NCBI GenBank assembly: GCA_902763805.1
Contig: CACWTN010000005.1
Coordinates: 239,784-303,783, forward strand
DNA length: 64,000 bases
DNA from: an uncultured bacterium
Lineage (GTDB): Bacteria; Cyanobacteriota; Vampirovibrionia; Gastranaerophilales; Gastranaerophilaceae
Direction of reading: 5' to 3'
Shown here: piece by piece, positions 1-64,000 of the stretch
Position numbering within the stretch: the stretch's first letter is position 1
Layout: each line of letters begins with the position of its first letter
Program-made: the position numbers and the translations under genes
Notes under the pieces: model-generated
Told to the model about the DNA's origin: nothing
Database searches by the model: none
What the model saw: only the letters and a program-made list of their open reading frames with translations

Positions 1-1200
1 GCAAACTCTGATGCAGAAGGTTACGTAAAACTTTCCGATAAGACAATTGAAACTATTGCAAAATATTATGATGATTTACTGAACGAAAAGGCTGATTTTA
101 ATAAATGGACAAGCGATAAAGCAAATAAATCTCGCAGCGTTTTAATGAATGAAATTATCGCTGACACAGGTGCAGGTTCTGATTATATACTGGAATCAAC
201 TGACAAGAAAATTGTAAGTAAAACAAACCTTAAATCGTTATTAAACGACATATTTATCGTTTCGGATTCATTTAACAACGAAAAAGTTAAACAAACATTC
301 ACTGAACAAATCAAATTAAATAAACGGGTAAAAGATAACAGCTTCATAAAAGGTCTGGACAAATTTATGAAAACCCGTGCAGGACTTGGTTTTGCAATGT
401 CTTGCGCAATCGGTCTTTCTGTTCAGCCGATTAATATGTACCTGACAAAATTAAAAACAGGTCAGGATGGCTTTGTCGGTGTTGAAGGACGTTCAAAAGA
501 CAACAGCACAGGCTTCTTCGGTCTTAAAGCATTAAGCAGTGCCGCATTCTTCAGTATGATTCTTTCAACACTGAACATAAATCCTGCTAAATTTACACCG
601 AAAAAATTCATGGATAAGATGTCATTCAGCGGTAAGATGCCTACAATTAACCAGTTAAAAGGTATTTACGGTATAACTATTATCTCAAGAATTTTCTCAG
701 CCCGTGACAGAGACGAACTCAGAGAAGTATTGACAAAAGATACTCTCGGATATTTAAGCTGGCTCGTTCTTGGCGATTTTGTAAACAGAATGACTGCTTA
801 TGCTTTTGACAATGACAAATGCAAAGTTGTAAATTACAAAAAAGGAACTGAAAATAGCGGATACTTCAAGAAAATATTCTACGCTAACCTGAAAACAAGA
901 GATGAAATTCTCATCAACACTCTTGCTCAACAGGGAATTTCTACTACAAAGAAACAAGACGGCAAAGTTTTATCAAAGACATTCAAAGAAATGTTAAAAG
1001 ACCTGAACGGCATTAAGGACGAAGCTGTTAAGAAAGCAACGAAAAAACGTCTGAGAGTTTTGAACAGAGCTCAGTTATCAGGATACTTGTTCTCAGGTCT
1101 GGTACTCGGTCTTGGTATTCCGAACCTCAACATCTACATTACAAATAAACTTGATGCAAAAAGAAAAGCTGAGGCTGCACAAAAACAACAGGCAAATTAA
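1..1200 (+). CDS. Partial multi-pass membrane protein, function unknown
   Basis: The reading frame is open from the first base of the window, so the N-terminus lies outside; 399 residues are visible. The methionine at 145 has no ribosome-binding site and is internal. Hydrophobic stretches near fragment residues 126-140 (GLGFAMSCAIGLSV), 178-193 (SSAAFFSMILSTL), 250-262 (GYLSWLVLGDFV) and 362-376 (GYLFSGLVLGLGIP) suggest a membrane protein with four segments and a charged, Lys-rich C-terminus. I do not recognise the family. It is followed by a small gene on the opposite strand. Its role cannot be inferred from context. Confidence 0.75.
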   Translation, partial: ANSDAEGYVKLSDKTIETIAKYYDDLLNEKADFNKWTSDKANKSRSVLMNEIIADTGAGSDYILESTDKKIVSKTNLKSLLNDIFIVSDSFNNEKVKQTFTEQIKLNKRVKDNSFIKGLDKFMKTRAGLGFAMSCAIGLSVQPINMYLTKLKTGQDGFVGVEGRSKDNSTGFFGLKALSSAAFFSMILSTLNINPAKFTPKKFMDKMSFSGKMPTINQLKGIYGITIISRIFSARDRDELREVLTKDTLGYLSWLVLGDFVNRMTAYAFDNDKCKVVNYKKGTENSGYFKKIFYANLKTRDEILINTLAQQGISTTKKQDGKVLSKTFKEMLKDLNGIKDEAVKKATKKRLRVLNRAQLSGYLFSGLVLGLGIPNLNIYITNKLDAKRKAEAAQKQQAN

Positions 1201-1202
1201 GG

Positions 1203-1349
1203 CTAAATCCAGCCTAAATCATCCAGCCAGGATGTTTTTTTAACTTCTTCCTCTGCCTGAATCGGGTTTGTACAATAAATACATTCATCGTCTTCTGTTC
1301 TTTCAGGATAAAAATCCGTCTGCTGTATCTGAAAATCGCACTCTGCCAT
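1203..1349 (-). CDS. 48-aa acidic miniprotein with a CxxC pair
   Basis: A short complete ORF begins with ATG at 1349, preceded by CAGGAGAGCAAT (AGGAG about 6 nt from the ATG), and ends at TAG. The product begins MAECDFQIQQTDFYPE and contains a central CIYC motif, followed by an acidic stretch and a Trp-rich end (TSWLDDLGWI). A single CxxC could bind metal as a dimer or undergo redox. It fills the gap between the partial membrane protein and typA in the opposite orientation. The strong Shine-Dalgarno and absence of competing ORFs support a real gene; function unknown. Confidence 0.55.
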   Translation of the reverse strand: MAECDFQIQQTDFYPERTEDDECIYCTNPIQAEEEVKKTSWLDDLGWI

Positions 1350-1474
1350 ATTGCTCTCCTGCTTTTTGTATTCTCACATAATACTTAATGACAAATCACA
1401 AAAAGTCATATTTTTACTAAATTCAATAATAATATTGAAATCCAATTTTCAGCATATACAATATAAGTGTAACT

Positions 1475-1503
1475 TTGACACTAGATAAAAACGAATATAT
1501 AAC
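1475..1503 (+). promoter_or_regulatory. Sigma70-type promoter of typA
   Basis: TTGACA at 1475-1480, a 17-nt spacer, and TATAAC at 1498-1503 form a near-consensus promoter. The expected transcription start is near 1510, giving a leader of only about 10 nt before the ATG at 1520. This also shows that the in-frame TTG at 1475 is the -35 box, not a start codon. Confidence 0.75.
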
Positions 1504-1519
1504 CTATGGGATTAGAATT

Positions 1520-3310
1520 ATGGCTAAAAATATCAGAAATATAGCAATTATTGCTCACGTTGACCACGGTAAAACAACCCTCGTTGACTGTATGCTCAAA
1601 CAAAGCGGTGTTTTCAGAGAAGGTCAGCAGGTTCAGGAACGTGTTCTGGACAGTAACGATTTGGAACGTGAAAGAGGAATTACAATTCTTTCCAAAAACA
1701 TTTCAATCAATTATAAAGGTGTAAAAATTAACGTTGTCGACACCCCCGGGCACGCAGATTTCGGCGGTGAAGTTGAACGTGTACTCGGTATGGTTGACGG
1801 TGCGCTTCTTATTGTTGATGCGGCAGAAGGACCTATGCCTCAGACAAGATTTGTTTTGTCAAAAGCTTTGGAACTCGGTATAAAAATTATCGTTGTAATC
1901 AACAAAATCGATAAACCGGCAGCAGACCCCGACGGAACTTTGGACAAAGTCTTTGACTTATTTACAGAACTTACTGACAGAGAAGATTTAATTGACTTCC
2001 CGTACATATACGCAAGCAGTTTAAACGGATTTGCCATCAAAAACCTTGATGATGAAAGAAAAGACGTTACTCCGCTTTTGGATTGCATTTTAGCAAACAT
2101 TCAGGAGCCTTCGGGTGACCCTTCAAAACCGTTCCAGTTCAGAGCAACAACTCTTGACTACAACGAATACGTGGGAAGAATTGTTATCGGACGTGTTGTT
2201 AACGGCGTGGTTCACTCTCAGGATATCGTTGCATGGGTTGATGCAGAAGAAGAAGTTTCAAAAGGAAAAATTACAAAATTATTTGGTTTTAAAGACCTCG
2301 GCAGAGTAGAAATTGATGAAGCCGAAGCGGGTGATATAGTAGGAATTGCAGGATTTTCCGATATCCAAATCGGTGAAACACTCTGTGACATGAATAACAT
2401 TAATCCGCTTCCGCTTATTAAAGTCGACGAGCCTACTTTACAAATGAACTTCTCGGTAAACGACAGCCCGTACGCAGGTCAGGAGGGTAAATTTGTTACC
2501 TCAAGACAGTTGAGAAAAAGACTTTACGATGAGCTTGAAAAGAACGTAAGTTTAAGAGTTGAAGATACCGATTCAACGGATTGTTTTAAAGTATCAGGCA
2601 GAGGCGAACTTCACCTTGGTATTTTAATCGAAACAATGCGCAGAGAAGGTTACGAATTCCAGGTTTCAAAACCTGAAGTTATATATAAAACCATCAACGG
2701 CGAACAATATGAACCGTATGAAGATTTGCTGATTGACGTTCCCGAAGAATATGCAGGCGGTGCAATTGACAGATTATCCGGCAGAAAAGCAATTATGAAA
2801 TCCATGAACAATGCTAACGGCAGAACCGTTCTTAAATTCTCAATCCCCGCAAGAGGTTTGATAGGATTTCGCAGTGAATTTATCCGTATGACAAGAGGCG
2901 AAGGTATTATGTACCACACGTTCGATGAATACAAGCCTTTTGCCGGAGATATCCCTAAACAGAGAAGTGGTTCAATTCTTGCTCACGAACAAGGCGAAGC
3001 TATTCCTTACGCTCTCGCTCAGTTTGAGGACAGAGGCGTGTTCTTCGTAACTCCTCATACAAAAGTATACAGAGGAATGATAATCGGTGAAGGCAACAGA
3101 CCGCAGGATATAGTTGTTAACATCTGCAAAACAAAAAAACTTACAAATATGAGAAGCTCTACCGCTGATGTTATGGTTACTCTGCAGGCTCACAAAGAGC
3201 TCTCGCTTGAAGAATGCCTTGAATACATTGGTGATGACGAACTCGTAGAAATTACTCCTGAAAATATCAGAATGAGAAAACAAAATCTGGTTAAATTTGG
3301 CAGCATCTAA
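1520..3310 (+). CDS. typA: Ribosome-associated GTPase TypA/BipA
   Basis: A 596-residue translational GTPase of the EF-G-like family that binds ribosomes and supports assembly or stress translation. Near the N-terminus are the G1 motif AHVDHGKTT, the switch I RGITI, G3 DTPGH and G4 NKID. The rest is consistent with domain II, EF-G domains III/V and the TypA-specific C-terminal domain, and the length is normal. The ATG at 1520 ([10 protein letters not shown]) was chosen because the longer TTG start at 1475 lies inside the promoter. It is monocistronic, ending in a strong hairpin shared with convergent folC. Confidence 0.95.
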
Positions 3311-3336
3311 GGAGTAAATATCAAACTAAAAAGTTT

Positions 3337-3366
3337 ACGGCGAAAATGATAAATCATTTTCGCCGT
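3337..3366. terminator. Bidirectional hairpin between typA and folC
   Basis: A perfect 14-bp inverted repeat (ACGGCGAAAATGAT and its complement) around a 2-nt centre lies between the convergent stops of typA and folC. The downstream T-tract on the plus strand is interrupted (TGTGGTATTTTTAT). Probably terminates transcription from both sides. Confidence 0.7.
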
Positions 3367-3382
3367 TGTGGTATTTTTATTA

Positions 3383-4525
3383 CTAAAACTTTATCTGACT
3401 TATCATATAGAAGGAACCGCATACAATATTTAACCTTTCAGGTGTAAATATGTCAGAAGCGCTGTATTTCTTTGTTTCGTATGGGCAAGCCTCTCTAAGT
3501 TCTTCATAAGTGCAGGCGTCAGGATAATCAAACCCGTTCAGATAAATCTCATCTCCTTCTCTGAACAGAATTTTCATCATATTTTTGTAATCTTTTCTGC
3601 GTAATGCGCCGAAAACAAAACGCCTTTTTTCGCTCGGATAATACAGGTCAAGATTATCCCTGAGTGCCTGAACCCCGTTTGGATTATGACATGCATCAAT
3701 TATTAAATTTTTATCTTTGATATATTCAAACCTGCAAGGGTGATGCACTTTTTTTAAGCCTTCAATAATGGTTTTGTCATCAATTTCAGGAAAAACATAA
3801 TTTATTGCAGTGATAACAAGCGCAAGATTATCAATCTGGTGTCTGCCCTTCAGCGCAAGAGCCTCTGCAAATTTTTGTTCAACATACGGAGTTACAAGTA
3901 TAAACATTGAATCACATTCATCTGCCCTGTCTTTTATTGCCTCATATCCCATGCCGGTAATAACCGGGCAATTAGGCTTAATTATACCCGCTTTTTCATA
4001 AGCTATTTTCTCTTTTGTATCCCCAAGCCTGTCTGTATGGTCCAAATCTATCTGCGTAATTACAGAGCAGAGGTTTTCTTTTATAACGTTTGTTGCATCC
4101 AGCCTGCCTCCGAGTCCGACTTCCACTATTGCAACATCAACCCCCTGTTCTTTAAAATACAGAAACATCATTACGGTTAAAATTTCAAACTCTGTAAGAT
4201 GAATACCAATACTTGTAATTAGCTCTACATAATTTGCAAAATCCTCTTTTGAGATATCCTGACCGCAAATCTTAATTCGCTCAGTATATTCCCAAATATG
4301 AGGACTTGTATACAATCCCGTTTTATGCCCTGCTTCTCTTAAAATACTTTCCAGCATTGCGCAGACAGAGCCTTTACCGTTAGTCCCCGCAACATGGATA
4401 AATTTTAAATCGTCCTGAGGGTTTCCTAGCTTATCAAGCGCCTGCTTTATGCGGTCTAAACCAAGGTCAATATAAAAATTATCCCTGCTTGTTATTATCT
4501 CAATTGCTTTATCATAACTAATCAT
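3383..4525 (-). CDS. folC: Folylpolyglutamate synthase / dihydrofolate synthase FolC
   Basis: A 380-residue Mur-ligase-fold enzyme that adds glutamate to folates and possibly to dihydropteroate. The P-loop HVAGTNGKGSV (residues about 43-53) is diagnostic of FolC, followed by LYTSPHI, typical of the folate-binding part, and the central-domain signature EVGLGGRLDATNV. The C-terminal domain contains DACHNPNG. Length is slightly short for the family (about 400-430). It converges with typA and is divergent from an ABC permease. Whether it is bifunctional cannot be told from sequence alone. Confidence 0.93.
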   Translation of the reverse strand: MISYDKAIEIITSRDNFYIDLGLDRIKQALDKLGNPQDDLKFIHVAGTNGKGSVCAMLESILREAGHKTGLYTSPHIWEYTERIKICGQDISKEDFANYVELITSIGIHLTEFEILTVMMFLYFKEQGVDVAIVEVGLGGRLDATNVIKENLCSVITQIDLDHTDRLGDTKEKIAYEKAGIIKPNCPVITGMGYEAIKDRADECDSMFILVTPYVEQKFAEALALKGRHQIDNLALVITAINYVFPEIDDKTIIEGLKKVHHPCRFEYIKDKNLIIDACHNPNGVQALRDNLDLYYPSEKRRFVFGALRRKDYKNMMKILFREGDEIYLNGFDYPDACTYEELREACPYETKKYSASDIFTPERLNIVCGSFYMISQIKF

Positions 4526-4565
4526 AATTTAATCCTATAACAATCTTTTCATAAAATCTATTTAC

Positions 4566-4574
4566 TGTTAAAAT
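4566..4574 (+). promoter_or_regulatory. Extended -10 directly before the permease ATG
   Basis: TGT-TAAAAT (4566-4574) is an extended -10. Six nucleotides separate it from the ATG at 4581, so the transcription start would coincide with the start codon and the mRNA would be leaderless. No Shine-Dalgarno is visible. Confidence 0.55.
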
Positions 4575-4580
4575 TATTTT

Positions 4581-5387
4581 ATGAAGAAGGCGTTTTTGTA
4601 TTTTATATTAATATTACTTGCTTTATCAATGATAATCCCGTTTTTCATGATGTTTTTAATATCATTAAGCGGTCAGGACAATATTTTTACCGATTACAAA
4701 AACATAAACCTTTCTTTTTGCGCTTATAAAAACGTCTTTCATTCAATCCCTGTTATCAGGTACTTTTTAAACAGCCTTATAGTCGCACTGTGTACAACTA
4801 TAGGACAGGTTGCTATCTCAGCTCTTGCAGGATACGGTTTTGCAAGACTTAATTTCAAAGGCAAAGATATTTTATTTTTCGTATTCATCCTTACAATGAT
4901 GATACCGTCACAGGTCAACATCGTTCCTCTGTTCTACCTTATGAGCAAACTCGGCTGGATAAACACTTATCAGGCACTAATAGTACCCGGACTGTTCGGC
5001 GGATTTGGCGTATTTCTGATGAGACAGTATTTTTTAAGTTTTTCAAAAGAACTTGAAGAAGCTTCCTGTATAGACGGATGCAATATTTGGCAGACATTTT
5101 TCAGGGTGGCGATACCATGTGCCCTTCCGGCTATAGCAACACTGGGTATTTTTACCTTTGTAACGACATGGAACAGTTTTATGTGGCCTCTTATAGTTAC
5201 AAATACCGAAAGTATGCGTACTCTTGCCGTCGGCTTAACCATATTCAAAGGAAGCTTCAGAGAGATTACCATGTGGGGCGAACTTATGGCATGCTCATGC
5301 ATCTGCTCACTCCCTGTTATTCTTGTTTTTGTAACAGGTAAAAAATATTTAATCAACAATCCGCTGGAAGGAGCGGTAAAAGGATAA
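4581..5387 (+). CDS. ABC transporter permease, MalG/UgpE-like sugar family
   Basis: A 268-residue inner-membrane permease with an N-terminal segment (AFLYFILILLALSMIIPFF) and about six TM helices. The cytoplasmic EAA loop is clear at about 165-190 (ELEEASCIDGCNIWQTF), the docking site for the ATPase. It matches the second permease (MalG/UgpE/LacG type) of carbohydrate importers. No partner permease, binding protein or ATPase lies nearby: neighbours are divergent folC and a convergent glycosyltransferase. The partners must be elsewhere, or the gene is an orphan. Start chosen from the -10/N6/ATG arrangement; no Shine-Dalgarno. Confidence 0.85.
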   Translation: MKKAFLYFILILLALSMIIPFFMMFLISLSGQDNIFTDYKNINLSFCAYKNVFHSIPVIRYFLNSLIVALCTTIGQVAISALAGYGFARLNFKGKDILFFVFILTMMIPSQVNIVPLFYLMSKLGWINTYQALIVPGLFGGFGVFLMRQYFLSFSKELEEASCIDGCNIWQTFFRVAIPCALPAIATLGIFTFVTTWNSFMWPLIVTNTESMRTLAVGLTIFKGSFREITMWGELMACSCICSLPVILVFVTGKKYLINNPLEGAVKG

Positions 5388-5394
5388 ATAAAAT

Positions 5395-6120
5395 TTACCC
5401 CTCCCAGTATTTATCAAGCCATTTTGTAGGTTTGATATAACGGAAACCGAGTTTGCCGAAATAACCCTTATAAGCCTGTTCGGGTGTTGGTTTTCCGTGG
5501 AATATAAGAATTTTAGCTTCTTCAGGGTCTCTCGGAACTTTAAACCAGCACATCGGAAATTTGTGCAGACACTGACGTTTAAAGCTTACTACCCAGTTTT
5601 TCGGCCAGTATTTCAGTAAACCTTTTCTGTCCATTTCATAAGACAAAAACGCCTGTTCATTTTTATATCTTTCCCTTATTGTAAGACCTTCTTTATAGAA
5701 ATTATCTATGATATCAGGGTGCTTACCGACTTCAAAACGGAATACCGAAGAATTTCCGATAATATCACGCGGAAAATCGTAATCTTTTGAGATTAGGAAA
5801 CTTCCTTCTACCTCAAAAAACGGATCAAGAGAATCACGTATAATTATATCTAAATCCAGAAATAACGCAGTTCCTGTTAAATCGGAAAGCGGATTTGCAA
5901 ACAGTCCCAGTTTTTTCCACATTCTGTCAGGAATACCTTCATCATTGAGTTCGGGGAGAGGTCTGATTTCAACCCCTTCAACAATTCCCTCTGCATTATC
6001 GGTAAAACACACAAATCTGTGCGGCAGTGACAGATGTTTTTCAACCATTCTGTATAACTTGTTTACGTACTCAGGTCCAAATTTTGTACCCCATTTGATG
6101 CAAATAACATTTCTATCCAT
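5395..6120 (-). CDS. Putative GT-A-fold glycosyltransferase
   Basis: A 241-residue soluble protein with the features of a GT-A glycosyltransferase: an N-terminal strand (VICIKWGTKF), FVCFTDNAEGI, and the DxD-type motif ALFLDLDIII near residues 96-105, which would bind metal and a nucleotide sugar. Later GNSSVFRFE and FHGKPTPEQA resemble acceptor-side parts of surface-polysaccharide transferases. It has no signal peptide or membrane segment. The substrate is unknown. It lies between the convergent ABC permease and an F-motif gene upstream on the same strand. A weak GGGAG lies about 10 nt before the ATG. Confidence 0.7.
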   Translation of the reverse strand: MDRNVICIKWGTKFGPEYVNKLYRMVEKHLSLPHRFVCFTDNAEGIVEGVEIRPLPELNDEGIPDRMWKKLGLFANPLSDLTGTALFLDLDIIIRDSLDPFFEVEGSFLISKDYDFPRDIIGNSSVFRFEVGKHPDIIDNFYKEGLTIRERYKNEQAFLSYEMDRKGLLKYWPKNWVVSFKRQCLHKFPMCWFKVPRDPEEAKILIFHGKPTPEQAYKGYFGKLGFRYIKPTKWLDKYWEG

Positions 6121-6177
6121 AATATACTAACTCCCTTTTCTTCAGAATACCACAAAAAACGGGTAAATAAAAGTAAA

Positions 6178-6202
6178 AGCGATAATTTAAAAAATTACCG
6201 CT
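6178..6202 (-). terminator. Terminator of the 88-aa F-motif gene
   Basis: An 11-bp stem with one mismatch and a 3-nt loop (AGCGGTAATTT pairing AAATTATCGCT) is followed on the minus strand by TTTTACTTTTATTT. It ends transcription of the gene at 6239-6505. Confidence 0.65.
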
Positions 6203-6238
6203 AAATTATGTGTGTGTATTATATTATAGATTTTATAT

Positions 6239-6505
6239 TTAAGCTAATGTATTCAAATGTTTTTCTGTTTCAGCAGGAACAGGTTCATTATCTCTAATCA
6301 TGCTGAAAGTTCTGTAAAGTTTGTACCCAAGAGCTGTAAGTGGATTAGTATTAAGTGCATCAGCTTTTTGAGCAACGTCTTTGTTTTGTTGGAACTTAAC
6401 AGAAGCATTTGGATCTCTTAACATCAGTATTGCATTTTCTGTTGCAACAGTTTTGCTGCCGCCGTCTTCTTTAAAATTTATATTTGATATTGCATTTACT
6501 CTCAT
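6239..6505 (-). CDS. 88-aa F-motif protein, function unknown
   Basis: The product starts MRVNAISNINFKEDGG and carries the recurrent N-terminal motif (INFKED, Phe11). An upstream in-frame GTG at 6514 was rejected because it sits within the Shine-Dalgarno GGAGGTG, which is 8 nt before the ATG at 6505. The remainder is soluble and charged, with no signal peptide or TM segment and no family I recognise. The gene has its own TTGACA-17-CATAAT promoter with an HLR1-like repeat just upstream, a leader of about 60 nt, and its own terminator. This suggests a well-expressed, regulated single gene. Confidence 0.75.
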   Translation of the reverse strand: MRVNAISNINFKEDGGSKTVATENAILMLRDPNASVKFQQNKDVAQKADALNTNPLTALGYKLYRTFSMIRDNEPVPAETEKHLNTLA

Positions 6506-6538
6506 TTTTGTCACCTCCGTGAACTTTGTTTTTGTATT

Positions 6539-6557
6539 AAGTGTTTAATTAACACTT
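6539..6557. repeat. Inverted repeat in the 5' leader of the 88-aa gene
   Basis: AAGTGTT-TAATT-AACACTT forms a 7-bp inverted repeat between the promoter and the Shine-Dalgarno of the 6239-6505 gene. It could be a repressor operator or a weak leader hairpin; it lacks a T-tract. Confidence 0.4.
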
Positions 6558-6571
6558 CATCTAACATTTTT

Positions 6572-6600
6572 ATTATGCATCATATTAAATAAAATGTCAA
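6572..6600 (-). promoter_or_regulatory. Consensus promoter of the 88-aa gene
   Basis: On the minus strand, TTGACA (6595-6600), a 17-nt spacer and CATAAT (6572-6577) are close to consensus. The predicted transcription start is near 6565, about 60 nt before the ATG. Confidence 0.75.
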
Positions 6601-6615
6601 GAGGGAGTTTTAAGT

Positions 6616-6633
6616 TTTGTAAACAAGGGTAAA
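6616..6633 (-). promoter_or_regulatory. HLR1-like direct repeat upstream of the -35
   Basis: On the minus strand, TTTACCCT-TG-TTTACAAA: two half-sites one helical turn apart, matching the cyanobacterial HLR1/RpaB consensus (K-TTACA-WW twice, separated by 2 nt) except at the sixth and seventh bases of the first half. It lies 15 bp above the -35 of the 88-aa gene, a typical activator position. Confidence 0.5.
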
Positions 6634-6719
6634 CATATTGATTTTACTGGTTTATTGCATAAAGTGTAAAAAATACATTTATTAAGACTGCAGATTTCGG
6701 TTTTGGCATGCTTTTTTAT

Positions 6720-7397
6720 CTAATCTTTTATTATGCCTAACACCCTGCATGCCTCATATGCAGCCTGCTGTTCGGCATCTTTTTTTGATTTTCCGCATGC
6801 CTGAGATATTACCTTTTCTCCCCAAACTACCTCTATACAAAATACAGGCTTATGTGCAGGACCGGTTACGGAAACAACTCTGTATTCAGGACGCGTCTTA
6901 TCTTCGCCCTGCGTATACTGTTGTAATATGTCTTTTGCATTATATTTCTCAAAATGTTTGTCTATGTCTTCTGCATAAACCATTATATATTCTTTGATAA
7001 AGTTTTCTATCTCATCCCTTTTTCCGCTCAGATAATATGCACCCAGAACCGCTTCAAGCGAACACGCTATATTTGACTCTCGTTTTCTGCCGCCCTGCTT
7101 TTCTTCAGACGGACCGAGAATAATTTCTTTATCCAAACCTGTTTTTACGGCAGCTTTTGCCAAAATAGCATCAGAAACCAATATGGAACGGATTTTTGAA
7201 AGCTCACCCTCTGACGATTTCGGGTACATTTCAAACAAAAGCTTGGAACTGTAGAGTTTAAGAACCGAATCTCCAAAAAATTCCAGGCGCTCATAATTCT
7301 CCAAATCAGATATATTATTTTCTTTGGTATATGAGGGGTGTGTAAGCGCTTTTTTAATAAGCTTTTCATCACCTTTACCAAAAATATCTTCCAGCAT
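6720..7397 (-). CDS. rnc: Ribonuclease III
   Basis: A 225-residue double-strand-specific endoribonuclease for rRNA and mRNA processing. The catalytic domain has the signature ERLEFFGDSVL (36-46; Glu39, Asp43) and SSEGELSKIR (61-70). A C-terminal double-stranded RNA-binding domain spans about 150-222. The second metal-binding motif, normally D-x-x-E-A, reads ACSLEAVLGA, so the conserved Asp is Cys112 while Glu115 remains. Activity may be altered. Its ATG overlaps the cdsA stop by one base (TAATG), so translation is coupled. Last gene of the pyrH-frr-cdsA-rnc run. Confidence 0.93.
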   Translation of the reverse strand: MLEDIFGKGDEKLIKKALTHPSYTKENNISDLENYERLEFFGDSVLKLYSSKLLFEMYPKSSEGELSKIRSILVSDAILAKAAVKTGLDKEIILGPSEEKQGGRKRESNIACSLEAVLGAYYLSGKRDEIENFIKEYIMVYAEDIDKHFEKYNAKDILQQYTQGEDKTRPEYRVVSVTGPAHKPVFCIEVVWGEKVISQACGKSKKDAEQQAAYEACRVLGIIKD

Positions 7398-8275
7398 TAG
7401 AAAAGTCCTTTTAATAAATCAAGGAAATTGTTTTGTACAAAAAACTGCAAATAATAGTAAACAACAGGTATTGTCAGAATATAACTGTCGGTTCTGTCAA
7501 GAAATCCTCCGTGACCGGGGATTATATCGCTCGAATCTTTAACACCTGCGTCGCGCTTTATCATTGATTCACACAAATCTCCAATTTGTGCAAATGCCGC
7601 AATCAGAATACCCAAAACCAATGAATGATACCACGGAAGCTGCATAAAATAGCCGAATACAAAACAAAATAATATACACATTGCAGAACCGCCTATAGAG
7701 CCTTCTATTGTTTTATTCGGGCTTATAATCTCCGCAAGTTTATGTTTTCCGAATTGCACTCCGACAAAGTAGCAAAAAGAATCCGTCAAAATTACCGCAA
7801 GCAGCATTAATACACAATAAAGCGCACCTTCCATTGATACATTTTGTTTTATAAATCCGTTATAAACAGGTTCACAGCATCCGATATCACGGAGCAAAAG
7901 CAAATGAAGCGGAAACCATCCGCAGTATACAAAACCTGTAATTGTAGTTGCAACATTTGCAATATACGGTTGTTTGCCGCGGAAAAGAACCCACATAAAA
8001 GCCATGAATGTTGATAACGTAAATGCTAACGGTAACAGATCAATTCTGCCGAAATAAGCCAGAAACGCAAACATCAGACTTGATATAATTATTATTTTAT
8101 AACTTGGCAAAAAGCCTTTGTTTTTAAGTATTTTAGTATATTCTTTCGAACCGAGTATAACAATTATCAAACAAAGAGCTGTTAAAGGGATTCCGCCTGC
8201 TATAATCGCAAACAGTGCAGTAAACCCGATCCCCAGTCCCGAAATTAATCTTATTATACTCTTTGTTAAAGCCAT
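7397..8275 (-). CDS. cdsA: Phosphatidate cytidylyltransferase CdsA
   Basis: A 292-residue integral membrane enzyme converting phosphatidic acid and CTP to CDP-diacylglycerol, the branch point of phospholipid synthesis. Several hydrophobic helices span the protein. The C-terminal CDP-alcohol signature is clear (MIKRDAGVKD, IPGHGGFLDRTDS). Start and stop overlap frr and rnc by one base each, so the three are translated as a coupled block. Length and motif order are normal. Phosphatidic acid could be supplied by plsY and the two plsC genes elsewhere in the window. Confidence 0.93.
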   Translation of the reverse strand: MALTKSIIRLISGLGIGFTALFAIIAGGIPLTALCLIIVILGSKEYTKILKNKGFLPSYKIIIISSLMFAFLAYFGRIDLLPLAFTLSTFMAFMWVLFRGKQPYIANVATTITGFVYCGWFPLHLLLLRDIGCCEPVYNGFIKQNVSMEGALYCVLMLLAVILTDSFCYFVGVQFGKHKLAEIISPNKTIEGSIGGSAMCILFCFVFGYFMQLPWYHSLVLGILIAAFAQIGDLCESMIKRDAGVKDSSDIIPGHGGFLDRTDSYILTIPVVYYYLQFFVQNNFLDLLKGLF

Positions 8276-8841
8276 TATACCGTCATAACCTCTTTTTCTT
8301 TTTCTGATACTAACGAATCAATTATTCCAACGTACTTGTCAGTAATTTTCTGTATCTGGTCCTGATTATCTTTAACAGCGTCTTCAGGAAGATTTTCATC
8401 TTTTTCGATTTTCTTGAGGGTATCAACCATATCACGTCTTACGTTTCTTATTGCTACCTTTGTATCTTCACCGAATTTCTTAACATCCTTAGCCGTTTCT
8501 CTTCTTCTTTCTTCCGTCAAAGGCGGGAAGTTAAGACGAATACAAGTGCCGTCATTGTTTGGAGCAACGCCGATTTCAGCTTTAATAACAGCCTTTTCAA
8601 CTTCCTTTAATATTGTCTTATCAAACGGTGTAATAACAAGTGTAGTTCCTTCCGAAACCTGAACCTGAGCCATTTGACGTATAGGAGTGGGCGCTCCGTA
8701 ATACTCTACAATAACTTTATCCAAAATTGCAGGATTTGCACGTCCGGTACGAACTGAAGCAAAGTCTTTTTTTAACTGACCTATAGCTTTTTCCATTTTT
8801 TCTTCGCCGAACAAAAACATTTCATCAAGAGCGTCTGACAT
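8275..8841 (-). CDS. frr: Ribosome recycling factor
   Basis: A 188-residue soluble factor that, with EF-G, splits post-termination ribosomes. The sequence fits the family throughout: SVRTGRANPAILD, YYGAPTPIRQMA, PFDKTILKEVEKA, FPPLTEERRRE and NVRRDMVD. Length is typical (about 185). An AAGGAG box lies 7 nt before the ATG. It sits between pyrH and cdsA, matching the widely conserved pyrH-frr order, and overlaps cdsA by one base. Confidence 0.96.
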   Translation of the reverse strand: MSDALDEMFLFGEEKMEKAIGQLKKDFASVRTGRANPAILDKVIVEYYGAPTPIRQMAQVQVSEGTTLVITPFDKTILKEVEKAVIKAEIGVAPNNDGTCIRLNFPPLTEERRRETAKDVKKFGEDTKVAIRNVRRDMVDTLKKIEKDENLPEDAVKDNQDQIQKITDKYVGIIDSLVSEKEKEVMTV

Positions 8842-8872
8842 AATTTTCTCCTTTTATAAATAAATTTAATTA

Positions 8873-9592
8873 TTAACTTATATAAGTACCTACCGATTCA
8901 CCGTTCTGGATTTTTACCAGACTTCCCTGTGCCTTAAAATCAAATACAATAATCGGAATACCGTTTTGTTTGCACAAAGCACAGGCAGATGTATCCATAA
9001 CCTTCAAATCTTTTTTGATAATATCCGCATAAGATATAGTATCAAGCTTTTTAGCATCAGGATTTGTTTTCGGATCATCCGTGTAAACCCCGTCAACACC
9101 GTTTTTAGCCATAAGCATAACATCTGCGCCAATTTCAGATGCTCTGAGTGCTGATGCGGTATCAGTTGTGAAGAACGGATTACCGGTTCCAGCCGCAAAT
9201 ATTACAACTCTGCCTTTTTCCAAATGCCTTACCGCTTTGTGTCTGTAGTAAGGTTCTGCTATCTGATTCATTGCAATTGCCGTCATAACACGACATTCAA
9301 CTTCAATCTTTTTAAGTGCGCACTGAAGACAAACCGCATTCATAACAGTTGCCAGCATACCTACATAATCGCCTGATGCCTGGTCCATACCAAGTCTTGC
9401 GCTGTTTTTCATGCCGCGGAATATATTACCGCCGCCTACTACAACTGCAATCTCAACTCCGCGCTCATAAATAGAACGGATTTCATCCGCAATCATCTCA
9501 ACAGGCTTCGGGTCTATTCCGAATTGTTGTTCTCCGAGTAATGCTTCTCCGCTAATCTTCAACAACACACGTCTGTATTTATTATCTGCCAT
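8873..9592 (-). CDS. pyrH: UMP kinase PyrH
   Basis: A 239-residue amino-acid-kinase-fold enzyme phosphorylating UMP to UDP. It shows KISGEALLG at the N-terminus, VVGGGNIFRG (UMP/ATP binding), FFTTDTASALRA and KVMDTSACALC. Hexameric and UTP-regulated in the family. Start ATG at 9592 has GAGG 6 nt upstream. First gene of the pyrH-frr-cdsA-rnc block. A 68-nt gap separates it from nagA, enough for its own promoter, although none is clear. Confidence 0.96.
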   Translation of the reverse strand: MADNKYRRVLLKISGEALLGEQQFGIDPKPVEMIADEIRSIYERGVEIAVVVGGGNIFRGMKNSARLGMDQASGDYVGMLATVMNAVCLQCALKKIEVECRVMTAIAMNQIAEPYYRHKAVRHLEKGRVVIFAAGTGNPFFTTDTASALRASEIGADVMLMAKNGVDGVYTDDPKTNPDAKKLDTISYADIIKKDLKVMDTSACALCKQNGIPIIVFDFKAQGSLVKIQNGESVGTYIS

Positions 9593-9660
9593 TAGTTACC
9601 TCGTTTTATTCTATCGTATTAAAAAACCTGCTGTTTGTAAAGTTATTTTTATGAAATACA

Positions 9661-10557
9661 TTACAATTTGATTTCCTTTACATTAAAATCTTCATCCCAT
9701 ACAAGCTCGCCTTTTGGCTCAATACCATGGTAGCGGTATGTATTTTCAATGTATTCCGGCTTGAACAGCCCCTTCTTACCCAATATTTTAACTATATCAG
9801 GGAGCAGACTGACACTTCCTGCAAGCGTCCCTTCTGCAGAACGTGCAGATTTTCCGTCATAAAAAATCTTAAAATCCGCAAATACCGTTTCCTTTAAATC
9901 ACTGTGAGCAATTGGAAGTGCGTCGCTTATCAGTATAATTTTGTCCTGGGGTTTTGTTTTAAACAAAAGTTTTAATGCATCGTCATTTACATGAACACCA
10001 TCTGCAATAACCTCTGTATAGACTTCATCATCGAGAAGAGCGGAAAGTGCTGTCGAGCTCTCTTTGTGCGATATCCCGGACATCGCATTAAAAGTATGCG
10101 TAGCTCCGTCAGGCTTGTTTTCACCATCTTTCCATCCGACACAATGTCCCGCCTGAACTTTAATATTCTTTTTTTTCAGATACGCAATCAAGCCTTCATC
10201 AAGCTCAGGTGCAAGCGTAACAATTTTTATAAAATCATCTTCAAGTTTTTTATAATTTTCTACAGTCAGCGGTAAAAAGTGTTCAACATTATGAATACCA
10301 CATTTTTTCGGATTCAGAAAAATCCCCTCAAGGTGAATACCGAAAATTCCTTCACACTTTTTTGAAGCTTCTTTTATAATACCGATTTGTCTTTTTGTAT
10401 TTTCAACAGAATCCGTTACAAGCGTCGGAAAAAATCCCGTAATTCCTATTTTGCGGAGTTTTTCCGCCAGCTCAACAATATCATTTACTCCGGCTTTGTT
10501 AAAATCAACCCCGAAGGCTCCGTGAAAATGCTGTTCAATTATCGGTAACGTTTTCAT
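9661..10557 (-). CDS. nagA: N-acetylglucosamine-6-phosphate deacetylase-like protein
   Basis: A 298-residue amidohydrolase with NagA signatures in order: EQHFHGAFG (metal-binding HxH), HLEGIFLNPKK (family Glu), QAGHCVG, THTFNAMSGISHKE, VIADGVHV, LISDALP (active-site Asp) and GTLAGSV. Family members are about 380 residues. This protein starts directly at the metal-binding barrel and lacks the N-terminal beta-sandwich segment. Its ATG overlaps the murE stop by one base, so it is coupled to peptidoglycan synthesis and probably recycles cell-wall amino sugars. No nagB lies nearby. Confidence 0.8.
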   Translation of the reverse strand: MKTLPIIEQHFHGAFGVDFNKAGVNDIVELAEKLRKIGITGFFPTLVTDSVENTKRQIGIIKEASKKCEGIFGIHLEGIFLNPKKCGIHNVEHFLPLTVENYKKLEDDFIKIVTLAPELDEGLIAYLKKKNIKVQAGHCVGWKDGENKPDGATHTFNAMSGISHKESSTALSALLDDEVYTEVIADGVHVNDDALKLLFKTKPQDKIILISDALPIAHSDLKETVFADFKIFYDGKSARSAEGTLAGSVSLLPDIVKILGKKGLFKPEYIENTYRYHGIEPKGELVWDEDFNVKEIKL

Positions 10558-12020
10558 TAAACACCTGCAAAAATTTCTCTTACTTTTTCTCTGTCATCAA
10601 AGTGAATAGTCTTGTCTGCAAGGATTTGGTAATCTTCATGTCCCTTACCGGCAACAACTACAACGTCATTAATATTGGCAATTTTGCTTGCTTCTTTTAT
10701 CGCAAGTTCTCTGTCAGGTTCAACAACAACCGTACTTACACTTTTTAAACCGGCAAGAATGTCCGTAATAATTTGCTGAGGGTCTTCAGAACGAGGATTA
10801 TCGCTTGTTACAATAACTTTATCTGCAAGTTCTTCCGCTATTGCACCCATCTTGGGACGTTTTGTTGCATCTCTGTCACCGCCGCATCCGAATACGCATA
10901 TCAGTTTTCCGCTTTTCGGAGTTATTTCTCTTGCAGCCTTAAGAACATTTTCCAAACCGTCAGGAGTATGTGCGTAATCAACAATCACAGTCGGCTTGTT
11001 AACAACTACTTCAAATCTGCCGGCTACACCTTTTATTGATTCAAGAGTTTTTATTGAATTTTCTATATCAAATCCCTGAGCAACCGCAACAGAAAGTGCC
11101 GCAAGAACATTATACACGGAGAACATTCCGTTCATAACCAGTTTAACGTCATACTTCTTGCCGAAAATATCACAGGTAAACGATGCTCCTTTTTCATCAA
11201 ATACAATATTTTGAGCACGCAGATCTGCCGGCATATTTATACCGTAAGTGTAAACCTTGACGCTTGGTTCAATTGCTTCCAAAAACCGTCCTGCATACTC
11301 GTCATCCACATTGATTACTGCAAAATCCCCCAAACACAAATTTTCAAATAACTTAGCTTTTGCTTTAAAATAATTTTGCATCGTTATATGAAAATCAAGG
11401 TGATCCTGGGTAAGGTTTGTAAGCACAGCTCCGTTAAATTCAACATAATCAACCCTATGCTGGGCAAGAGCGTGCGAACTTACTTCCATTACGACATTTG
11501 GAATATTTCTTTCACAAATATCATAAAACAACCCCTGAAGCTCAGGTGCCTGAGGTGTTGTATGTTTTGCATCATGGTAATCATCACCCGAAAACATTTT
11601 GTTACCCAATGTTCCGATAAGCGCGCATTTCTTGTTTTCAGCTTCAAACAATCTCTGGACAAGATGTGTTACAGTAGTTTTTCCGTTTGTACCTGTAACA
11701 CCTATCAAATTAAGTTTTTTGGACGGTGACGCATAAAACAAGTCAGATATCTGAGCTATTGCCTGCTGAGTATCCGCAACCACAATCTGCGGAACATCAA
11801 GATTAAGCATTCTCTCAACAACACAAATGCATGCTCCGTTTTCTACGGCTTCTTCCGCATACTCATGTCCGTCTACGTGTTCTCCCGTTAAGCAAATAAA
11901 CAAATCGTTTTTCTTTGTCTTTTTTGAGTTATATGAAATACCTGTTATTTCTTTGTCAAAATCATCAGTACCTTTTAAATCAATGTAATCAATATTATCT
12001 GTAAAAGTTTTAAGTTCCAT
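10557..12020 (-). CDS. murE: UDP-MurNAc-tripeptide synthetase MurE (meso-DAP type)
   Basis: A 487-residue cytoplasmic ATP-dependent ligase adding the third amino acid to UDP-MurNAc-L-Ala-D-Glu. The P-loop GVTGTNGKTTVTHL lies near 106-120, then TTPQAPELQ, EVSSHALAQHRV and the C-terminal motif SDNPRSEDP near 405. DNPR is the established marker for meso-diaminopimelate specificity, so the wall is DAP type. AAGGAG stands 5 nt before the ATG. Downstream nagA overlaps by 1 nt; upstream is the PBP gene, 19 nt away. The trio forms a wall-synthesis operon. Confidence 0.95.
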   Translation of the reverse strand: MELKTFTDNIDYIDLKGTDDFDKEITGISYNSKKTKKNDLFICLTGEHVDGHEYAEEAVENGACICVVERMLNLDVPQIVVADTQQAIAQISDLFYASPSKKLNLIGVTGTNGKTTVTHLVQRLFEAENKKCALIGTLGNKMFSGDDYHDAKHTTPQAPELQGLFYDICERNIPNVVMEVSSHALAQHRVDYVEFNGAVLTNLTQDHLDFHITMQNYFKAKAKLFENLCLGDFAVINVDDEYAGRFLEAIEPSVKVYTYGINMPADLRAQNIVFDEKGASFTCDIFGKKYDVKLVMNGMFSVYNVLAALSVAVAQGFDIENSIKTLESIKGVAGRFEVVVNKPTVIVDYAHTPDGLENVLKAAREITPKSGKLICVFGCGGDRDATKRPKMGAIAEELADKVIVTSDNPRSEDPQQIITDILAGLKSVSTVVVEPDRELAIKEASKIANINDVVVVAGKGHEDYQILADKTIHFDDREKVREIFAGV

Positions 12021-12039
12021 TTTTTCTCCTTATGTTTTG

Positions 12040-13758
12040 CTAAAATTTATCCGGCTGTAAATTTAAAATACGTGCAATTTGCGTTGAAATTTCTTTAAAA
12101 ATCGGTGCCGCAACTGTATTACCCCAAATTTCACCGCCCTGAGCAGAGTCTACAATTACATAAATCAAAACCTGAGGATCTGTTGCAGGCATATAACCTA
12201 CAATTGAAGTATAAAGTTTATTTGTGTACCCTGACCCGTTTTCTTTTGGTTTAATTGACGTACCTGTCTTTGCAGCTATGTTGTAACTCGGATTTTTAAT
12301 CGGCGATTTACCTCTGTTAATACTTTCCGTCAAAAGCTCCGTAACAACTCTGGCATGCTCAGGCGTCATAACCTGTATTCTCTGAACTTTTTCCGCTTCT
12401 TCTTCCGGCGTATATTTTATAACGTGCGGAGTAACCCTTACGCCGTCGTTTGCAAGAGCGGAAACAGCGGATACCATTTGGATTGCCGTAACAGAAGAAC
12501 CGTATCCGTAACCCATGGTTGCGTGGTCTGATGCATCCCATTTATTCGGCGATTTAAGCAAACCTACCGACTCTGCCGGTAAATCAATTCCCGTTTTGTT
12601 ACCAAATCCGAATTTTTTGAGCATATCGTAGTATTCCTGCCTGCCCATCATCTGTGCAACAAGAACGGATGCTACGTTGCTTGAATGTTCAAATAAATAT
12701 ACCAAATCTATCATCCCAGGGTTCGGATGACGTGCATAGTCGTAGTTCTTAATAGTCCACCAGCCGACTTTTATTTTACCCGTATCATTAATTTTGGAAT
12801 AACGGTTAATCTTACCAAGCTCAATCGCCGATGCTACAGTAATTGTTTTAAAAGTAGACCCAGGAGGGAATACATCGGTAAGCGTCCAGTTTTTTATCTG
12901 ATAACTGGTTGCATGTTTAAAATTATTCGGGTCAAAATACGGATAAACGGCGTACGCAAGTATTTCACCGTTTCTCGGGTTCATAACAATAACCGCACCC
13001 CTTTGCGCATTGAACTTCTGAATTGCTTTCATGAGCTCTTTTTCGCAAACATGCTGAACTGCAGCATCAATAGTAAGTGTTACGTCTTTTCCCTTAACGG
13101 GTTTTGTTGCCGCTACAGGGTCAGTCGTAATATTATAAATAACTTTACCTTTCGGTGTCATCTCAAAAGTTGCTGTTTTTTCAACGCTTTCAAGCTTATC
13201 TGCCGCAGTGCTTTCAACTCCTGATGCAACATCAGCATCAAAGTTGTAGTACCCCAGGACATGTGCCGCCAACGTTCCCTGAGGATATGTACGAATACTC
13301 TTTTTATCCATAGGGATTTCTCTGAGATTAAGCTTTGCTATCTCATCTTTGGTATGTCTGTCAACATTTTTCTTTAACGCTACAATCGAAGTATTTTTTC
13401 TTAATTTTTCAGTCAAATCATACTGGGATATTTTCAGAATCGGCGCAAGTATTCTTGCAAGCTCCTCGGGTTCGTGAACATAATCAGCACGACGGGCAAA
13501 GATATCATAATACACCGTATCCGTTGCCAGTTTTATGCCGTTCCTGTCATAAATATCACCGCGCATTACAAACGCACTCGCTCTGCGCTGATTTTTCGCT
13601 TTTACCCTGAAATGTCTTGTATCAAGAATTTGAATACAAAAAAGATAAATAATAAATCCTACAATAGCAAGCAGAAATAATCCCTGAAAGATTGTTAATC
13701 GTTTCTGGAACATTATATTTCTGGCACTTTTATTGTTATCTCTCAGCATTCTCCCCAT
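12040..13758 (-). CDS. ftsI: Division-type penicillin-binding protein (FtsI/PBP2b class)
   Basis: A class B PBP with a basic cytoplasmic tail, one TM helix (IFQGLFLLAIVGFIIYLF), a dimerisation domain starting RGDIYDRNG, and a transpeptidase domain with all three active-site motifs: PPGSTFK (Ser about 301), SSN (about 356) and KTGTS (about 498). It crosslinks septal peptidoglycan in the periplasm. A TTG start at 13776 was rejected because it lies within the promoter. ATG 13758 lies exactly 6 nt after the -10 (leaderless); ATG 13749, with GGGGAG too close, is the alternative. Adjacent murE supports the division-cluster assignment. Confidence 0.9.
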   Translation of the reverse strand: MGRMLRDNNKSARNIMFQKRLTIFQGLFLLAIVGFIIYLFCIQILDTRHFRVKAKNQRRASAFVMRGDIYDRNGIKLATDTVYYDIFARRADYVHEPEELARILAPILKISQYDLTEKLRKNTSIVALKKNVDRHTKDEIAKLNLREIPMDKKSIRTYPQGTLAAHVLGYYNFDADVASGVESTAADKLESVEKTATFEMTPKGKVIYNITTDPVAATKPVKGKDVTLTIDAAVQHVCEKELMKAIQKFNAQRGAVIVMNPRNGEILAYAVYPYFDPNNFKHATSYQIKNWTLTDVFPPGSTFKTITVASAIELGKINRYSKINDTGKIKVGWWTIKNYDYARHPNPGMIDLVYLFEHSSNVASVLVAQMMGRQEYYDMLKKFGFGNKTGIDLPAESVGLLKSPNKWDASDHATMGYGYGSSVTAIQMVSAVSALANDGVRVTPHVIKYTPEEEAEKVQRIQVMTPEHARVVTELLTESINRGKSPIKNPSYNIAAKTGTSIKPKENGSGYTNKLYTSIVGYMPATDPQVLIYVIVDSAQGGEIWGNTVAAPIFKEISTQIARILNLQPDKF

Positions 13759-13764
13759 AACTAA

Positions 13765-13794
13765 ATAATACCACAATCATATACAAAAAGTTAA
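13765..13794 (-). promoter_or_regulatory. Promoter of ftsI-murE-nagA, leaderless type
   Basis: On the minus strand, TTAACT (13789-13794), 18 nt, and an extended -10 TGG-TATTAT (13765-13773). Six nucleotides separate the -10 from the ATG at 13758. Confidence 0.55.
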
Positions 13795-13812
13795 CAAGTA
13801 AAGTTTAGTAAA

Positions 13813-14643
13813 TTATAATCCGTATAAATCCCTTGTATTAAAATAAAGAAGGCTGTTAAGAAGATTGTCGTCCTGAAAATAAGAGCCGATTTTTACCTTA
13901 AAATTATCAAGATTTTTTCTGTATAATTCGTTTGTTTGGTTAAATTCTCCGATTGGCGCATCGGATGCCCATAAAATACGACTGGTATAATCACCTTTTG
14001 ATGTACTTTTAAGCGCTTCTATAAGTTCAATCACATCCTCCATATTTCCCGTTCCGAAATCCATCCATGAAACATCGCAATATAAAGTCGCACTTTCGTT
14101 TTCGATTGAATCAAGCATAATTTTTATTGCTTCTTCATGCGACTCTTTGGGTCCTGTCGAAAGGTGGCCCAATATTATCGGAACATCAGGAAATTGTTTT
14201 GCTTTTTCGTAAATAAGAGCCGGCGAAGAAAACCTTGATTTGATATGCCCCGAATGAAATAAACAAGGCTTTTTAAACTCCCGTGCAAGTTCCAGATACT
14301 TGTCATATTTCGGAGAATTCGCAGGCAGTTTTTCACATTCAGGATGAAATTTTAACCCAATAAACTGAGGATACTCCGTAAGTAAATATTTCATCACATG
14401 GTTATCAAGCGATTTGTCAGCTTCACAAACCGCAAGCGGAAGTATTTTTTTATACTTTTTTGCAACCCGTATCATATCCAAATTGCAATCAAGCTCACTT
14501 TTTTTATTAACCGCATCTATACCTTCTAAGTTTGAACAAATAATGTAATCAACATTTTCTCCGACAACATCAAGAACAAACTCCGGAGAAAAACTTCCCC
14601 ACGGAGAACCCTGACCGTAATGAGTATGCGAATCAATAATCAT
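13813..14643 (-). CDS. Amidohydrolase-superfamily metal-dependent hydrolase
   Basis: A 276-residue TIM-barrel hydrolase of the Amidohydrolase_2 type. The N-terminal MIIDSHTHYG supplies the HxH metal ligands; FHSGHIKSRF and ILGHLSTG carry further His residues; RILWASDAPIG supplies the catalytic Asp. Glu in GLKFHPECEKL may orient substrate. The substrate is unknown; such proteins act on lactones, amides or decarboxylate aromatic acids. It lies upstream of ftsI on the same strand, but ftsI has its own promoter. Start is set by the extended -10 six nt upstream; no Shine-Dalgarno. Confidence 0.8.
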   Translation of the reverse strand: MIIDSHTHYGQGSPWGSFSPEFVLDVVGENVDYIICSNLEGIDAVNKKSELDCNLDMIRVAKKYKKILPLAVCEADKSLDNHVMKYLLTEYPQFIGLKFHPECEKLPANSPKYDKYLELAREFKKPCLFHSGHIKSRFSSPALIYEKAKQFPDVPIILGHLSTGPKESHEEAIKIMLDSIENESATLYCDVSWMDFGTGNMEDVIELIEALKSTSKGDYTSRILWASDAPIGEFNQTNELYRKNLDNFKVKIGSYFQDDNLLNSLLYFNTRDLYGL

Positions 14644-14649
14644 AACACT

Positions 14650-14658
14650 ATTCTAGCA
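14650..14658 (-). promoter_or_regulatory. Extended -10 of the amidohydrolase gene
   Basis: TGC-TAGAAT on the minus strand, then AGTGTT, then the ATG at 14643. The 6-nt spacing predicts a leaderless mRNA. Confidence 0.55.
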
Positions 14659-14682
14659 TATTTATCAGGCAATTATAATACT

Positions 14683-15357
14683 TTAATTCCAGAAAAATTT
14701 TAATAATTTTTTTAACTTTTGTTTGGGTGTTTCTTTTGGCAAAAAGTCATAAAACTCTATGCTATCAGTTGGAGATATTTTTACGACATCGCAAACTTTT
14801 TGCAGGTCTTTCATGGAAGCAACATAGTTATCTTTTTTATAAATATCATTCATACAAACATACAGAGTATCTGCGTTTGCTTCGTAAAGCATACTAACTT
14901 CCTCATTATTTGTTCCTTTTATAATCGTGGTTGGAAGTCCTTTGCATTTTGTTTCATTTTCAAATTTATCAAACAATTCGGTCGAATATTTATAATTTTT
15001 CTTTGAGCCTATAATAATCGCATTTGTTCCTTTTATTAAATTTGCAAGCACAGGGAATTTTTCAAGATTTGCACGAATGTTTTCAACATGCCAAAACAGA
15101 GGAGCTCTTTTGCCTTTTTCTGCACATATTCCTGCAGTACAGGTTTTTACACCTTTTGTATATCCCCGAAGTACATTGGTTTTATAACAGTTGGAACGAG
15201 CTTTTTCATTATTGGATATACAGAAATGGTAAATATTAGCAAAATCTTTGTTTTTAAAGCGTGCAAAAACTTTACCCAGACCCTGCGGAGATAAAAATAC
15301 TATTCTGGATTTGAAAGCAATACTGCTCTGATTTGAATAATCGACCGTACTATACAT
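14683..15357 (-). CDS. F-motif protein with possible Cys/His active site
   Basis: A 224-residue soluble protein beginning MYSTVDYSNQSSIAFKSR; the F-motif is IAFKS (Phe15). After it come CTAGIC (Cys73) and APLFWHVEN (His90), then AIIIGSKKN (about 115) and DTLYVCMNDI (about 170). A Cys followed by a His in such contexts is reminiscent of CheD-like or papain-like amidohydrolases; this is inference only. The C-terminus is Lys-rich. It lies downstream of radA on the same strand. A possible TTTACACA half-site lies upstream, and the start has only a weak GGG. Confidence 0.7.
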   Translation of the reverse strand: MYSTVDYSNQSSIAFKSRIVFLSPQGLGKVFARFKNKDFANIYHFCISNNEKARSNCYKTNVLRGYTKGVKTCTAGICAEKGKRAPLFWHVENIRANLEKFPVLANLIKGTNAIIIGSKKNYKYSTELFDKFENETKCKGLPTTIIKGTNNEEVSMLYEANADTLYVCMNDIYKKDNYVASMKDLQKVCDVVKISPTDSIEFYDFLPKETPKQKLKKLLKFFWN

Positions 15358-15437
15358 ACATTACCCGAAACCTTTACACATAGATATAAAGTCCCCTAGT
15401 ATACAAAATTTGCCTGTTTTTTAATAAATATTTACAT

Positions 15438-16817
15438 TTATTGGTTTTTTACGGGTTTTACACCACGGGTAATTGCTTCTAATATTCTCTTAACTTTAAC
15501 AATTTCAATTCCGTCATATTTTTCCTGAACTTCGTTTGCTTCAGGAATTATTATGCGCTTAAATCCGAGTTTCTGAGCTTCATTTATGCGTTTTTCGATA
15601 TGGTTAACCGCTCTTATCTCACCCGACAAACCAAGTTCGCCGACTATTGCAGTCTGGAGGTCAAACACAACATCTCTTACACAGGTAACAATAGCAAGCG
15701 CAATACCCAAATCGGCAGCCGGCTCATCTACATCAATACCGCCGATTACATTAACGTAAACATCCTGTTTTGAAAGATTTAACCCTATTCTTTTTTCAAG
15801 AACCGCAAGAATTTGCAGAACCCTTCCTGTATCAACACCGTTTGCAACCCTTCTCGGCGCAGGATAAGGTGTTGTCCCGACAAGCGCCTGAATTTCGACT
15901 AGCAACGGTCTTGTTCCTTCGCTTGTAACAATAATTGTACTTCCAGGAGTTTGAGTTTGACTGTATTCTTTGAGGAAAAGCTCACTCGGATTAATAACTT
16001 CTGTTAAACCTTTACCGCCCATCTCAAAGATACCGACTTCTGACGTATTTCCGAAACGGTTTTTTATCGAACGCAAAATTCTGTATGATTTATACTTGTC
16101 ACCTTCAAACTGAATGACCGCATCCACCATATGCTCCAACACTTTCGGCCCAGCAATATTTCCCTCTTTAGTAACATGACCGATAACAATTACTGAAACA
16201 TTTTTTGATTTTGCAGTCTGCATAAGAGAGTTGCAGCATTCTCTGATTTGTGAAACACTCCCTGCTGAGCTTTGAATAAGTGAAGTATAAATCGCCTGAA
16301 TACTGTCTACTATAACCAAATCAGGAGAAAGAGCTTCAATATGCTTTTTAATAAGTTCAAGATTTGTCTGGGGATAGATGTACAAATTATCAGACTTAAC
16401 CCCCAAGCGCTCTGCTCTGAGTTTAACCTGACCTGCAGATTCTTCCGCCGAAACATAAAGTATTTTTTTATCCTGTCTGCAAAGCTCGCCTGAAGTCTGC
16501 AAAAGTAATGTCGATTTACCGATTCCCGGGTCGCCTGCAAGCAAAACAAGAGAGCCCTGAACTATTCCGCCCCCAAGAACTCTGTCAAACTCTGATATGT
16601 TTGTTGAAAATCTTATCTCAGAGTTCATTTTTATATCAGAAAGCTTCATTGGGGGAGCTGAATCAACAACTTCAACAACGGCTTCTTTTTTTAACCCCGT
16701 TGTATCTATCTCCTCAACAAAAGAACCCCAGCTTCCGCACTCAGGACATTTACCCAAATAACCTGCCGTTTCATATCCGCAATTTTGACATACATATTTT
16801 GATTTAACTTTAGCCAT
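15438..16817 (-). CDS. radA: DNA repair protein RadA/Sms
   Basis: A 459-residue RecA-like branch-migration helicase. The N-terminal zinc finger has Cys10, Cys13, Cys24 and Cys27 (CQNCGYETAGYLGKCPEC). The Walker A LLAGDPGIGKST lies near 95, the RadA-specific KNRFG motif follows (IKNRFGNTSE), and the C-terminal Lon-like domain includes DVYVNVIGGIDVDEPAADLG. Length and motif order are canonical. It processes recombination intermediates at the nucleoid. Upstream is a LysM protein with a hairpin in between. No convincing Shine-Dalgarno; the sequence before the ATG is A-rich. Confidence 0.96.
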   Translation of the reverse strand: MAKVKSKYVCQNCGYETAGYLGKCPECGSWGSFVEEIDTTGLKKEAVVEVVDSAPPMKLSDIKMNSEIRFSTNISEFDRVLGGGIVQGSLVLLAGDPGIGKSTLLLQTSGELCRQDKKILYVSAEESAGQVKLRAERLGVKSDNLYIYPQTNLELIKKHIEALSPDLVIVDSIQAIYTSLIQSSAGSVSQIRECCNSLMQTAKSKNVSVIVIGHVTKEGNIAGPKVLEHMVDAVIQFEGDKYKSYRILRSIKNRFGNTSEVGIFEMGGKGLTEVINPSELFLKEYSQTQTPGSTIIVTSEGTRPLLVEIQALVGTTPYPAPRRVANGVDTGRVLQILAVLEKRIGLNLSKQDVYVNVIGGIDVDEPAADLGIALAIVTCVRDVVFDLQTAIVGELGLSGEIRAVNHIEKRINEAQKLGFKRIIIPEANEVQEKYDGIEIVKVKRILEAITRGVKPVKNQ

Positions 16818-16831
16818 TTTTTACCATAAAG

Positions 16832-16859
16832 AAAGATTTGACTGTTACGCCAAATCTTT
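16832..16859 (-). terminator. Hairpin downstream of the LysM gene
   Basis: A 9-bp inverted repeat (AAAGATTTG and its complement) with a 10-nt loop, followed on the minus strand by CTTTATGG. Probably a weak terminator or attenuator between the LysM gene and radA. Confidence 0.45.
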
Positions 16860-16897
16860 TCATAAACTACACCTTACACCTTATTAAATTACCCCGA

Positions 16898-17452
16898 CTA
16901 ACCTTTGTTTACGGGAATTATCAGCTTTTGACCAATAGACAAAGCGTTCGGATTTGCCATTTTGTTAGCTTCCTGAATCATATTAACTTTATCCATATCA
17001 AATGAGCCGTAAAATCTTATTACGATACTTTCCAGAGTATCACCTTCTTTGACCGTATATTCTTCTTTTGTCATAGTCTGAACAGCCGGTGTCTTTGAAG
17101 TATCAGCAGGAATAAATCTGAATTTTGCATTTTCTTCAACCGCAGGTTTAACTTTTGGTACCGCATCTTCTTTAGGAGTTGATATGTTAATCAATATACT
17201 TACAAAAGTTGTGATTAATAATGTTACAATAACACCTGCAATTAAACCTATTACAAAGTAAACCTGAGGAGCTTTTTCAGTTCTTTGTTGTTTAACACCA
17301 AAGTTTTGAAGAAGAACATCAAGTTCTCTGTTTTTACTTTGCTGTCTGTAAAAATCTTCGTTCTGATGTTCTCTGTTATAACGAGTCAGAGCTTCCATCA
17401 TCGCAACTTTTTCTCTTGTAATATTTGATCTTCTAAGTGTTGTGCTTTTCAT
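16898..17452 (-). CDS. Single-pass membrane protein with C-terminal LysM domain
   Basis: A 184-residue protein with a basic cytoplasmic N-terminus (about 1-60), one TM helix at 64-90 (VYFVIGLIAGVIVTLL), a short linker and a LysM domain at about 131-180 (EYTVKEGDTLESIVIRFYG, ending ALSIGQKLIIP). Type II topology puts LysM in the periplasm, where it would bind glycan strands of peptidoglycan. No catalytic domain is present, so it is likely a wall-anchoring or scaffold protein. GAGGGG precedes the ATG. A TGTAACAA inverted repeat lies 78-107 nt upstream. Confidence 0.85.
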   Translation of the reverse strand: MKSTTLRRSNITREKVAMMEALTRYNREHQNEDFYRQQSKNRELDVLLQNFGVKQQRTEKAPQVYFVIGLIAGVIVTLLITTFVSILINISTPKEDAVPKVKPAVEENAKFRFIPADTSKTPAVQTMTKEEYTVKEGDTLESIVIRFYGSFDMDKVNMIQEANKMANPNALSIGQKLIIPVNKG

Positions 17453-17529
17453 AACCCCTCACAGCTTTGCGGTATACTTTACTGCTATTGTAATTAAAAA
17501 TTAACATAAAACCGAATACCGTGCAAATT

Positions 17530-17559
17530 TGTAACAAGCTTTTATTAAGAATTGTTACA
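17530..17559. repeat. TGTAACAA / TTGTTACA inverted repeat
   Basis: Two 8-bp arms 14 nt apart in the gap between the recombinase gene and the LysM gene. It may be a regulator site containing HLR1-like TTACA half-sites in inverted orientation, or a hairpin ending the recombinase mRNA; there is no long T-tract. Confidence 0.4.
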
Positions 17560-17597
17560 TTGAATACACATCAATTTTATATATCCGTTTATAACCG

Positions 17598-18452
17598 CTA
17601 ACCGTTTATTGAAAAATACACTTCTTTTAATCTTTTTTTGCTTATATGGGTGTAAAGCTGGGTTGTAGAAACATCACTGTGACCCAAAAGCTCCTGAACA
17701 ATTCTGAGGTCTGCTCCGTTTTCAAGAAGATGGGTTGCAAAACTGTGCCTCAGAGTATGCGGAGAAATGTTTTTGTTAATAAGTTTTCCCTGTGCGTGAA
17801 TAAATGTATAAACATCCTGCCTGGTAATCATTCTGCCGTTTTCAAGAATTAAAAGCCTCTTTGTATTAAGGTTATATTTTTTTACAAGCAAATCTCTTTG
17901 CGGCAAATATTCTTTTACAACCTTTTTTGCAGTTTCGCCTATCGGTATAATTCTTTCTTTCGAACCTTTACCAAAACACCTTACATATTTTGAAGCCAAA
18001 TCAATATCATTAACCTTAAGATTAACAAGCTCCGAAACCCTCAGACCGCAGCTGTACAAAAGCTCCATTACAACGTGCTGAAGCGGAGTAAGATTATTGT
18101 GAAGCATCTCCTCAATTTCTTTAATTGTAACAACCTTTGGCAAACGCTGAGGTACTTTCGGCTGTTCAAGAGTTGCTGCGGGATTTTTTTCCAGTAATCC
18201 GCTTGATGACGCCCATTTGAAAAAACCTCTCAAAGACGCAACTTTTCTTATTATGCTGGTTGGTGCAAATTTTTTCTCACGCAAAGTCCGCACATAAGTA
18301 TTAATCATAAGTCTGTCAACGGAGTTAATATTCTCCACTTCCATTTCATCAGCAAAATTTTCCAAATCACGTCTGTAAGCATCAAGCGTGTTTTGGGACA
18401 GTCCTTTTTCAAGTTCAAGATATTCAAGATATTCGCCGATGGTTTGGTACAA
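17598..18452 (-). CDS. xerD: XerC/XerD-type tyrosine recombinase
   Basis: A 284-residue site-specific recombinase. The N-terminal SAM-like core-binding domain (about 1-90) is followed by the catalytic domain with the full set of residues: Arg138 (YSCGLRVSEL), Lys162 (GKGSKER), His232 and Arg235 (PHTLRHSFAT), His258 (LLGHSD) and Tyr267 (QLYTH). Its size suits chromosome-dimer resolution; no transposon or integron context is seen. XerC versus XerD cannot be decided here. The start is TTG with GAGG 8 nt upstream and a TATAAT further upstream; there is no in-frame ATG alternative nearby. Confidence 0.88.
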   Translation of the reverse strand: MYQTIGEYLEYLELEKGLSQNTLDAYRRDLENFADEMEVENINSVDRLMINTYVRTLREKKFAPTSIIRKVASLRGFFKWASSSGLLEKNPAATLEQPKVPQRLPKVVTIKEIEEMLHNNLTPLQHVVMELLYSCGLRVSELVNLKVNDIDLASKYVRCFGKGSKERIIPIGETAKKVVKEYLPQRDLLVKKYNLNTKRLLILENGRMITRQDVYTFIHAQGKLINKNISPHTLRHSFATHLLENGADLRIVQELLGHSDVSTTQLYTHISKKRLKEVYFSING

Positions 18453-18470
18453 AATTTAATCCTCTATCAG

Positions 18471-18513
18471 ATTATACACTATTTTTGACACAATGTGGTA
18501 TACTTCTTATTAG
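18471..18513. promoter_or_regulatory. Divergent promoter region, xer / secreted protein
   Basis: Minus strand: TATAAT at 18471-18476 serves the recombinase. Plus strand: an extended -10 TGG-TATACT (18499-18504), or alternatively TTGACA (18485-18490) with TATTAG 17 nt later (18508-18513), serves the gene at 18522. Confidence 0.5.
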
Positions 18514-18521
18514 GAGATAAT

Positions 18522-19121
18522 ATGTTTAAAAAATTTTTAACAGCATTGTGTTTAATTATTCCTCTCTGCGCATCTGCAAACTTTAATGACGTTTACGTTG
18601 CTGACATTCAATACGACTGGATAAACAAAACCGCCGTGGAAAAAGAAGCAATGATTAGCGAAATCCACGACATAATGTTTGAACAGAAACTCGAAAAACG
18701 ACACGATTTAAAAGCATTATTTAAAAACAAGCTCAAAGATAAAAATCATATTGACAATTATATGGCTGCAGCTGCCGGATACAAGGAATACAAAGGAAAC
18801 AACATTTCCGCTTTTTACTATAAAAGAATGGCAAACCCTTTTATGTACGCACTGCAGGATAAGCAAGACACCTCAAATGCTTTCTACTACGATGCAATGG
18901 GGAATCTCAGATATGTTGATTTTATAAACGGATATTATCCCGATTACCCGTATTATGCAATACAATACCGAATTAGCGGAACACCCGTAAGTGCAGTATA
19001 TTACATATCTGAAGACTGCCAGTATTTATTTAAACCAAACGGAGAATTTGAAGGTGTTTGGTATAAACACAATCTGTATAATAAAAGCAACAAAGTTATT
19101 TTAACCAGAACTACTTATTAG
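18522..19121 (+). CDS. Secreted or periplasmic protein, unknown function
   Basis: A 199-residue protein with a clear signal peptide (MFKKFLTALCLIIPLCASA, cleavage before Asn20). A longer GTG start at 18495 is rejected: AGGAG lies 5 nt before the ATG at 18522, and the GTG overlaps the promoter. The mature part is rich in Tyr and Lys, with repeated aromatic pairs (YYDAMGNLRYVDF, YYPDYPYYA) and a YYISEDCQYLF segment. I do not recognise a family. It lies 10 nt ahead of pncC, so the two are probably co-transcribed. Confidence 0.75.
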   Translation: MFKKFLTALCLIIPLCASANFNDVYVADIQYDWINKTAVEKEAMISEIHDIMFEQKLEKRHDLKALFKNKLKDKNHIDNYMAAAAGYKEYKGNNISAFYYKRMANPFMYALQDKQDTSNAFYYDAMGNLRYVDFINGYYPDYPYYAIQYRISGTPVSAVYYISEDCQYLFKPNGEFEGVWYKHNLYNKSNKVILTRTTY

Positions 19122-19131
19122 GGGTAATCTT

Positions 19132-19617
19132 ATGACCACAACAAACGAAGAAATTGCAAAAATTTTACTTGAAAAAAAATTGACTATAGCAACCACCGAA
19201 TCCTGCACGGGAGGGCTTTTAAGCTCAAAACTGACAGATATCAGCGGAAGCTCTGCTTTTATTCATCTTAACCTCGTTACATACTCTAATGAAGCCAAAC
19301 ACAAAATACTGGGAGTAAGAAATGAAACTCTTGAAAACTTTGGTGCAGTGTCTGAAGAATGTGCCTACGAAATGGCAAGCGGTTTAATGAAGTTTACCGG
19401 GGCGGATATCTGTATTTCAACGACGGGTATAGCAGGTCCCACGGGAGGAAGTGCGGAAAAGCCTATCGGCCTTATGTATTCAACGATATGCACAAAAGAT
19501 AAAGCCATAACCTCTGAAATAAGATTTCATCCTGAAATCCCCAGAATAGAAATGAAGGAAATGTTTGTTCAGGCTGTTCTTGAAAAATTATACAAATTCC
19601 TGACAGAGCAGCTTTAA
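19132..19617 (+). CDS. pncC: CinA C-terminal-type nicotinamide-nucleotide amidase PncC
   Basis: A 161-residue stand-alone CinA C-terminal domain that deamidates NMN to NaMN in NAD salvage. Signature elements: ATTESCTGGLLSS (active-site Ser region, residues about 20-32), YSNEAKHKILGV, GAVSEECA, and the glycine-rich STTGIAGPTGGSAEKP. Length matches the single-domain family. An AGGGG element precedes the ATG. It is co-directional with the secreted-protein gene and convergent with the F-motif gene at 19638. Confidence 0.92.
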   Translation: MTTTNEEIAKILLEKKLTIATTESCTGGLLSSKLTDISGSSAFIHLNLVTYSNEAKHKILGVRNETLENFGAVSEECAYEMASGLMKFTGADICISTTGIAGPTGGSAEKPIGLMYSTICTKDKAITSEIRFHPEIPRIEMKEMFVQAVLEKLYKFLTEQL

Positions 19618-19637
19618 AAAATTAAATCCTGCAAACT

Positions 19638-20045
19638 CTAATTTTCTATAATACTTACGCCAATTCTTTCGTTGGGATATTTTTTCATAAGATTGTCAAG
19701 GTATCGGTTTGCTATACCGTTTTCTTTTTTCCAAAACTCTTTATAACTGTCTCCTGACACAATTTCTTTGTATATTTCCGTTCCAACTCCTTCACCGTTC
19801 GGAATAAATCTGGCTTTGAGCATTGATGATATTTTTTTGAGGAAATCCGGCTGCCTTTGACCTGCAAACTCAATGCTTTTATCTCTGTAGTTTGTATAAT
19901 TAAGCTCTATAACATCGTTTTCATAACCGATTTTATCAGCCTTTTTCAAAAGAGTTTTGTATTCTTCGGCAACAAAAAATTTACCCAAAACATTCAATTT
20001 TGCACAGAACGAAATATTGTCATTCTGAATCGCACTTACTCTCAT
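19638..20045 (-). CDS. 135-aa F-motif protein, unknown function
   Basis: Begins MRVSAIQNDNISFCAKLN, nearly superposable on the N-terminus of the 6239 gene product (MRVNAISNINFK). The F-motif is ISFCAK (Phe13). The longer upstream start is rejected because AGAGG lies 5 nt before the ATG at 20045. The remainder is soluble with mixed helix-forming segments (SMLKARF, KEFWKKENGIANRYLDNLM) and no recognised domain. It converges with pncC and is divergent from tatD. Confidence 0.7.
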   Translation of the reverse strand: MRVSAIQNDNISFCAKLNVLGKFFVAEEYKTLLKKADKIGYENDVIELNYTNYRDKSIEFAGQRQPDFLKKISSMLKARFIPNGEGVGTEIYKEIVSGDSYKEFWKKENGIANRYLDNLMKKYPNERIGVSIIEN

Positions 20046-20107
20046 AACTTCCTCTGATTTATTAATATCATTAAAAATTATCGCAATCAATACCGCAAAT
20101 ATTTACA

Positions 20108-20116
20108 TGATATAAT
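20108..20116 (+). promoter_or_regulatory. Extended consensus -10 of tatD
   Basis: TGA-TATAAT at 20108-20116, then 7 nt, then the ATG at 20124. No Shine-Dalgarno is present. Predicted leaderless start. Confidence 0.6.
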
Positions 20117-20123
20117 CTGACTT

Positions 20124-20897
20124 ATGAAAGATTATTTAATTGATACACACGCCCATATTGATATGGGGGTAAATGACGATATAACTCTCCAAGACATTCT
20201 TAGAGAAATGAACAAGCTTGGAGTAAAAAAGGCTATCATACCTGCAGTTGAAATAGCAACGCAGGATAAAGTCGCTGAACTTGCAAACTCTGACGAAAAT
20301 ATCTTCGGAATGGTCGGACTATTTCCTTCGGAAGCCAAGACCTACACACAAGAGTTTGAAGAAAAAATGGAAGCTCTTGCAAAAAACAACAAAAAAATTG
20401 TTGCTGTGGGTGAGATAGGACTTGATTACTACTGGGATAAATCTTTTGTTGACGAACAGAAAGATGTTTTTATAAAACAGATAAAAATGGCTCAGCGTCT
20501 TAATTTACCAATAGTAGTTCACGACAGAGAAGCGCATAAAGACTGTTTTGATATTTTGAAAGAAAATAATGCAGAACGAGTTTTATTTCATTGTTTTTCA
20601 GGAAGCGCTGAATTTATGAAGGAATGCGTTAAACAAGGCTGGTATATTGCCATAGGCGGAGTTGTAACATTTAAAAACGCAGTTAAAATGAAAGATGTTG
20701 CACGTGAAGTTCCGCTTGACAAGCTCGTTCTGGAAACCGATTCGCCGTATCTTACACCCGTACCCTACAGAGGAAAACCGAACAAGCCTGCTTATGTAAG
20801 GTATGTTGCGGAAGAAATCTCAAAAATAAGAGAAGTCCCGCTTGAAGAAATTATTGATATTACAACAACAAACGCAGAAAGGTTTTTCGGGATTTGA
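20124..20897 (+). CDS. tatD: TatD-family metal-dependent deoxyribonuclease
   Basis: A 257-residue TIM-barrel hydrolase of the TatD/YcfH family, acting as a 3'-5' exonuclease or D-aminoacyl-tRNA-type hydrolase. Motifs: IDTHAHID (HxH), VGEIGLDYYWD (Glu ligand), PIVVHDREAH, LFHCFSGS, and LETDSPYLTPVPYRGK (catalytic Asp). Length is typical. The last four bases overlap the TTG start of tlyA, indicating translational coupling. Confidence 0.93.
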   Translation: MKDYLIDTHAHIDMGVNDDITLQDILREMNKLGVKKAIIPAVEIATQDKVAELANSDENIFGMVGLFPSEAKTYTQEFEEKMEALAKNNKKIVAVGEIGLDYYWDKSFVDEQKDVFIKQIKMAQRLNLPIVVHDREAHKDCFDILKENNAERVLFHCFSGSAEFMKECVKQGWYIAIGGVVTFKNAVKMKDVAREVPLDKLVLETDSPYLTPVPYRGKPNKPAYVRYVAEEISKIREVPLEEIIDITTTNAERFFGI

Positions 20898-21703
20898 AAA
20901 AAGAAAGATTAGACAAAGTTTTGGTTGATTTGGGCTTTTTTGAAAACAAAAGCAAAGCATCTGCCGCCATTTTGGCAGGAAACGTTATGATAGGAACAGA
21001 GGTCGTTACAAAAGCGGGATACCAAATTGACACAACAAAAGAGTACGATTTTAAGGTTAAAACAATGCCTTACGTTTCAAGAGGCGGTTTTAAGCTTAAA
21101 AAAGCGCTTGATGCTTTTTCGTTTTCACCGAAAGACAGAATTTGTTTTGATGCAGGCGCTTCAACAGGCGGCTTCACCGATTGTCTGCTCCAAAACGGTG
21201 CAAAATTTGTTTACGCAGTTGATGTCGGGTACGGTCAGCTTGACTGGAAAATAAGGAGTTCAAAACAAGTTAAAACAATAGAAAAAACTAACCTGAAAAT
21301 TTGCTCTTTTGAAGATATTTACTCGGAAGGAGAGCCAATTGCAGATTTGCTGGTTTCTGACCTGTCGTTTATCTCGCTTACAAAAGTTCTGCCAAACCTC
21401 AAAAACCTGCTTTCAAAAGACGGACACGAAATGATTTGTCTCATAAAACCGCAATTTGAAGCAGGGAAAGAATTTGTTGAAAAAGGCGGAGTTGTAAGAG
21501 ATAAAAACACCCACAAAATGGTAATAGAAAATGTTTTAGGCTGTATTAAAGAACTCGGTTACGTAATAAAAGGTCTTACATATTCCTCAATAAAAGGTCC
21601 TGCAGGAAATATCGAATACCTTGTCTGGTTTTCAACCGACGGCGAAGATACAAAAACCGATATTGATGAAGTTGTACAATCTGCTCACGAAAACTTGGAT
21701 TAA
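20894..21703 (+). CDS. tlyA: TlyA-family rRNA 2'-O-methyltransferase
   Basis: A 269-residue two-domain protein. An N-terminal S4 RNA-binding domain (about 1-60: ERLDKVLVDLGFFENKSKA) is followed by an FtsJ-like SAM methyltransferase with FDAGASTGGFTDCLLQ (SAM loop, about 92-107), VYAVDVGYGQL and a K-D-K-type centre (DLLVSDLSFIS, LIKPQFEAG). Family members methylate 16S/23S rRNA and can act as haemolysins. It starts at TTG within the tatD stop (TTGA overlap). The last 4 nt overlap the convergent glutaredoxin gene. Confidence 0.92.
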   Translation: MKKERLDKVLVDLGFFENKSKASAAILAGNVMIGTEVVTKAGYQIDTTKEYDFKVKTMPYVSRGGFKLKKALDAFSFSPKDRICFDAGASTGGFTDCLLQNGAKFVYAVDVGYGQLDWKIRSSKQVKTIEKTNLKICSFEDIYSEGEPIADLLVSDLSFISLTKVLPNLKNLLSKDGHEMICLIKPQFEAGKEFVEKGGVVRDKNTHKMVIENVLGCIKELGYVIKGLTYSSIKGPAGNIEYLVWFSTDGEDTKTDIDEVVQSAHENLD

Positions 21704-21930
21704 ATAACAGTTTTGAGGTATTCTATAATATCTGCTGACTCGTACATCTGAACATTTCTATCTTTATCTACAAGAAAAGGAACCTGACGTTTTCCGCCCA
21801 ATGTAATCAGAGTTTCTTCATTTTTACTGTCTGCTATATCAATTGTATTCAAAGAAATACCTTTTTCTTCCGCAAATGCAAGAACCTTTTTGCAGTAAGG
21901 ACAAGTTTGCAAAATATACAAATCCAACAT
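21700..21930 (-). CDS. Glutaredoxin-like thiol oxidoreductase
   Basis: A 76-residue single-domain glutaredoxin. It has the dithiol active site CPYC (Cys10, Cys13), a cis-Pro loop (RQVPFLV, about 48-54) and the glutathione-site-like YESADIIEYL at the C-terminus. It reduces disulfides or glutathionylated proteins in the cytosol. Good AAGGAG seven nt before the ATG. It overlaps the 3' end of tlyA by 4 nt in convergent orientation. Confidence 0.9.
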   Translation of the reverse strand: MLDLYILQTCPYCKKVLAFAEEKGISLNTIDIADSKNEETLITLGGKRQVPFLVDKDRNVQMYESADIIEYLKTVI

Positions 21931-21998
21931 ATAAAATCTCCTTTTTTAACACACAAATAATCTAAACAAAAAATTTATTTCCGTCATCAGCCTGGTGT

Positions 21999-22259
21999 TT
22001 AATCTTTTTTTGCAAAAAGTTTTTTTACAAGCCTGTAAAACTGTTTAAGAATACTAAACGGTGTTGTTAACGGTGAAAAAATAATCTGCAGAACTACAAG
22101 CTGCTTAACAACATTATCGTTCCCTGCCATATCAACAAGCTCTTTGAGCATTGAGTTAAATTCCTCATCCGTCTTTTGAGTAAGAAGATAATGAAGCCTG
22201 CACAAAGAGTACGTAACACAAATTACCAGATAGCTTATTAAAATTTTTGTTTCCAGCAT
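21999..22259 (-). CDS. Small membrane-associated protein, unknown function
   Basis: An 86-residue protein with an N-terminal hydrophobic segment (ILISYLVICVTYSLC), a polar helix, and a second hydrophobic segment (LVVLQIIFSPLTTPFSIL), ending in a Lys-rich tail (KKLFAKKD). No recognised family. The start codon is fixed by a TATAAT exactly six nt upstream and there is no Shine-Dalgarno. It is upstream of the glutaredoxin gene on the same strand (gap 68 nt) and divergent from the MlaA-hydrolase fusion. Confidence 0.65.
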   Translation of the reverse strand: MLETKILISYLVICVTYSLCRLHYLLTQKTDEEFNSMLKELVDMAGNDNVVKQLVVLQIIFSPLTTPFSILKQFYRLVKKLFAKKD

Positions 22260-22265
22260 ATCACT

Positions 22266-22271
22266 ATTATA
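22266..22271 (-). promoter_or_regulatory. Consensus -10 directly before the small membrane protein
   Basis: TATAAT on the minus strand, then AGTGAT, then the ATG at 22259: the 6-nt leaderless arrangement. No good -35 is seen. Confidence 0.5.
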
Positions 22272-22344
22272 CTATTTTTCTGCCCTGTTGCATAATAAAA
22301 AATTTTTTCTCCTTGGTCTAATTTAAAAACACAGGAGAATTATT

Positions 22345-24372
22345 TTGAAACAAAAAATTATATCACTTTTTCTGGCATTTATACTGATTTTTAATCCGGT
22401 ATCTGCCAAAAGCGTATCCGTTCAAACGTCTGATAACGTACAGGCGGTTGAAGCTGCCGATACAGATAAATACCCCGATTATGCAAAAATGTACGTCGGC
22501 GAGGATAAACATGAAAAATTTAACAGAAAAATGTTTAATCTTAACTCAAAGCTCAACAAATTTATTGCAAAACCCGTACACATTCTCTGGTCGTCACTTC
22601 TCCCCCAATGCTGCATAAACAGAATAAGAGATGCCTATAACAACATTGATTACCCGAAAAGACTTGCAAGCTGCATAATACAAAAAGATGGCGAGGGCAT
22701 AAAAAAAGAAACCGTAAGATTTTTAACCAACTCAACACTCGGTCTTGGCGGACTTTTTGACCCTGCTGATAAAATATTCAAAATAAAACCGACAAACGAA
22801 AATATGGAGCAGGCACTCTGTAAACGTAAAATGAGTTCCGGCTCATATCTGGTTATGCCCTGCCTGAATTCCTGTACTCCTCGTTCTCTCTGCGGAAGGG
22901 TACTTGAGGCAGCTCTCGACCCCTCGGTATATATAGCCACTCCCATCACATCAATAATAAAATTCGGACTTATGGTCAACAGAACTTCATACATGCAGCC
23001 GTTTGCAAAAATGATAGAAACCAATTACGCCGACCCGTACGACATTCACAAAAAACTTTTCGGTATAGAGAATTATATCCGAAACTCAAATTACGACCGA
23101 ATGGAACTTTTGAATATACCTGACAACAATACGAATAAAGGAGATGATACAATGACACAGGGACAAATTACAGGCGCAGCGCAGAATATATCTGATTTAT
23201 TACCGCTTAGTTCAGCTCTGCAACCTGATATTGTAATCCAAGATTACAAAACTCAAACCCCGGTAATCGATTCAATGAAAACAGCTCTGTTTGAAGATAA
23301 AACTATTAATAAATCCATCTGGAATGAGTTATCAATCTGGAACAGAAGTTTCGCAAAGCAGGTAAAAACAGGATCCGTAACAATCACCGAAGGAAAACCT
23401 GCTTACAGATATAAATATATTCTTCAAAAAGATAAAAATGCACCGCTTATGATATTTTATCCGTCAATTGGTGAAGGAGCCGGAAATCATCATTCTATCG
23501 TATTTGCAAAAATGTTTTATGATGCCGGATACTCTATTGTTATGCAGGGAAGCCATTTCCACTGGGAATTTGTAAACTCCATGCCGGATGGCTTTGCCCC
23601 GGGACTCCCTGACACAGACTCAGAATACCTGAGGCTTGTTACAATAAAAATTCTTGATGACTTAAAGAAAAAATACAATTGTGAACCTGATGATAAAATT
23701 ATTGTAGGCACTTCTTTCGGTGCGGTTGCTTCGCTTTTTGTCGGAGAAAAGGAAAGTAAAAACAATACGCTTTCGGTAAGACGTTTTGTTGCAATTTCTC
23801 CGCCGGTTGAACTTAAATACGCTCTTTTACAGCTTGATAAAAACAGTGAGGTTTTTGATAAAGAAGCTTCAAACGAAAAAGATAAAACAGCGCTCACGGC
23901 AGCAAAAATTCTTCAGATATACAATCTGAAAAATGAAAACAAAAACAGCATTGATACTCTGCCATTAAATGATGATGAGGCTAAACTTATTACAACTTTT
24001 GTTATGAGGCAAAAATTATCAGACATTATCTATACAATAGAACACGGTTCACTAAACAAAGAAAAAGACATCTACAAAATGATAAATAATATGAGTTTTC
24101 GTGATTATGCGGAAAAATACCTCGGACTTTCCATAGATGATGAATGTTATCAGGCATCTCTGTATGCAATCTCCGAATATTTGGCAAATAACGATAATTA
24201 CATTATTTATGAAGCCGTTGACGATTATCTTTTAAACAAAGAACAGCTTGCCAGACTGAAAACTTTATCTGGACAAAAGCTTTATTGCTTAAACTGCGGT
24301 TCACATCTGGGTTTTTTGTACAGAGAAGAATTTACACATGAGTTCAAAAAAGCAGTTTTTGGAGAAGGGTAA
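22345..24372 (+). CDS. MlaA/VacJ-like domain fused to an alpha/beta hydrolase
   Basis: A 675-residue exported protein. Residues 1-21 form a signal peptide ending NPVSA; the lipobox Cys typical of MlaA is absent. Residues about 45-250 match MlaA/VacJ (EKFNRKMFNLNSKLN, FLTNSTLGLGGLFDPADK, SGSYLVMPCLNSCTPRSL), which in the Mla system removes phospholipids from the outer leaflet of the outer membrane. Residues about 370-660 form an alpha/beta hydrolase with PLMIFYPSIGEG, a GTSFGA nucleophile elbow (Ser about 456) and a late His (CGSHLGF). TTG start with AGGAG 7 nt before. The fusion suggests lipid extraction coupled to hydrolysis. Confidence 0.75.
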   Translation: MKQKIISLFLAFILIFNPVSAKSVSVQTSDNVQAVEAADTDKYPDYAKMYVGEDKHEKFNRKMFNLNSKLNKFIAKPVHILWSSLLPQCCINRIRDAYNNIDYPKRLASCIIQKDGEGIKKETVRFLTNSTLGLGGLFDPADKIFKIKPTNENMEQALCKRKMSSGSYLVMPCLNSCTPRSLCGRVLEAALDPSVYIATPITSIIKFGLMVNRTSYMQPFAKMIETNYADPYDIHKKLFGIENYIRNSNYDRMELLNIPDNNTNKGDDTMTQGQITGAAQNISDLLPLSSALQPDIVIQDYKTQTPVIDSMKTALFEDKTINKSIWNELSIWNRSFAKQVKTGSVTITEGKPAYRYKYILQKDKNAPLMIFYPSIGEGAGNHHSIVFAKMFYDAGYSIVMQGSHFHWEFVNSMPDGFAPGLPDTDSEYLRLVTIKILDDLKKKYNCEPDDKIIVGTSFGAVASLFVGEKESKNNTLSVRRFVAISPPVELKYALLQLDKNSEVFDKEASNEKDKTALTAAKILQIYNLKNENKNSIDTLPLNDDEAKLITTFVMRQKLSDIIYTIEHGSLNKEKDIYKMINNMSFRDYAEKYLGLSIDDECYQASLYAISEYLANNDNYIIYEAVDDYLLNKEQLARLKTLSGQKLYCLNCGSHLGFLYREEFTHEFKKAVFGEG

Positions 24373-24391
24373 AATTATTCCGTATTAAAAA

Positions 24392-25939
24392 TCAGTGTTC
24401 TTCTTTTTTAATATTCTTAAGCAAAAGAAGAAACGGAATAATTGCGACAGCAGCAATTGCAAAAACCCTGAAAGCATCAATAAACGCAAGTAGTGTTGAC
24501 TGCTGAAGAAGAAGTCTGTTTATAACCCCCTTTGCCATATAACTTGCGGTTACTGGGTCATAGTTTGTAATAAATGCACCTGTATATGTCTGCACTCTTT
24601 CAACATAATTTGCAGTAGTATCAGTAAGGTGCTGAATAAGCATAAACTGATGTTTCTGTGCACCTCTGGTAATTAAAGTCGCAACAACTGAAGTTCCGAC
24701 TGCACCCCCGATATTTTTGAGCAGGTTTTGCAATCCAGATGCATTTGTCATCTGGTCGTTCCTGAGAGTTGCCATAGAAAGAGTAATTATTGGAATCATA
24801 GACAAGCCTAAGCCCAAACCAAACAGGAAGTTCGGAAATCCGATGCTGACCATTGAAATTTCCAAATTCAAATTTCCGAGCATCATACAACCTGACGCAA
24901 TACAGATTAAACCGACTGCAACTAGAAGTCTGCCGTCAAACTTGTTTGCAAAACTTCCGTACAAAATAGTCGCCGTCAAAGCTCCGACTCCTCTGGGCAT
25001 CATAGACAAACCGCTCAGATATGCATCATACCCCATTAACGATTGCAAAAACTGCGGCAAAATCACAACAGATGCAAGCAATACCGCTTGCATTACTATC
25101 TGTACGGCTGTTCCGACGAGGTAGTTTTTATCTTTAAATACGGTTAAATCAACCAGAGATTGTTTGTTTTTAACCTGAGATATTATAAACAAAATTGCAG
25201 ACGTAACCGAAACAAAAGACAGCCAGCAAACCCAAGATGAGTTAAACCAGTCTGCATTATTACCTTTATCAAGAACCACCTGAAGTGATACAAGCCACAT
25301 ACAAAGGAAAAAGAAACCGATAAAATCGGTTTTTACACCTTCCTGTTTTTTTGCATAATCAGGGTCAAAAATAAACATATTTGAAAGTACCCAGGCTAAA
25401 ATACCGATAGGAATATTAATGTAGTATATGTACGGCCAGGTCCAGTTTTCAGTAATCCAGCCGCCCAAAACAGGTCCGAGAATCGGTGCAAGGACAATAA
25501 CCATCCCGAACATAGCCATTGCTTTTCCACGTTCTGACGGCTTAAAGTTTTCCAGCAGGATTGCCTGTGATATAGGTAAAATTCCACCGCCTCCAACCCC
25601 CTGCAAAATACGAAATGCAACCATCTGCACCATTGTCTGCGCCATTCCGCAAAGAGCTGATGCAATTGTAAAAGTTATTATACTTGCAATAAAAAAGTTT
25701 TTTCTTCCCATAGCTTTGCTGAACCAGTCAACCATAGGAATTACAATACCGCTTGCTATCAGATAGCTGGTTAAAATCCACATTGATTCGTCACGTGACA
25801 CGGAAAAGCTCCCTGCCATATGAGGAAGCGCAACGTTTGCAATTGTTGCATCCAATACAAACATAAACGCAGCCGTCATAGTAGGCAGACAGGCAAGCCA
25901 GGGATTTATATTTTCAAGATTTTCATTATTTTCAGCCAT
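24392..25939 (-). CDS. EmrB/QacA-type MFS multidrug exporter
   Basis: A 515-residue DHA2-family proton antiporter with about 14 TM helices. Motif A-like VDWFSKAMGRKNFF lies after TM2. The drug-antiporter motif C is clear (GPVLGGWITENWTW), followed by YYINIPIGI. The early FVLDATIANVALP segment is characteristic of EmrB proteins. No EmrA membrane-fusion partner is adjacent. It follows pheA on the same strand with a gap of about 30 nt, so co-transcription is possible but functionally unexplained. Confidence 0.9.
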   Translation of the reverse strand: MAENNENLENINPWLACLPTMTAAFMFVLDATIANVALPHMAGSFSVSRDESMWILTSYLIASGIVIPMVDWFSKAMGRKNFFIASIITFTIASALCGMAQTMVQMVAFRILQGVGGGGILPISQAILLENFKPSERGKAMAMFGMVIVLAPILGPVLGGWITENWTWPYIYYINIPIGILAWVLSNMFIFDPDYAKKQEGVKTDFIGFFFLCMWLVSLQVVLDKGNNADWFNSSWVCWLSFVSVTSAILFIISQVKNKQSLVDLTVFKDKNYLVGTAVQIVMQAVLLASVVILPQFLQSLMGYDAYLSGLSMMPRGVGALTATILYGSFANKFDGRLLVAVGLICIASGCMMLGNLNLEISMVSIGFPNFLFGLGLGLSMIPIITLSMATLRNDQMTNASGLQNLLKNIGGAVGTSVVATLITRGAQKHQFMLIQHLTDTTANYVERVQTYTGAFITNYDPVTASYMAKGVINRLLLQQSTLLAFIDAFRVFAIAAVAIIPFLLLLKNIKKEEH

Positions 25940-25971
25940 TTTTATTCCACATATCTTCTTCTGTTAATTAC

Positions 25972-26817
25972 TTAAAATGCGGCATAAGAACCAATTATTC
26001 TCATACCCTTTGAGTGCGGAGATAAATCTGATATGAGATTTTTAATAATTTCATCGTCTTTATGTCCGTCAAAATCGATAAACACAGCCTGTTCATTATC
26101 TCCGCCGCTTACCATTTTTGAATTTATCTGGGTAATATTAACGTGATAATTTACAAAAACCTGAGCTATGTCCAACAAAGCCCCCTGATGGTCATCAAGG
26201 AACAATACCATACTCGTTTTATCGTGTCCCGTAGGTTTGGTATTACCGTCACCTATTATAATGAACCTTCTGTTATTTATCTTAAAATCTTCTATATGCT
26301 CTTTTAATATATTAAGATTATAAAGTTCAGCCGTCTTCGGAGTTCCGATAATTGAATAGGTTATATTATAGTTGTTCAGCATTCTTGCCGATTCATCCAT
26401 ACTTTCCGCAATAACAACATTGAGCTGTCTCGGCATTTCTTCTCTGATAAATTTTTTACATTTTGCAAGAGCATTAGGGTTTGCTATAAGCCCGGATATA
26501 CTGTAAAATTCGGTTGTCTTAGACAGTATGCAATCGTTTACGGGAATAATAGTTTCTGCAAGAATCTGAATATTTTGGTTTTTTGTCGTAATTAAATTGT
26601 CAACGGTTTCTCTTATGATTCCCTTATAAGTTGTTTCCACCGGCAAAACCGCAACAGCATTTGAGTTTTCGTCAACATAGTCGATGCACTCTTTTATACC
26701 GTTTAAAGAACGCTGATACATAAATAAATCATACTTTTTAAAAAACTTATCTTTGGCAATTTCGGAATAAGAACCGCCCATTCCCAAGCATATAACTTCG
26801 TTGAAATCTTCAAACAT
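25972..26817 (-). CDS. pheA: Prephenate dehydratase with ACT domain
   Basis: A 281-residue enzyme converting prephenate to phenylpyruvate for phenylalanine synthesis. The PDT domain shows LGMGGSYSEIAKDKFF, AVAVLPVETTYKGIIRETVD and NNRRFIIIG, where the family TRF motif is RRF. The C-terminal ACT domain (DHQGALLDIAQVFVNYHV, ITQINSKM) would bind Phe for feedback control. No chorismate mutase domain is fused. The start ATG at 26817 was preferred over 26853 because AGGAG lies 7 nt upstream. Motif divergence lowers certainty slightly. Confidence 0.85.
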   Translation of the reverse strand: MFEDFNEVICLGMGGSYSEIAKDKFFKKYDLFMYQRSLNGIKECIDYVDENSNAVAVLPVETTYKGIIRETVDNLITTKNQNIQILAETIIPVNDCILSKTTEFYSISGLIANPNALAKCKKFIREEMPRQLNVVIAESMDESARMLNNYNITYSIIGTPKTAELYNLNILKEHIEDFKINNRRFIIIGDGNTKPTGHDKTSMVLFLDDHQGALLDIAQVFVNYHVNITQINSKMVSGGDNEQAVFIDFDGHKDDEIIKNLISDLSPHSKGMRIIGSYAAF

Positions 26818-26881
26818 TACCAAGCTCCTGTTTCTCTTAAAATAATTATACATTGAAGAAAAAGAGATAACAAGAAATCAA

Positions 26882-28360
26882 CTAATCTTCTTTCATTTCC
26901 TCTAATATTTGGTCGAACACGCTCTGCCAATCTCCAACGGATTTTTGTCTGAAAAGTTTTACACTGTCGTACCACTTACACTTACTCATATCTGAGCCCC
27001 ATCTCCAATCAACACCGAACGGGAGCATTATCCAGCACGGAATATGCATTGCTCCTGCAAGATGGGCAAGGGAAGTATCGTTACAAATTACTAAATCCAG
27101 ATTCCTGAGAGCTGCCGCAGTCTGGGAAAAATCTATCAAATCTTTTCCGATATCAATAATATTATCCAGTTTTCTAATATCTTCAGCCCCTTCAAATGTC
27201 TGGAACGAATAAAACTGAGTATTCTCAACATTAATAAGCTGGTTAAACAAATCTGCAGGAATTACTCTGTCCTTGTCAAAAGTTGTATTTCCTCTCCACT
27301 TGATACCGATTTTTATTTTATCCGTATCAAAGAATTTTTGTCTGTATTCTTCAACAAGCTCCATATCAGGAACAATATATCCTTCTGAATATGCAAAAAT
27401 ATCATTTCCTTTTAATCCCAAAAGATAAGGCAGACTTAAAAGAGAAGCGTGTACATCTATATCAAGCTCTTTGTCAGGTATAAATGTATAGGTCAGCTCA
27501 TCAATACCAAAATGTTTATTAATTTTGTACAGAGGTTCAAGCTCCCTGTGACACATATATGTCAGCTTCTTACATCTTTTTGCCAAAAGAGGCAGATATC
27601 TTGCATACATAATCGCATCACCGTATCCGGCTTCATAATACACGAAAATATTCTTATCCTTTATATTTTCACCTTTCCAGAAATTATCCTCTCTGACTTT
27701 ATCAGAGAATGTCTTATTTTGGGATGCAAAAGCCACTTTTCTCGACAAACGTCTTTCAAACAGCGGCAATCCTTTTTCATACTGATTTGCTTTAAAATAG
27801 TCTTTTGCAAGAAAAAATGCCGTTTCATCATCTTCAGGGCGTAAATTATAACAAATCTCCATTGCGGATACGGCATCTTTTGCCCTGCCTTCTTCGCTGT
27901 AAATATTGGCAACATTTGACCAGCCGTCGTATGACATCGGATTTATATGCAGCGCCTTTTCATAGTACTTTAAAGCTTCTTTATTTCTGTGTTCTGTTTT
28001 AAATGCAACAGCCAAATCAAAAAGCAGAGAAAAGTTTTTCGGATACATATTTTTTACGACATCTTCATTTGCAATAATACCTTTATAATCACCGCATCTG
28101 ATATATGCCTGAAACAGGGTTTCATAAAAATAATCTGCCGGCTCAATGCTTATCGCTTTTCTTATGTACTCAACCGCAACTTCAGGTTCTGCTTTCTGAA
28201 GCTTTAAAACACCCATCAGATTATATGCCTCCGCATTACCGCTATCAAGCTTTAATGCTTCACGATACAAATTTTCCGCATCTTCCAGTTCGTTATTCTG
28301 ATGATGGTCAAAACCGGCTTTTATAAGCGATTCTACATTTTCTTTGGTAATACCCTGCAT
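26882..28360 (-). CDS. TPR protein with GT9-like glycosyltransferase domain
   Basis: A 492-residue protein. Residues about 5-200 contain five TPR-like repeats (HHQNNELEDAENLYREAL, AYNLMGVLKLQKAEP, ALKYYEKALHINP). From about 220 comes a GT-B domain resembling ADP-heptose:LPS heptosyltransferases (GT9): YEAGYGDAIMYARYLP, KIGIKWRGN, and DLVICNDTSLAHLAGAM. The last is the typical nucleotide-sugar-side motif. The combination is common for protein or surface-glycan glycosylation. The acceptor is unknown. GGAG lies 9 nt before the ATG. It precedes pheA and is preceded by comF on the same strand. Confidence 0.82.
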   Translation of the reverse strand: MQGITKENVESLIKAGFDHHQNNELEDAENLYREALKLDSGNAEAYNLMGVLKLQKAEPEVAVEYIRKAISIEPADYFYETLFQAYIRCGDYKGIIANEDVVKNMYPKNFSLLFDLAVAFKTEHRNKEALKYYEKALHINPMSYDGWSNVANIYSEEGRAKDAVSAMEICYNLRPEDDETAFFLAKDYFKANQYEKGLPLFERRLSRKVAFASQNKTFSDKVREDNFWKGENIKDKNIFVYYEAGYGDAIMYARYLPLLAKRCKKLTYMCHRELEPLYKINKHFGIDELTYTFIPDKELDIDVHASLLSLPYLLGLKGNDIFAYSEGYIVPDMELVEEYRQKFFDTDKIKIGIKWRGNTTFDKDRVIPADLFNQLINVENTQFYSFQTFEGAEDIRKLDNIIDIGKDLIDFSQTAAALRNLDLVICNDTSLAHLAGAMHIPCWIMLPFGVDWRWGSDMSKCKWYDSVKLFRQKSVGDWQSVFDQILEEMKED

Positions 28361-28429
28361 TTATATTCTCTCCGATTACTTTACATTTCTATATTACTGG
28401 ATAATTCAATTTTGCGCCAGTAGTAAATT

Positions 28430-29077
28430 TTATCTTCCCTGAGGGTTAGACGAAGCAAGACACGTTATATCGCTTATGCCTTCTTTTTCTAACGCTGTTA
28501 TCATTTCTTCAAACGTTGAACCCGTTGTACAGATATCATCAATTAACAGCAGCGGCAGATGCAAATCCTTTTCTTTATCAACATAAAAAGCATCCGCAAG
28601 ATTTTTCATTCTCTCACTGCGGGAAAGTTTATATTGAGGCTTTGTATCCTTAACTCTTTTTATCAGCTCAAAATTCGGCGTGAGTCCCGATAATCTGCAA
28701 AATTCTTCGGCAACAAGCTCCATATGATTATACTTTCTTTTTTTAATTCTGTTTTTATGCAAAGGAACAGGAACTACCTGAAACTTCTTATCTGTTCCGA
28801 GCTTTTCAAAATATTCAAACATGAATTTTGCAAGATAAAACGCTAACTCCCTCTGTTTATGATACTTCAAGCCGCGAATGAGTTTCTGAAGATTCTTCTC
28901 GTAAACTCCGCAGGTGTACACATTAACCCCGTTAATAATCCTGTTTGCTCCCGTATCGGCAAAACAAAGTTCATTATAACACTCAGGACACATTTTTACG
29001 GAATGTTTTGATTTTCCGCAGAAATAACACTTTTTCCTGTAAATTAAATCTAACAAAGAACTTAAAAAATTTTTCAT
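28430..29077 (-). CDS. comF: ComF-family phosphoribosyltransferase-like protein
   Basis: A 215-residue ComF protein. The N-terminal zinc finger has Cys17, Cys20, Cys30 and Cys33. The conserved RKYNHMELVAEEFCR follows, and the PRPP-binding loop LLLIDDICTTGSTFEEM lies near 165-180. In competent bacteria ComF helps process incoming single-stranded DNA. Length is typical. Start fixed by an extended -10 six nt upstream; no Shine-Dalgarno. Downstream is the TPR-glycosyltransferase gene after about 70 nt. Confidence 0.9.
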   Translation of the reverse strand: MKNFLSSLLDLIYRKKCYFCGKSKHSVKMCPECYNELCFADTGANRIINGVNVYTCGVYEKNLQKLIRGLKYHKQRELAFYLAKFMFEYFEKLGTDKKFQVVPVPLHKNRIKKRKYNHMELVAEEFCRLSGLTPNFELIKRVKDTKPQYKLSRSERMKNLADAFYVDKEKDLHLPLLLIDDICTTGSTFEEMITALEKEGISDITCLASSNPQGR

Positions 29078-29083
29078 ACTCAG

Positions 29084-29092
29084 ATTATATCA
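29084..29092 (-). promoter_or_regulatory. Extended consensus -10 of comF
   Basis: TGA-TATAAT on the minus strand, followed by CTGAGT and the ATG at 29077. It directly abuts the T-tract of the upstream terminator, so the terminator of one unit runs into the promoter of the next. Confidence 0.6.
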
Positions 29093-29117
29093 AATAAAAA
29101 GCCCCTTTTCACGGGGC
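29093..29117 (-). terminator. Intrinsic terminator of the 29163 gene
   Basis: On the minus strand, GCCCC-gtgaaaa-GGGGC is followed by TTTTTATTT: a 5-bp GC-only stem, 7-nt loop and T-tract, a textbook intrinsic terminator. Confidence 0.85.
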
Positions 29118-29162
29118 AGTTTATAGAAAAATGAAAATAATAGTTATTAATTAAAAGTCTTG

Positions 29163-30587
29163 TTACACAACTCCTATAATTGAACCTGCAGGAATTTTTG
29201 AAACTGTTCTGTCAGTAAATACTGCTTTTTTGAACTTATCAATTTCTTTTGAATGTTCTTTAACGAAGTTAATAAAACCGTTTGAGTTTTCTGTAAATGT
29301 ATTCTCACCCTGAACAATTTTAACCAGCTTATCACCTTCAAAGAAACATCTTGTACCTTTAACAATTTCTTCGTCACATTTTAAAACACCGACACCTTCA
29401 GCTAAAACGCCTTTTTTGCTTACCAGCTCACCCGCAAAAATCTTTTCTGCTTCGGTAGGTTCGTATTGTTTTACGGCAAGACTGTCTTTGTCAAATTGTT
29501 CAAGTGTTTTGAATGATTTAATTTGAGCCTCATCGCCGTATTTGCCCATTGTTAATTTAAGAGTATTATCGCCGTTTTTATTTACATAGCTTATATTTAC
29601 AGCATCTTTTAATAAGGATTTATCTGCATCTTTAGAAGTTTTGCCGAGTTCTTCCGCTATTTTTGCAATTTTTTCTCTCAATAATGCATCGGAAGAATTT
29701 TCACCTGCATCTGCAAGCTGAGCACAAACATCTTTGTGACTTGTTAAGATTTTATCAATTTTTCCGTCCTTAACAATTACTGCATAATTTTCAGTCGGTG
29801 TGCTGAATTGGAACTGATTTTTACCAGCACCCAGTGTCTTTAATTTTTCTTCAATTCTCTTAAGTAATTCTGCTTCTTTAGAATCTGCTTTTGCATTTTT
29901 CAACTGAGTGTAAACATCTTCCTGCGCCTGTATTACCCTGCTTACATTACCATCCTTCATAAACACTGTGTATTTTCCGACTGGGGTATTAACCTGGAAG
30001 CCTCTCAGTACAGAACCATTTTCTGGGTTAAATACTTTTTCGGAAGCGCTTATTGCATCCTTTAAGCCGTATTCAGCCGCACCGTTTTCAACATGAGTGC
30101 CTGCAAAAGTTTTTGTTTTATTCGGCACATTAAATTTTATTTCACCTTTACTGTTTTTAACAGCCTGCATTGATTTAAGAACAGTCTTTGCTGTTTCTGC
30201 GGTTTTCTTTTCTGCTGATTTAAAGAATTTTTCGTATAACAATTGAGCGCCTTTAATCGGATTACCGCCGCCTTTTTTCATACAACCGATAAGAGCTGCC
30301 GCACCGACTGCACCTGTTACCCATAAACCTGTATTAGATTCATCAGGTTTAGCTGCAGCATAATCAACAGGTAAATTATTTTGGCTAAAACTCTGAGTTC
30401 CCGTCGTCTGCGCAAGCGGTGAAGTCTGACCGTACTGTGATGTCAGCTGTGTGTTTTGAGCACCGGCATCCGCTTTAAAATTAATGTTCGGACTATTAAA
30501 AGCTGCCAAAAAATATGGATTGTTCATTAATGCATTGTAATCATAACTGCCGAATGCACCCAAATTATAGTTCGGTGATATACCCAT
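29163..30587 (-). CDS. 474-aa F-motif protein with two internal repeats
   Basis: Start ATG at 30587 (AGG 7 nt upstream) rather than the TTG at 30605. The N-terminus is Asn/Tyr/Phe-rich and ends in the F-motif NINFKAD (34-40). A Gln-rich linker and one hydrophobic segment (LWVTGAVGAAALIGCM) follow. Two repeats of about 65 residues begin GFQVNTPVGKYTVFMKDG and FQFSTPTENYAVIVKDG; each continues with a DV-x-x-QL element and ends in a KIEEKL/KIAEEL-type helix. No known family. It has its own intrinsic terminator. Possibly a membrane-anchored structural or binding protein. Confidence 0.75.
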   Translation of the reverse strand: MGISPNYNLGAFGSYDYNALMNNPYFLAAFNSPNINFKADAGAQNTQLTSQYGQTSPLAQTTGTQSFSQNNLPVDYAAAKPDESNTGLWVTGAVGAAALIGCMKKGGGNPIKGAQLLYEKFFKSAEKKTAETAKTVLKSMQAVKNSKGEIKFNVPNKTKTFAGTHVENGAAEYGLKDAISASEKVFNPENGSVLRGFQVNTPVGKYTVFMKDGNVSRVIQAQEDVYTQLKNAKADSKEAELLKRIEEKLKTLGAGKNQFQFSTPTENYAVIVKDGKIDKILTSHKDVCAQLADAGENSSDALLREKIAKIAEELGKTSKDADKSLLKDAVNISYVNKNGDNTLKLTMGKYGDEAQIKSFKTLEQFDKDSLAVKQYEPTEAEKIFAGELVSKKGVLAEGVGVLKCDEEIVKGTRCFFEGDKLVKIVQGENTFTENSNGFINFVKEHSKEIDKFKKAVFTDRTVSKIPAGSIIGVV

Positions 30588-30793
30588 AAAATACCTGCCT
30601 TTCAATTAACCTTATTATTCCCTTATATACATGAAGTTTTTTTCTCTTTAAAAATTGACTTTTTGAAGTCATTTACTTAACAAAACTTTACAATGTCTTT
30701 TTTTCCATTTAATAAAAATATTGCGCTCACCTGTTGTTTATGTTAGTATCAAGTAAAATAGTAAAGATAATTATATTAATTAAGGAGTTACTA

Positions 30794-31351
30794 ATGATTT
30801 CAGTAAACGATTTAAAAAATGGCTTAACTTTGGAACTTGATAACGGTCTGTGGACAGTTGTTGAATTCTTACACGTAAAACCCGGTAAAGGAGCTGCGTT
30901 TGTAAGAACAAAACTTAAAAATGCCGAATCAGGAAACGTTGTTGAAAGAACTTTCAGAGCAGGCGAAAAAGTTGCAAAAGCTATGTTAGACCGCAGAGAA
31001 ATGCAGTATTTATATAAAGAAGGCGCTGACTACGTTATGATGGATAACGAAACATACGAACAAATTCAGGTAACTGAAGACCAGCTCGGCGACGGCAAAA
31101 AATACTTAAAAGAAAATATGATAGTTCAAATCTTAAAACATGATACAAGAATTATTGGTGTTGACATTCCTGCTCACGTTGAGCTTGAAGTTGTTGATAC
31201 ACCTCCGGCAGAAAAAGGAAACACTGCTCAGGGCGGTACTAAACCTGCTACACTTGAAACAGGTGCAGTTGTTAACGTTCCGTTCTTTGTCTCTAACGGA
31301 GATATCATAAGAGTTGACACCAGAACAAATGAATATTTAGACCGTTGCTAA
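30794..31351 (+). CDS. efp: Elongation factor P
   Basis: A 185-residue three-domain tRNA-mimic factor that rescues ribosomes stalled at polyproline. It starts MISVNDLKNGLTLEL, and the loop KPGKGAAF places the modifiable Lys at 32. The C-terminal signature region VDTPPAEKG to TGAVVNVPFFV is typical. Start ATG at 30794 has AAGGAG 6 nt upstream; the longer in-frame start at 30734 lies in the leader and is rejected. Followed 20 nt later by accB, an order found in many bacteria. Confidence 0.96.
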   Translation: MISVNDLKNGLTLELDNGLWTVVEFLHVKPGKGAAFVRTKLKNAESGNVVERTFRAGEKVAKAMLDRREMQYLYKEGADYVMMDNETYEQIQVTEDQLGDGKKYLKENMIVQILKHDTRIIGVDIPAHVELEVVDTPPAEKGNTAQGGTKPATLETGAVVNVPFFVSNGDIIRVDTRTNEYLDRC

Positions 31352-31371
31352 CGGATTTAAAGGAGAATCAA

Positions 31372-31830
31372 ATGGATTTTAAACCTGAATACATAGAAAA
31401 ATTAGCTAAAATAATAAAAGATAACAGCCTGACAGAAATCTCTCTAGAAGATGGAGAACAGGCAATTACAATCAGAAAAGACTTACCTGAAGTTGTTGTC
31501 GGAGCTTCTGCTCCTGTTGCAGCAGCACCTGTTCAGGCACCGGCTGCTCAGCCTGCAGCTGCTAAGGCAGAAGAAAGCGCTGAACCGGAAATACAGGGTA
31601 AAGCAATTACTTCACCAATGGTAGGTACTTTCTACTCAGCTTCGGCACCTGACGCAGCACCGTTTGTTGAAATCGGTTCAGAAGTTGCTGTTGGAGATGT
31701 CGTTTGTATTATCGAAGCTATGAAACTTATGAATGAAATTAAATCCGAACAGGCAGGAAAAATTATCAAAATCTGTGTTAAGAACGGTGACCCCGTTGAA
31801 TTCGGACAAGTTTTAATGTACGTAGAATAA
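31372..31830 (+). CDS. accB: Biotin carboxyl carrier protein of acetyl-CoA carboxylase
   Basis: A 152-residue carrier. The N-terminal part resembles BCCP (EYIEKLAKIIKDNSLTEISL), followed by an Ala/Pro-rich flexible linker (about 42-70) and a lipoyl-like domain with the biotinylation motif EAMKLMNE (Lys118). It carries carboxybiotin between AccC and the carboxyltransferase in fatty-acid synthesis. Start at ATG 31372, preceded by AAAGGAG; the upstream TTG at 31345 overlaps the end of efp and is rejected. A terminator-like hairpin separates it from accC. Confidence 0.95.
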   Translation: MDFKPEYIEKLAKIIKDNSLTEISLEDGEQAITIRKDLPEVVVGASAPVAAAPVQAPAAQPAAAKAEESAEPEIQGKAITSPMVGTFYSASAPDAAPFVEIGSEVAVGDVVCIIEAMKLMNEIKSEQAGKIIKICVKNGDPVEFGQVLMYVE

Positions 31831-31847
31831 TTTTTATTAAGAAAACA

Positions 31848-31875
31848 AAAGGGACTTTTACGGTCCCTTTAAGTT
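31848..31875 (+). terminator. Hairpin between accB and accC
   Basis: AAAGGGAC-ttttacg-GTCCCTTT (8-bp stem, 7-nt loop), then AAGTTTTT. It looks like an intrinsic terminator inside an operon that is usually continuous, so it may act as a partial attenuator. Confidence 0.65.
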
Positions 31876-31902
31876 TTTATTTGTTATATAAAAGGGATAA
31901 TT

Positions 31903-33252
31903 ATGTTTAAACGAGTATTAATAGCAAACAGAGGAGAAATAGCTGTAAGAGTAATTCGTGCGTGTCGTGAACTGGGTATTCCGACAGTTGCAATATATTC
32001 TCAGGCAGATGCAAAGTCTTTGCACGTAAGATTGGCAACAGACGCATATTGTATAGGGCCTGCTCCAAGCAATCAAAGCTATCTGAATATACCTACAATC
32101 ATATCAACAGCTCTTATGGCAGGCTGTGATGCAATTCACCCCGGATACGGATTTTTATCCGAAAGAGCTGAGTTTGCAGAAATTTGTGAAATGTATAATA
32201 TAAAATTTATCGGCCCGACTGCAGCAGCAATGCGCAAAATGGGTGATAAAGCTACTGCACGTAAAACGATGATAGACAATAATGTTCCTGTAACTCCGGG
32301 AACAGGAATTGTTAAAACTCCTGAGGAAGTTATTGAGTTTGCTCACAAGGTCGGATATCCGATTATTCTTAAAGCAACTGCCGGCGGCGGCGGAAAAGGC
32401 ATGAGAGTTGTAAGAAGCGACGAAGAAATGGAATCAAACTTCAACCTCTGCCGTCAGGAAGCGGAAAACTTCTTCGGCAACCCTGATGTGTACGCTGAAA
32501 AATTCCTTGAGAACCCAAGACATATTGAAGTACAAATCTTAGGCGATTCATTCGGAAATGTTATCCACCTAGGAGAACGTGATTGCTCTATTCAAAGACG
32601 TCACCAAAAGCTTTTGGAAGAAGCTCCATCTCCGGCTATTGATGAAGAAACACGTAAAGAGATGGGTGCTGCAGCAGTAAGAGCAGCAAAAGCAATTAAC
32701 TACGAAGGTGCCGGAACTTGTGAATTCCTGCTTGACCACGACGGAAAGTGGTACTTTATGGAAATGAATACAAGAGTTCAGGTTGAACACTGTGTAACCG
32801 AAATGATTTCACAAATAGATATTGTTCGTGAACAAATCCTTGTCGCATCAGGTGAAAAACTCGGTTATACACAGGATGATGTTAAACTCAGAGGTCACGC
32901 AATTGAGTGCCGTATTAACGCAGAAGACCCTGAAAATGACTTTATGCCATGCCCGGGATTAGTCGACGGATATTTTGCACCGGGAGGTTTCGGTATCAGA
33001 GTTGATTCACACGTATATCCGGGGTATTCTATTCCGCCTTATTACGATTCAATGTTAGGCAAGCTTATATGCTGGGGTGAAAACAGAAAACAGGCAAGAC
33101 GCAGAATGTATCAGGCACTAAAGGAATACGTTATCACAGGGGTTAAAACAACAATCCCGTTCCACCAGTCATTAATTGAAGATGAAGTGTTCAAAAGCGG
33201 AAAATTCAATACAGGATTCATTGAAGACTTTTATAAAAGACAAGAAAAATAA
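31903..33252 (+). CDS. accC: Biotin carboxylase subunit of acetyl-CoA carboxylase
   Basis: A 449-residue ATP-grasp enzyme that carboxylates biotin on AccB. Motifs: IANRGEIAVRVIRACRELG at the N-terminus, the glycine-rich ATP loop KATAGGGGKGMRVV, NPRHIEVQILGD, ERDCSIQRRHQKLLEEAPS, and the catalytic MNTRVQVEHCVTE. Full length (E. coli 449). AGGG lies upstream of the ATG. Follows accB after 72 nt with a hairpin between; a short membrane-protein gene follows 2 nt after its stop. Confidence 0.97.
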   Translation: MFKRVLIANRGEIAVRVIRACRELGIPTVAIYSQADAKSLHVRLATDAYCIGPAPSNQSYLNIPTIISTALMAGCDAIHPGYGFLSERAEFAEICEMYNIKFIGPTAAAMRKMGDKATARKTMIDNNVPVTPGTGIVKTPEEVIEFAHKVGYPIILKATAGGGGKGMRVVRSDEEMESNFNLCRQEAENFFGNPDVYAEKFLENPRHIEVQILGDSFGNVIHLGERDCSIQRRHQKLLEEAPSPAIDEETRKEMGAAAVRAAKAINYEGAGTCEFLLDHDGKWYFMEMNTRVQVEHCVTEMISQIDIVREQILVASGEKLGYTQDDVKLRGHAIECRINAEDPENDFMPCPGLVDGYFAPGGFGIRVDSHVYPGYSIPPYYDSMLGKLICWGENRKQARRRMYQALKEYVITGVKTTIPFHQSLIEDEVFKSGKFNTGFIEDFYKRQEK

Positions 33253-33254
33253 AA

Positions 33255-33752
33255 ATGAGATATATAGGTGCTATTATTATATTGCTGCTCATTCTGCCGG
33301 TTTGTATATTGGATATAATTGACTATCGTCTTGCCGATTCCTACTTAAAAATAATTAGCATAACTTCTGCCGTCATATTTGCTTTATGGTTGCTTGGTTT
33401 AATTGCACGATTTGTATTGTACAAGACAGTATGGGCTAAAAATACTATTTCATTTCCTCATGAAAATTACGGGGAATCATTATCAAAATATATGCAAAAT
33501 TCCGAATTTGCTGACTTTTTGGAAAATGATAATCTGAAATTGTATTTTAATAACATCGCTTCAATATATAACATTAGGTTGGTAAATAAAAAAAATAATA
33601 AATCATGCGAAATACAACACGAGTACTGCAGTAAATCAAAACTTATATCATTATGGGGATTAATTCAAATGAATTTCAATCAGGATTTGACATACAGCGG
33701 TCTGAGATTTTGGTTGGACGGTTTTGATGATTTTATAATTAAAAAATTATAG
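33255..33752 (+). CDS. Membrane protein, unknown function
   Basis: A 165-residue protein with two N-terminal TM helices (YIGAIIILLLILPVCILDII and IISITSAVIFALWLLGLIA), then a soluble domain of about 110 residues rich in Asn, Lys and aromatics with a CEIQHEYCSKSK segment. No recognised family. It begins 2 nt after accC without an obvious Shine-Dalgarno, so it is probably translated by coupling or reinitiation. Lower predicted GC than accC. Confidence 0.65.
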   Translation: MRYIGAIIILLLILPVCILDIIDYRLADSYLKIISITSAVIFALWLLGLIARFVLYKTVWAKNTISFPHENYGESLSKYMQNSEFADFLENDNLKLYFNNIASIYNIRLVNKKNNKSCEIQHEYCSKSKLISLWGLIQMNFNQDLTYSGLRFWLDGFDDFIIKKL

Positions 33753-33838
33753 AAATTTAAATAATCACCGTAAAAACAGTTTTTTATATTTACCCCTGCC
33801 CTGTTTGTTTTATAATAAATTTAAGAGAGGTAAATATT

Positions 33839-35101
33839 ATGTTAGATATTAAATTGATAAGAGAAAATCCTGAAAAGATTAATGAATTACTTAAAAGAAG
33901 AAATCCTGAATTATCAATAGATAAAGTATTAGAAATTGATGCCGAGAGAAGAAAAATCCAGACTCAGGCAGACGAACTTCGTGCAAAGAGAAAAACCGAA
34001 TCACAAAAAATCGGCATGATGAAAAAGAACGGCGAAAACACTGATGCTTTGCAGGAAGAAATCAGAGCTTTAGGCGATGAAGTTAAGGCTTTGGAAGAAA
34101 AACAAATTGAGCTGGATAATGCTCAGAGAGATTTGCTTCTGCATACGCCAAACATTCCTGATGAAACAACTCCTATCGGTAAATCAGAAGACGATAACCC
34201 TACCATTAAAACCTGGGGCGAACCAACAAAGTTTAATTTTGAACCTAAGGCTCACTGGGATTTATGCGAAGAAAAAAATATTGTTGATTTTGAAAGGGGT
34301 GTTAAGCTTTCTCAGTCGAGATTTACTTTATACAGAGGTAAAGGTGCAAGATTAGAAAGAGCAATTATCCAATTCTTCCTTGATTTACACACAGAAGAAC
34401 ACGGATACGAAGAAATATTACCTCCGTTTATGGCAAATGCCGCAACTATGACAGGTACGGGACAATTACCAAAATTTGCGGAAGATATGTACAAATGCGT
34501 TGACGAAGATTTGTACCTTATTCCGACAGCGGAAGTTCCCGTTACAAATATTTATTCAGGCGAAATCTTAAGCGAAGATGATTTACCTAAATATATGACT
34601 GCTTATACACCTTGTTTCAGACGTGAAGCAGGTTCTGCAGGAAAAGATACGAGAGGTTTAATCAGAGTTCACCAATTCAACAAAGTGGAAATGGTAAAAC
34701 TTACAACTCCTGAAACAAGCAAAGAAGAACATGAAAAGCTTACTCAGAACGCTGAAAAATGTCTTGAACTTTTGGGACTTCCATACAGAAGGGTTGCTCT
34801 CTGTACAGCTGATATAGGTTTCAGTGCAAACAAATGTTTTGACCTTGAAGTATGGCTTCCTTCATACAACACATACAAAGAAATCTCGAGTTGTTCAAAC
34901 TTTGGTGATTATCAGGCAAGACGTGCTAACATAAGATACCGTGATAAAGACGGCAAGCTAAGATTTGTACATACACTTAACGGCTCGGGACTTGCTGTAG
35001 GCAGAACATTTGCTGCTATTATCGAAAACTTCCAGCAGGAAGACGGTTCAATTATAATTCCTGAAGTATTAAGAAAATATACCGGCTTCGACAAAATATA
35101 A
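33839..35101 (+). CDS. serS: Seryl-tRNA synthetase
   Basis: A 420-residue class II aminoacyl-tRNA synthetase. The N-terminal coiled-coil arm (about 27-100) binds tRNA-Ser. Motif 2 is [18 protein letters not shown] and motif 3 is [15 protein letters not shown]. Between them lie [15 protein letters not shown] and STCS-like [15 protein letters not shown], all SerRS signatures. Full length. AGAGGT precedes the ATG. Ends in a strong hairpin. Confidence 0.97.
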
Positions 35102-35125
35102 AATATTACTTAATAAATATGATTA

Positions 35126-35161
35126 ACAGGCTCCAAGGATAAATCCTTGGAGCCTGTTTTC
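35126..35161 (+). terminator. Intrinsic terminator of serS
   Basis: A perfect 15-bp stem (ACAGGCTCCAAGGAT and its complement) with a 2-nt centre, then TTTT. Strong terminator 25 nt after the stop. Confidence 0.85.
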
Positions 35162-35164
35162 AGC

Positions 35165-35207
35165 CAAAAAAAATGAGGTCGGTTTTTGCCTTCTCAAAAA
35201 CCGACCT
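35165..35207 (-). terminator. Intrinsic terminator of the 35230 gene
   Basis: A 12-bp stem (AGGTCGGTTTTT and its complement) with an 8-nt loop, followed on the minus strand by CATTTTTTTT. It terminates the gene at 35230-35652, back to back with the serS terminator. Confidence 0.85.
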
Positions 35208-35229
35208 ACGAATTCTTTTTTATTGATAA

Positions 35230-35652
35230 TTATTTTTTTGCTTTGATTAATTCTACGATTTTATCATAGCTGTTATTTTTAACCCATTTACAAGCCTTGT
35301 GGCAAGTGTCTGTGACAACATCTGTTTTGCTGAGGATATCTTTTGCCTTAGCATTTTTAATATACTTGTTCACAACATCATATTTATGAGCCAGGCCTAA
35401 CAAACCGACAACAACCGCCGCTGTTGCAGCTAATCCGAAAAGAACCGAACCTGCAGAACTCTTTTTTTCTTCATCGCCATAGCCTCTGAAACAAACAGTA
35501 TCCTTATTTGGTTCATTATCTACCGCAAAAACGGATTCTTTATTCCTGCGTACTCCAACGCTTCCGGCTGTTTCCTGTTTTGCAGTTTCTGTTTTTCTGT
35601 CCGATACGCTTCCTACGGTTTCACCGCCGCGGAATGATACACTGGTTACCAT
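35230..35652 (-). CDS. 140-aa F-motif protein with one TM segment
   Basis: Start ATG at 35652 with GGAGG 5 nt upstream; the longer ORF start is rejected. The N-terminus is MVTSVSFRGGETV, and a second copy, TVCFRGYGDE, occurs near residue 62, just before a hydrophobic segment (VLFGLAATAAVVVGLLGLA). The C-terminal part is Lys-rich (CHKACKWVKNNSYDKI). Unknown family. Duplication of the motif before a TM helix is noteworthy. An HLR1 element and a TGA-TATAGA -10 lie upstream; it has its own terminator. Confidence 0.75.
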   Translation of the reverse strand: MVTSVSFRGGETVGSVSDRKTETAKQETAGSVGVRRNKESVFAVDNEPNKDTVCFRGYGDEEKKSSAGSVLFGLAATAAVVVGLLGLAHKYDVVNKYIKNAKAKDILSKTDVVTDTCHKACKWVKNNSYDKIVELIKAKK

Positions 35653-35680
35653 ACAAACCTCCAAACGAGTTGCTAACACT

Positions 35681-35689
35681 TCTATATCA
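35681..35689 (-). promoter_or_regulatory. Extended -10 of the 35230 gene
   Basis: TGA-TATAGA on the minus strand, 28 nt before the ATG. No -35 match is seen, consistent with activator dependence. Confidence 0.45.
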
Positions 35690-35734
35690 TGAAAAACATT
35701 TTGTTTAGAGAATTTGCCTTTTAAAATATATTTT

Positions 35735-35752
35735 GTTACAAAAGTTTACATT
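35735..35752 (+). promoter_or_regulatory. Perfect HLR1-type direct repeat
   Basis: GTTACAAA-AG-TTTACATT matches the cyanobacterial HLR1 consensus (K-TTACA-WW, 2 nt, K-TTACA-WW) at every position. It lies 83-100 nt upstream of the F-motif gene at 35652 and overlaps the stop codon of the PilZ gene. Confidence 0.6.
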
Positions 35753-36381
35753 AGATTTTTTCGGCGGTCTTCCAGTTGTTTTGCCAAACAAATTCTTGAT
35801 ATATAATCCAAATCCTGATCAGATATATCTATAAATTTGAAAGACGATTTTATAATCTTATCCTCTTTGTCATTTCTGACATATTGGGCCTGCACATCAA
35901 TTTCTCTTTTTCTGAGATAAAGTACAAGCCTTACGGTTTCGGGGAATGCAATTTCTTCATCCAATTCTATTCGCACACCATTAGCAGATAAGTCGTAAGT
36001 GATTGCAGAAATTTTTTCTTCTTTCTCTCCAACGTTATAAATTACACTGGCGTTTTCGTTTATTTTAACTCTGAAGTATTCTCTGTTTTGACGGTATTCC
36101 AAGTTTTCGGGCTTTTTCATTGAAAACAGCAGAAACGGAGGTTCTTCGCCCACATTCTTAAGCACGGTTTTTGCAGTATAAAGGCCGTTTGGAGAAGCAA
36201 TTCCCAGAGTTACCTCCTGAGGAGTTTCAATATTCAGATTTTCCTCTATTTTTGCACTTGCCAAAAACTCATAATCACTTATCAGCCTGACAGCTGCCTT
36301 TATGCAGTGAGCAAACCCATCTCTGTCTTTATATGTAATTTTTACATAATTTATGTTTTCTGTATTGAGATTAAAATTCAT
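35746..36381 (-). CDS. PilZ-domain c-di-GMP receptor, YcgR-like
   Basis: A 211-residue cytosolic protein. An N-terminal YcgR-like region (about 1-92) is followed by a PilZ domain with both c-di-GMP motifs: the arginine motif RQNREYFR (Arg100 and Arg104 spaced as RxxxR) and DLSANGVRI (Asp130, Ser132, Gly135). It probably couples c-di-GMP to motility, secretion or envelope functions. No flagellar genes are in the window. The start overlaps the stop of the small secreted-protein gene (ATGA), showing translational coupling. Confidence 0.88.
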   Translation of the reverse strand: MNFNLNTENINYVKITYKDRDGFAHCIKAAVRLISDYEFLASAKIEENLNIETPQEVTLGIASPNGLYTAKTVLKNVGEEPPFLLFSMKKPENLEYRQNREYFRVKINENASVIYNVGEKEEKISAITYDLSANGVRIELDEEIAFPETVRLVLYLRKREIDVQAQYVRNDKEDKIIKSSFKFIDISDQDLDYISRICLAKQLEDRRKNLM

Positions 36382-36578
36382 TTAATTTTTACCAGCTTTC
36401 CGTTTTTCATTTCATACACGCCGATTTTTTTGCCCTTATTATCATACTGAACGAACTGTCCGTGATAATTTTTCTTAAAAACTCCGCCAGGCAAACTGCC
36501 GTTTAAGTTCTCAGGAACCTTAGCAAATGCAGAAGATATAAATAACAACAATAAAAATATGGTCAAAAATATTCTCAT
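36378..36578 (-). CDS. 66-aa secreted peptide
   Basis: Starts MRIFLTIFLLLLFISSAFAKVP: a signal peptide of about 19 residues cleaved after AFA. The mature 47 residues are basic, with a YDNKGKKIGVYEMKNGKLVKI stretch resembling a small beta-hairpin repeat. A longer ORF start at 36773 would run antisense into the HAD gene and is rejected. A TGT-TATAAT extended -10 lies six nt before this ATG, so the mRNA is likely leaderless. Coupled to the PilZ gene by a 4-nt overlap. Confidence 0.65.
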   Translation of the reverse strand: MRIFLTIFLLLLFISSAFAKVPENLNGSLPGGVFKKNYHGQFVQYDNKGKKIGVYEMKNGKLVKIK

Positions 36579-36584
36579 ACTGGT

Positions 36585-36593
36585 ATTATAACA
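36585..36593 (-). promoter_or_regulatory. Extended consensus -10 of the secreted-peptide/PilZ unit
   Basis: TGT-TATAAT on the minus strand, then ACCAGT and the ATG at 36578. Leaderless spacing. Confidence 0.6.
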
Positions 36594-36620
36594 TATTTTC
36601 GGTATATAACCATTTTGTAA

Positions 36621-36626
36621 TATAAT
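36621..36626 (+). promoter_or_regulatory. Consensus -10 of the HAD gene
   Basis: TATAAT, then ATAGTT, then the ATG at 36633. Leaderless spacing, divergent from the promoter at 36585. Confidence 0.55.
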
Positions 36627-36632
36627 ATAGTT

Positions 36633-37337
36633 ATGAAGGGAATAATTTTTGATTTTAACGGAACGCTGTACTGGGATTCTCAGCTTCATTACGATGCCTG
36701 GAGAGAATATTCCGCCCTGCTTCGTGAAAAACCTTTTACAGATGAAGAAATGCGTGACAGAATGTTTGGTCACACAAACTCAGATATAATTGAATACCTT
36801 ATCGGGCATAAGCCGACACAGGAGATGGTGGATAAATACGGGAAAGAAAAAGAAGCTGTTTACCGCAAACGCTGCCTATTAGACCCTGAAAAGTTCAAAC
36901 TTGCCCCCGGAGCAATTGAACTGCTTGATTACCTCAAAGAAAAAAATATTCCCAGAACCATAGCAACTATGTCCGAATGGGATAATGTAGAGTTTTATAT
37001 AAAAGAATTTCATCTTGAAAACTGGTTTGATGTTGATAAAATTGTATACTCTGACGGCACAATTCCGGGAAAACCGGCGCCTGATATATTTTTAATTGCC
37101 GCCGGCAAAATCGGTTTAAACCCAAAAGACTGTGTGGTAATTGAAGATGCCGTAGCAGGAATTAATTCGGCAAAAAGCGCAGGCATCGGTAAAATTATTG
37201 CTATAGCCTCTCTTGAACCGATTGAATTTTATGAAAGAATGACAGGTCTGCATCAGATAATTAAAAACTTCTGCGAATTTGACAGAGACATTTTAGAAAT
37301 CCCTGCTGATACTATGCTTCAGCAGCCTTCTCTTTAG
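36633..37337 (+). CDS. HAD-superfamily hydrolase, phosphoglucomutase-like
   Basis: A 234-residue HAD protein. Motif I is FDFNGTLYWD, with the nucleophile Asp7 but Asn9 in place of the usual general acid/base Asp. A helical cap follows (about 15-85), then motif II in IPRTIATMSEW, Lys in GKPAPDIFLIAA, and motif IV VVIEDAVAGINSAKSAGIG. It probably dephosphorylates a small metabolite. The DxN variant occurs in a recognisable HAD subgroup, so it may be functional. Start fixed by the -10 six nt upstream. The 3' end overlaps the convergent gene by 26 nt. Confidence 0.85.
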   Translation: MKGIIFDFNGTLYWDSQLHYDAWREYSALLREKPFTDEEMRDRMFGHTNSDIIEYLIGHKPTQEMVDKYGKEKEAVYRKRCLLDPEKFKLAPGAIELLDYLKEKNIPRTIATMSEWDNVEFYIKEFHLENWFDVDKIVYSDGTIPGKPAPDIFLIAAGKIGLNPKDCVVIEDAVAGINSAKSAGIGKIIAIASLEPIEFYERMTGLHQIIKNFCEFDRDILEIPADTMLQQPSL

Positions 37338-37641
37338 GTGCTTTATGAAAAATTTTGTTCCAAAGATTTTTAGCACCATTGGCAACCGCTCCTCCGAACT
37401 TGCACATACCTGTCCAAACAGCTTTGCCTATTGCCGGTAATTGAGGAGCCAAAGCATACCCTGCCGCAAAACCTACATTTGTTCCAACATAGCTGCCAAA
37501 GTCACAGAACCCGAAATCAAAACAACTGCCAGCCATCGGCAACATCCCATATCCATACGGACAATAACCCGGAGAGTATGAGCCCTTATACATTGTTCTT
37601 CCGTTATAATTTACTGTTGTGCTTAAGACATCTGCTGTCAT
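37312..37641 (-). CDS. 109-aa Gly/Tyr-rich protein, unknown function
   Basis: Starts MTADVLSTTVNYNGRTMYKG, a divergent version of the F-motif N-terminus (TMYKGS). A Pro/Gly/Tyr-rich part (YSPGYCPYGYGMLPMAG) and a hydrophobic, glycine-rich middle (VGTNVGFAAGYALAPQLPA) follow, then an amphipathic Lys/Ala tail. No signal peptide; unknown family. AAGGA lies 8 nt before the ATG. A degenerate GTTAA direct repeat with 10-bp period lies at 37718-37735. It overlaps the HAD gene tail to tail. Confidence 0.6.
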   Translation of the reverse strand: MTADVLSTTVNYNGRTMYKGSYSPGYCPYGYGMLPMAGSCFDFGFCDFGSYVGTNVGFAAGYALAPQLPAIGKAVWTGMCKFGGAVANGAKNLWNKIFHKAPKEKAAEA

Positions 37642-37735
37642 AAAGATGTTCCTTTTTATACTACTCTATATATAAAAAGTATTTCTTTTTTAAATAATTG
37701 CCATGTTTCCTGCTTTTGTTAAGTTTTGTTAAAAA

Positions 37736-38209
37736 CTAATTTAAATAATCCATGGTTTTTATTTTTTTTAGACGCGCATAAAAAGATGTCGGAAAAACAT
37801 CTGCATAGTGTCTTAATTTTTCGGCTGATTTATTATATTTATTTTTAATTTTTTCATAATCCGCAAACAGTTTATTATCTTTTTCTGATATCATATCTGC
37901 GAGTATAAGCGCATTTTTCATAATCGAATTTGCGTAAGCAATTATTCTTTCATTACCGTCTTTTTCGGGAGAAAAATTCAAAGCCTGAGATATTAATTTT
38001 TGAGTATCCTGAAAAGGAATGCTGTTTTCACAACCTGAGTTAGAAAACATTTTGGTTAAATCTACGTATAATTTCGGCAAAACACTGCACAGTTTTTCAA
38101 AGTTTTTATCCGCATTGTGTTTTACCGACAAAAGCATAATATATTTAATACCGTATATTAAACATACGAAAAGAATTATTACCAATGCAATTTCAAACAC
38201 CAATACCAT
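37736..38209 (-). CDS. LemA-like membrane-anchored helical protein
   Basis: A 157-residue protein with an N-terminal TM helix (FEIALVIILFVCLIYGI) and a helical soluble domain. The C-terminal KIKNKYNKSAEKLRHYADVFP resembles the LemA R-x-x-YN-x(3)-YN pattern followed by a Pro segment. It is divergent, and the assignment is tentative. The GTG at 38224 is rejected because AGAGG lies 5 nt before the ATG at 38209. An extended -10 (TGG-TATATT) lies upstream. It is downstream of the lytic transglycosylase gene. Confidence 0.6.
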   Translation of the reverse strand: MVLVFEIALVIILFVCLIYGIKYIMLLSVKHNADKNFEKLCSVLPKLYVDLTKMFSNSGCENSIPFQDTQKLISQALNFSPEKDGNERIIAYANSIMKNALILADMISEKDNKLFADYEKIKNKYNKSAEKLRHYADVFPTSFYARLKKIKTMDYLN

Positions 38210-38251
38210 GCAAACCTCTTTCACACAACAAATATACCACAGAAAATGTTT

Positions 38252-40213
38252 TTAATATATATTTCCGTAAACCCAGTACGTCCTAAGAACTTTTTTTACA
38301 TAATTTTTCGTTTCCGGATATGGTATCTGCTCAACAAATTCATCCGTATCATTGTAATTGATTTTGGCAAACCAGCCAGAAACAGAACCTATTCCGCCGT
38401 TATAAGCAGTTATTGCATACAAATCTCTGTTCAGCAAAGACCTCTTTAATCCCGAATAATACAAACTTCCGGCAGCAATATTTGAAGAAACCGAATCAAA
38501 TTTTGAAGGAATATTATTTTTTTGTACAACCTCAGCAAATGTCACAGGCATCAGCTGCATAAGCCCTGAAGCCCCTGCAGCACTCCTTGCCTTCGGATTA
38601 AAGTGACTTTCCTCTTTTAAAATTGCCTGAAGAACTATAGGATTGTTATTACCTTTAAATTTATCAACGGTATCATAGTAATGCAAAGGATAAGCAAGCC
38701 TCCATCTCAAATCATCAAAAGACGGTTTTTCGGTCATTTCGTCAAGAGCATTTCTTGCCATAACGGAAGAAAGAGTATAATTACCTTTTTCGTGTGCTAT
38801 CCAGCTCTGAATAAATTTATCTTTTCTGCAAAGTTCTTCAACCAAATCATAATCTTTTAAAAGAGCAAGGTTTACAACCATATTATTATCAAGCGATTTT
38901 TTGTACGGGAAAATAACAGGTTTTTCCGTCAGCTCAAGAAACGGAAGAAATCCGTCATCTTTATAAAGATTATTACTTGCTCTGAAAGCATAATAAGAAT
39001 CCGGGAATTTGTATATTACCTGCTTATAATAATTATTTGCGCTTTCATAATGTTTAAGTTTGAAAGCTATCCTGCCCATATAGTACATTACAGCAGGGCT
39101 TGATTTTGCATTTGCGAATTTCTTTGTATGCAAAAAACCTATTCTTTGGGCATCATAATATTTTTTCTGCAAATATTTGCTTAAAAATATGTTATACAGA
39201 GCATCTGCAGAAAACAGTCCGTTTGGATATTTTTCATACAAAGTCCTGTAACAAGCCTCTTTTACTCCGTTTTCAACCACTTCATTACAGTTTAAATAAG
39301 CGGTATAATCCGCGCCGGTTGATTTCATATTAAGAGAAAGAAGTTTTAATATACCCTCTTTTCTTGTCGGGAAAGTTGAAATGTAGTTGTCAATTACTTC
39401 GTAAACTTCCTTTGGCTCGGAAGAATCAACAAACTCTTTTAAACCCCGTTCTGTGTATTCATTTGATTTTTGTTTATTACCGAGCTTGTACTCATTTTTT
39501 GCAAAATCAGCCCAGCTTTCAGATAATGTTGTTTTATTCAGAAAATCTTTTGCGCTGTAGTATTCACCGTTCAGATAATAACTTTTTGCAATAAGTAAAT
39601 TGTCATAATTTGTAAGCGGCAAATCAAGTTTTTTAATTTCGTTTATAGCATACATAGAAAATCTGCCGTCTGGAGCTTTCTGTATGTATTCTTTAAAATA
39701 AAGCAAGGCTCTTTCTTTGGATTTCTGAAGCCGTTTCGGTGATTTTGGTGGATACTGAATTTCTATCATACCCAAATAATAATTAGATGCTATCGCATAA
39801 TCACTCTCTGGGTACTTTTTCATAATTTTTTTAAACAGTGATTTTGCTCTGCGATCCTTCAGCTCATACGCAAGCACCGCCATATTGTACTGACTTATGG
39901 GCACAATTGCCGTCTTTGAGTTGGAACGAACAACTCTGTTATATTTTTTTACGGCAAGCTCTTTTTTGTCCATCTGCGTGGCGCACCTTGCCTGTCTGAA
40001 TAATGCGGCCTGTTTAAGATTTGAATTTGACGGGACTTTCCCGAACGCTGCAAATGCATGTTCATAATCACCCGTTTTATAAATTTTTAATGCTTCGGAA
40101 TAATTTGTATACCCTTTTGAGCCGGCAGAAACATTGCTATAAATAAAATATCCGAGTGTTACAACAAAAAGAAATGCTACTATATATAAATCTTTTTTCC
40201 TTCTTCTTATCAT
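38252..40213 (-). CDS. slt: Soluble lytic murein transglycosylase, TPR-rich
   Basis: A 653-residue periplasmic enzyme cleaving peptidoglycan with 1,6-anhydro product formation. One N-terminal TM/signal anchor (7-25, DLYIVAFLFVVTLGYFIYS). A long superhelical TPR-like region (about 35-500) follows, resembling the U-domain of Slt70. The C-terminal SLT domain has ILKEESHFNPKARS (catalytic Glu), AAGASGLMQLMP, SNIAAGSLYYSGL and AITAYNGGIGSV. The start has no good Shine-Dalgarno. A 14-bp palindrome lies 46 nt upstream. Confidence 0.9.
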   Translation of the reverse strand: MIRRRKKDLYIVAFLFVVTLGYFIYSNVSAGSKGYTNYSEALKIYKTGDYEHAFAAFGKVPSNSNLKQAALFRQARCATQMDKKELAVKKYNRVVRSNSKTAIVPISQYNMAVLAYELKDRRAKSLFKKIMKKYPESDYAIASNYYLGMIEIQYPPKSPKRLQKSKERALLYFKEYIQKAPDGRFSMYAINEIKKLDLPLTNYDNLLIAKSYYLNGEYYSAKDFLNKTTLSESWADFAKNEYKLGNKQKSNEYTERGLKEFVDSSEPKEVYEVIDNYISTFPTRKEGILKLLSLNMKSTGADYTAYLNCNEVVENGVKEACYRTLYEKYPNGLFSADALYNIFLSKYLQKKYYDAQRIGFLHTKKFANAKSSPAVMYYMGRIAFKLKHYESANNYYKQVIYKFPDSYYAFRASNNLYKDDGFLPFLELTEKPVIFPYKKSLDNNMVVNLALLKDYDLVEELCRKDKFIQSWIAHEKGNYTLSSVMARNALDEMTEKPSFDDLRWRLAYPLHYYDTVDKFKGNNNPIVLQAILKEESHFNPKARSAAGASGLMQLMPVTFAEVVQKNNIPSKFDSVSSNIAAGSLYYSGLKRSLLNRDLYAITAYNGGIGSVSGWFAKINYNDTDEFVEQIPYPETKNYVKKVLRTYWVYGNIY

Positions 40214-40258
40214 TAAACTTAATCCCGATACAATAACTATCCAAACATTTAAATAAAA

Positions 40259-40272
40259 GTAGGATATCCTAC
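40259..40272. repeat. 14-bp perfect palindrome GTAGGATATCCTAC
   Basis: A perfect palindrome in the 181-nt gap between slt and rsmG. No T-tract follows, so a protein-binding operator is more likely than a terminator. Confidence 0.45.
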
Positions 40273-40298
40273 ATTAATTACTATTTTAATATAGATTT

Positions 40299-40445
40299 AT
40301 GCAAAAACCAAATCCTGTAATAAAAAATTACATTTTAAATCCTGAGCCGTACATTTTGGCGTACAAAACAATACAAAAAGAGAATAAAAATGTACTAAAA
40401 ACCTATAACAACAAGGTTCCTCGAATATGGTTCACTGAGCGGTAA
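40299..40445 (+). CDS. Possible 48-aa protein, speculative
   Basis: ATG at 40299 is preceded by TAATAT and exactly six nt, the same arrangement seen at other genes here. The product begins MQKPNPVIKNYILNPEPY and is basic. The last 17 codons overlap the 3' end of rsmG antisense. The 14-bp palindrome lies about 25 nt upstream. No homology is known to me; it may be a chance ORF. Confidence 0.25.
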   Translation: MQKPNPVIKNYILNPEPYILAYKTIQKENKNVLKTYNNKVPRIWFTER

Positions 40446-40991
40446 AGTATACTCTATTATATCCAAAACTTTTGCCTTGTATTGAGCCAGCACTTTTTTT
40501 GCTCCCTCAAGCTCCTCCTGAACCTTCTTTGATTTATACGCAACAAAAACTCCGTCTTTTTTTAATAACGGAAGCGCATACCCTGCAATAACGGATAAAT
40601 CTGCAACAGCACGTGAAGTTACAATATCAAATCTCTGACCTCTGAGATTTTCGACTCTGTCACATACAACTGACAGATTATCTATTCCAAGAACTTCTTT
40701 TATATTGCTGACTGCATTAATTTTTTTTCTTATGCTGTCAACGCCCGTGACGCTGAGCATTGGAAATTCTATTGCAATCGGAACACACGGAAAACCTCCG
40801 CCGCAACCTATGTCTAACAGGTTTTTTCCTTCCGAAATTCTTTTTGTCAGTTTAATTGCAAGAGAATCATATATATGCTTTTCAAACAAAAATTTCTCAT
40901 CATTTTTTGAAATAAGATTCAACTTTGCATTCTGTTCCAAAAAAACTTTTTTGTATTCGGAAAAATCGTGTTCAATTTCAAATTTATTCAT
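40395..40991 (-). CDS. rsmG: 16S rRNA (guanine-N7)-methyltransferase RsmG
   Basis: A 198-residue SAM methyltransferase modifying G527 of 16S rRNA. It shows NLISKNDEKFLFEKHIYDSL, typical of RsmG, then the SAM motif LLDIGCGGGFPCVPIAI, GVDSIRKKINA, and VTSRAVADLS. The upstream TTG at 41012 is rejected; ATG 40991 overlaps the end of the preceding ATPase gene by 8 nt, so the two are coupled. Length is normal. Confidence 0.93.
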   Translation of the reverse strand: MNKFEIEHDFSEYKKVFLEQNAKLNLISKNDEKFLFEKHIYDSLAIKLTKRISEGKNLLDIGCGGGFPCVPIAIEFPMLSVTGVDSIRKKINAVSNIKEVLGIDNLSVVCDRVENLRGQRFDIVTSRAVADLSVIAGYALPLLKKDGVFVAYKSKKVQEELEGAKKVLAQYKAKVLDIIEYTLPLSEPYSRNLVVIGF

Positions 40992-43233
40992 ACCTGCGTT
41001 CCAAATCTTCAAATTCTTCCTTCGGCAGTCTGAGCTTCATATCATTTATACGTTCTTCTATCTTTTTAATATCCGCCGCATCTCCGTACATTCGTGCACT
41101 TTTCCTTGCACTCAGGTATTCTGCCAAAGCTTTTTTAAAGGTCTCTTTGTGGTTATAATAATAATCCCCTAATGCAACCGTTGATTCAAGAATATAAAAT
41201 TCTTCATTTAAAAAATCTGCACATTGTTTTGCTTCCAGCAGAAAATCTATTGCTTTTTCCGATTGTTTTTCTGTATAAATTTTTGCCAGATACGAGGATA
41301 CAAAATATATCCCGTCGTAATTATTATTGGTTTTTTCTATACCGTAAGCCTTTAAAAAGCAGGCCTCTGCATCAGAATAATTTTCGTTATCAAAATAACA
41401 CGCCCCCAGATTTGAATATGCCAAAGCCTTGAAAGAGTTATCGCCGTCTGCCTGTATACATTTGTTATAATAATCAAAAGCAGAAGAACTGTTGTTGTTC
41501 TCGTCACAAATTAATGCAAGCTTGAAATACAACTCTGACATTCTGTCACGCGATGTATTTTCATCAAAAGACTCAAGCGCCTTTATATAATATTTGTAGG
41601 CTTCCTGCGGATTTTTGGTTTCACTGCATATATTTCCCAGTCTTATACACGCATCAACCATCAGCGATTGGGGGGTATCAACAGAATATATCACTTTTTT
41701 TATTGTTTCTGTTGCACGCTCAATTTTATACATTGAATAGTACAAATCCGACAATTCATAATACAAATAATTTAAGTTTATAAACTCATCATTCTTCTTG
41801 TAATAAGCTTCTGCCAGCTCATAATAATGCTTTGCATTTTCATAATTTTCCGTACTGTAATACAATCTTGCCAGTTCCGTTCTTATTTCGGCAAGTGTAT
41901 TTGAATCCGGCTTTAAATCCTCAATTATTTTAATGTAAGCCTCAATTGCATCAGTATACATTTTTTGTTCTGCAAGTTTATGAGCGCTTTCCATCCTGTC
42001 GGTAATACTTGTTTGCTCCGGAGAAGCAGATACTTGCTTCGGTTTATCTGCGGACGTTTGCTTAACCGCTTCGGAATGTTCTTCTTTTTTATTATTTTCC
42101 AGCTTGTCTATTTTGTTTTTATGATAATCTATCTCTGCTCTCAAAGCCTGCCTTGACATCAAAATTGCTCTTGCCTGCAGCGGCTGTTTCAGTTCTCTTT
42201 CGTAAATACCCATGATGTATTTATGCAGTTTTATTTCAGTTTTAACAGGTATTGATATATCTATATCCTGCTGAAAATAATCTTGTACGTAAAGCATATC
42301 TTCTGCCTGAAAAATCATTAGATTATTCTTTAAATAACCGACTGCAAAATCATCATACAGTTCCAGTATTGCAAGCGCATTAACACTAATTCCGTGTCTT
42401 ATGGAACGCAAAAACCAGAAGAAATTTCTTATGGCATTTGGAATGAGATTTACATACGTCATACCCAAATACGAATCAAAAGACATTCCCGACAAAGTAA
42501 ATTTTGAAATAAAATCATTCAGATTAATCTGCATTGACTGAATTATTTTTATTGATAAAGCCGTGTAATAATAATAACCTCTTGAATATTTATAGAAATT
42601 ATTTATTGCATCCTCTGTTGCCTGTATTTTGTTAGATTTTATAAACTCGGTAAATACATCTTTTGTCAATGCTTTAAGAAAAACTTTGGTATCGACTTTA
42701 ACACCGCCCATAACCGACTGCAGCATTGCTCTTGTTGAAACAACTATTTTGACATTCGGATTTTCTGCCGCTTCTGTCAGGCATTCAACTATCAGAGGCA
42801 TATTTTCTTTTGCTATATCATCGTAAGAGTGCAATATTATAACAAAAGGTTTTTTTATTGCTGAGATATACTGGTTAAATTTTACACTCAGTGTTGTTAT
42901 TTTTGCAGTATGAACAACCGCCTGCGAGATAGAATTTTTTTCTATTTTATCTATAAAATGAAGCAGAATGTCGTCGCATACAGTAGATGCTTTACAGTAA
43001 TATTCCAAACGAATTACATCTTTGCTCAAAAAGTCAGCGGCATAGTTAATAATCTGGCGTTTTCCCGTACCCAGAAAGCCGTGAACGTACATCAGCTTTC
43101 CTTCAGAAGTAAAAAAATTCAACATCTTCAAAATATCAGCAGAATTATTTTTCAGCAAAAATTTATTAATTTTTGGAGATTCGGGAAGATGTAACTCCTC
43201 TGTATTTATAATTTCCAGAAATTTGTATTCCAT
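40984..43233 (-). CDS. STAND-like P-loop ATPase with TPR array
   Basis: A 749-residue protein. Residues about 48-60 form Walker A (HGFLGTGKRQ) and about 128-140 a Walker B-like FVIILHSYDDIA, followed by KIVVSTRAML, the usual STAND/NACHT order. A middle helical region leads to a Lys/Glu linker (about 375-405) and then eight or more TPR units (about 410-740). Such proteins switch on ligand binding and act as transcription regulators or defence sensors. No DNA-binding or effector domain is visible. The start is six nt after TAGAAT (leaderless). rsmG overlaps its 3' end. Confidence 0.72.
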   Translation of the reverse strand: MEYKFLEIINTEELHLPESPKINKFLLKNNSADILKMLNFFTSEGKLMYVHGFLGTGKRQIINYAADFLSKDVIRLEYYCKASTVCDDILLHFIDKIEKNSISQAVVHTAKITTLSVKFNQYISAIKKPFVIILHSYDDIAKENMPLIVECLTEAAENPNVKIVVSTRAMLQSVMGGVKVDTKVFLKALTKDVFTEFIKSNKIQATEDAINNFYKYSRGYYYYTALSIKIIQSMQINLNDFISKFTLSGMSFDSYLGMTYVNLIPNAIRNFFWFLRSIRHGISVNALAILELYDDFAVGYLKNNLMIFQAEDMLYVQDYFQQDIDISIPVKTEIKLHKYIMGIYERELKQPLQARAILMSRQALRAEIDYHKNKIDKLENNKKEEHSEAVKQTSADKPKQVSASPEQTSITDRMESAHKLAEQKMYTDAIEAYIKIIEDLKPDSNTLAEIRTELARLYYSTENYENAKHYYELAEAYYKKNDEFINLNYLYYELSDLYYSMYKIERATETIKKVIYSVDTPQSLMVDACIRLGNICSETKNPQEAYKYYIKALESFDENTSRDRMSELYFKLALICDENNNSSSAFDYYNKCIQADGDNSFKALAYSNLGACYFDNENYSDAEACFLKAYGIEKTNNNYDGIYFVSSYLAKIYTEKQSEKAIDFLLEAKQCADFLNEEFYILESTVALGDYYYNHKETFKKALAEYLSARKSARMYGDAADIKKIEERINDMKLRLPKEEFEDLERRYE

Positions 43234-43239
43234 AAAATG

Positions 43240-43245
43240 ATTCTA
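43240..43245 (-). promoter_or_regulatory. -10 of the STAND-like gene
   Basis: TAGAAT on the minus strand, CATTTT, then the ATG at 43233: six-nt leaderless spacing. Divergent from plsY, which has a TATAAT and AAGGAG. Confidence 0.5.
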
Positions 43246-43320
43246 AATTATTTTAGCCCTTTTTGCAAACCTTCAAATACATTATTTTTTAGGTATAATA
43301 ATTATCAAGGAGATTAAGAT

Positions 43321-43929
43321 ATGATTATAAAGATTTTAGAATTAATTTTAACTGCAGTTTTTGCATATTTAATCGGTTCAATATCAACAGGCTATTTAAT
43401 CGTTAAATCAAAAACAGGACAGGATATAAGAACGATAGGCTCAGGCTCGACGGGAGCAACAAATGTTAAAAGAGTTCTCGGTAAAAAATGGTTCTTTATA
43501 GTGCTTCTTTTAGACGCATTTAAAGGTGCTCTGCCCGTTATTTTGGCAGCGCTCTTTGTACACGCTGGAGCAAAATACGGCTTAGCCCCCGTAATCGCAT
43601 CAGTTTTTGTAATCATCGGTCACAGCAAATCCATCTTTCTTGGTTTTAAAGGCGGGAAATCCGTTGCATCTGGTGTCGGCACAATACTTGCTCTAAACTG
43701 GATGGCAGGGCTTATTATTGCCGTAATCTGGGGTACAATTACATACACAACAAAATATGTATCAGTGGGTTCTATTATTGCTCTTGCACTGTCACCGTTT
43801 ATTATGTATTTTCTGGGTTCTCCTGCGGCTTATGTCGGTTACTGTGCATTAGGCGCAGTTTATATTATTTATCTCCACAGAGAAAACATAAAGCGTCTTG
43901 TAGACGGCTGTGAAAATAAAGTCAGATAA
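43321..43929 (+). CDS. plsY: Glycerol-3-phosphate acyltransferase PlsY
   Basis: A 202-residue polytopic membrane enzyme that transfers acyl groups from acyl-phosphate to glycerol-3-phosphate, the first step of phospholipid synthesis. Three PlsY motifs are intact: IRTIGSGSTGATNVKRVLG, GHSKSIFLGFKGGKSVASG and YLHRENIKRL. Its product would feed PlsC and CdsA, both encoded in this window. AAGGAG precedes the ATG. Ends with a 17-bp hairpin. Confidence 0.95.
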   Translation: MIIKILELILTAVFAYLIGSISTGYLIVKSKTGQDIRTIGSGSTGATNVKRVLGKKWFFIVLLLDAFKGALPVILAALFVHAGAKYGLAPVIASVFVIIGHSKSIFLGFKGGKSVASGVGTILALNWMAGLIIAVIWGTITYTTKYVSVGSIIALALSPFIMYFLGSPAAYVGYCALGAVYIIYLHRENIKRLVDGCENKVR

Positions 43930-43937
43930 TAATAAAA

Positions 43938-43978
43938 ATAAAGCGGTCAGATTTTTCAAATCTGACCGCTTTATTTTT
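43938..43978. terminator. Bidirectional terminator after plsY
   Basis: A perfect 17-bp stem (ATAAAGCGGTCAGATTT and its complement), 3-nt loop, then TTTT on the plus strand; the minus strand reads into TATTTTTATTATT. Serves plsY and the convergent gene. Confidence 0.85.
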
Positions 43979-44625
43979 TATTGGGCTTTTCCGAATATTG
44001 CCTCAGCAATTTCTTTTAACTTTGCAAAATTATAATTTTTACCGCCTATGTCATATTCATATAATCCGTTTTGTTCCGTTGATATACGGGCTTTTTCTTT
44101 GGTATAACAAACTTCTTCGCCGTCAAACACTTTGTTATCTTTAGTTTTGTCATACGTTGTATCAAAAGATATGTTAATTTCTTTAATCTCACCGTTTTTG
44201 TCATAAATTACCATTATCCATTCTCCTGTTTGGAGCATTGCCCTCGCACAGCGTTCTCCTTCTTCATTCGTTCCGCGTTCAATTTTTGCCTGTTTGGGGT
44301 TATTAGCAACATCGACCAATAATTGATTGGCTTTGCTTATTTGTGTCTGAATTTTACCCCTGTCTCTGTTATAAGCCTCTTTTTTTGTGCGGTCGCTTCT
44401 TACAATCTCATTTTCAGCCGCCACAATTCTGTTACGCATTTCATGAAGTTTTGTATTTAATTCTTTGTAATTATCGAATTTTATTTTTCTGTCGCTATCC
44501 TGTTTAATTCCCAATTGTTCCATTCTTTTGAGCATTAAACTATAAACCTTTGCAGCTATTTGTTTTGAATTTGGTCCAAAATTTACATCAGAAGTAAATG
44601 CATGTGCAATATTTGCCGGCGTCAA
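43978..44625 (-). CDS. C-terminal ORF, probably reached by -1 frameshift
   Basis: A 215-codon ORF with no ATG near its 5' end; the first possible start is a TTG at 44625 with AAAAGG only 1-2 nt before it. The same frame stays open upstream to 44690, across an A-AAA-AAG heptamer at 44640-44646 in the preceding gene. A -1 slip there would give a 380-residue fusion (VHSKKGDLKGLTPANI at the junction). Alternatively the TTG is real: the protein would then begin MTPANIAHAFTSDVNFGP, resembling an F-motif N-terminus. The body is soluble, Lys/Asn-rich, with a coiled-coil-like stretch (KLHEMRNRIVAAENEIV). Unknown family. Confidence 0.6.
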   Translation of the reverse strand: MTPANIAHAFTSDVNFGPNSKQIAAKVYSLMLKRMEQLGIKQDSDRKIKFDNYKELNTKLHEMRNRIVAAENEIVRSDRTKKEAYNRDRGKIQTQISKANQLLVDVANNPKQAKIERGTNEEGERCARAMLQTGEWIMVIYDKNGEIKEINISFDTTYDKTKDNKVFDGEEVCYTKEKARISTEQNGLYEYDIGGKNYNFAKLKEIAEAIFGKAQ

Positions 44626-44630
44626 ACCTT

Positions 44631-45119
44631 TTAAATCACCTTTTTTGAGTGTACCGGAACCGTAACTCTTATATCACCTGTTGTATATTTTTCTCCGCTT
44701 TTCTTATGCTTTCCGGGAGCTTCGCCGGTTCCTTTTGTACCTTTTGGTTTTTTGGGAGCCTGCGTTCTTGATTCTTCACCTGTTTTACCGGCTCCGCCGC
44801 TTCCTGAGCTTCCTTTACCTTCATCTTGCTTCTGCACACCTTGTGAAGAACCGCCTGCCAATGACAGCCACTCAAGAGCCAAATCATCCACAGCCTTGCC
44901 TGCTTTTGCAGCAAGCTTTACTGCGTATGTTGTAATTGAGTTCATTGCACTTACGATACTAATATTATTTCTCACGGTTTTGCCGGTGCCAATATCACTA
45001 ATAAACTTGTTCCATATACTCGCATCAATTTTGTTGTCTTTTTTTCCGTCATTTTCATCTAATTTTCTTGCAATTTGCCCTGCAATAGTCGTGTCCAATA
45101 ATCTGCTTACATCTGCCAT
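44631..45119 (-). CDS. 162-aa protein with low-complexity tail, upstream half of the frameshift pair
   Basis: Starts MADVSRLLDTTIAGQIARK at ATG 45119 with AAGGAG 7 nt upstream; the longer start at 45158 is rejected. Residues about 18-32 (KLDENDGKKDNKIDAS) resemble a calcium-binding EF-hand-like loop. A helical part follows, then a Gly/Ser/Lys/Pro-rich linker (about 85-140). The 0-frame stop is reached four codons after an A-AAA-AAG heptamer, where the -1 frame continues for 220 codons. Function unknown. Confidence 0.65.
   Translation of the reverse strand: MADVSRLLDTTIAGQIARKLDENDGKKDNKIDASIWNKFISDIGTGKTVRNNISIVSAMNSITTYAVKLAAKAGKAVDDLALEWLSLAGGSSQGVQKQDEGKGSSGSGGAGKTGEESRTQAPKKPKGTKGTGEAPGKHKKSGEKYTTGDIRVTVPVHSKKVI
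44640..44646 (-). other. A-AAA-AAG slippery heptamer
   Basis: On the minus strand, TCA-AAA-AAG in the 0 frame is a correct X-XXY-YYZ site for -1 slippage. The 0-frame stop TAA is at 44633-44631. No clear upstream Shine-Dalgarno-like stimulator is visible; downstream GACGCCGGC could form only a weak structure. Confidence 0.5.
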
Positions 45120-45425
45120 AATCTTTCTCCTTGTTGGTTGTGAGGGATTTTTGCACAAAACAACAGAATGATAAAATCATTCCATATTATCTCTTCTCTT
45201 TTCTGCAGGTTTAATCCCTCAATAATAACATTACTTTTCAGATTGTTTAGTAAAATCACTAAACATTTTCAGGTCATAAAGACCCTTGCAAAAATTTTCA
45301 GTCTGTATTCATCCCCCCTCGTTCGACAGTTAATATAATTTCGGCTGTTTTTCGGTTATTAATTTATTCCCCTTGACCAATATATCGACATTTTTTCTAA
45401 AAACTTTAGCATATTAAAAGCATTT

Positions 45426-45443
45426 GTTACAAATCGTTACAAA
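45426..45443 (+). promoter_or_regulatory. Perfect HLR1 direct repeat
   Basis: GTTACAAA-TC-GTTACAAA: two identical half-sites with 10-bp periodicity, matching the HLR1/RpaB consensus at every position. About 105-123 nt upstream of the 45549 ATG. Confidence 0.65.
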
Positions 45444-45449
45444 ATAGTA

Positions 45450-45467
45450 TGTGTAAAGTTATGTAAA
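45450..45467 (-). promoter_or_regulatory. Second, opposite-strand HLR1 repeat
   Basis: On the minus strand, TTTACATA-AC-TTTACACA, one mismatch at a W position. It lies 6 bp from the forward site; the pair could bind two regulator dimers or serve both divergent genes. Confidence 0.55.
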
Positions 45468-45548
45468 ATAATTTTTTTAATTTGTCAATTCATATTATTC
45501 ACAAAACTTATATCGGGTACAAAAGTGTGAAAATATGAAAGGAATACT

Positions 45549-46271
45549 ATGAACGCTATTACAAATTCTAATCAGCCGGCATTTGGTATGAGAGAACGTT
45601 TAAAACCTGCTGATACTATTCTCAGAAAAGCTAAAAATACATATCAACATCTTTCTCCACATAATTTATCAAGCAGAATAGAAAAAGCATATAACTTAGA
45701 AATGGATCCTCTTTATTTAAACAGTGAACCATATATAGAATTCATTGAAAAGAAAAAAAATATATCAATAAACCGTAAATTATTATACGTTTTGCGTAAG
45801 TTTGAAAATAAACTCGTTCATTACAGAAATCTCTTAAAATCCAGTCTAAATCCCGTAAAATTTTTGATAGAAGAATTGAAAAACGGAGGCAAACTTGGCA
45901 ACAGCAGCGAAGAAGTTGCTTTAGCAACTATCATTGGAAGAATTAACGGACAAAAAAATATTTATGCGGGACATATTAACGGTTTAGACCATGGGGTTAC
46001 TTTTATAACCAATAAACCTGTTGAAAAAGGGAAAAAACTATTCTTTAAGAACAAAGATGCTATCATCATTGACCCGCAGCTTGGTATTACAGACTATGCA
46101 GATAATTATTTCTTAAAAATTAAAGACTTAATTAAAACCCCGTTTAAGAAAAAACCTCACTTTAGCGTGACACCTTCAGATAATTTCAGGCTAAATGATG
46201 CTCAAACGGAAGATTTAAAGAAACATTATCCTGAACTTTTAATAGAAAATTTCAGACCTGTTAAAGTGTAA
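45549..46271 (+). CDS. 240-aa F-motif protein with transglutaminase-like triad pattern
   Basis: Begins MNAITNSNQPAFGMRERL (F-motif Phe12). A helical N-terminal half (about 20-105) leads to GNSSEEVALATIIG, LDHGVTFI and DAIIIDPQLGITDYAD. The order G-N-C-x-E, DH and D-P is typical of the transglutaminase/cysteine-protease fold, but the nucleophile position is Ser here. This reading is inference. AAAGGA precedes the ATG. Upstream lies a double HLR1 element, the best regulatory sites of the window. Confidence 0.7.
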   Translation: MNAITNSNQPAFGMRERLKPADTILRKAKNTYQHLSPHNLSSRIEKAYNLEMDPLYLNSEPYIEFIEKKKNISINRKLLYVLRKFENKLVHYRNLLKSSLNPVKFLIEELKNGGKLGNSSEEVALATIIGRINGQKNIYAGHINGLDHGVTFITNKPVEKGKKLFFKNKDAIIIDPQLGITDYADNYFLKIKDLIKTPFKKKPHFSVTPSDNFRLNDAQTEDLKKHYPELLIENFRPVKV

Positions 46272-46366
46272 AACTTTACTTTTGATTATCTTTATTGTTT
46301 AATGTTCTTACTGGATGCGGTAAATTATTTATCCTCCTAGTTCTTAAGAAAGCGAAATATAAATAT

Positions 46367-47233
46367 TTGAGTAATCAAAATATTAAATTGGCAAAGTTTG
46401 CAGGGTTCTGTTACGGTGTAAAAAGAGCCGTTGAAACAGCGAAAAAATTGAAACAGGAAAACCCTGATAAGAATATATATATTTTAGGCGAACTCATTCA
46501 TAACACTGATGTTATAAATGAGCTTGAAGCTTTAGGAATAAAAACAATCTACGAAGTTCCCAACAGAGGAGACGGGATTTGCATTATACGTTCACACGGA
46601 GAAAGCCCCGAAACATTTGAAAAAATTAAAAAGGCAGGATTTGAGCTTGTTGACCTGACCTGCCCCGACGTTAAAAAGGTTCAGCAAAAAGCAATTGAAC
46701 TTGCTAAAAACGATTACTTTGTCGTAATCGTAGGCAAACCAAACCACCCGGAAGTTATGGCAATCAAAGCCAACGCTGATTTGTATTCAAAAAATGTAGT
46801 TGTTGCAACAACAATAGAAGAACTTGAACCCTACGCAGATAAAATTAAATCACACAAAAAAGCAGGGGTTGTTGTTCAGACAACACAAATGGTTTCTTCT
46901 CTGAACCTTGTTGTTAACTACTTAAACACTCTTGCAAAAGAAGTTTTAATCCACAATACAATATGTCAGTCTACGGCTATGCGCCAAAAAGAGGCAAAAG
47001 AACTTGCTTCTGAAAGCGACCTTATGGTTGTTGTCGGTTCAAAAAAGAGCGCTAACACAACGCACCTTGCAGAAATACTCAAAAACTGCACAAAAACAAT
47101 TCACATAGAAAACGACAGCGAACTTGATGAAGACTTATTTAAAGGTGTAAATAACATTGGTATCACAGCCGGAGCATCAACTCCGCAGGTGGTTATTGAT
47201 AAAGTGATTACTAAAATAAAGAAAGGAAAATAA
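46367..47233 (+). CDS. ispH: 4-hydroxy-3-methylbut-2-enyl diphosphate reductase IspH
   Basis: A 288-residue iron-sulfur enzyme forming IPP and DMAPP in the MEP isoprenoid pathway. The three cluster cysteines are present: FAGFCYGVKRAVE (Cys about 15), DLTCPDVKKVQ (about 99) and NTICQSTAMRQKEA (about 200), plus IRSHGES and GKPNHPEV. No ATG exists in the right place; TTG 46367 gives MSNQNIKLAKFAGFC, the usual length. TTG 46295 or 46385 are alternatives, so the start is uncertain. rpsA follows after 3 nt, the ispH-rpsA order also seen (even fused) in Clostridia. Confidence 0.92.
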   Translation: MSNQNIKLAKFAGFCYGVKRAVETAKKLKQENPDKNIYILGELIHNTDVINELEALGIKTIYEVPNRGDGICIIRSHGESPETFEKIKKAGFELVDLTCPDVKKVQQKAIELAKNDYFVVIVGKPNHPEVMAIKANADLYSKNVVVATTIEELEPYADKIKSHKKAGVVVQTTQMVSSLNLVVNYLNTLAKEVLIHNTICQSTAMRQKEAKELASESDLMVVVGSKKSANTTHLAEILKNCTKTIHIENDSELDEDLFKGVNNIGITAGASTPQVVIDKVITKIKKGK

Positions 47234-47236
47234 AAA

Positions 47237-48283
47237 ATGACAACTCAAACATTAGACGAATTTGAACAACTGTTAGAAGAAAGCTTTGCTAAATCTAACA
47301 ACATTGCTGATATCGTTGAAGGTACAGTAATCAAAAAAGAATCAGAAGGCTGGTTAATAAGCGTTAAAGGCGCTAAAATGGAAGCTTATCTGCCAAACAA
47401 AGAATTACCTGAAGGCGAAGAATTAGAAATCGGCGACATCAGAGAATTCTATGTAACAAAAGAAGAAAACAACGAAGATAGCATGCAGTTATCTCTTAAG
47501 AGAATCGCTTACGCTCAGGCTTGGGCTCAGCTTAATGATGCTAAAATCCAGGGCGATACAATTCTTGCCAAAGTTGAAAAAATCGTTAAGGGCGGTGTTC
47601 TTGTTGATATCGCTGACCTTAAAGGTTTCATTCCGTCTTCTCAGCTCAGAACAGGAACTCCTTTCGAAGGTCTTGTTGATACAAAAATCGAAGTTAAAGT
47701 TCTTGAAGCTGATCCTAAGAAAAACAAACTTATCTTATCTCAAAGACAAGCTGTTGCTGAACAGAGAGATCAGGTTGTTGATAATGTTCTTTCAACTCTT
47801 GAAGAAGGTCAGGTTGTTTCAGGTAACGTAGTAAGAATTACTGACTTCGGTGCTTTCGTTGACATCAACGGTATCGACGGTTTACTTCCTATCTCTGAAA
47901 TTTCTTGGCAGAGAATTAAACACCCGTCTGACGTTTTAACTTTAGGCGACACTATCGAAGTTAAAATCATCAAGATTGACCACGAACTTAAGAGAATTTC
48001 TTTAAGCTTAAAGAGAATGGGCGAAAACCCATGGCAGCAAATCGAAGGTCAATTTGAAGAAGGTCAGGTTGTTAAAGGTACCGTTAACAAAGTAACTACA
48101 TTTGGTGCTTTCATTAACATCTTCCCCGGCGTTGAAGCATTACTTCCTGTAGCTGAAATGTCTGACGAAAACGTTAATCCGTTCAACCTCTTCAAAGTTG
48201 GCGACGAAGTTGATGTTCTTATCAAGAAATTCACTCCGAAAGAACATAGAATCGCATTATCTGTTAAAGATATCAACAAATAG
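47237..48283 (+). CDS. rpsA: 30S ribosomal protein S1
   Basis: A 348-residue protein with four S1 RNA-binding repeats, at about 22-85 (IVEGTVIKKESEGWLISVKG), 105-168 (DTILAKVEKIVKGGVLVDI), 192-260 (VVSGNVVRITDFGAFVDING) and 278-345 (VVKGTVNKVTTFGAFINI). It brings mRNA to the 30S subunit. It is shorter than the six-repeat E. coli protein, as in cyanobacteria and many Gram-positives. Codon bias looks optimised (TTC/AAC-rich). GAAAGGA precedes the ATG, 3 nt after ispH. Confidence 0.93.
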   Translation: MTTQTLDEFEQLLEESFAKSNNIADIVEGTVIKKESEGWLISVKGAKMEAYLPNKELPEGEELEIGDIREFYVTKEENNEDSMQLSLKRIAYAQAWAQLNDAKIQGDTILAKVEKIVKGGVLVDIADLKGFIPSSQLRTGTPFEGLVDTKIEVKVLEADPKKNKLILSQRQAVAEQRDQVVDNVLSTLEEGQVVSGNVVRITDFGAFVDINGIDGLLPISEISWQRIKHPSDVLTLGDTIEVKIIKIDHELKRISLSLKRMGENPWQQIEGQFEEGQVVKGTVNKVTTFGAFINIFPGVEALLPVAEMSDENVNPFNLFKVGDEVDVLIKKFTPKEHRIALSVKDINK

Positions 48284-48391
48284 TCACAACCAAAAAGACT
48301 TTTCTTTTTTGGTCGGCGGGGTTAAAAAGCCACGTTTCTTACAAGACTTGTTTGTCCTGCCTCTTAAACAGATAATAAAACGGTTAATAAT

Positions 48392-48426
48392 AAAAGGCGG
48401 TTTGAGAAATTCTCAAACCGCCTTTT
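48392..48426. terminator. Bidirectional terminator between rpsA and the AsmA gene
   Basis: A perfect 16-bp stem (AAAAGGCGGTTTGAGA and its complement) with a 3-nt loop, ending in TTTT on the plus strand and TTTTATTATT on the minus strand. Confidence 0.8.
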
Positions 48427-48428
48427 AA

Positions 48429-51400
48429 CTATTCTTCGGTTTCTGCCTGAACAGGTTCAGACTCAACTGTAACTTCTGTTTTTGCTTTCTTTGGAGTGTC
48501 TTTGATAAACAGGTGTTTAACTTTATATTTAAGAGTTTTCTTTTCTTCTTCAAGTGCTTTAGCCTGAGCAACAGCTTCTTCAATTGACATTCCTTCTGCA
48601 CCTTCTATATCCTCAGGAAGTGAGTTTACAAACTCAACCGCTTCATCGTATTCGGTTTTTGAAGAAAGCCATTTAAACGATTTAACCAAAGTTAACGGTT
48701 TTGCCGCATCGCCTCTTACTTTAAGCTGGAACTTAGCTGCGCCTGAATCAACGTAATCGTTTTCAAAGGCAGGTAAAGTTGCAAGCTCTGATTCAGGAAC
48801 GACTTCACAGAACAGAGAGAATGCTTTAGCTGTTACAACATTCATACTTGCCGCACTGTTCATAATGTTAATCGGGTTAATTGCGTTAAGCGGACCGAGA
48901 ACTTTGGAAATAATTGATGCCATTTTTGCTCTGACCTTCATATCGGCATAATTTCTGACCAAATCAAAATCACCGAATATATGCAGAGTCAATGTGTTAC
49001 CCAAAGATGTAATCGGGTCTATATGACAAATACCGCCATCCATATTCAGGTGTCCCGTAAGCAGTGAAAAATGAGTTGTATCAATTGATGTCAGCGAATT
49101 AATTATTCCGCCGAGTGCAGTCTGGAAGAACTGAGAATTACGTATATTTTCCGCAATAATCAGGTTTTCTATTTTACCGAAAGGTCCGAACTGACCGTTT
49201 GTAACTGTAAAGCTAATATCACCGTTAATACCCTTCATTTGTTCTTCAACGGTTTTTGCGGTTCCGTCTATCGAAAGTTTTGCATCAAACTGAGCCGTGC
49301 CTGAAAGCATATCCTTCATTCCGGCAGCATCGAGCATAGCCTTTGCAACGTTTATTCCTTCACCTTTCAGGTGAACATTGACAAGTGTTTTGACAAGGTC
49401 AACAAAAATATCACCATTAACTCTGCCGTTAAATATATTGGTTCTCAAACCTCTGAGACCTAATATATTTCGTCTTAGCGCCATTCTTGAAGTCGTATTT
49501 GTTACAACTATATTTCCTGTCTGAATACGCTTCATATTAATTGTACCGTTCTGAACTGCGATAGGTAAATCAGCGTTTTGTGCAGCCTGACCGCCTTTGC
49601 CTGATGGCTGGGCAGGAACGTATTTCATCGCCAAATCTGCAACTTTCAAAAGTTTCTCAAGATTTATACTGTTTGACGTTACATTTAAACCTGAGATATT
49701 AAGAATTGGTGAAGGATTCAAATCCAAATCCCCGTTAACGTTTATATCAGACCGGTTAAGAAGTATATTTTGAACATTAAAACCAAGAGTATGACCTTTA
49801 AAATCGGCTCTTACATTATCAACGGAAGTTAACAGTTCAGGAATTTTAATTTCTCTTACATTTACCGCACCTCTGATAATCGGATTAGATACAGAACCGT
49901 AAATAAACAGTCTGCCCTTATCTCTTATGAACGAAGATTTCGGGAACGCATAAATCTTTCCGCTTACGATTTTCGGAAGGTTAATCTTCAAAAGATTTAT
50001 TCTGTCGCCCGCAATCGTACCGTCGATATCAACAATATCATCAAGGCTTACTATTTCGTTTCCTTCTTCATCAACGGAAACTGTTCTTATATAAATACCC
50101 GTTTTCTTAATCTTTATTCTTCCGGGTTTAAGGTCAACAACCGCCTGCATTGAAGTTTGTTTTCCGCCAAGCTCCGTCAAATCTACAGGAGTTATAAAAT
50201 TGTCTTTATCGGCAAGAGCCTGTGCAATAACGGTCTGTTTTTTCTTATCACCGTATATTGAGAGTTTTACGGGAACATTACCCTGCGAATGAATAAACGG
50301 TTTAAGTTCTTTACCGATAAACTTAATCAAATCATCAGTATTAACACTACCGTCTGCATTGAATTTTATACTTTTCAGTTTTTCATAATTAAGAACTTCG
50401 CCTGAAAATTTGATTTCTGATTTATCATTAAATAACAATTTATTTTCGGGAATATTAATGTTCTTGTCTGCTATTCCAAGCTCAAAAACAGGAACTTTGA
50501 CGGAAGACGCCGTTTTTGGAATAACAAAAGCAAAGTCTTTGTTTAAAATGTGTCCCGTCAGGGTTTTCTTTTTCGTATCACAGGTAAAATCACCTGTCAG
50601 TTTATTGTCCTTAATTCCGAAAGAATTTTTTCTGTCTGAGAAATCAAAATTATCCAAACCGAAAACTGCATTAGCAACAACTTCTTTTAATTTACCTTTG
50701 ATTACCGCATTGAGCGTAACGTCGCCTGAGCGGAAGTTGTATGCCGTTCTCATATTTTTTGGTGCAAACGCATAGAACAAAGACGGAAGCGGCATTTTAT
50801 CGGTTGTAATAGCGATATCGGCAACCGATTTTTCATTTATACTTCCGTTAACCGTTACTTTTGAATTATTAACAAGCAAACTTGAGTTATCAAAAGTTAA
50901 AACGCTGTTATCCAAATTTGCATTAATGTTGGCTTTAGAGATAACCTGACCAAGATTTCTGACTGCAAGTCCTCCGTTTTGAACCTTGAAATACCCGTTA
51001 GATTTAAGTTTTTTAAAGTTTGTTTTTATATAACAATCTGCTGATGCAGAACCTTCTGCTCTATATTGTCCGAGTTCATTTTTTATTCTGAGCGAATCCA
51101 GAAACGCCTTACCTAAAATCAGCATATCGTTAAATTGAATATTACCTGTTTTGATATTCATATCAAGCCATGGGCGTTTGCTGTAGTTTAATTTCCCGAG
51201 GAATTGAACATTCTGCTGCGGAGCAGAATAAATATTTGTATCCATATCAACCATATGTTCAAAAGTTTTGATATGAACATAGCTTTCGGGAAGCTGAAGA
51301 TGCGAAATCTTCATTGTTACACCGTCAATATTAAGATGTCCGAACGATTTTATATCACCCTTATGCTCTCTTATTCTGAGTTTTGTATCAATACCCGCCT

Positions 51401-52187
51401 TCAAATCATAAGTTCTGTATAGTGTTACAGGGTTTACGAAAGGTATATCTATTCTTTCCGCCGGATCATCTTCCTCATCAAGAGAAGGTTCAACCTTCGG
51501 TAAAAATGTATTTACATCAATATTTAAAGTTAAGTTTTTGTTTTTATCCGAAAACAGTTCGGCATAAGTTTTTAATTTTGCAACTTTACCGTTAAAATAC
51601 CCCGCTCTGAGTTCTTCACCGTGCAGGTCAAGGTAATGTCCTCTTTTTACATCATTAACCAAAACTTTGTAGTTTTTGAGTTTTGCACACGGAACTTTTA
51701 TTCTTATCCATGCCGGATTAAACCAAGTCTGAGTTACGACCTTTTCTTCACCTAAAGTCTTTTCTTTATTTTCGTTTAAAATATCTTCTACAAGTTTAAC
51801 AACTTTGTAATCAACGTTATCATCAGCTATTTCAAGGTTTATAAACGGTTTTTCCACTTCAAAACAGGAAACCTTCACTGTCAGCAAAAGCAGACTCGGA
51901 ACAGATATTCTTGTCTTAATCCCGTCTGCGGCAAAAAGAATTGAGCCGTCAGGAAGCTTTACGCTGACGTTATCGAGCTTAACCCCCGCACCCAAAAGCG
52001 GTGTAGTGATAACTTTTGCATTATCAAAATCGACATCAACTCTGCCCTGTTCCTTTGCCAAATCTTTAACCAAAGGTTTGTACTGATTTAAGTCAACAAC
52101 ATTCGGCAAAACAAACAAAAAACAAAGGTAAGCTGCAAGAACAATACCTAATACAACAAAACCCGTTATCTTTAAAAAATTTTTCAT
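48429..52187 (-). CDS. Giant AsmA-like envelope protein
   Basis: A 1252-residue protein anchored by one N-terminal TM helix (ITGFVVLGIVLAAYLCFLFV). It opens with the AsmA pattern LNQYKPLVKDLAKEQGRVDV and PLLGAGVKLDNVSVKLPDGS, and ends with the AsmA C-terminal module (MLSGTAQFDAKLSIDGTAKT, NGDISFTVTNGQFGPFG). The long middle is built of repeating beta-strands, as in the bridge-like AsmA/TamB/YhdP proteins thought to carry phospholipid across the periplasm. The C-terminal tail is Glu/Lys-rich. Start ATG 52187 has GGGGAT upstream; the ORF start at 52217 is rejected. Confidence 0.85.
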   Translation of the reverse strand: MKNFLKITGFVVLGIVLAAYLCFLFVLPNVVDLNQYKPLVKDLAKEQGRVDVDFDNAKVITTPLLGAGVKLDNVSVKLPDGSILFAADGIKTRISVPSLLLLTVKVSCFEVEKPFINLEIADDNVDYKVVKLVEDILNENKEKTLGEEKVVTQTWFNPAWIRIKVPCAKLKNYKVLVNDVKRGHYLDLHGEELRAGYFNGKVAKLKTYAELFSDKNKNLTLNIDVNTFLPKVEPSLDEEDDPAERIDIPFVNPVTLYRTYDLKAGIDTKLRIREHKGDIKSFGHLNIDGVTMKISHLQLPESYVHIKTFEHMVDMDTNIYSAPQQNVQFLGKLNYSKRPWLDMNIKTGNIQFNDMLILGKAFLDSLRIKNELGQYRAEGSASADCYIKTNFKKLKSNGYFKVQNGGLAVRNLGQVISKANINANLDNSVLTFDNSSLLVNNSKVTVNGSINEKSVADIAITTDKMPLPSLFYAFAPKNMRTAYNFRSGDVTLNAVIKGKLKEVVANAVFGLDNFDFSDRKNSFGIKDNKLTGDFTCDTKKKTLTGHILNKDFAFVIPKTASSVKVPVFELGIADKNINIPENKLLFNDKSEIKFSGEVLNYEKLKSIKFNADGSVNTDDLIKFIGKELKPFIHSQGNVPVKLSIYGDKKKQTVIAQALADKDNFITPVDLTELGGKQTSMQAVVDLKPGRIKIKKTGIYIRTVSVDEEGNEIVSLDDIVDIDGTIAGDRINLLKINLPKIVSGKIYAFPKSSFIRDKGRLFIYGSVSNPIIRGAVNVREIKIPELLTSVDNVRADFKGHTLGFNVQNILLNRSDINVNGDLDLNPSPILNISGLNVTSNSINLEKLLKVADLAMKYVPAQPSGKGGQAAQNADLPIAVQNGTINMKRIQTGNIVVTNTTSRMALRRNILGLRGLRTNIFNGRVNGDIFVDLVKTLVNVHLKGEGINVAKAMLDAAGMKDMLSGTAQFDAKLSIDGTAKTVEEQMKGINGDISFTVTNGQFGPFGKIENLIIAENIRNSQFFQTALGGIINSLTSIDTTHFSLLTGHLNMDGGICHIDPITSLGNTLTLHIFGDFDLVRNYADMKVRAKMASIISKVLGPLNAINPINIMNSAASMNVVTAKAFSLFCEVVPESELATLPAFENDYVDSGAAKFQLKVRGDAAKPLTLVKSFKWLSSKTEYDEAVEFVNSLPEDIEGAEGMSIEEAVAQAKALEEEKKTLKYKVKHLFIKDTPKKAKTEVTVESEPVQAETEE

Positions 52188-52228
52188 ATAAATATCCCCT
52201 ACTAAAATAATAATCATATACTAACACA

Positions 52229-52259
52229 AAAAAATGACGGATTAAATCCGTCATTTTTT
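52229..52259 (-). terminator. Terminator of the 52265 gene
   Basis: A 14-bp stem (AAAAATGACGGAT-type arms) around a 3-nt loop, followed on the minus strand by a run of seven T. Confidence 0.8.
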
Positions 52260-52264
52260 GTTTA

Positions 52265-52897
52265 TTAAAACAGTTTTTGCCACCAGTGTGCTTTCTTAAT
52301 ATGCTCCGTTGATTTATCAACGGCTTCTTCGTGATACTCTGCACCGTATTTTTCAATTAAATTATCCAATGCTTTATTCAGCTCTTGTTCTTTTGCCTGC
52401 TGAAGATACTCATTTAAGCGTTTTTCAGATTTTTCTTTTGCCTTTGCCACCATCATTTTAATATCAAGTTCTTCCAGCATTCTGCTGTATTCCATTGCCT
52501 GCTCGTAAACATTCTTTTGTTTAAACTCTGCATACTTATACTTTGCATCCTTTCCGAACAATTTCTGAAACACTTTTGGTTCTTTCGGATAAAAACCACC
52601 GCTTGTACTGCCTTCTTCTCCGGCGGAGCCTTCATACCATTTACCCAGACATTTTTCTTCCTGCCTCAGCTCATAGAAGAAATCTCTTGTTACACTTTTA
52701 TCGGCACTAAATATTTTTGGATTTTTTATATCATTCAGCAAAACTACATCATACATTTGCACATCAGCAATTTTATTCCCGTAATCATTTAGTTTTGCAA
52801 CAAAACTTTCCCCCATTTTTGCAATTTCCGTACGCAAAACAGGATTAATCTTCATTGCCCTGAAATTTGTATTATCATTAGCAGAATTTACTTTCAT
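52265..52897 (-). CDS. 210-aa F-motif protein with helical C-terminus
   Basis: Begins MKVNSANDNTNFRAMKINP (F-motif Phe12, FRAM). AAGGAG lies 5 nt before the ATG. A central part carries VQMYDVVLLNDIKNPKIF and a Gly/Ser patch (SAGEEGSTSGGF); the C-terminal third is strongly helical and charged (AKAKEKSEKRLNEYLQQAKE), probably coiled coil. Unknown family, no signal peptide. Its own terminator follows. Two GTTAC half-sites 20 bp apart lie 45-70 nt upstream in the divergent gap to the symporter. Confidence 0.7.
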   Translation of the reverse strand: MKVNSANDNTNFRAMKINPVLRTEIAKMGESFVAKLNDYGNKIADVQMYDVVLLNDIKNPKIFSADKSVTRDFFYELRQEEKCLGKWYEGSAGEEGSTSGGFYPKEPKVFQKLFGKDAKYKYAEFKQKNVYEQAMEYSRMLEELDIKMMVAKAKEKSEKRLNEYLQQAKEQELNKALDNLIEKYGAEYHEEAVDKSTEHIKKAHWWQKLF

Positions 52898-53085
52898 AAT
52901 ATCTCCTTATAATCATGTTAAATCAGCTAAAAAATTTTTTTGTTACTAAATAAACTTTATTGTTACATTTAGTCGTATAATGTAAAGATTTTTTAAAGAT
53001 TTGACTTTTTTGAGGTAAAATAAAGGAACGTGGAAAAGAATTGTAAATTTTACACTAGATAACAAAAGGAAAAGAGAAAGAGATT

Positions 53086-54588
53086 ATGACAAGATTTTTA
53101 ACTTTAATGTTCACTATGCTTATGACTTTGCAGACTGCAAGTGCAATGAATGTTGACGAATTTATGGACAAACATATTGCGCCGATTTCTGACTTTGTGG
53201 CAGGCATAATCTTTTTTCCTATAACTATATGCGGAAGCAAAGTTCCGTTAATCATATTCTGGATTTTGGCAGCAGGTATATTTTTTACAATATATTTCAG
53301 AGGAATGGCTGTTTGGGGATTCAAACACGCAATTGATGTTGTTGCAAAACCTGCAAATAAAGGTGACGGCTGCGGTGAAGTTTCTTCATTTCAGGCTCTT
53401 GCAACTGCACTTTCCGGAACTATCGGTATCGGAAGTATCGCAGGTGTTGCAATATCAATATCAATAGGCGGACCGGGAGCGGCATTCTGGATTTTTGTAG
53501 GCGCACTTTTAGGTATGTCTATCAAGTTTGTGGAAGCAACTCTTGCCGTTAAATACAGAAGATTTAACCTTGACGGTTCTGTTTCCGGCGGTCCTATGCA
53601 CTACATTGCTCACGGTTTGACAAGAAGAAAAATGCGCTGGTTAGGACAGCCTTTATCAGTTCTGTTCGCTATTCTTTGTATAGGCGGCGGTCTGACAGGC
53701 GGTAACATGATTCAGATAAACCAGACTGCTCACCAGATAGTATTTATTACCGGCGGCGAACACAGCATATTCCACGGTTTTACCTGGGTAATCGGTCTGA
53801 TTGCTGCTATTCTCATCGGAATGGTTGTTGTCGGCGGTATCAAGAGTATAGCTAAGGTTACAACAATTTTAACTCCTACAATGTGCATATTATATATCAT
53901 TTCAGGATTAATCGTAATATTTGCAAACATAAAAGGTATGCCTCACGTAATCTCGCTGATATGCCACGAAGCTTTCCACCCGACAGCGGTTGCAGGCGGT
54001 GTATTCGGAACTATCATTATAGGTTTAAGACGTTCTGTTCAGTCTAACGAAGCAGGTACAGGTGCAGCTGCTATTGTTTATGCAACAGCACAAACAAAAG
54101 AAGCTGTTTCACAGGGCTTTGTTGCTCTGCTTGAAACCTTCCTGACAGGTGTTTTATGTTTATTTACATCTTTGGCAATTGTTTCATCAGGCGTTCTTGA
54201 TATGAGTGCTGTAGGCGAAATCTCGGGTATTGAACTTGCTTCAAATGCATTCCAATCTGTTATTCCGTTCTTCCCTGTAATCCTGTCGCTCATAGCTGTT
54301 TTATTCGCTATGTCAACACTGATTTCCTGGGCATATTACGGACAGAAAGCATGGACATTCCTGCTGGGTGAAGGCAAAAAAAGAGTTCTTACTTTCAACC
54401 TCATATACTGTATGTTTATCGTAATCGGTTCGGTTATGAACGTTAAATCAGTAATTGATATTACAGATGCCATGATGATTGCGTTATGTATTCCGAACGT
54501 AATTGTTCTCTACATCTTAGCTCCTGAAATCAAGCGTGATTTAAAAGCATACTTAGAAAAACACAACATGAACTTCATGAAATTTTAA
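53086..54588 (+). CDS. Sodium:alanine symporter, AGCS family
   Basis: A 500-residue inner-membrane transporter importing alanine or glycine with Na+ or H+. The first hydrophobic stretch (FLTLMFTMLMTLQTASA) is signal-like, followed by about ten TM helices. Family motifs: FRGMAVWGFKHAIDVV, FQALATALSGTIGIGSIAGV, GPGAAFWIFVGALLGM, SGGPMHYI, QSNEAGTGAAAIV and YYGQKAW. Length is typical. AAGAGAAAGAG precedes the ATG. A small F-motif gene follows after 20 nt. Confidence 0.92.
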   Translation: MTRFLTLMFTMLMTLQTASAMNVDEFMDKHIAPISDFVAGIIFFPITICGSKVPLIIFWILAAGIFFTIYFRGMAVWGFKHAIDVVAKPANKGDGCGEVSSFQALATALSGTIGIGSIAGVAISISIGGPGAAFWIFVGALLGMSIKFVEATLAVKYRRFNLDGSVSGGPMHYIAHGLTRRKMRWLGQPLSVLFAILCIGGGLTGGNMIQINQTAHQIVFITGGEHSIFHGFTWVIGLIAAILIGMVVVGGIKSIAKVTTILTPTMCILYIISGLIVIFANIKGMPHVISLICHEAFHPTAVAGGVFGTIIIGLRRSVQSNEAGTGAAAIVYATAQTKEAVSQGFVALLETFLTGVLCLFTSLAIVSSGVLDMSAVGEISGIELASNAFQSVIPFFPVILSLIAVLFAMSTLISWAYYGQKAWTFLLGEGKKRVLTFNLIYCMFIVIGSVMNVKSVIDITDAMMIALCIPNVIVLYILAPEIKRDLKAYLEKHNMNFMKF

Positions 54589-54608
54589 GTTGTATAAGGG
54601 TACATTTT

Positions 54609-54941
54609 ATGAAAATAAACAAAATCCAATCGGCACAAAACGTTAAATTTGACGCGAAATTAAGACCATATCCAAACAACATATCTAATTCAAAGGTATT
54701 TGAATTGTTTGAAGAAAAAACAAAAGATTTTCCGAACCTTATTCTTAAACAGGATGATATATCATATTTTAAAAATGATTATTTCATATTATTACATCAG
54801 GATAAACCAAATATTGTGTCGCACGGTTATTTTTCATACACAAACAACAGACCAAAGACTATTGAAAGTATTGTTGATAGATTGGTCACAATTTTTGATA
54901 CGCTGAAAAAAGAACCCATACCAAAAATGCACAAAGATTAA
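54609..54941 (+). CDS. 110-aa F-motif protein, unknown function
   Basis: Begins MKINKIQSAQNVKFDAKLRP (F-motif VKFDAK, Phe14), closely like the other short members. The rest is soluble (YFKNDYFILLHQDKP, SIVDRLVTIFDTLKKE), with no known family. AAGGG lies 8 nt before the ATG. It starts 20 nt after the AGCS symporter and is probably co-transcribed with it. It converges with the next gene (2-nt gap). Confidence 0.65.
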   Translation: MKINKIQSAQNVKFDAKLRPYPNNISNSKVFELFEEKTKDFPNLILKQDDISYFKNDYFILLHQDKPNIVSHGYFSYTNNRPKTIESIVDRLVTIFDTLKKEPIPKMHKD

Positions 54942-54943
54942 TT

Positions 54944-55276
54944 TTATTTATTCTTAGCAAGCAGATGTTCTGTTTTCCTGTTCACATAGTTTTGGATTTT
55001 TGAGATAAATTTACCGCCCTTTTCTGCAAGATAGTGATAAGCGCTCTTTGTATAATGTGCTAACACTGCACTTTCACCTACTGCATAATAATTTTCCAAT
55101 GCCTGTTTTAGTGAGTTTATACGAATCTCATCACCGCTTATTTTAGGTCTTGCAAGTTTTAAAAATGCCTCAGCAAGTTTTGCTTCCGCAGCACTGTTTA
55201 AGTTATTATCACCACCGTATATAATTTCCAGATTTTTAGAAATCGGTGCATTCATATCAATTTTGGGTAATGTCAT
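54944..55276 (-). CDS. 110-aa helical protein, unknown function
   Basis: Begins MTLPKIDMNAPISKNLEII with GAGG 7 nt before the ATG. It has no F-motif. The sequence is mostly helical (AEAKLAEAFLKLARP, SAVLAHYTKSAYHYLAEKG), ending in a basic NRKTEHLLAKNK tail. No signal peptide, TM segment or recognised domain. Tail-to-tail with the 54609 gene and divergent from the activase-like gene at 55356. Confidence 0.6.
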   Translation of the reverse strand: MTLPKIDMNAPISKNLEIIYGGDNNLNSAAEAKLAEAFLKLARPKISGDEIRINSLKQALENYYAVGESAVLAHYTKSAYHYLAEKGGKFISKIQNYVNRKTEHLLAKNK

Positions 55277-55340
55277 ATTATATCCTCTTACTTATATAAA
55301 GTATTTTACGTTCAGGAAATTGCCTGTAATTTTATTTTCC

Positions 55341-55349
55341 TGATAAACT
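55341..55349 (+). promoter_or_regulatory. Extended -10 of the activase-like gene
   Basis: TGA-TAAACT, then ATATAT, then the ATG at 55356. Six-nt leaderless spacing; no Shine-Dalgarno. Confidence 0.5.
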
Positions 55350-55355
55350 ATATAT

Positions 55356-56027
55356 ATGACCACATACATAGATGCCGGAACAACTTATTCGAAAATTATC
55401 ACAAGAGATAAGGTTTTTGATGAAAAATTTTATCTCAGGAATTATGACGGAAAAAATTATTACATCATACCGTCAAAACTAATCAAAGAACAAAACATCA
55501 TTCCGACACGCTCTTGCGGTCACATGGCTGATGCCAGTGAAAATGAGATTATTGCATTGGCAAACGGTGCAAAAAAACTTAATATTGATAGAAACGCAAC
55601 CGTTTTGGATTTGGGAAGCCGTGATGCTAAGTGGATAAGCTTTAAAGACGGCAAATTCCACGACATGGACTGGAACACTTCCTGCGCAAGTTCTACAGGC
55701 GCTACCGTTGAGATGTTATTGAAATTTTATGACGTTAAGCCGGACGATTTGTTATTTACCCCGGAAAAATTTGCCGTAACCTGCGGAATTTTCGGCATGG
55801 AAAAAATTATGGATTCTATCTCAAACGGAACAAAGCCGGCAGAAGCAATTTCAAAATTTGTTCACGGAATTGCTTTCAATGCGTGGAATTTTGCAAAACG
55901 TCCCGAAAAAATTTACCTCTCAGGCGGTTTCTGTGAAAACAAATGTTTTACCGACTCTCTTGAAAAATACGCAGAAGTTGTTTTATTGGGGCGGTTTGTT
56001 TTATGCGAAGGGCTGATTGACCAATAA
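55356..56027 (+). CDS. ASKHA ATPase, CoA-dehydratase-activator-like
   Basis: A 223-residue actin/Hsp70-fold ATPase resembling BadF/BcrA/HgdC activators of 2-hydroxyacyl-CoA dehydratases. Phosphate 1 motif IDAGTTYSKI, phosphate 2 TVLDLGSRDAKWISF, the CASSTGATVEML segment (family: CAAGTGRF), EKFAVTCGIFGMEKIM and adenosine motif LSGGFCENKCF. Two cysteines (about 111 and 142) could bind the 4Fe-4S cluster used by the family. No dehydratase or CoA transferase lies nearby. The substrate system is unknown. Confidence 0.72.
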   Translation: MTTYIDAGTTYSKIITRDKVFDEKFYLRNYDGKNYYIIPSKLIKEQNIIPTRSCGHMADASENEIIALANGAKKLNIDRNATVLDLGSRDAKWISFKDGKFHDMDWNTSCASSTGATVEMLLKFYDVKPDDLLFTPEKFAVTCGIFGMEKIMDSISNGTKPAEAISKFVHGIAFNAWNFAKRPEKIYLSGGFCENKCFTDSLEKYAEVVLLGRFVLCEGLIDQ

Positions 56028-56028
56028 A

Positions 56029-56046
56029 TGTAACAATTTCGTTACA
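56029..56046. repeat. TGTAAC-N6-GTTACA inverted repeat
   Basis: Two 6-bp arms containing TTACA half-sites, inverted, 83-100 nt upstream of the 56129 gene and about 27 nt before a TATATT. It could be a regulator site related to the HLR1 half-sites. Confidence 0.4.
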
Positions 56047-56128
56047 CAATAGCAAATTATTTTTTTAGGGGTTATATTACACTATGAGGGTATTTCATCA
56101 GGGAAAATACCGTGCATGAGGTCAAGTA

Positions 56129-56500
56129 GTGGTAGATAATCGTTCAGCAGGATTTTACGGAATTGGCGGCGCTTTTAATTTCAAGAGCGGCGACCCTTCG
56201 GGAACCGCAGCTAAAATGAGCCAGGACAAATACGGCTCTGAGGCAATGTATCTTCCTCCCGCAGAAGGTGAAGAGGACGGTGAAAATTATTACAACGAAC
56301 CGTACGTAGACCGAAGCGCACTACTCAGAGCCACGCTTAATTCTCTGGCGATGTCAAACGTCGCAAGCGTTTTAAACGCAAATAAACACAAAAAGACCAT
56401 TTCTGAAATCCTTGAAGAAGAAAAAGAGGAAGAAGAATCCGAACAGACAGATAAAGAAGAAAAAGAGCCGAAAAATAAAAGCAAAAATAATAGTCCGTAA
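56129..56500 (+). CDS. 123-aa F-motif protein with acidic tail
   Basis: Begins at GTG with GAGG 7 nt upstream: MVDNRSAGFYGIGGAFNFKSGD, with FNFKSG (Phe18) as the F-motif. A middle segment (NEPYVDRSALLRATLNSLAMS) is helical; the C-terminus is a highly charged Glu/Lys run. Unknown function. An 11-codon ORF ending in TGA lies in frame just upstream (56084-56119); it is more likely a chance leader ORF. Followed by the tandem plsC genes. Confidence 0.6.
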   Translation: MVDNRSAGFYGIGGAFNFKSGDPSGTAAKMSQDKYGSEAMYLPPAEGEEDGENYYNEPYVDRSALLRATLNSLAMSNVASVLNANKHKKTISEILEEEKEEEESEQTDKEEKEPKNKSKNNSP

Positions 56501-56553
56501 CTATTTTAACCAATATTTTTGATGTATAATTAAGTTCGGTGAGGAGCAATATT

Positions 56554-57219
56554 ATGTCCGACAAAAATACAAAAAATAACGCAAATTATGCATATAGAGA
56601 TGCCAAATTTTTCAACGGATGGAGACGTTTGTTTCAGTTCCTCGTAACTCATATATTTTATATGATAAGATTCAAACTGGTTTACAGATTGGAGGTTCAC
56701 GGCAAAGAAAATATTCCAAAAGATAACAATTTCTTAATTGCCGCAAACCATCTTTCTACACTTGATCCGCCATTAATCTGCTCTATAATGAACAGAGGCG
56801 TTGCCTGCATGGCAAAAATCGAGCTGTTCAAAAATCCGTTTATGAAATGGTGGCTGGACTGGCTTGGCGCATTCGCCGTCGACAGAGAACACGTTAGTGT
56901 TTCAACTATGAAAACAGTTAAAGCTATTAAGACCACAAAATGGGTGCTCGGAATTTTCCCGCAGGGAACAAGGCAACTTGACGGAGAAATCAAAAACATT
57001 ACAAAAGGTTTTGCTTCTATAGCAAAAAGCAATAAATGCGGAATTCTGCCAATTGGCATTCGTGGAACGGAAGAAGCAAAAAGAATACCGTTCAGCGGAA
57101 AAATCATTGTTAACATTGGAGAAGTTATTCCGTATTCCGACAATATTGACGAAATGATTGAAAAATGGGGAAATTCTATTCAGGAACTGACAGGTTTTAA
57201 ATATATACCGACCAAATAA
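56554..57219 (+). CDS. plsC: PlsC-family acyltransferase, copy 1
   Basis: A 221-residue 1-acyl-sn-glycerol-3-phosphate acyltransferase. The N-terminal hydrophobic anchor is LFQFLVTHIFYMIRF. The catalytic NHLSTLDPP (HX4D) lies near 68-76; the substrate motif FPQGTRQ replaces the usual FPEGTRS; LPIGIRG follows. It makes phosphatidic acid for CdsA. Start ATG 56554 has AGGAG 7 nt upstream; the GTG at 56539 overlaps that Shine-Dalgarno and is rejected. A paralogue follows after 19 nt. Confidence 0.9.
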   Translation: MSDKNTKNNANYAYRDAKFFNGWRRLFQFLVTHIFYMIRFKLVYRLEVHGKENIPKDNNFLIAANHLSTLDPPLICSIMNRGVACMAKIELFKNPFMKWWLDWLGAFAVDREHVSVSTMKTVKAIKTTKWVLGIFPQGTRQLDGEIKNITKGFASIAKSNKCGILPIGIRGTEEAKRIPFSGKIIVNIGEVIPYSDNIDEMIEKWGNSIQELTGFKYIPTK

Positions 57220-57238
57220 GCGTAAATAAGGATATGTA

Positions 57239-57910
57239 ATGGAAAAAGAAAAAAACTACAACAGAAGAACTGAAAAAGATTACGGATTTTGGAGAATACT
57301 TTTTTACCGAACGTTTGTAACCTTCGTTGTTTGGACTGTTACAAAGTTTATGTACAATCTGAAAATAGTAGGAAGGGAAAACGTTCCGAAAACCACAAGA
57401 TTAATCTTTGCCGGTAACCACGTATCCTATCTTGATCCGCCGATAGTATCTCTTGCGGTTAAAAAATGTGTTGCTTATATGGCAAAAAAAGAACTTTTTG
57501 AAAAAGACACAAACAAAGTTTTGAGATTTCTTGTTCACATCCTCGGCGCTTTTGCGGTCAACAGAGAGAAACCCGAACTTGCGACTTTCAAAACGATTAA
57601 GTCTGTTTTTAATACCACCTGGTCATTGGGCATTTTCCCTCAGGGAAGAATAATAAAAGAACCTGAAATTAAAGATATACACAAAGGTTTCATAATGTTT
57701 GCAAAAAAGTTTGAAGCGGACATTGTTCCTGTAGGAATTAAAGGTTTTGACGGATATGCAAAAAAACTGTTTGAAAAACATCTGACGGTTACCGTCGGCA
57801 AACCGATATCTTATAAACTTCCCGAGGACGAAATTCTCAGAGAATGGGCAAGACAAATTTGTGAATATACAGGTTTTGAAAATAAAATCGAAGAACCAAG
57901 CTGCGTATAA
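57239..57910 (+). CDS. plsC: PlsC-family acyltransferase, copy 2
   Basis: A 223-residue paralogue of the preceding gene with the same layout: hydrophobic FVTFVVWTVTKFMYNL, catalytic NHVSYLDPP (HX4D), AVNREKPELAT, and FPQGRIIKEPE, in which the Thr-Arg of the substrate motif is lost. Then VPVGIKGF. The divergence of motif III suggests a different acyl or acceptor preference. AAGGA lies 6 nt before the ATG. Tandem duplication is likely; the pair is probably co-transcribed. Confidence 0.88.
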   Translation: MEKEKNYNRRTEKDYGFWRILFYRTFVTFVVWTVTKFMYNLKIVGRENVPKTTRLIFAGNHVSYLDPPIVSLAVKKCVAYMAKKELFEKDTNKVLRFLVHILGAFAVNREKPELATFKTIKSVFNTTWSLGIFPQGRIIKEPEIKDIHKGFIMFAKKFEADIVPVGIKGFDGYAKKLFEKHLTVTVGKPISYKLPEDEILREWARQICEYTGFENKIEEPSCV

Positions 57911-58034
57911 ATTTTCCGTTTGGTTTGAAAAAACAGCATTTACCGTTACAAAACTTCATATTCGCTGACAAAAATGCAATTTTTTTTCTTCACCTGTTTT
58001 AGATATGATGAAGTAAGAAAAGAAGTGACGAAGT

Positions 58035-59231
58035 ATGAAGATTTTACCGATAACTAATTATACAAACTATAACCGATTTCAAAACAAACCTGTCAAAAAT
58101 AATGCAGGTACAACAAGTCCCGTACAAAACCATTATGTATCTTTTGGACAGGCTCAAAAGTTCGCAGATATTTTATTAAACCACCTCAAAGAACCACGTC
58201 GTAAACAACAAATGCAGGAATATTCCAATTTATTTTCTGCAGTAACCACTCTAATTGCAAAAAAACTCAAAGACATAGGTGTTGAATACAACGAAGTTTA
58301 TAATAACATTTCACCCATCAAATCCCTTGAGTCAACATGGTCAAAAATAAATCGTTCGGGAAGTATGGATATACGTGACCAAATAAGAAGAACTTTGTTT
58401 TGTAATAACGCTTACGATTTGTCTGCTCTTGAAAATATAATCAAAGAATATAACGATTGCGGTTATGTAATAGCACCAATAAATATTCCTGTTGAAAAAA
58501 TGATAGAAAAGGGTTACATACCGTCAAAATCAGAACTCAAGAAAGGTTTTGTAGAGTTACCGGATTTGGACATCAGAATGGACAGGGACAAAATTACTAA
58601 ATTTGTACCTGAACTTAACGGTTACATCAGCAAACCCCAAATGTCAGGGTATGAAGACATTCAAATGCGTTTTATAAATAAAAATGACACCAAAAAGCCA
58701 AATCCGATTAAACACGAATTAATTATTATTTTTGGCGACAATTACGCAAAAGCAAAACATTATGAATCCGAAAAAATTTATAAATACACAAGACAGTTAG
58801 ATGAACTTAAATTTTACAAAAATACCAAAAGCGAAGGTCTGAAAAAAAGAACAAGCGAATATATAGATGCAATCAAAACAAAATTAAATTCGTGTATTTC
58901 AACAAACCTTTTCTCAAGCGCAAAAAGTTTAGATGTTACAAATATCAATAATGACATACCTTTAAACGCATTAGAAAATGCCGAGCAAATGAAAAGTTTA
59001 AATATCTATTTTGCAAAACTCAGAGAAAAAGGACATAATTACTATAAAATAGCCGAACAAAGAGCAAAAACGGACGCAAGGAGAGCAAGGATTACAAAAA
59101 GTCATGAAGCTGATTCCAAATTGCTGGCAGAAATCAAGAAAAATCTGGAAGAATCAATAGAATTTTTCAATAAAAACAAATATTTTAAAAACTTACCAGA
59201 TATTTACCCAAAAACAACAAAATCTGCTTAA
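58035..59231 (+). CDS. F-motif protein with RelA/SpoT-like nucleotidyltransferase pattern
   Basis: A 398-residue soluble protein. The N-terminus has the F-motif YVSFGQA (Phe37). The region 92-255 follows the order of (p)ppGpp synthetase domains: SPIKSLESTWSKINR (96-107), MDIRDQIRRTLF (111-122, the D-x-x-x-R element), ISKPQMSGYEDIQMRF (the GY loop, Tyr206), and HELIIIFGDNYAKAK (Glu228). The C-terminal third is helical and basic. No HD hydrolase, TGS or ACT domain is present. Assignment is by pattern only. A GTTACAAA half-site lies 90 nt upstream. Confidence 0.55.
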   Translation: MKILPITNYTNYNRFQNKPVKNNAGTTSPVQNHYVSFGQAQKFADILLNHLKEPRRKQQMQEYSNLFSAVTTLIAKKLKDIGVEYNEVYNNISPIKSLESTWSKINRSGSMDIRDQIRRTLFCNNAYDLSALENIIKEYNDCGYVIAPINIPVEKMIEKGYIPSKSELKKGFVELPDLDIRMDRDKITKFVPELNGYISKPQMSGYEDIQMRFINKNDTKKPNPIKHELIIIFGDNYAKAKHYESEKIYKYTRQLDELKFYKNTKSEGLKKRTSEYIDAIKTKLNSCISTNLFSSAKSLDVTNINNDIPLNALENAEQMKSLNIYFAKLREKGHNYYKIAEQRAKTDARRARITKSHEADSKLLAEIKKNLEESIEFFNKNKYFKNLPDIYPKTTKSA

Positions 59232-59249
59232 TTTATAATTCTGTAAGCC

Positions 59250-60683
59250 TTAGATGTTATATGCAATAAACTTGCACAGCTCGATAAGCATTTCCGGACA
59301 AATTCCGAGCAGAACTGTTATTATTGCGGAAGCCGCAACAACAAATTTCTGTGAAAAATTTGTTCTTAGTTTTTGTACAGAAGTATTTTTATCACATTCC
59401 TGAAATAGCGGAAGTAATATTTTGAGATAATAATAAAGAGCAATAACGGTAAGCAGCAATAAACCAAGTAAAAACGGCACAAATACAAGACCTGAGTTTG
59501 CTATTGCCGTAAACAGATAAATTTTTGCTATAAAACCTGATGTAATAGGGATTCCGGCAAGACCTATCAACAAAATTGCATACGAAATCGTAAATCCGTG
59601 ATTTTTATGATAAAGACCGCTAAATGCACTGACATCAAAAGATTTATCATCTCCATACATATTAAGATAAGCAAAAACACCGATGTTCATAACGGCATAG
59701 CATATAAGATAAAAAATTACGGTTGAAAGATTATAAACAGACACCAGACTTGACGTTAAAAGAACGTAAGATGCATTTGCGGAAGCTGAACAGGCAAGAA
59801 TTACCTTTACATTGTTTTCTCTTATCGCATAAGTGTTTGCCCACAAAGCAGTAATCAGGGAAATAACCGCAATCACAAATACAATTTCAAAACTGTTGCT
59901 TAGAGGGAAAACAAGAAGCCTGCATATAATACCAAACACCGCAAGTTTGGGTATTGTTGACAGGTACGCAAGAACAGTAGTTTCCGTACCCTTATAAACA
60001 TCAATAACCCAGTTTGCAAACGGAAATACCGCAAGTTTCGCCCCCAGTCCCAAAATAATCATAATTGCCGAAACCGCATAAATAAACGAGGTCTCATTTT
60101 CCGTAATGTACTCATATATAGCGGAAAAATTGAGGCTTCCGGTTATTCCGTACAAGTATGATACTCCGAACAAGAAAATTCCGGTAGATACCGCAGATGT
60201 AATTAAATACTTAAATCCGGCTTCTTTGGGAAGGTAACCTTTTGATACCGATATTAAAAAATATGTCGAAAAACCCAAAAGCTCAACAGACACAAGCAAA
60301 GTGAGAAAATCGTTAGCTGAAACAATGTTCATTGCTGCAAAAATAGCTGTTAGCAGTATGGCAAAGAATGTGTAAGCGTGTCTTTTATGCCTTCTGACCA
60401 AATTCTTTGACAAAAGTGTTATTAAAAAACCGCAGGCAAGTATAACGAAATCAAACAACAAAGTATAACTGTCAGCCATTACAGAGTTCTTAAACCCAAA
60501 ATACTGAGGCTCTGTCTGTACTGTCGACAGACATACAATTGCTCCAGAGATTCCTACTGCGGAGATTATTCTTGCATACCGATAAAACCGAGGAGAAAGA
60601 ATCATGCTTAACACCAGAAGCAATATTATAAACCCTCCGAGAATAAAATGCGGTAATAAAATATTAAAAATATCGTTTATCAT
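59250..60683 (-). CDS. nuoN: NADH-quinone oxidoreductase subunit N
   Basis: A 477-residue antiporter-like membrane subunit of respiratory complex I (cyanobacterial NdhB). About 14 TM helices. Key charged sites of the proton path occur in VELLGFSTYFLIS (Glu of TM5) and GLGAKLAVFPFANWVIDVYKG (Lys of TM7), and SANASYVLL resembles the family. Follows nuoM by 11 nt with AAAGGA before its ATG. It is the last nuo gene here; the next gene converges. Confidence 0.9.
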   Translation of the reverse strand: MINDIFNILLPHFILGGFIILLLVLSMILSPRFYRYARIISAVGISGAIVCLSTVQTEPQYFGFKNSVMADSYTLLFDFVILACGFLITLLSKNLVRRHKRHAYTFFAILLTAIFAAMNIVSANDFLTLLVSVELLGFSTYFLISVSKGYLPKEAGFKYLITSAVSTGIFLFGVSYLYGITGSLNFSAIYEYITENETSFIYAVSAIMIILGLGAKLAVFPFANWVIDVYKGTETTVLAYLSTIPKLAVFGIICRLLVFPLSNSFEIVFVIAVISLITALWANTYAIRENNVKVILACSASANASYVLLTSSLVSVYNLSTVIFYLICYAVMNIGVFAYLNMYGDDKSFDVSAFSGLYHKNHGFTISYAILLIGLAGIPITSGFIAKIYLFTAIANSGLVFVPFLLGLLLLTVIALYYYLKILLPLFQECDKNTSVQKLRTNFSQKFVVAASAIITVLLGICPEMLIELCKFIAYNI

Positions 60684-60694
60684 TTTTTCCTTTC

Positions 60695-62182
60695 TTAGTT
60701 AATCATCCCAAGTATTGAATTCGGGCATAAACCGAAAATAATCAATCCGCCAAGGAGTGAAGCAAGAACTAAAAATTCATGTACGGACAAGTCGTTAACC
60801 TTTAAATATTCATCTTTAACCGTACCGAAAAACCCTTTGTGCAGGAACTTCAGCATATAACAAGAGCTTAATATTAACAAAGGCAGCGAGAACAATGCCG
60901 AAAATCTTATGAATACGGATATATCAGAATTCATTGCACCGATTACAGTCAATACTTCACTTATGAACGGAGCAAACAAAGGTAAACCAATTGAAGCAAG
61001 AACTATTAAAACAGAAAATCCAAATAACCGTGGCATAACAGTTGCAACCCCCTGCAAAGTATTGATATCCCTGTCTTTAAATCTCAGGTAAACAATTCCT
61101 GCTATCATAAATAAGCCCGCCGTTACAAGTCCGTGAGATACCATATGAAATACTGATGCAGACAAACCTATCTGATTAACTGCGCATAATCCCAAAAGTA
61201 TTAAACCCATATTGGAAATACTTGAGTAAGCAACAATACGTTTAATATCAGTCTGTGCATAGCTTACAAAAGCCGTATATATTATATTAATCAGCGCAAG
61301 CACCGCTAAAACAGGAGCAATAACCTTAAATGACTGCGGAAGCATTTCATAATTAAAACGATAAATACCGTATGCACCGGTTTTAAGCAAAACACCGGCA
61401 AGAACCATACTCACAGGCGTCTGAGCGTTTGTATGAGCATCCGGGAGCCAGGTGTGTAAAGGAATAATCGGAAGTTTTACTCCAAAACCGATTAAAAGGC
61501 ATATTGCGATTAAGATTTGGATACCAAAAGGAATGGTAGAATCCGTAATATCAGCAAAACTTGCTGACAATATACCATTTGAAACAAAATTATAATAATG
61601 TATCAGCAGAATACCCAAAAGCATAAACATACTGCCGAAAAACGTGAACAATATAAATTTAACAGCTGACGTTTTGGCTTCTTCTTGATGTTCATAGTTT
61701 TCCATAAACTTTCCGCCGATAAGAAAATATGCAGGAACCATTTCCAGCTCCCAAAACAGGAAGAACAGGAACATATCACCTGCCGTGAATATACCTAAAA
61801 TTGCACTCTCAAGAAGCATCAGCATTGAGTAATAAAATTTATGATTCTTCCGTATACTGAATTTACTTGAAACCGCTGCCATAAAGAAAATAAATGATGT
61901 CAGCGTAACAAGTATTATTGATACCGCATCTGTCCGCAAACTGAATTTAATCCCCATTGATTGTATCCAGTCCATTCCGAACAGATTAATACTTACGGCA
62001 TAAGGAGTTGAAGAATTGAAAAATACGAGCATTAATACCGTATACAAAAAATGAAAACCAAATACCCCTTTTGAAAACCGCCTTAACACAACTTCATTTG
62101 AAGTAAAAAGCGGCGAAAGCACCAACAGTGATATCACCATTGGAAAGAATACTAAAAACGGTAACGATAATAATATGCTCAT
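60695..62182 (-). CDS. nuoM: NADH-quinone oxidoreductase subunit M
   Basis: A 495-residue antiporter-like subunit (cyanobacterial NdhD), about 14 TM helices. The TM5 Glu is in LFFLFWELEMVPAYFLIG, the TM7 Lys in GFGVKLPIIPLHTWLPDAHT, and RIVAYSSISNMGLILLG matches TM8. It translocates protons in complex I. Located 25 nt after nuoL with AGAGGAAA before the ATG. Its length is typical. Confidence 0.93.
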   Translation of the reverse strand: MSILLSLPFLVFFPMVISLLVLSPLFTSNEVVLRRFSKGVFGFHFLYTVLMLVFFNSSTPYAVSINLFGMDWIQSMGIKFSLRTDAVSIILVTLTSFIFFMAAVSSKFSIRKNHKFYYSMLMLLESAILGIFTAGDMFLFFLFWELEMVPAYFLIGGKFMENYEHQEEAKTSAVKFILFTFFGSMFMLLGILLIHYYNFVSNGILSASFADITDSTIPFGIQILIAICLLIGFGVKLPIIPLHTWLPDAHTNAQTPVSMVLAGVLLKTGAYGIYRFNYEMLPQSFKVIAPVLAVLALINIIYTAFVSYAQTDIKRIVAYSSISNMGLILLGLCAVNQIGLSASVFHMVSHGLVTAGLFMIAGIVYLRFKDRDINTLQGVATVMPRLFGFSVLIVLASIGLPLFAPFISEVLTVIGAMNSDISVFIRFSALFSLPLLILSSCYMLKFLHKGFFGTVKDEYLKVNDLSVHEFLVLASLLGGLIIFGLCPNSILGMIN

Positions 62183-62207
62183 ATATTTTCCTCTTTTTTA
62201 ATCCTTT

Positions 62208-64000
62208 TTATCCGAATAATAATGTGTACCCGACTATAACGAGTGCTATAACTGCCGCAACCATAATAAAGGCATAAGCATTATAAGTCTGAACATTTCC
62301 GCTCTGCATAAGCATGTCACGCTTTGAAATCCATTTGAAAGCGCTGCTTACAAAACTTACGGATCCGTTCATAATATTTGTTTCTATCCAGTTTGTAATT
62401 TTTACAAACAGTTTTGAGATAAACAAAACCGGTTTGTAATTTGCCAAAATATCCGTATCCACAAAATTTAGCCCCTGAGATATTTTTGCATATAACGATG
62501 AAACTATATTATTGTAAAACTTTTCAAGTAATTTCGGTGTTTTATTAAATTTTTCCAGACAATTATTTCTTCCGAGAAGAAGCGCAAGAGCAGTACCGCC
62601 CGTTGCTGCCGCAAAAGGCTCTGCAAGGTGGTAAGTCCCGAGTATCATTAAATACAGTCCTGCATTTGCAAAGAACAAAATCAAATATGAAAACAGCTCA
62701 ACATAATCGGTTTTTAAAGTAAGCTCGCTGTTTTGATACACCAGTATCGCAAATCTGGTAATGTAATAGGCAGAAACAAATCCTGTAAACAGAAGAACAT
62801 AAGGTATCAGAGCATAAAACTCAAATGTTTTATACAGCATCTCTTTTGTTCCGATACCTGCAAATACAAGTCCGGCAAGACTTAAAACTGATATTACAAG
62901 CAGAATAAATGCTGGTTTTGACATACCCTTTTCTTTCGGAAGAAGTATGAATAACGCTGATTTTATGAATGCGTGAGCAATAAAAACAATCAAAGCGATT
63001 TTTATATTAACTGCACCGAGTGCCATAAACATCAAACCGTAATTTGCAGAAGTTGAATATGCAAGAATTTTTTTCGGGTGCGTTTCTATTGATGCCAGAA
63101 CCGAACAAATTACCGCAGTTAACACCCCGATAACCAGAATAAATTTTGTCACAAGAGGATTCAGCGTAAAGAACGGCATCATTTTTATAATCAGGTATAC
63201 ACCTGCCGCAACCATTGTTGCCGAATGCAAGAGCGCACTGACAGGAGTTTTTGCCTCCATTGCATCCTGCAGCCAGGTATAAAACGGAAACTGTGCCGAT
63301 TTAACCGCCGCCGCTATTATGAACAAACCGCATATCAGGCAGAATAACGGAGTTGAAGTATAAGCCATAAGAAGTGTTGAAGATGCATTCATATCTTCAA
63401 AACCAAGCGATACAAACGAATAATTCCCCGCATACGAAAACATATAATACGATGTTAAAATTATGCCTGCAAGTAATGCCGTATCACCTGCTCTGTTCAT
63501 CAAAAATACTCTTTTTGATGCTTTTGATTTTACTTCATCTTTATAATCAAATCCTATAAGAAGATAGGACACTGCTCCGACAAGCTCCCAAAAAACATAA
63601 AACTGGAACAAATTCGGGCTGAATAAAAGAGATGCCATTGCAAAATTAAACAGGTTAAGATAAGCAAAAAACTTATAGCTTTTCTTTTCATCTTTCATAT
63701 AAGAAAGCGAATATAACTGAACCGCAAAGCTTACTACGTAAAGCACCAGCGCCATTATTAATGACAGCTTATCAATGCTTAAGCCAAACGGGATTGTAAA
63801 CTCTTTTATATTTATAAACGGAGTAGTTTTTTCCACTGCTTCATTCAAATTAAGAAGTGAAAAAGAACACGCAGCGACACCAAGAAGAGAAGATAACAGC
63901 GTCAGAATATAAATAATCCCTCTGTTTACGTAAACGGAGAAAAACCTTCCGCACATTATGATTAAGAAAATCCATAACGGGAGAAGAATTATTAATGATA
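62208..64000 (-). CDS. nuoL: NADH-quinone oxidoreductase subunit L, N-terminus cut by the window
   Basis: At least 597 codons of the largest antiporter-like subunit (cyanobacterial NdhF). The frame stays open to the right edge (in-frame LLPLWIFLIIM precedes the ATG at 63956), so the usual start lies outside. TM5 Glu in FYVFWELVGAVSYLLIG, TM7 Lys in AVKSAQFPFYTWLQDAMEAKTP, and KILAYSTSANYGLMFMALG are canonical. The C-terminal part ends with a last TM helix (AFIMVAAVIALVIVGYTLL), consistent with the lateral-helix anchor. First of the nuoL-M-N run. Confidence 0.93.
   Translation of the reverse strand, partial: SLIILLPLWIFLIIMCGRFFSVYVNRGIIYILTLLSSLLGVAACSFSLLNLNEAVEKTTPFINIKEFTIPFGLSIDKLSLIMALVLYVVSFAVQLYSLSYMKDEKKSYKFFAYLNLFNFAMASLLFSPNLFQFYVFWELVGAVSYLLIGFDYKDEVKSKASKRVFLMNRAGDTALLAGIILTSYYMFSYAGNYSFVSLGFEDMNASSTLLMAYTSTPLFCLICGLFIIAAAVKSAQFPFYTWLQDAMEAKTPVSALLHSATMVAAGVYLIIKMMPFFTLNPLVTKFILVIGVLTAVICSVLASIETHPKKILAYSTSANYGLMFMALGAVNIKIALIVFIAHAFIKSALFILLPKEKGMSKPAFILLVISVLSLAGLVFAGIGTKEMLYKTFEFYALIPYVLLFTGFVSAYYITRFAILVYQNSELTLKTDYVELFSYLILFFANAGLYLMILGTYHLAEPFAAATGGTALALLLGRNNCLEKFNKTPKLLEKFYNNIVSSLYAKISQGLNFVDTDILANYKPVLFISKLFVKITNWIETNIMNGSVSFVSSAFKWISKRDMLMQSGNVQTYNAYAFIMVAAVIALVIVGYTLLFG

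Follow-up and report, generated by a model that had tools for sequence, protein, structure and literature searches.

RpaB-type HLR1 sites phased to sigma-28 promoters and to a second promoter class in a non-photosynthetic gut relative of the Cyanobacteria

Among the regulators through which cyanobacteria respond to light and redox state, RpaB is a central one, and it has been kept by non-photosynthetic relatives in which it has no known role. The stretch of DNA analysed here (the window; 64,000 nucleotides of an uncultured bacterium of the Gastranaerophilaceae) raises the question of what RpaB may control in such an organism: the intergenic region 45120-45548 carries two copies of HLR1, the site of cyanobacterial RpaB, on opposite strands. 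We used the consensus KTTACAWW-N2-KTTACAWW, which reads WWTGTAAM-N2-WWTGTAAM towards the gene that is served. HLR1-A (45426-45443, plus strand) is GTTACAAATCGTTACAAA, composed of GTTACAAA-TC-GTTACAAA, and has no mismatch; HLR1-B (45450-45467, minus strand), separated from it by a gap of 6 bp, is TTTACATAACTTTACACA, composed of TTTACATA-AC-TTTACACA, and has one. A preliminary description of the sequence had recognised both and had read them as a double element upstream of what we call the F-motif gene (45549-46271, plus strand), which encodes a protein of 240 aa with the N-terminus MNAITNSNQPAFGMRE and without a Pfam match. The two elements are there as described; however, each is phased to a divergent promoter of its own, HLR1-A to a leftward sigma-28 promoter and HLR1-B to one that reads rightwards into the F-motif gene, and the notion of two elements for one gene was therefore dropped. 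The first gene after the sigma-28 promoter encodes 162 aa (44631-45119, minus strand), and the next one on that strand (43978-44625), which follows after 5 bp, encodes 215 aa; neither could be assigned to a known family, and the two are probably co-transcribed.

An obvious concern is that matches to HLR1 arise by chance in AT-rich intergenic DNA. Sequences with two mismatches are consistent with this explanation in that they exceed their number in shuffled versions of the window only modestly (17 versus 9). However, the window holds two exact matches where the shuffles average 0.01, and no shuffle reached two. Across the whole genome (1.96 Mb, estimated completeness 99.7%), exact HLR1 occurs 45 times and the reversed pattern 6 times; with at most one mismatch the numbers are 134 and 42. 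Gene-level statistics were taken from a sample of 464 kb, consisting of the window and 20 stretches of 20 kb. Intergenic DNA makes up 11% of this sequence and contains 20 of the 21 exact sites (binomial p ~1e-18) and 38 of the 41 sites with at most one mismatch. The sample is rich in sites (21 exact HLR1, with about 11 expected) and thus not neutral for densities, but this should not bias the intergenic share or the spacing, both of which are calculated given the sites. Pairs of the half-site KTTACAWW are selective in their spacing: 21 are separated by 2 nt, and between 0 and 3 by each of the other spacers from 0 to 15. The genome scan that the preliminary description had proposed as a check thus showed HLR1 to be strongly over-represented upstream of genes, and the site at 45426 is one of a large set. 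On the counts in genome and window and on the spacer specificity, to which the phasing of promoters described below adds, we rejected the chance explanation and leave it practically no probability.

Which regulator would read these sites? The genome encodes four regulators of the OmpR type, and the RpaB orthologue that the preliminary description had suggested looking for is among them (L031:1486-2268). It scores 355.8 bits on the NCBIfam model NF045944, with a cut-off of 330, whereas the other three score 152-206 bits. In its DNA-binding domain it shares 72% identity with a Synechococcus RpaB, and the two recognition helices (DTRVVDVHISRLRSKLE; Synechococcus sequence at L209) are the same; the best compared protein from outside the cyanobacterial phylum reaches 47%, and the genome's own other regulators reach at most 31%. 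The nearest relatives of the protein (81-97% identical) come from records labelled as Candidatus Gastranaerophilales or as uncultured gut bacteria. The system resembles the NblS-RpaB system of the Cyanobacteriia, whose RpaB is orthologous and whose sites have the same 18-bp consensus and the same 10-bp period (PMC13421787). The match to NblS is weak in this genome: the best candidate for a sensor kinase scores 319.9 on the NblS model (NF045911; cut-off 1000), and none of the eight kinase-like proteins scanned is an NblS above the curated cut-off.

Alternatively, a different member of the OmpR family, reading a direct repeat like that of WalR, could own the sites. In the WalRK (YycFG) system of Firmicutes, too, the regulator is of the OmpR type and the site is a TGTWA direct repeat, its TTACA/TGTAA half-site is shared with HLR1 (TGTWAH-N5-TGTWAH; PMC4168254), the WalK score of the kinase candidate (305.8) comes close to its NblS score, and three further OmpR-type regulators are available in the genome. 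However, the WalR repeat has a period of 11 bp (PMC4168254), whereas pairs of KTTACA are found 27 times at a period of 10 bp and twice at 11 bp, and the WalR box was rejected on this ground. The DNA-binding domains of the remaining three regulators are divergent, as are those of the compared relatives from outside the phylum, with identities far below that to cyanobacterial RpaB. Moreover, among 60 genomes of the class Vampirovibrionia, the two families without any match near the RpaB cut-off (f4 and f5) also have no HLR1 excess. Ownership of the sites by a regulator other than RpaB is therefore quite improbable.

The consensus of sigma-28 promoters is TAAAGTTT-N11-GCCGATAA. Many HLR1 sites, when read towards the gene, are followed by this promoter at a fixed distance. 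The motif TAAAG begins 16-18 nt from nine, and 27-28 nt from three, of 36 exact HLR1 sites of the genome, the larger offset being one helical turn beyond 16-17; on the other side of the same 36 sites TAAAG does not cluster. The composite of HLR1 and sigma-28 promoter occurs 14 times versus 0 in the genome and 33 times versus 1 in 12 genomes of the family, with a single match outside the family. Conversely, all ten sigma-28 promoters of the 464 kb that score at least 15 out of 16 are preceded by an HLR1, at 16-17 or 27-28 nt (with at most one mismatch in nine cases and three in the tenth), a figure that may be inflated by the richness of this sample in HLR1 sites. In the window, the -35 box TAAAGTTT (45401-45408, minus strand) lies 17 nt downstream of HLR1-A and is followed after a spacer of 11 by the -10 box GTCGATAT (45382-45389, minus strand). 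The composite is exact, where 0.04 would be expected even with two mismatches allowed, and the promoter itself matches the consensus at 14 of 16 positions, as compared with 15-16 elsewhere. The genome also encodes FliA (TIGR02479, 232.8 bits; cut-off 189.6) and a flagellin. One feature counts against the proposed arrangement, namely the length of the leader of about 260 nt that the leftward transcript would carry (45120-45378, minus strand). This leader has two clear hairpins and folds slightly better than shuffled sequences (z -1.64); a search against Rfam found no known RNA in the window, the leader included.

A second class of promoters, which we call class B, shows the same phasing. Its boxes have the form GCAATTT-N14-ACTTTAT; KGCAATTT (or TGAAATT) lies 16-17 nt from HLR1, and ACTTTAT follows 23 nt later. 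The boxes were defined from these same HLR1 sites. KCAAW is found at an offset of 16-17 in 8 of the 36 exact sites, and the composite of HLR1 and class-B promoter occurs 33 times versus 0 in the 12 family genomes, 3 times in family f9 and once in f3. At the locus under discussion, the -35 like box GTCAAT (45484-45489, plus strand) lies 16 nt downstream of HLR1-B, and, counted from its first base, the CTT of the -10 like box ACTTATAT (45506-45513, plus strand) comes 23 nt later, a distance shared with the paralogues; the core TGTAAMNNWWTGTAAM-N16-KCAAT is exact. Two further window sites face F-motif genes on the minus strand: the second exact HLR1 (35735-35752, plus strand), with GGCAAATTC at 16 nt, faces the gene at 35230-35652, and a site with one mismatch (30677-30694, plus strand), with GTCAATTTT at 17 nt, faces the gene at 29163-30587 and has efp (30794-31351) as its opposite neighbour. 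In the form GCAATTW-N14-ATACTTTATATATATAAG, the promoter type is strongly conserved in Gastranaerophilales, for example at L258, L259, L270, L271 and L282. In total, a promoter of either class lies 16-17 (or 27-28) nt downstream of over half of the HLR1 sites, and for roughly one in three exact sites no promoter of either class follows. Plain -10 boxes gave no signal at a fixed distance from HLR1; the sigma-28 and class-B boxes did.

These observations suggest, with good though not full confidence, that RpaB binds both sites and activates both divergent promoters, the locus being a back-to-back module. As a response regulator of the OmpR family acting on a presumed signal, the RpaB of this organism would occupy HLR1-A and HLR1-B as dimers; from HLR1-A the dimer would promote leftward transcription of the genes at 44631-45119 and 43978-44625 through the sigma-28 promoter, and from HLR1-B rightward transcription of the F-motif gene through the class-B promoter. 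Each dimer would sit at about -71 to -54 (centred at about -62) on one helical face, a position predicted from the promoter boxes under the usual sigma spacing, and would bring in RNA polymerase with either FliA or the class-B sigma factor. The predicted position is close to the range of about -66 to -45 from which cyanobacterial HLR1 activates (PMC13421787). One could also imagine that bound RpaB acts mostly as a repressor, or that it helps one of the promoters and blocks the other. In cyanobacteria, HLR1 at -38 to +23, overlapping the start site, represses (PMC13421787), and with only 6 bp between the two sites two dimers may exclude each other. However, the two sites do not cover the -35 boxes but are found upstream of them, and their phasing at 16-17 nt is like that of dozens more, which makes repression an unlikely reading. 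The same layout of HLR1 and promoter recurs across the genome and the family, and under the activation model RpaB would be a co-activator of a regulon of sigma-28 and surface-protein genes in a member of the cyanobacterial phylum that does not photosynthesise.

The coupling to sigma-28 sets this organism apart both from known sigma-28 regulons and from the HLR1 module of the Cyanobacteriia. Flagellar regulons elsewhere use the same promoter, and FliA is present here too; however, most FliA promoters are not known to need an activator, whereas every strong promoter sampled here has a site of the OmpR-family type upstream of it in fixed phase. We found no precedent in a literature search for such a pairing of a sigma-28 promoter with an OmpR-type site. 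Unlike the sites of the Cyanobacteriia, those described here are phased to sigma-28 and to the second promoter class. The targets differ as well: photosynthesis genes are not expected among them, and we find families without known function, flagellin and candidate small RNAs instead. The neighbours of HLR1 include flagellin, an SLH-domain protein, a LysM/EF-hand-like protein and many families without a Pfam match. Targets of the sigma-28 composite that are conserved across the family are a protein of about 70-75 aa (MEDLMVDYGEMTSFDFNSLDY) and the MGMSASQARLL proteins.

Proteins that start with a motif like I/V/L-x-F-K/G/S-A/G, mostly without an assigned family, are often encoded behind HLR1. 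Apart from the three in the window (29163-30587, 35230-35652 and 45549-46271), they were found at L072, L074, L075 and L082, and in other families at L132, L149 and L157. In the sample from the genome itself, HLR1 accompanies 8 of 12 F-motif genes versus 36 of 251 others (p = 1e-4), the motif having been drawn from those genes; an independent set, with 3 of 20 versus 0 of 25 (p = 0.08), did not confirm the association. The short N-terminal motif is possibly a sorting signal. Relatives of the F-motif gene at 45549-46271 could be detected in 11 of 60 genomes of the family, and since they are rare and the sequence upstream of them is mostly different, conservation of its promoter was set aside as a line of evidence.

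A conserved transcript without an open reading frame but with a strong terminator lies behind HLR1 and a class-B promoter in at least six genomes (locus centres of L264, L269, L272, L273, L274 and L276; L303 from about position 343 has the core only). It has the core UACACUACCUACUACACACUAACCUUCUACACACAC and the 3' end CTCTATC..GATAGGG-T9, and may be considered a candidate for a small RNA under the control of RpaB. The genome under study has a candidate small RNA of its own at L006:1525-1676 (C2:49125 onward), with an HLR1, TGAAATT...ACTTTATATATAT, UUCCCUAAUCCCUUCUU and a GAGAAG terminator with a run of T; the divergent HLR1 pair at this locus resembles that of the window. Neither of the two matches an Rfam family. 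By analogy, these candidates recall PsrR1 of Synechocystis, a small RNA controlled by RpaB.

The distribution of regulator and site bears on their age. RpaB above the NF045944 cut-off is present in 45 of the 60 Vampirovibrionia genomes. In family f1, that of the genome under study, every one of the 48 genomes examined has an HLR1 excess (1014 versus 148), and f1, f3, f8 and f9 combine RpaB with the excess; the remaining classes of the phylum, when pooled, show it too (432 versus 51). Families f2, f6 and f7 encode RpaB but have no HLR1 excess, even when only the core KTTACA-N4-KTTACA is sought. The presence of RpaB therefore does not imply HLR1, and the pattern in these three families suggests rewiring or a different site. 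A second RpaB-like protein (about 270 bits) was seen in f6.

That Melainabacteria have homologues of RpaA, RpaB and NblS was published in 2013-2014, together with the suggestion that regulators of this kind came before light sensing (PMC3787301, PMC4040986), and reports from the same years describe both flagellated and non-flagellated Gastranaerophilales. We found no report of HLR1 in these organisms among the best-ranked 30 of 115 literature matches, and the HLR1 site code and its coupling to sigma-28 appear to be new. The preliminary description had concluded that regulator and site predate photosynthesis in this lineage. This does not follow: the data fit a common ancestor that already had RpaB and HLR1, be it photosynthetic or not, and three Vampirovibrionia families have RpaB without the excess of sites. 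It is conceivable, although we would not favour it, that the pair was inherited from an already photosynthetic ancestor and was kept by the Vampirovibrionia after the loss of photosynthesis. The occurrence in other classes and in several families of the Vampirovibrionia fits either order of events; however, Melainabacteria were reported to be without a trace of photosynthesis genes, and a non-photosynthetic ancestor was inferred (PMC3787301). A more speculative scenario, to which we give a rather low probability, starts from a flagellated, fermenting ancestor in which RpaB bound to HLR1, before oxygenic photosynthesis, co-activated sigma-28 promoters, promoters of envelope proteins and small RNAs. 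In the same tentative scenario the pair would then have been re-used: the Cyanobacteria would have lost flagella and moved the intact pair to photosynthesis genes, and the Gastranaerophilales would keep the older wiring.

Independent of this order of events, the exact DNA code of RpaB is present in non-photosynthetic relatives of the cyanobacteria and is phased to sigma-28 promoters, which turns a regulator without a known role there into one with a testable regulon and role. The finding also adds what appears to be an uncommon instance of a sigma-28 regulon coupled to a two-component activator, and HLR1 in a gut relative of the cyanobacteria provides a way to ask what RpaB does outside photosynthesis.
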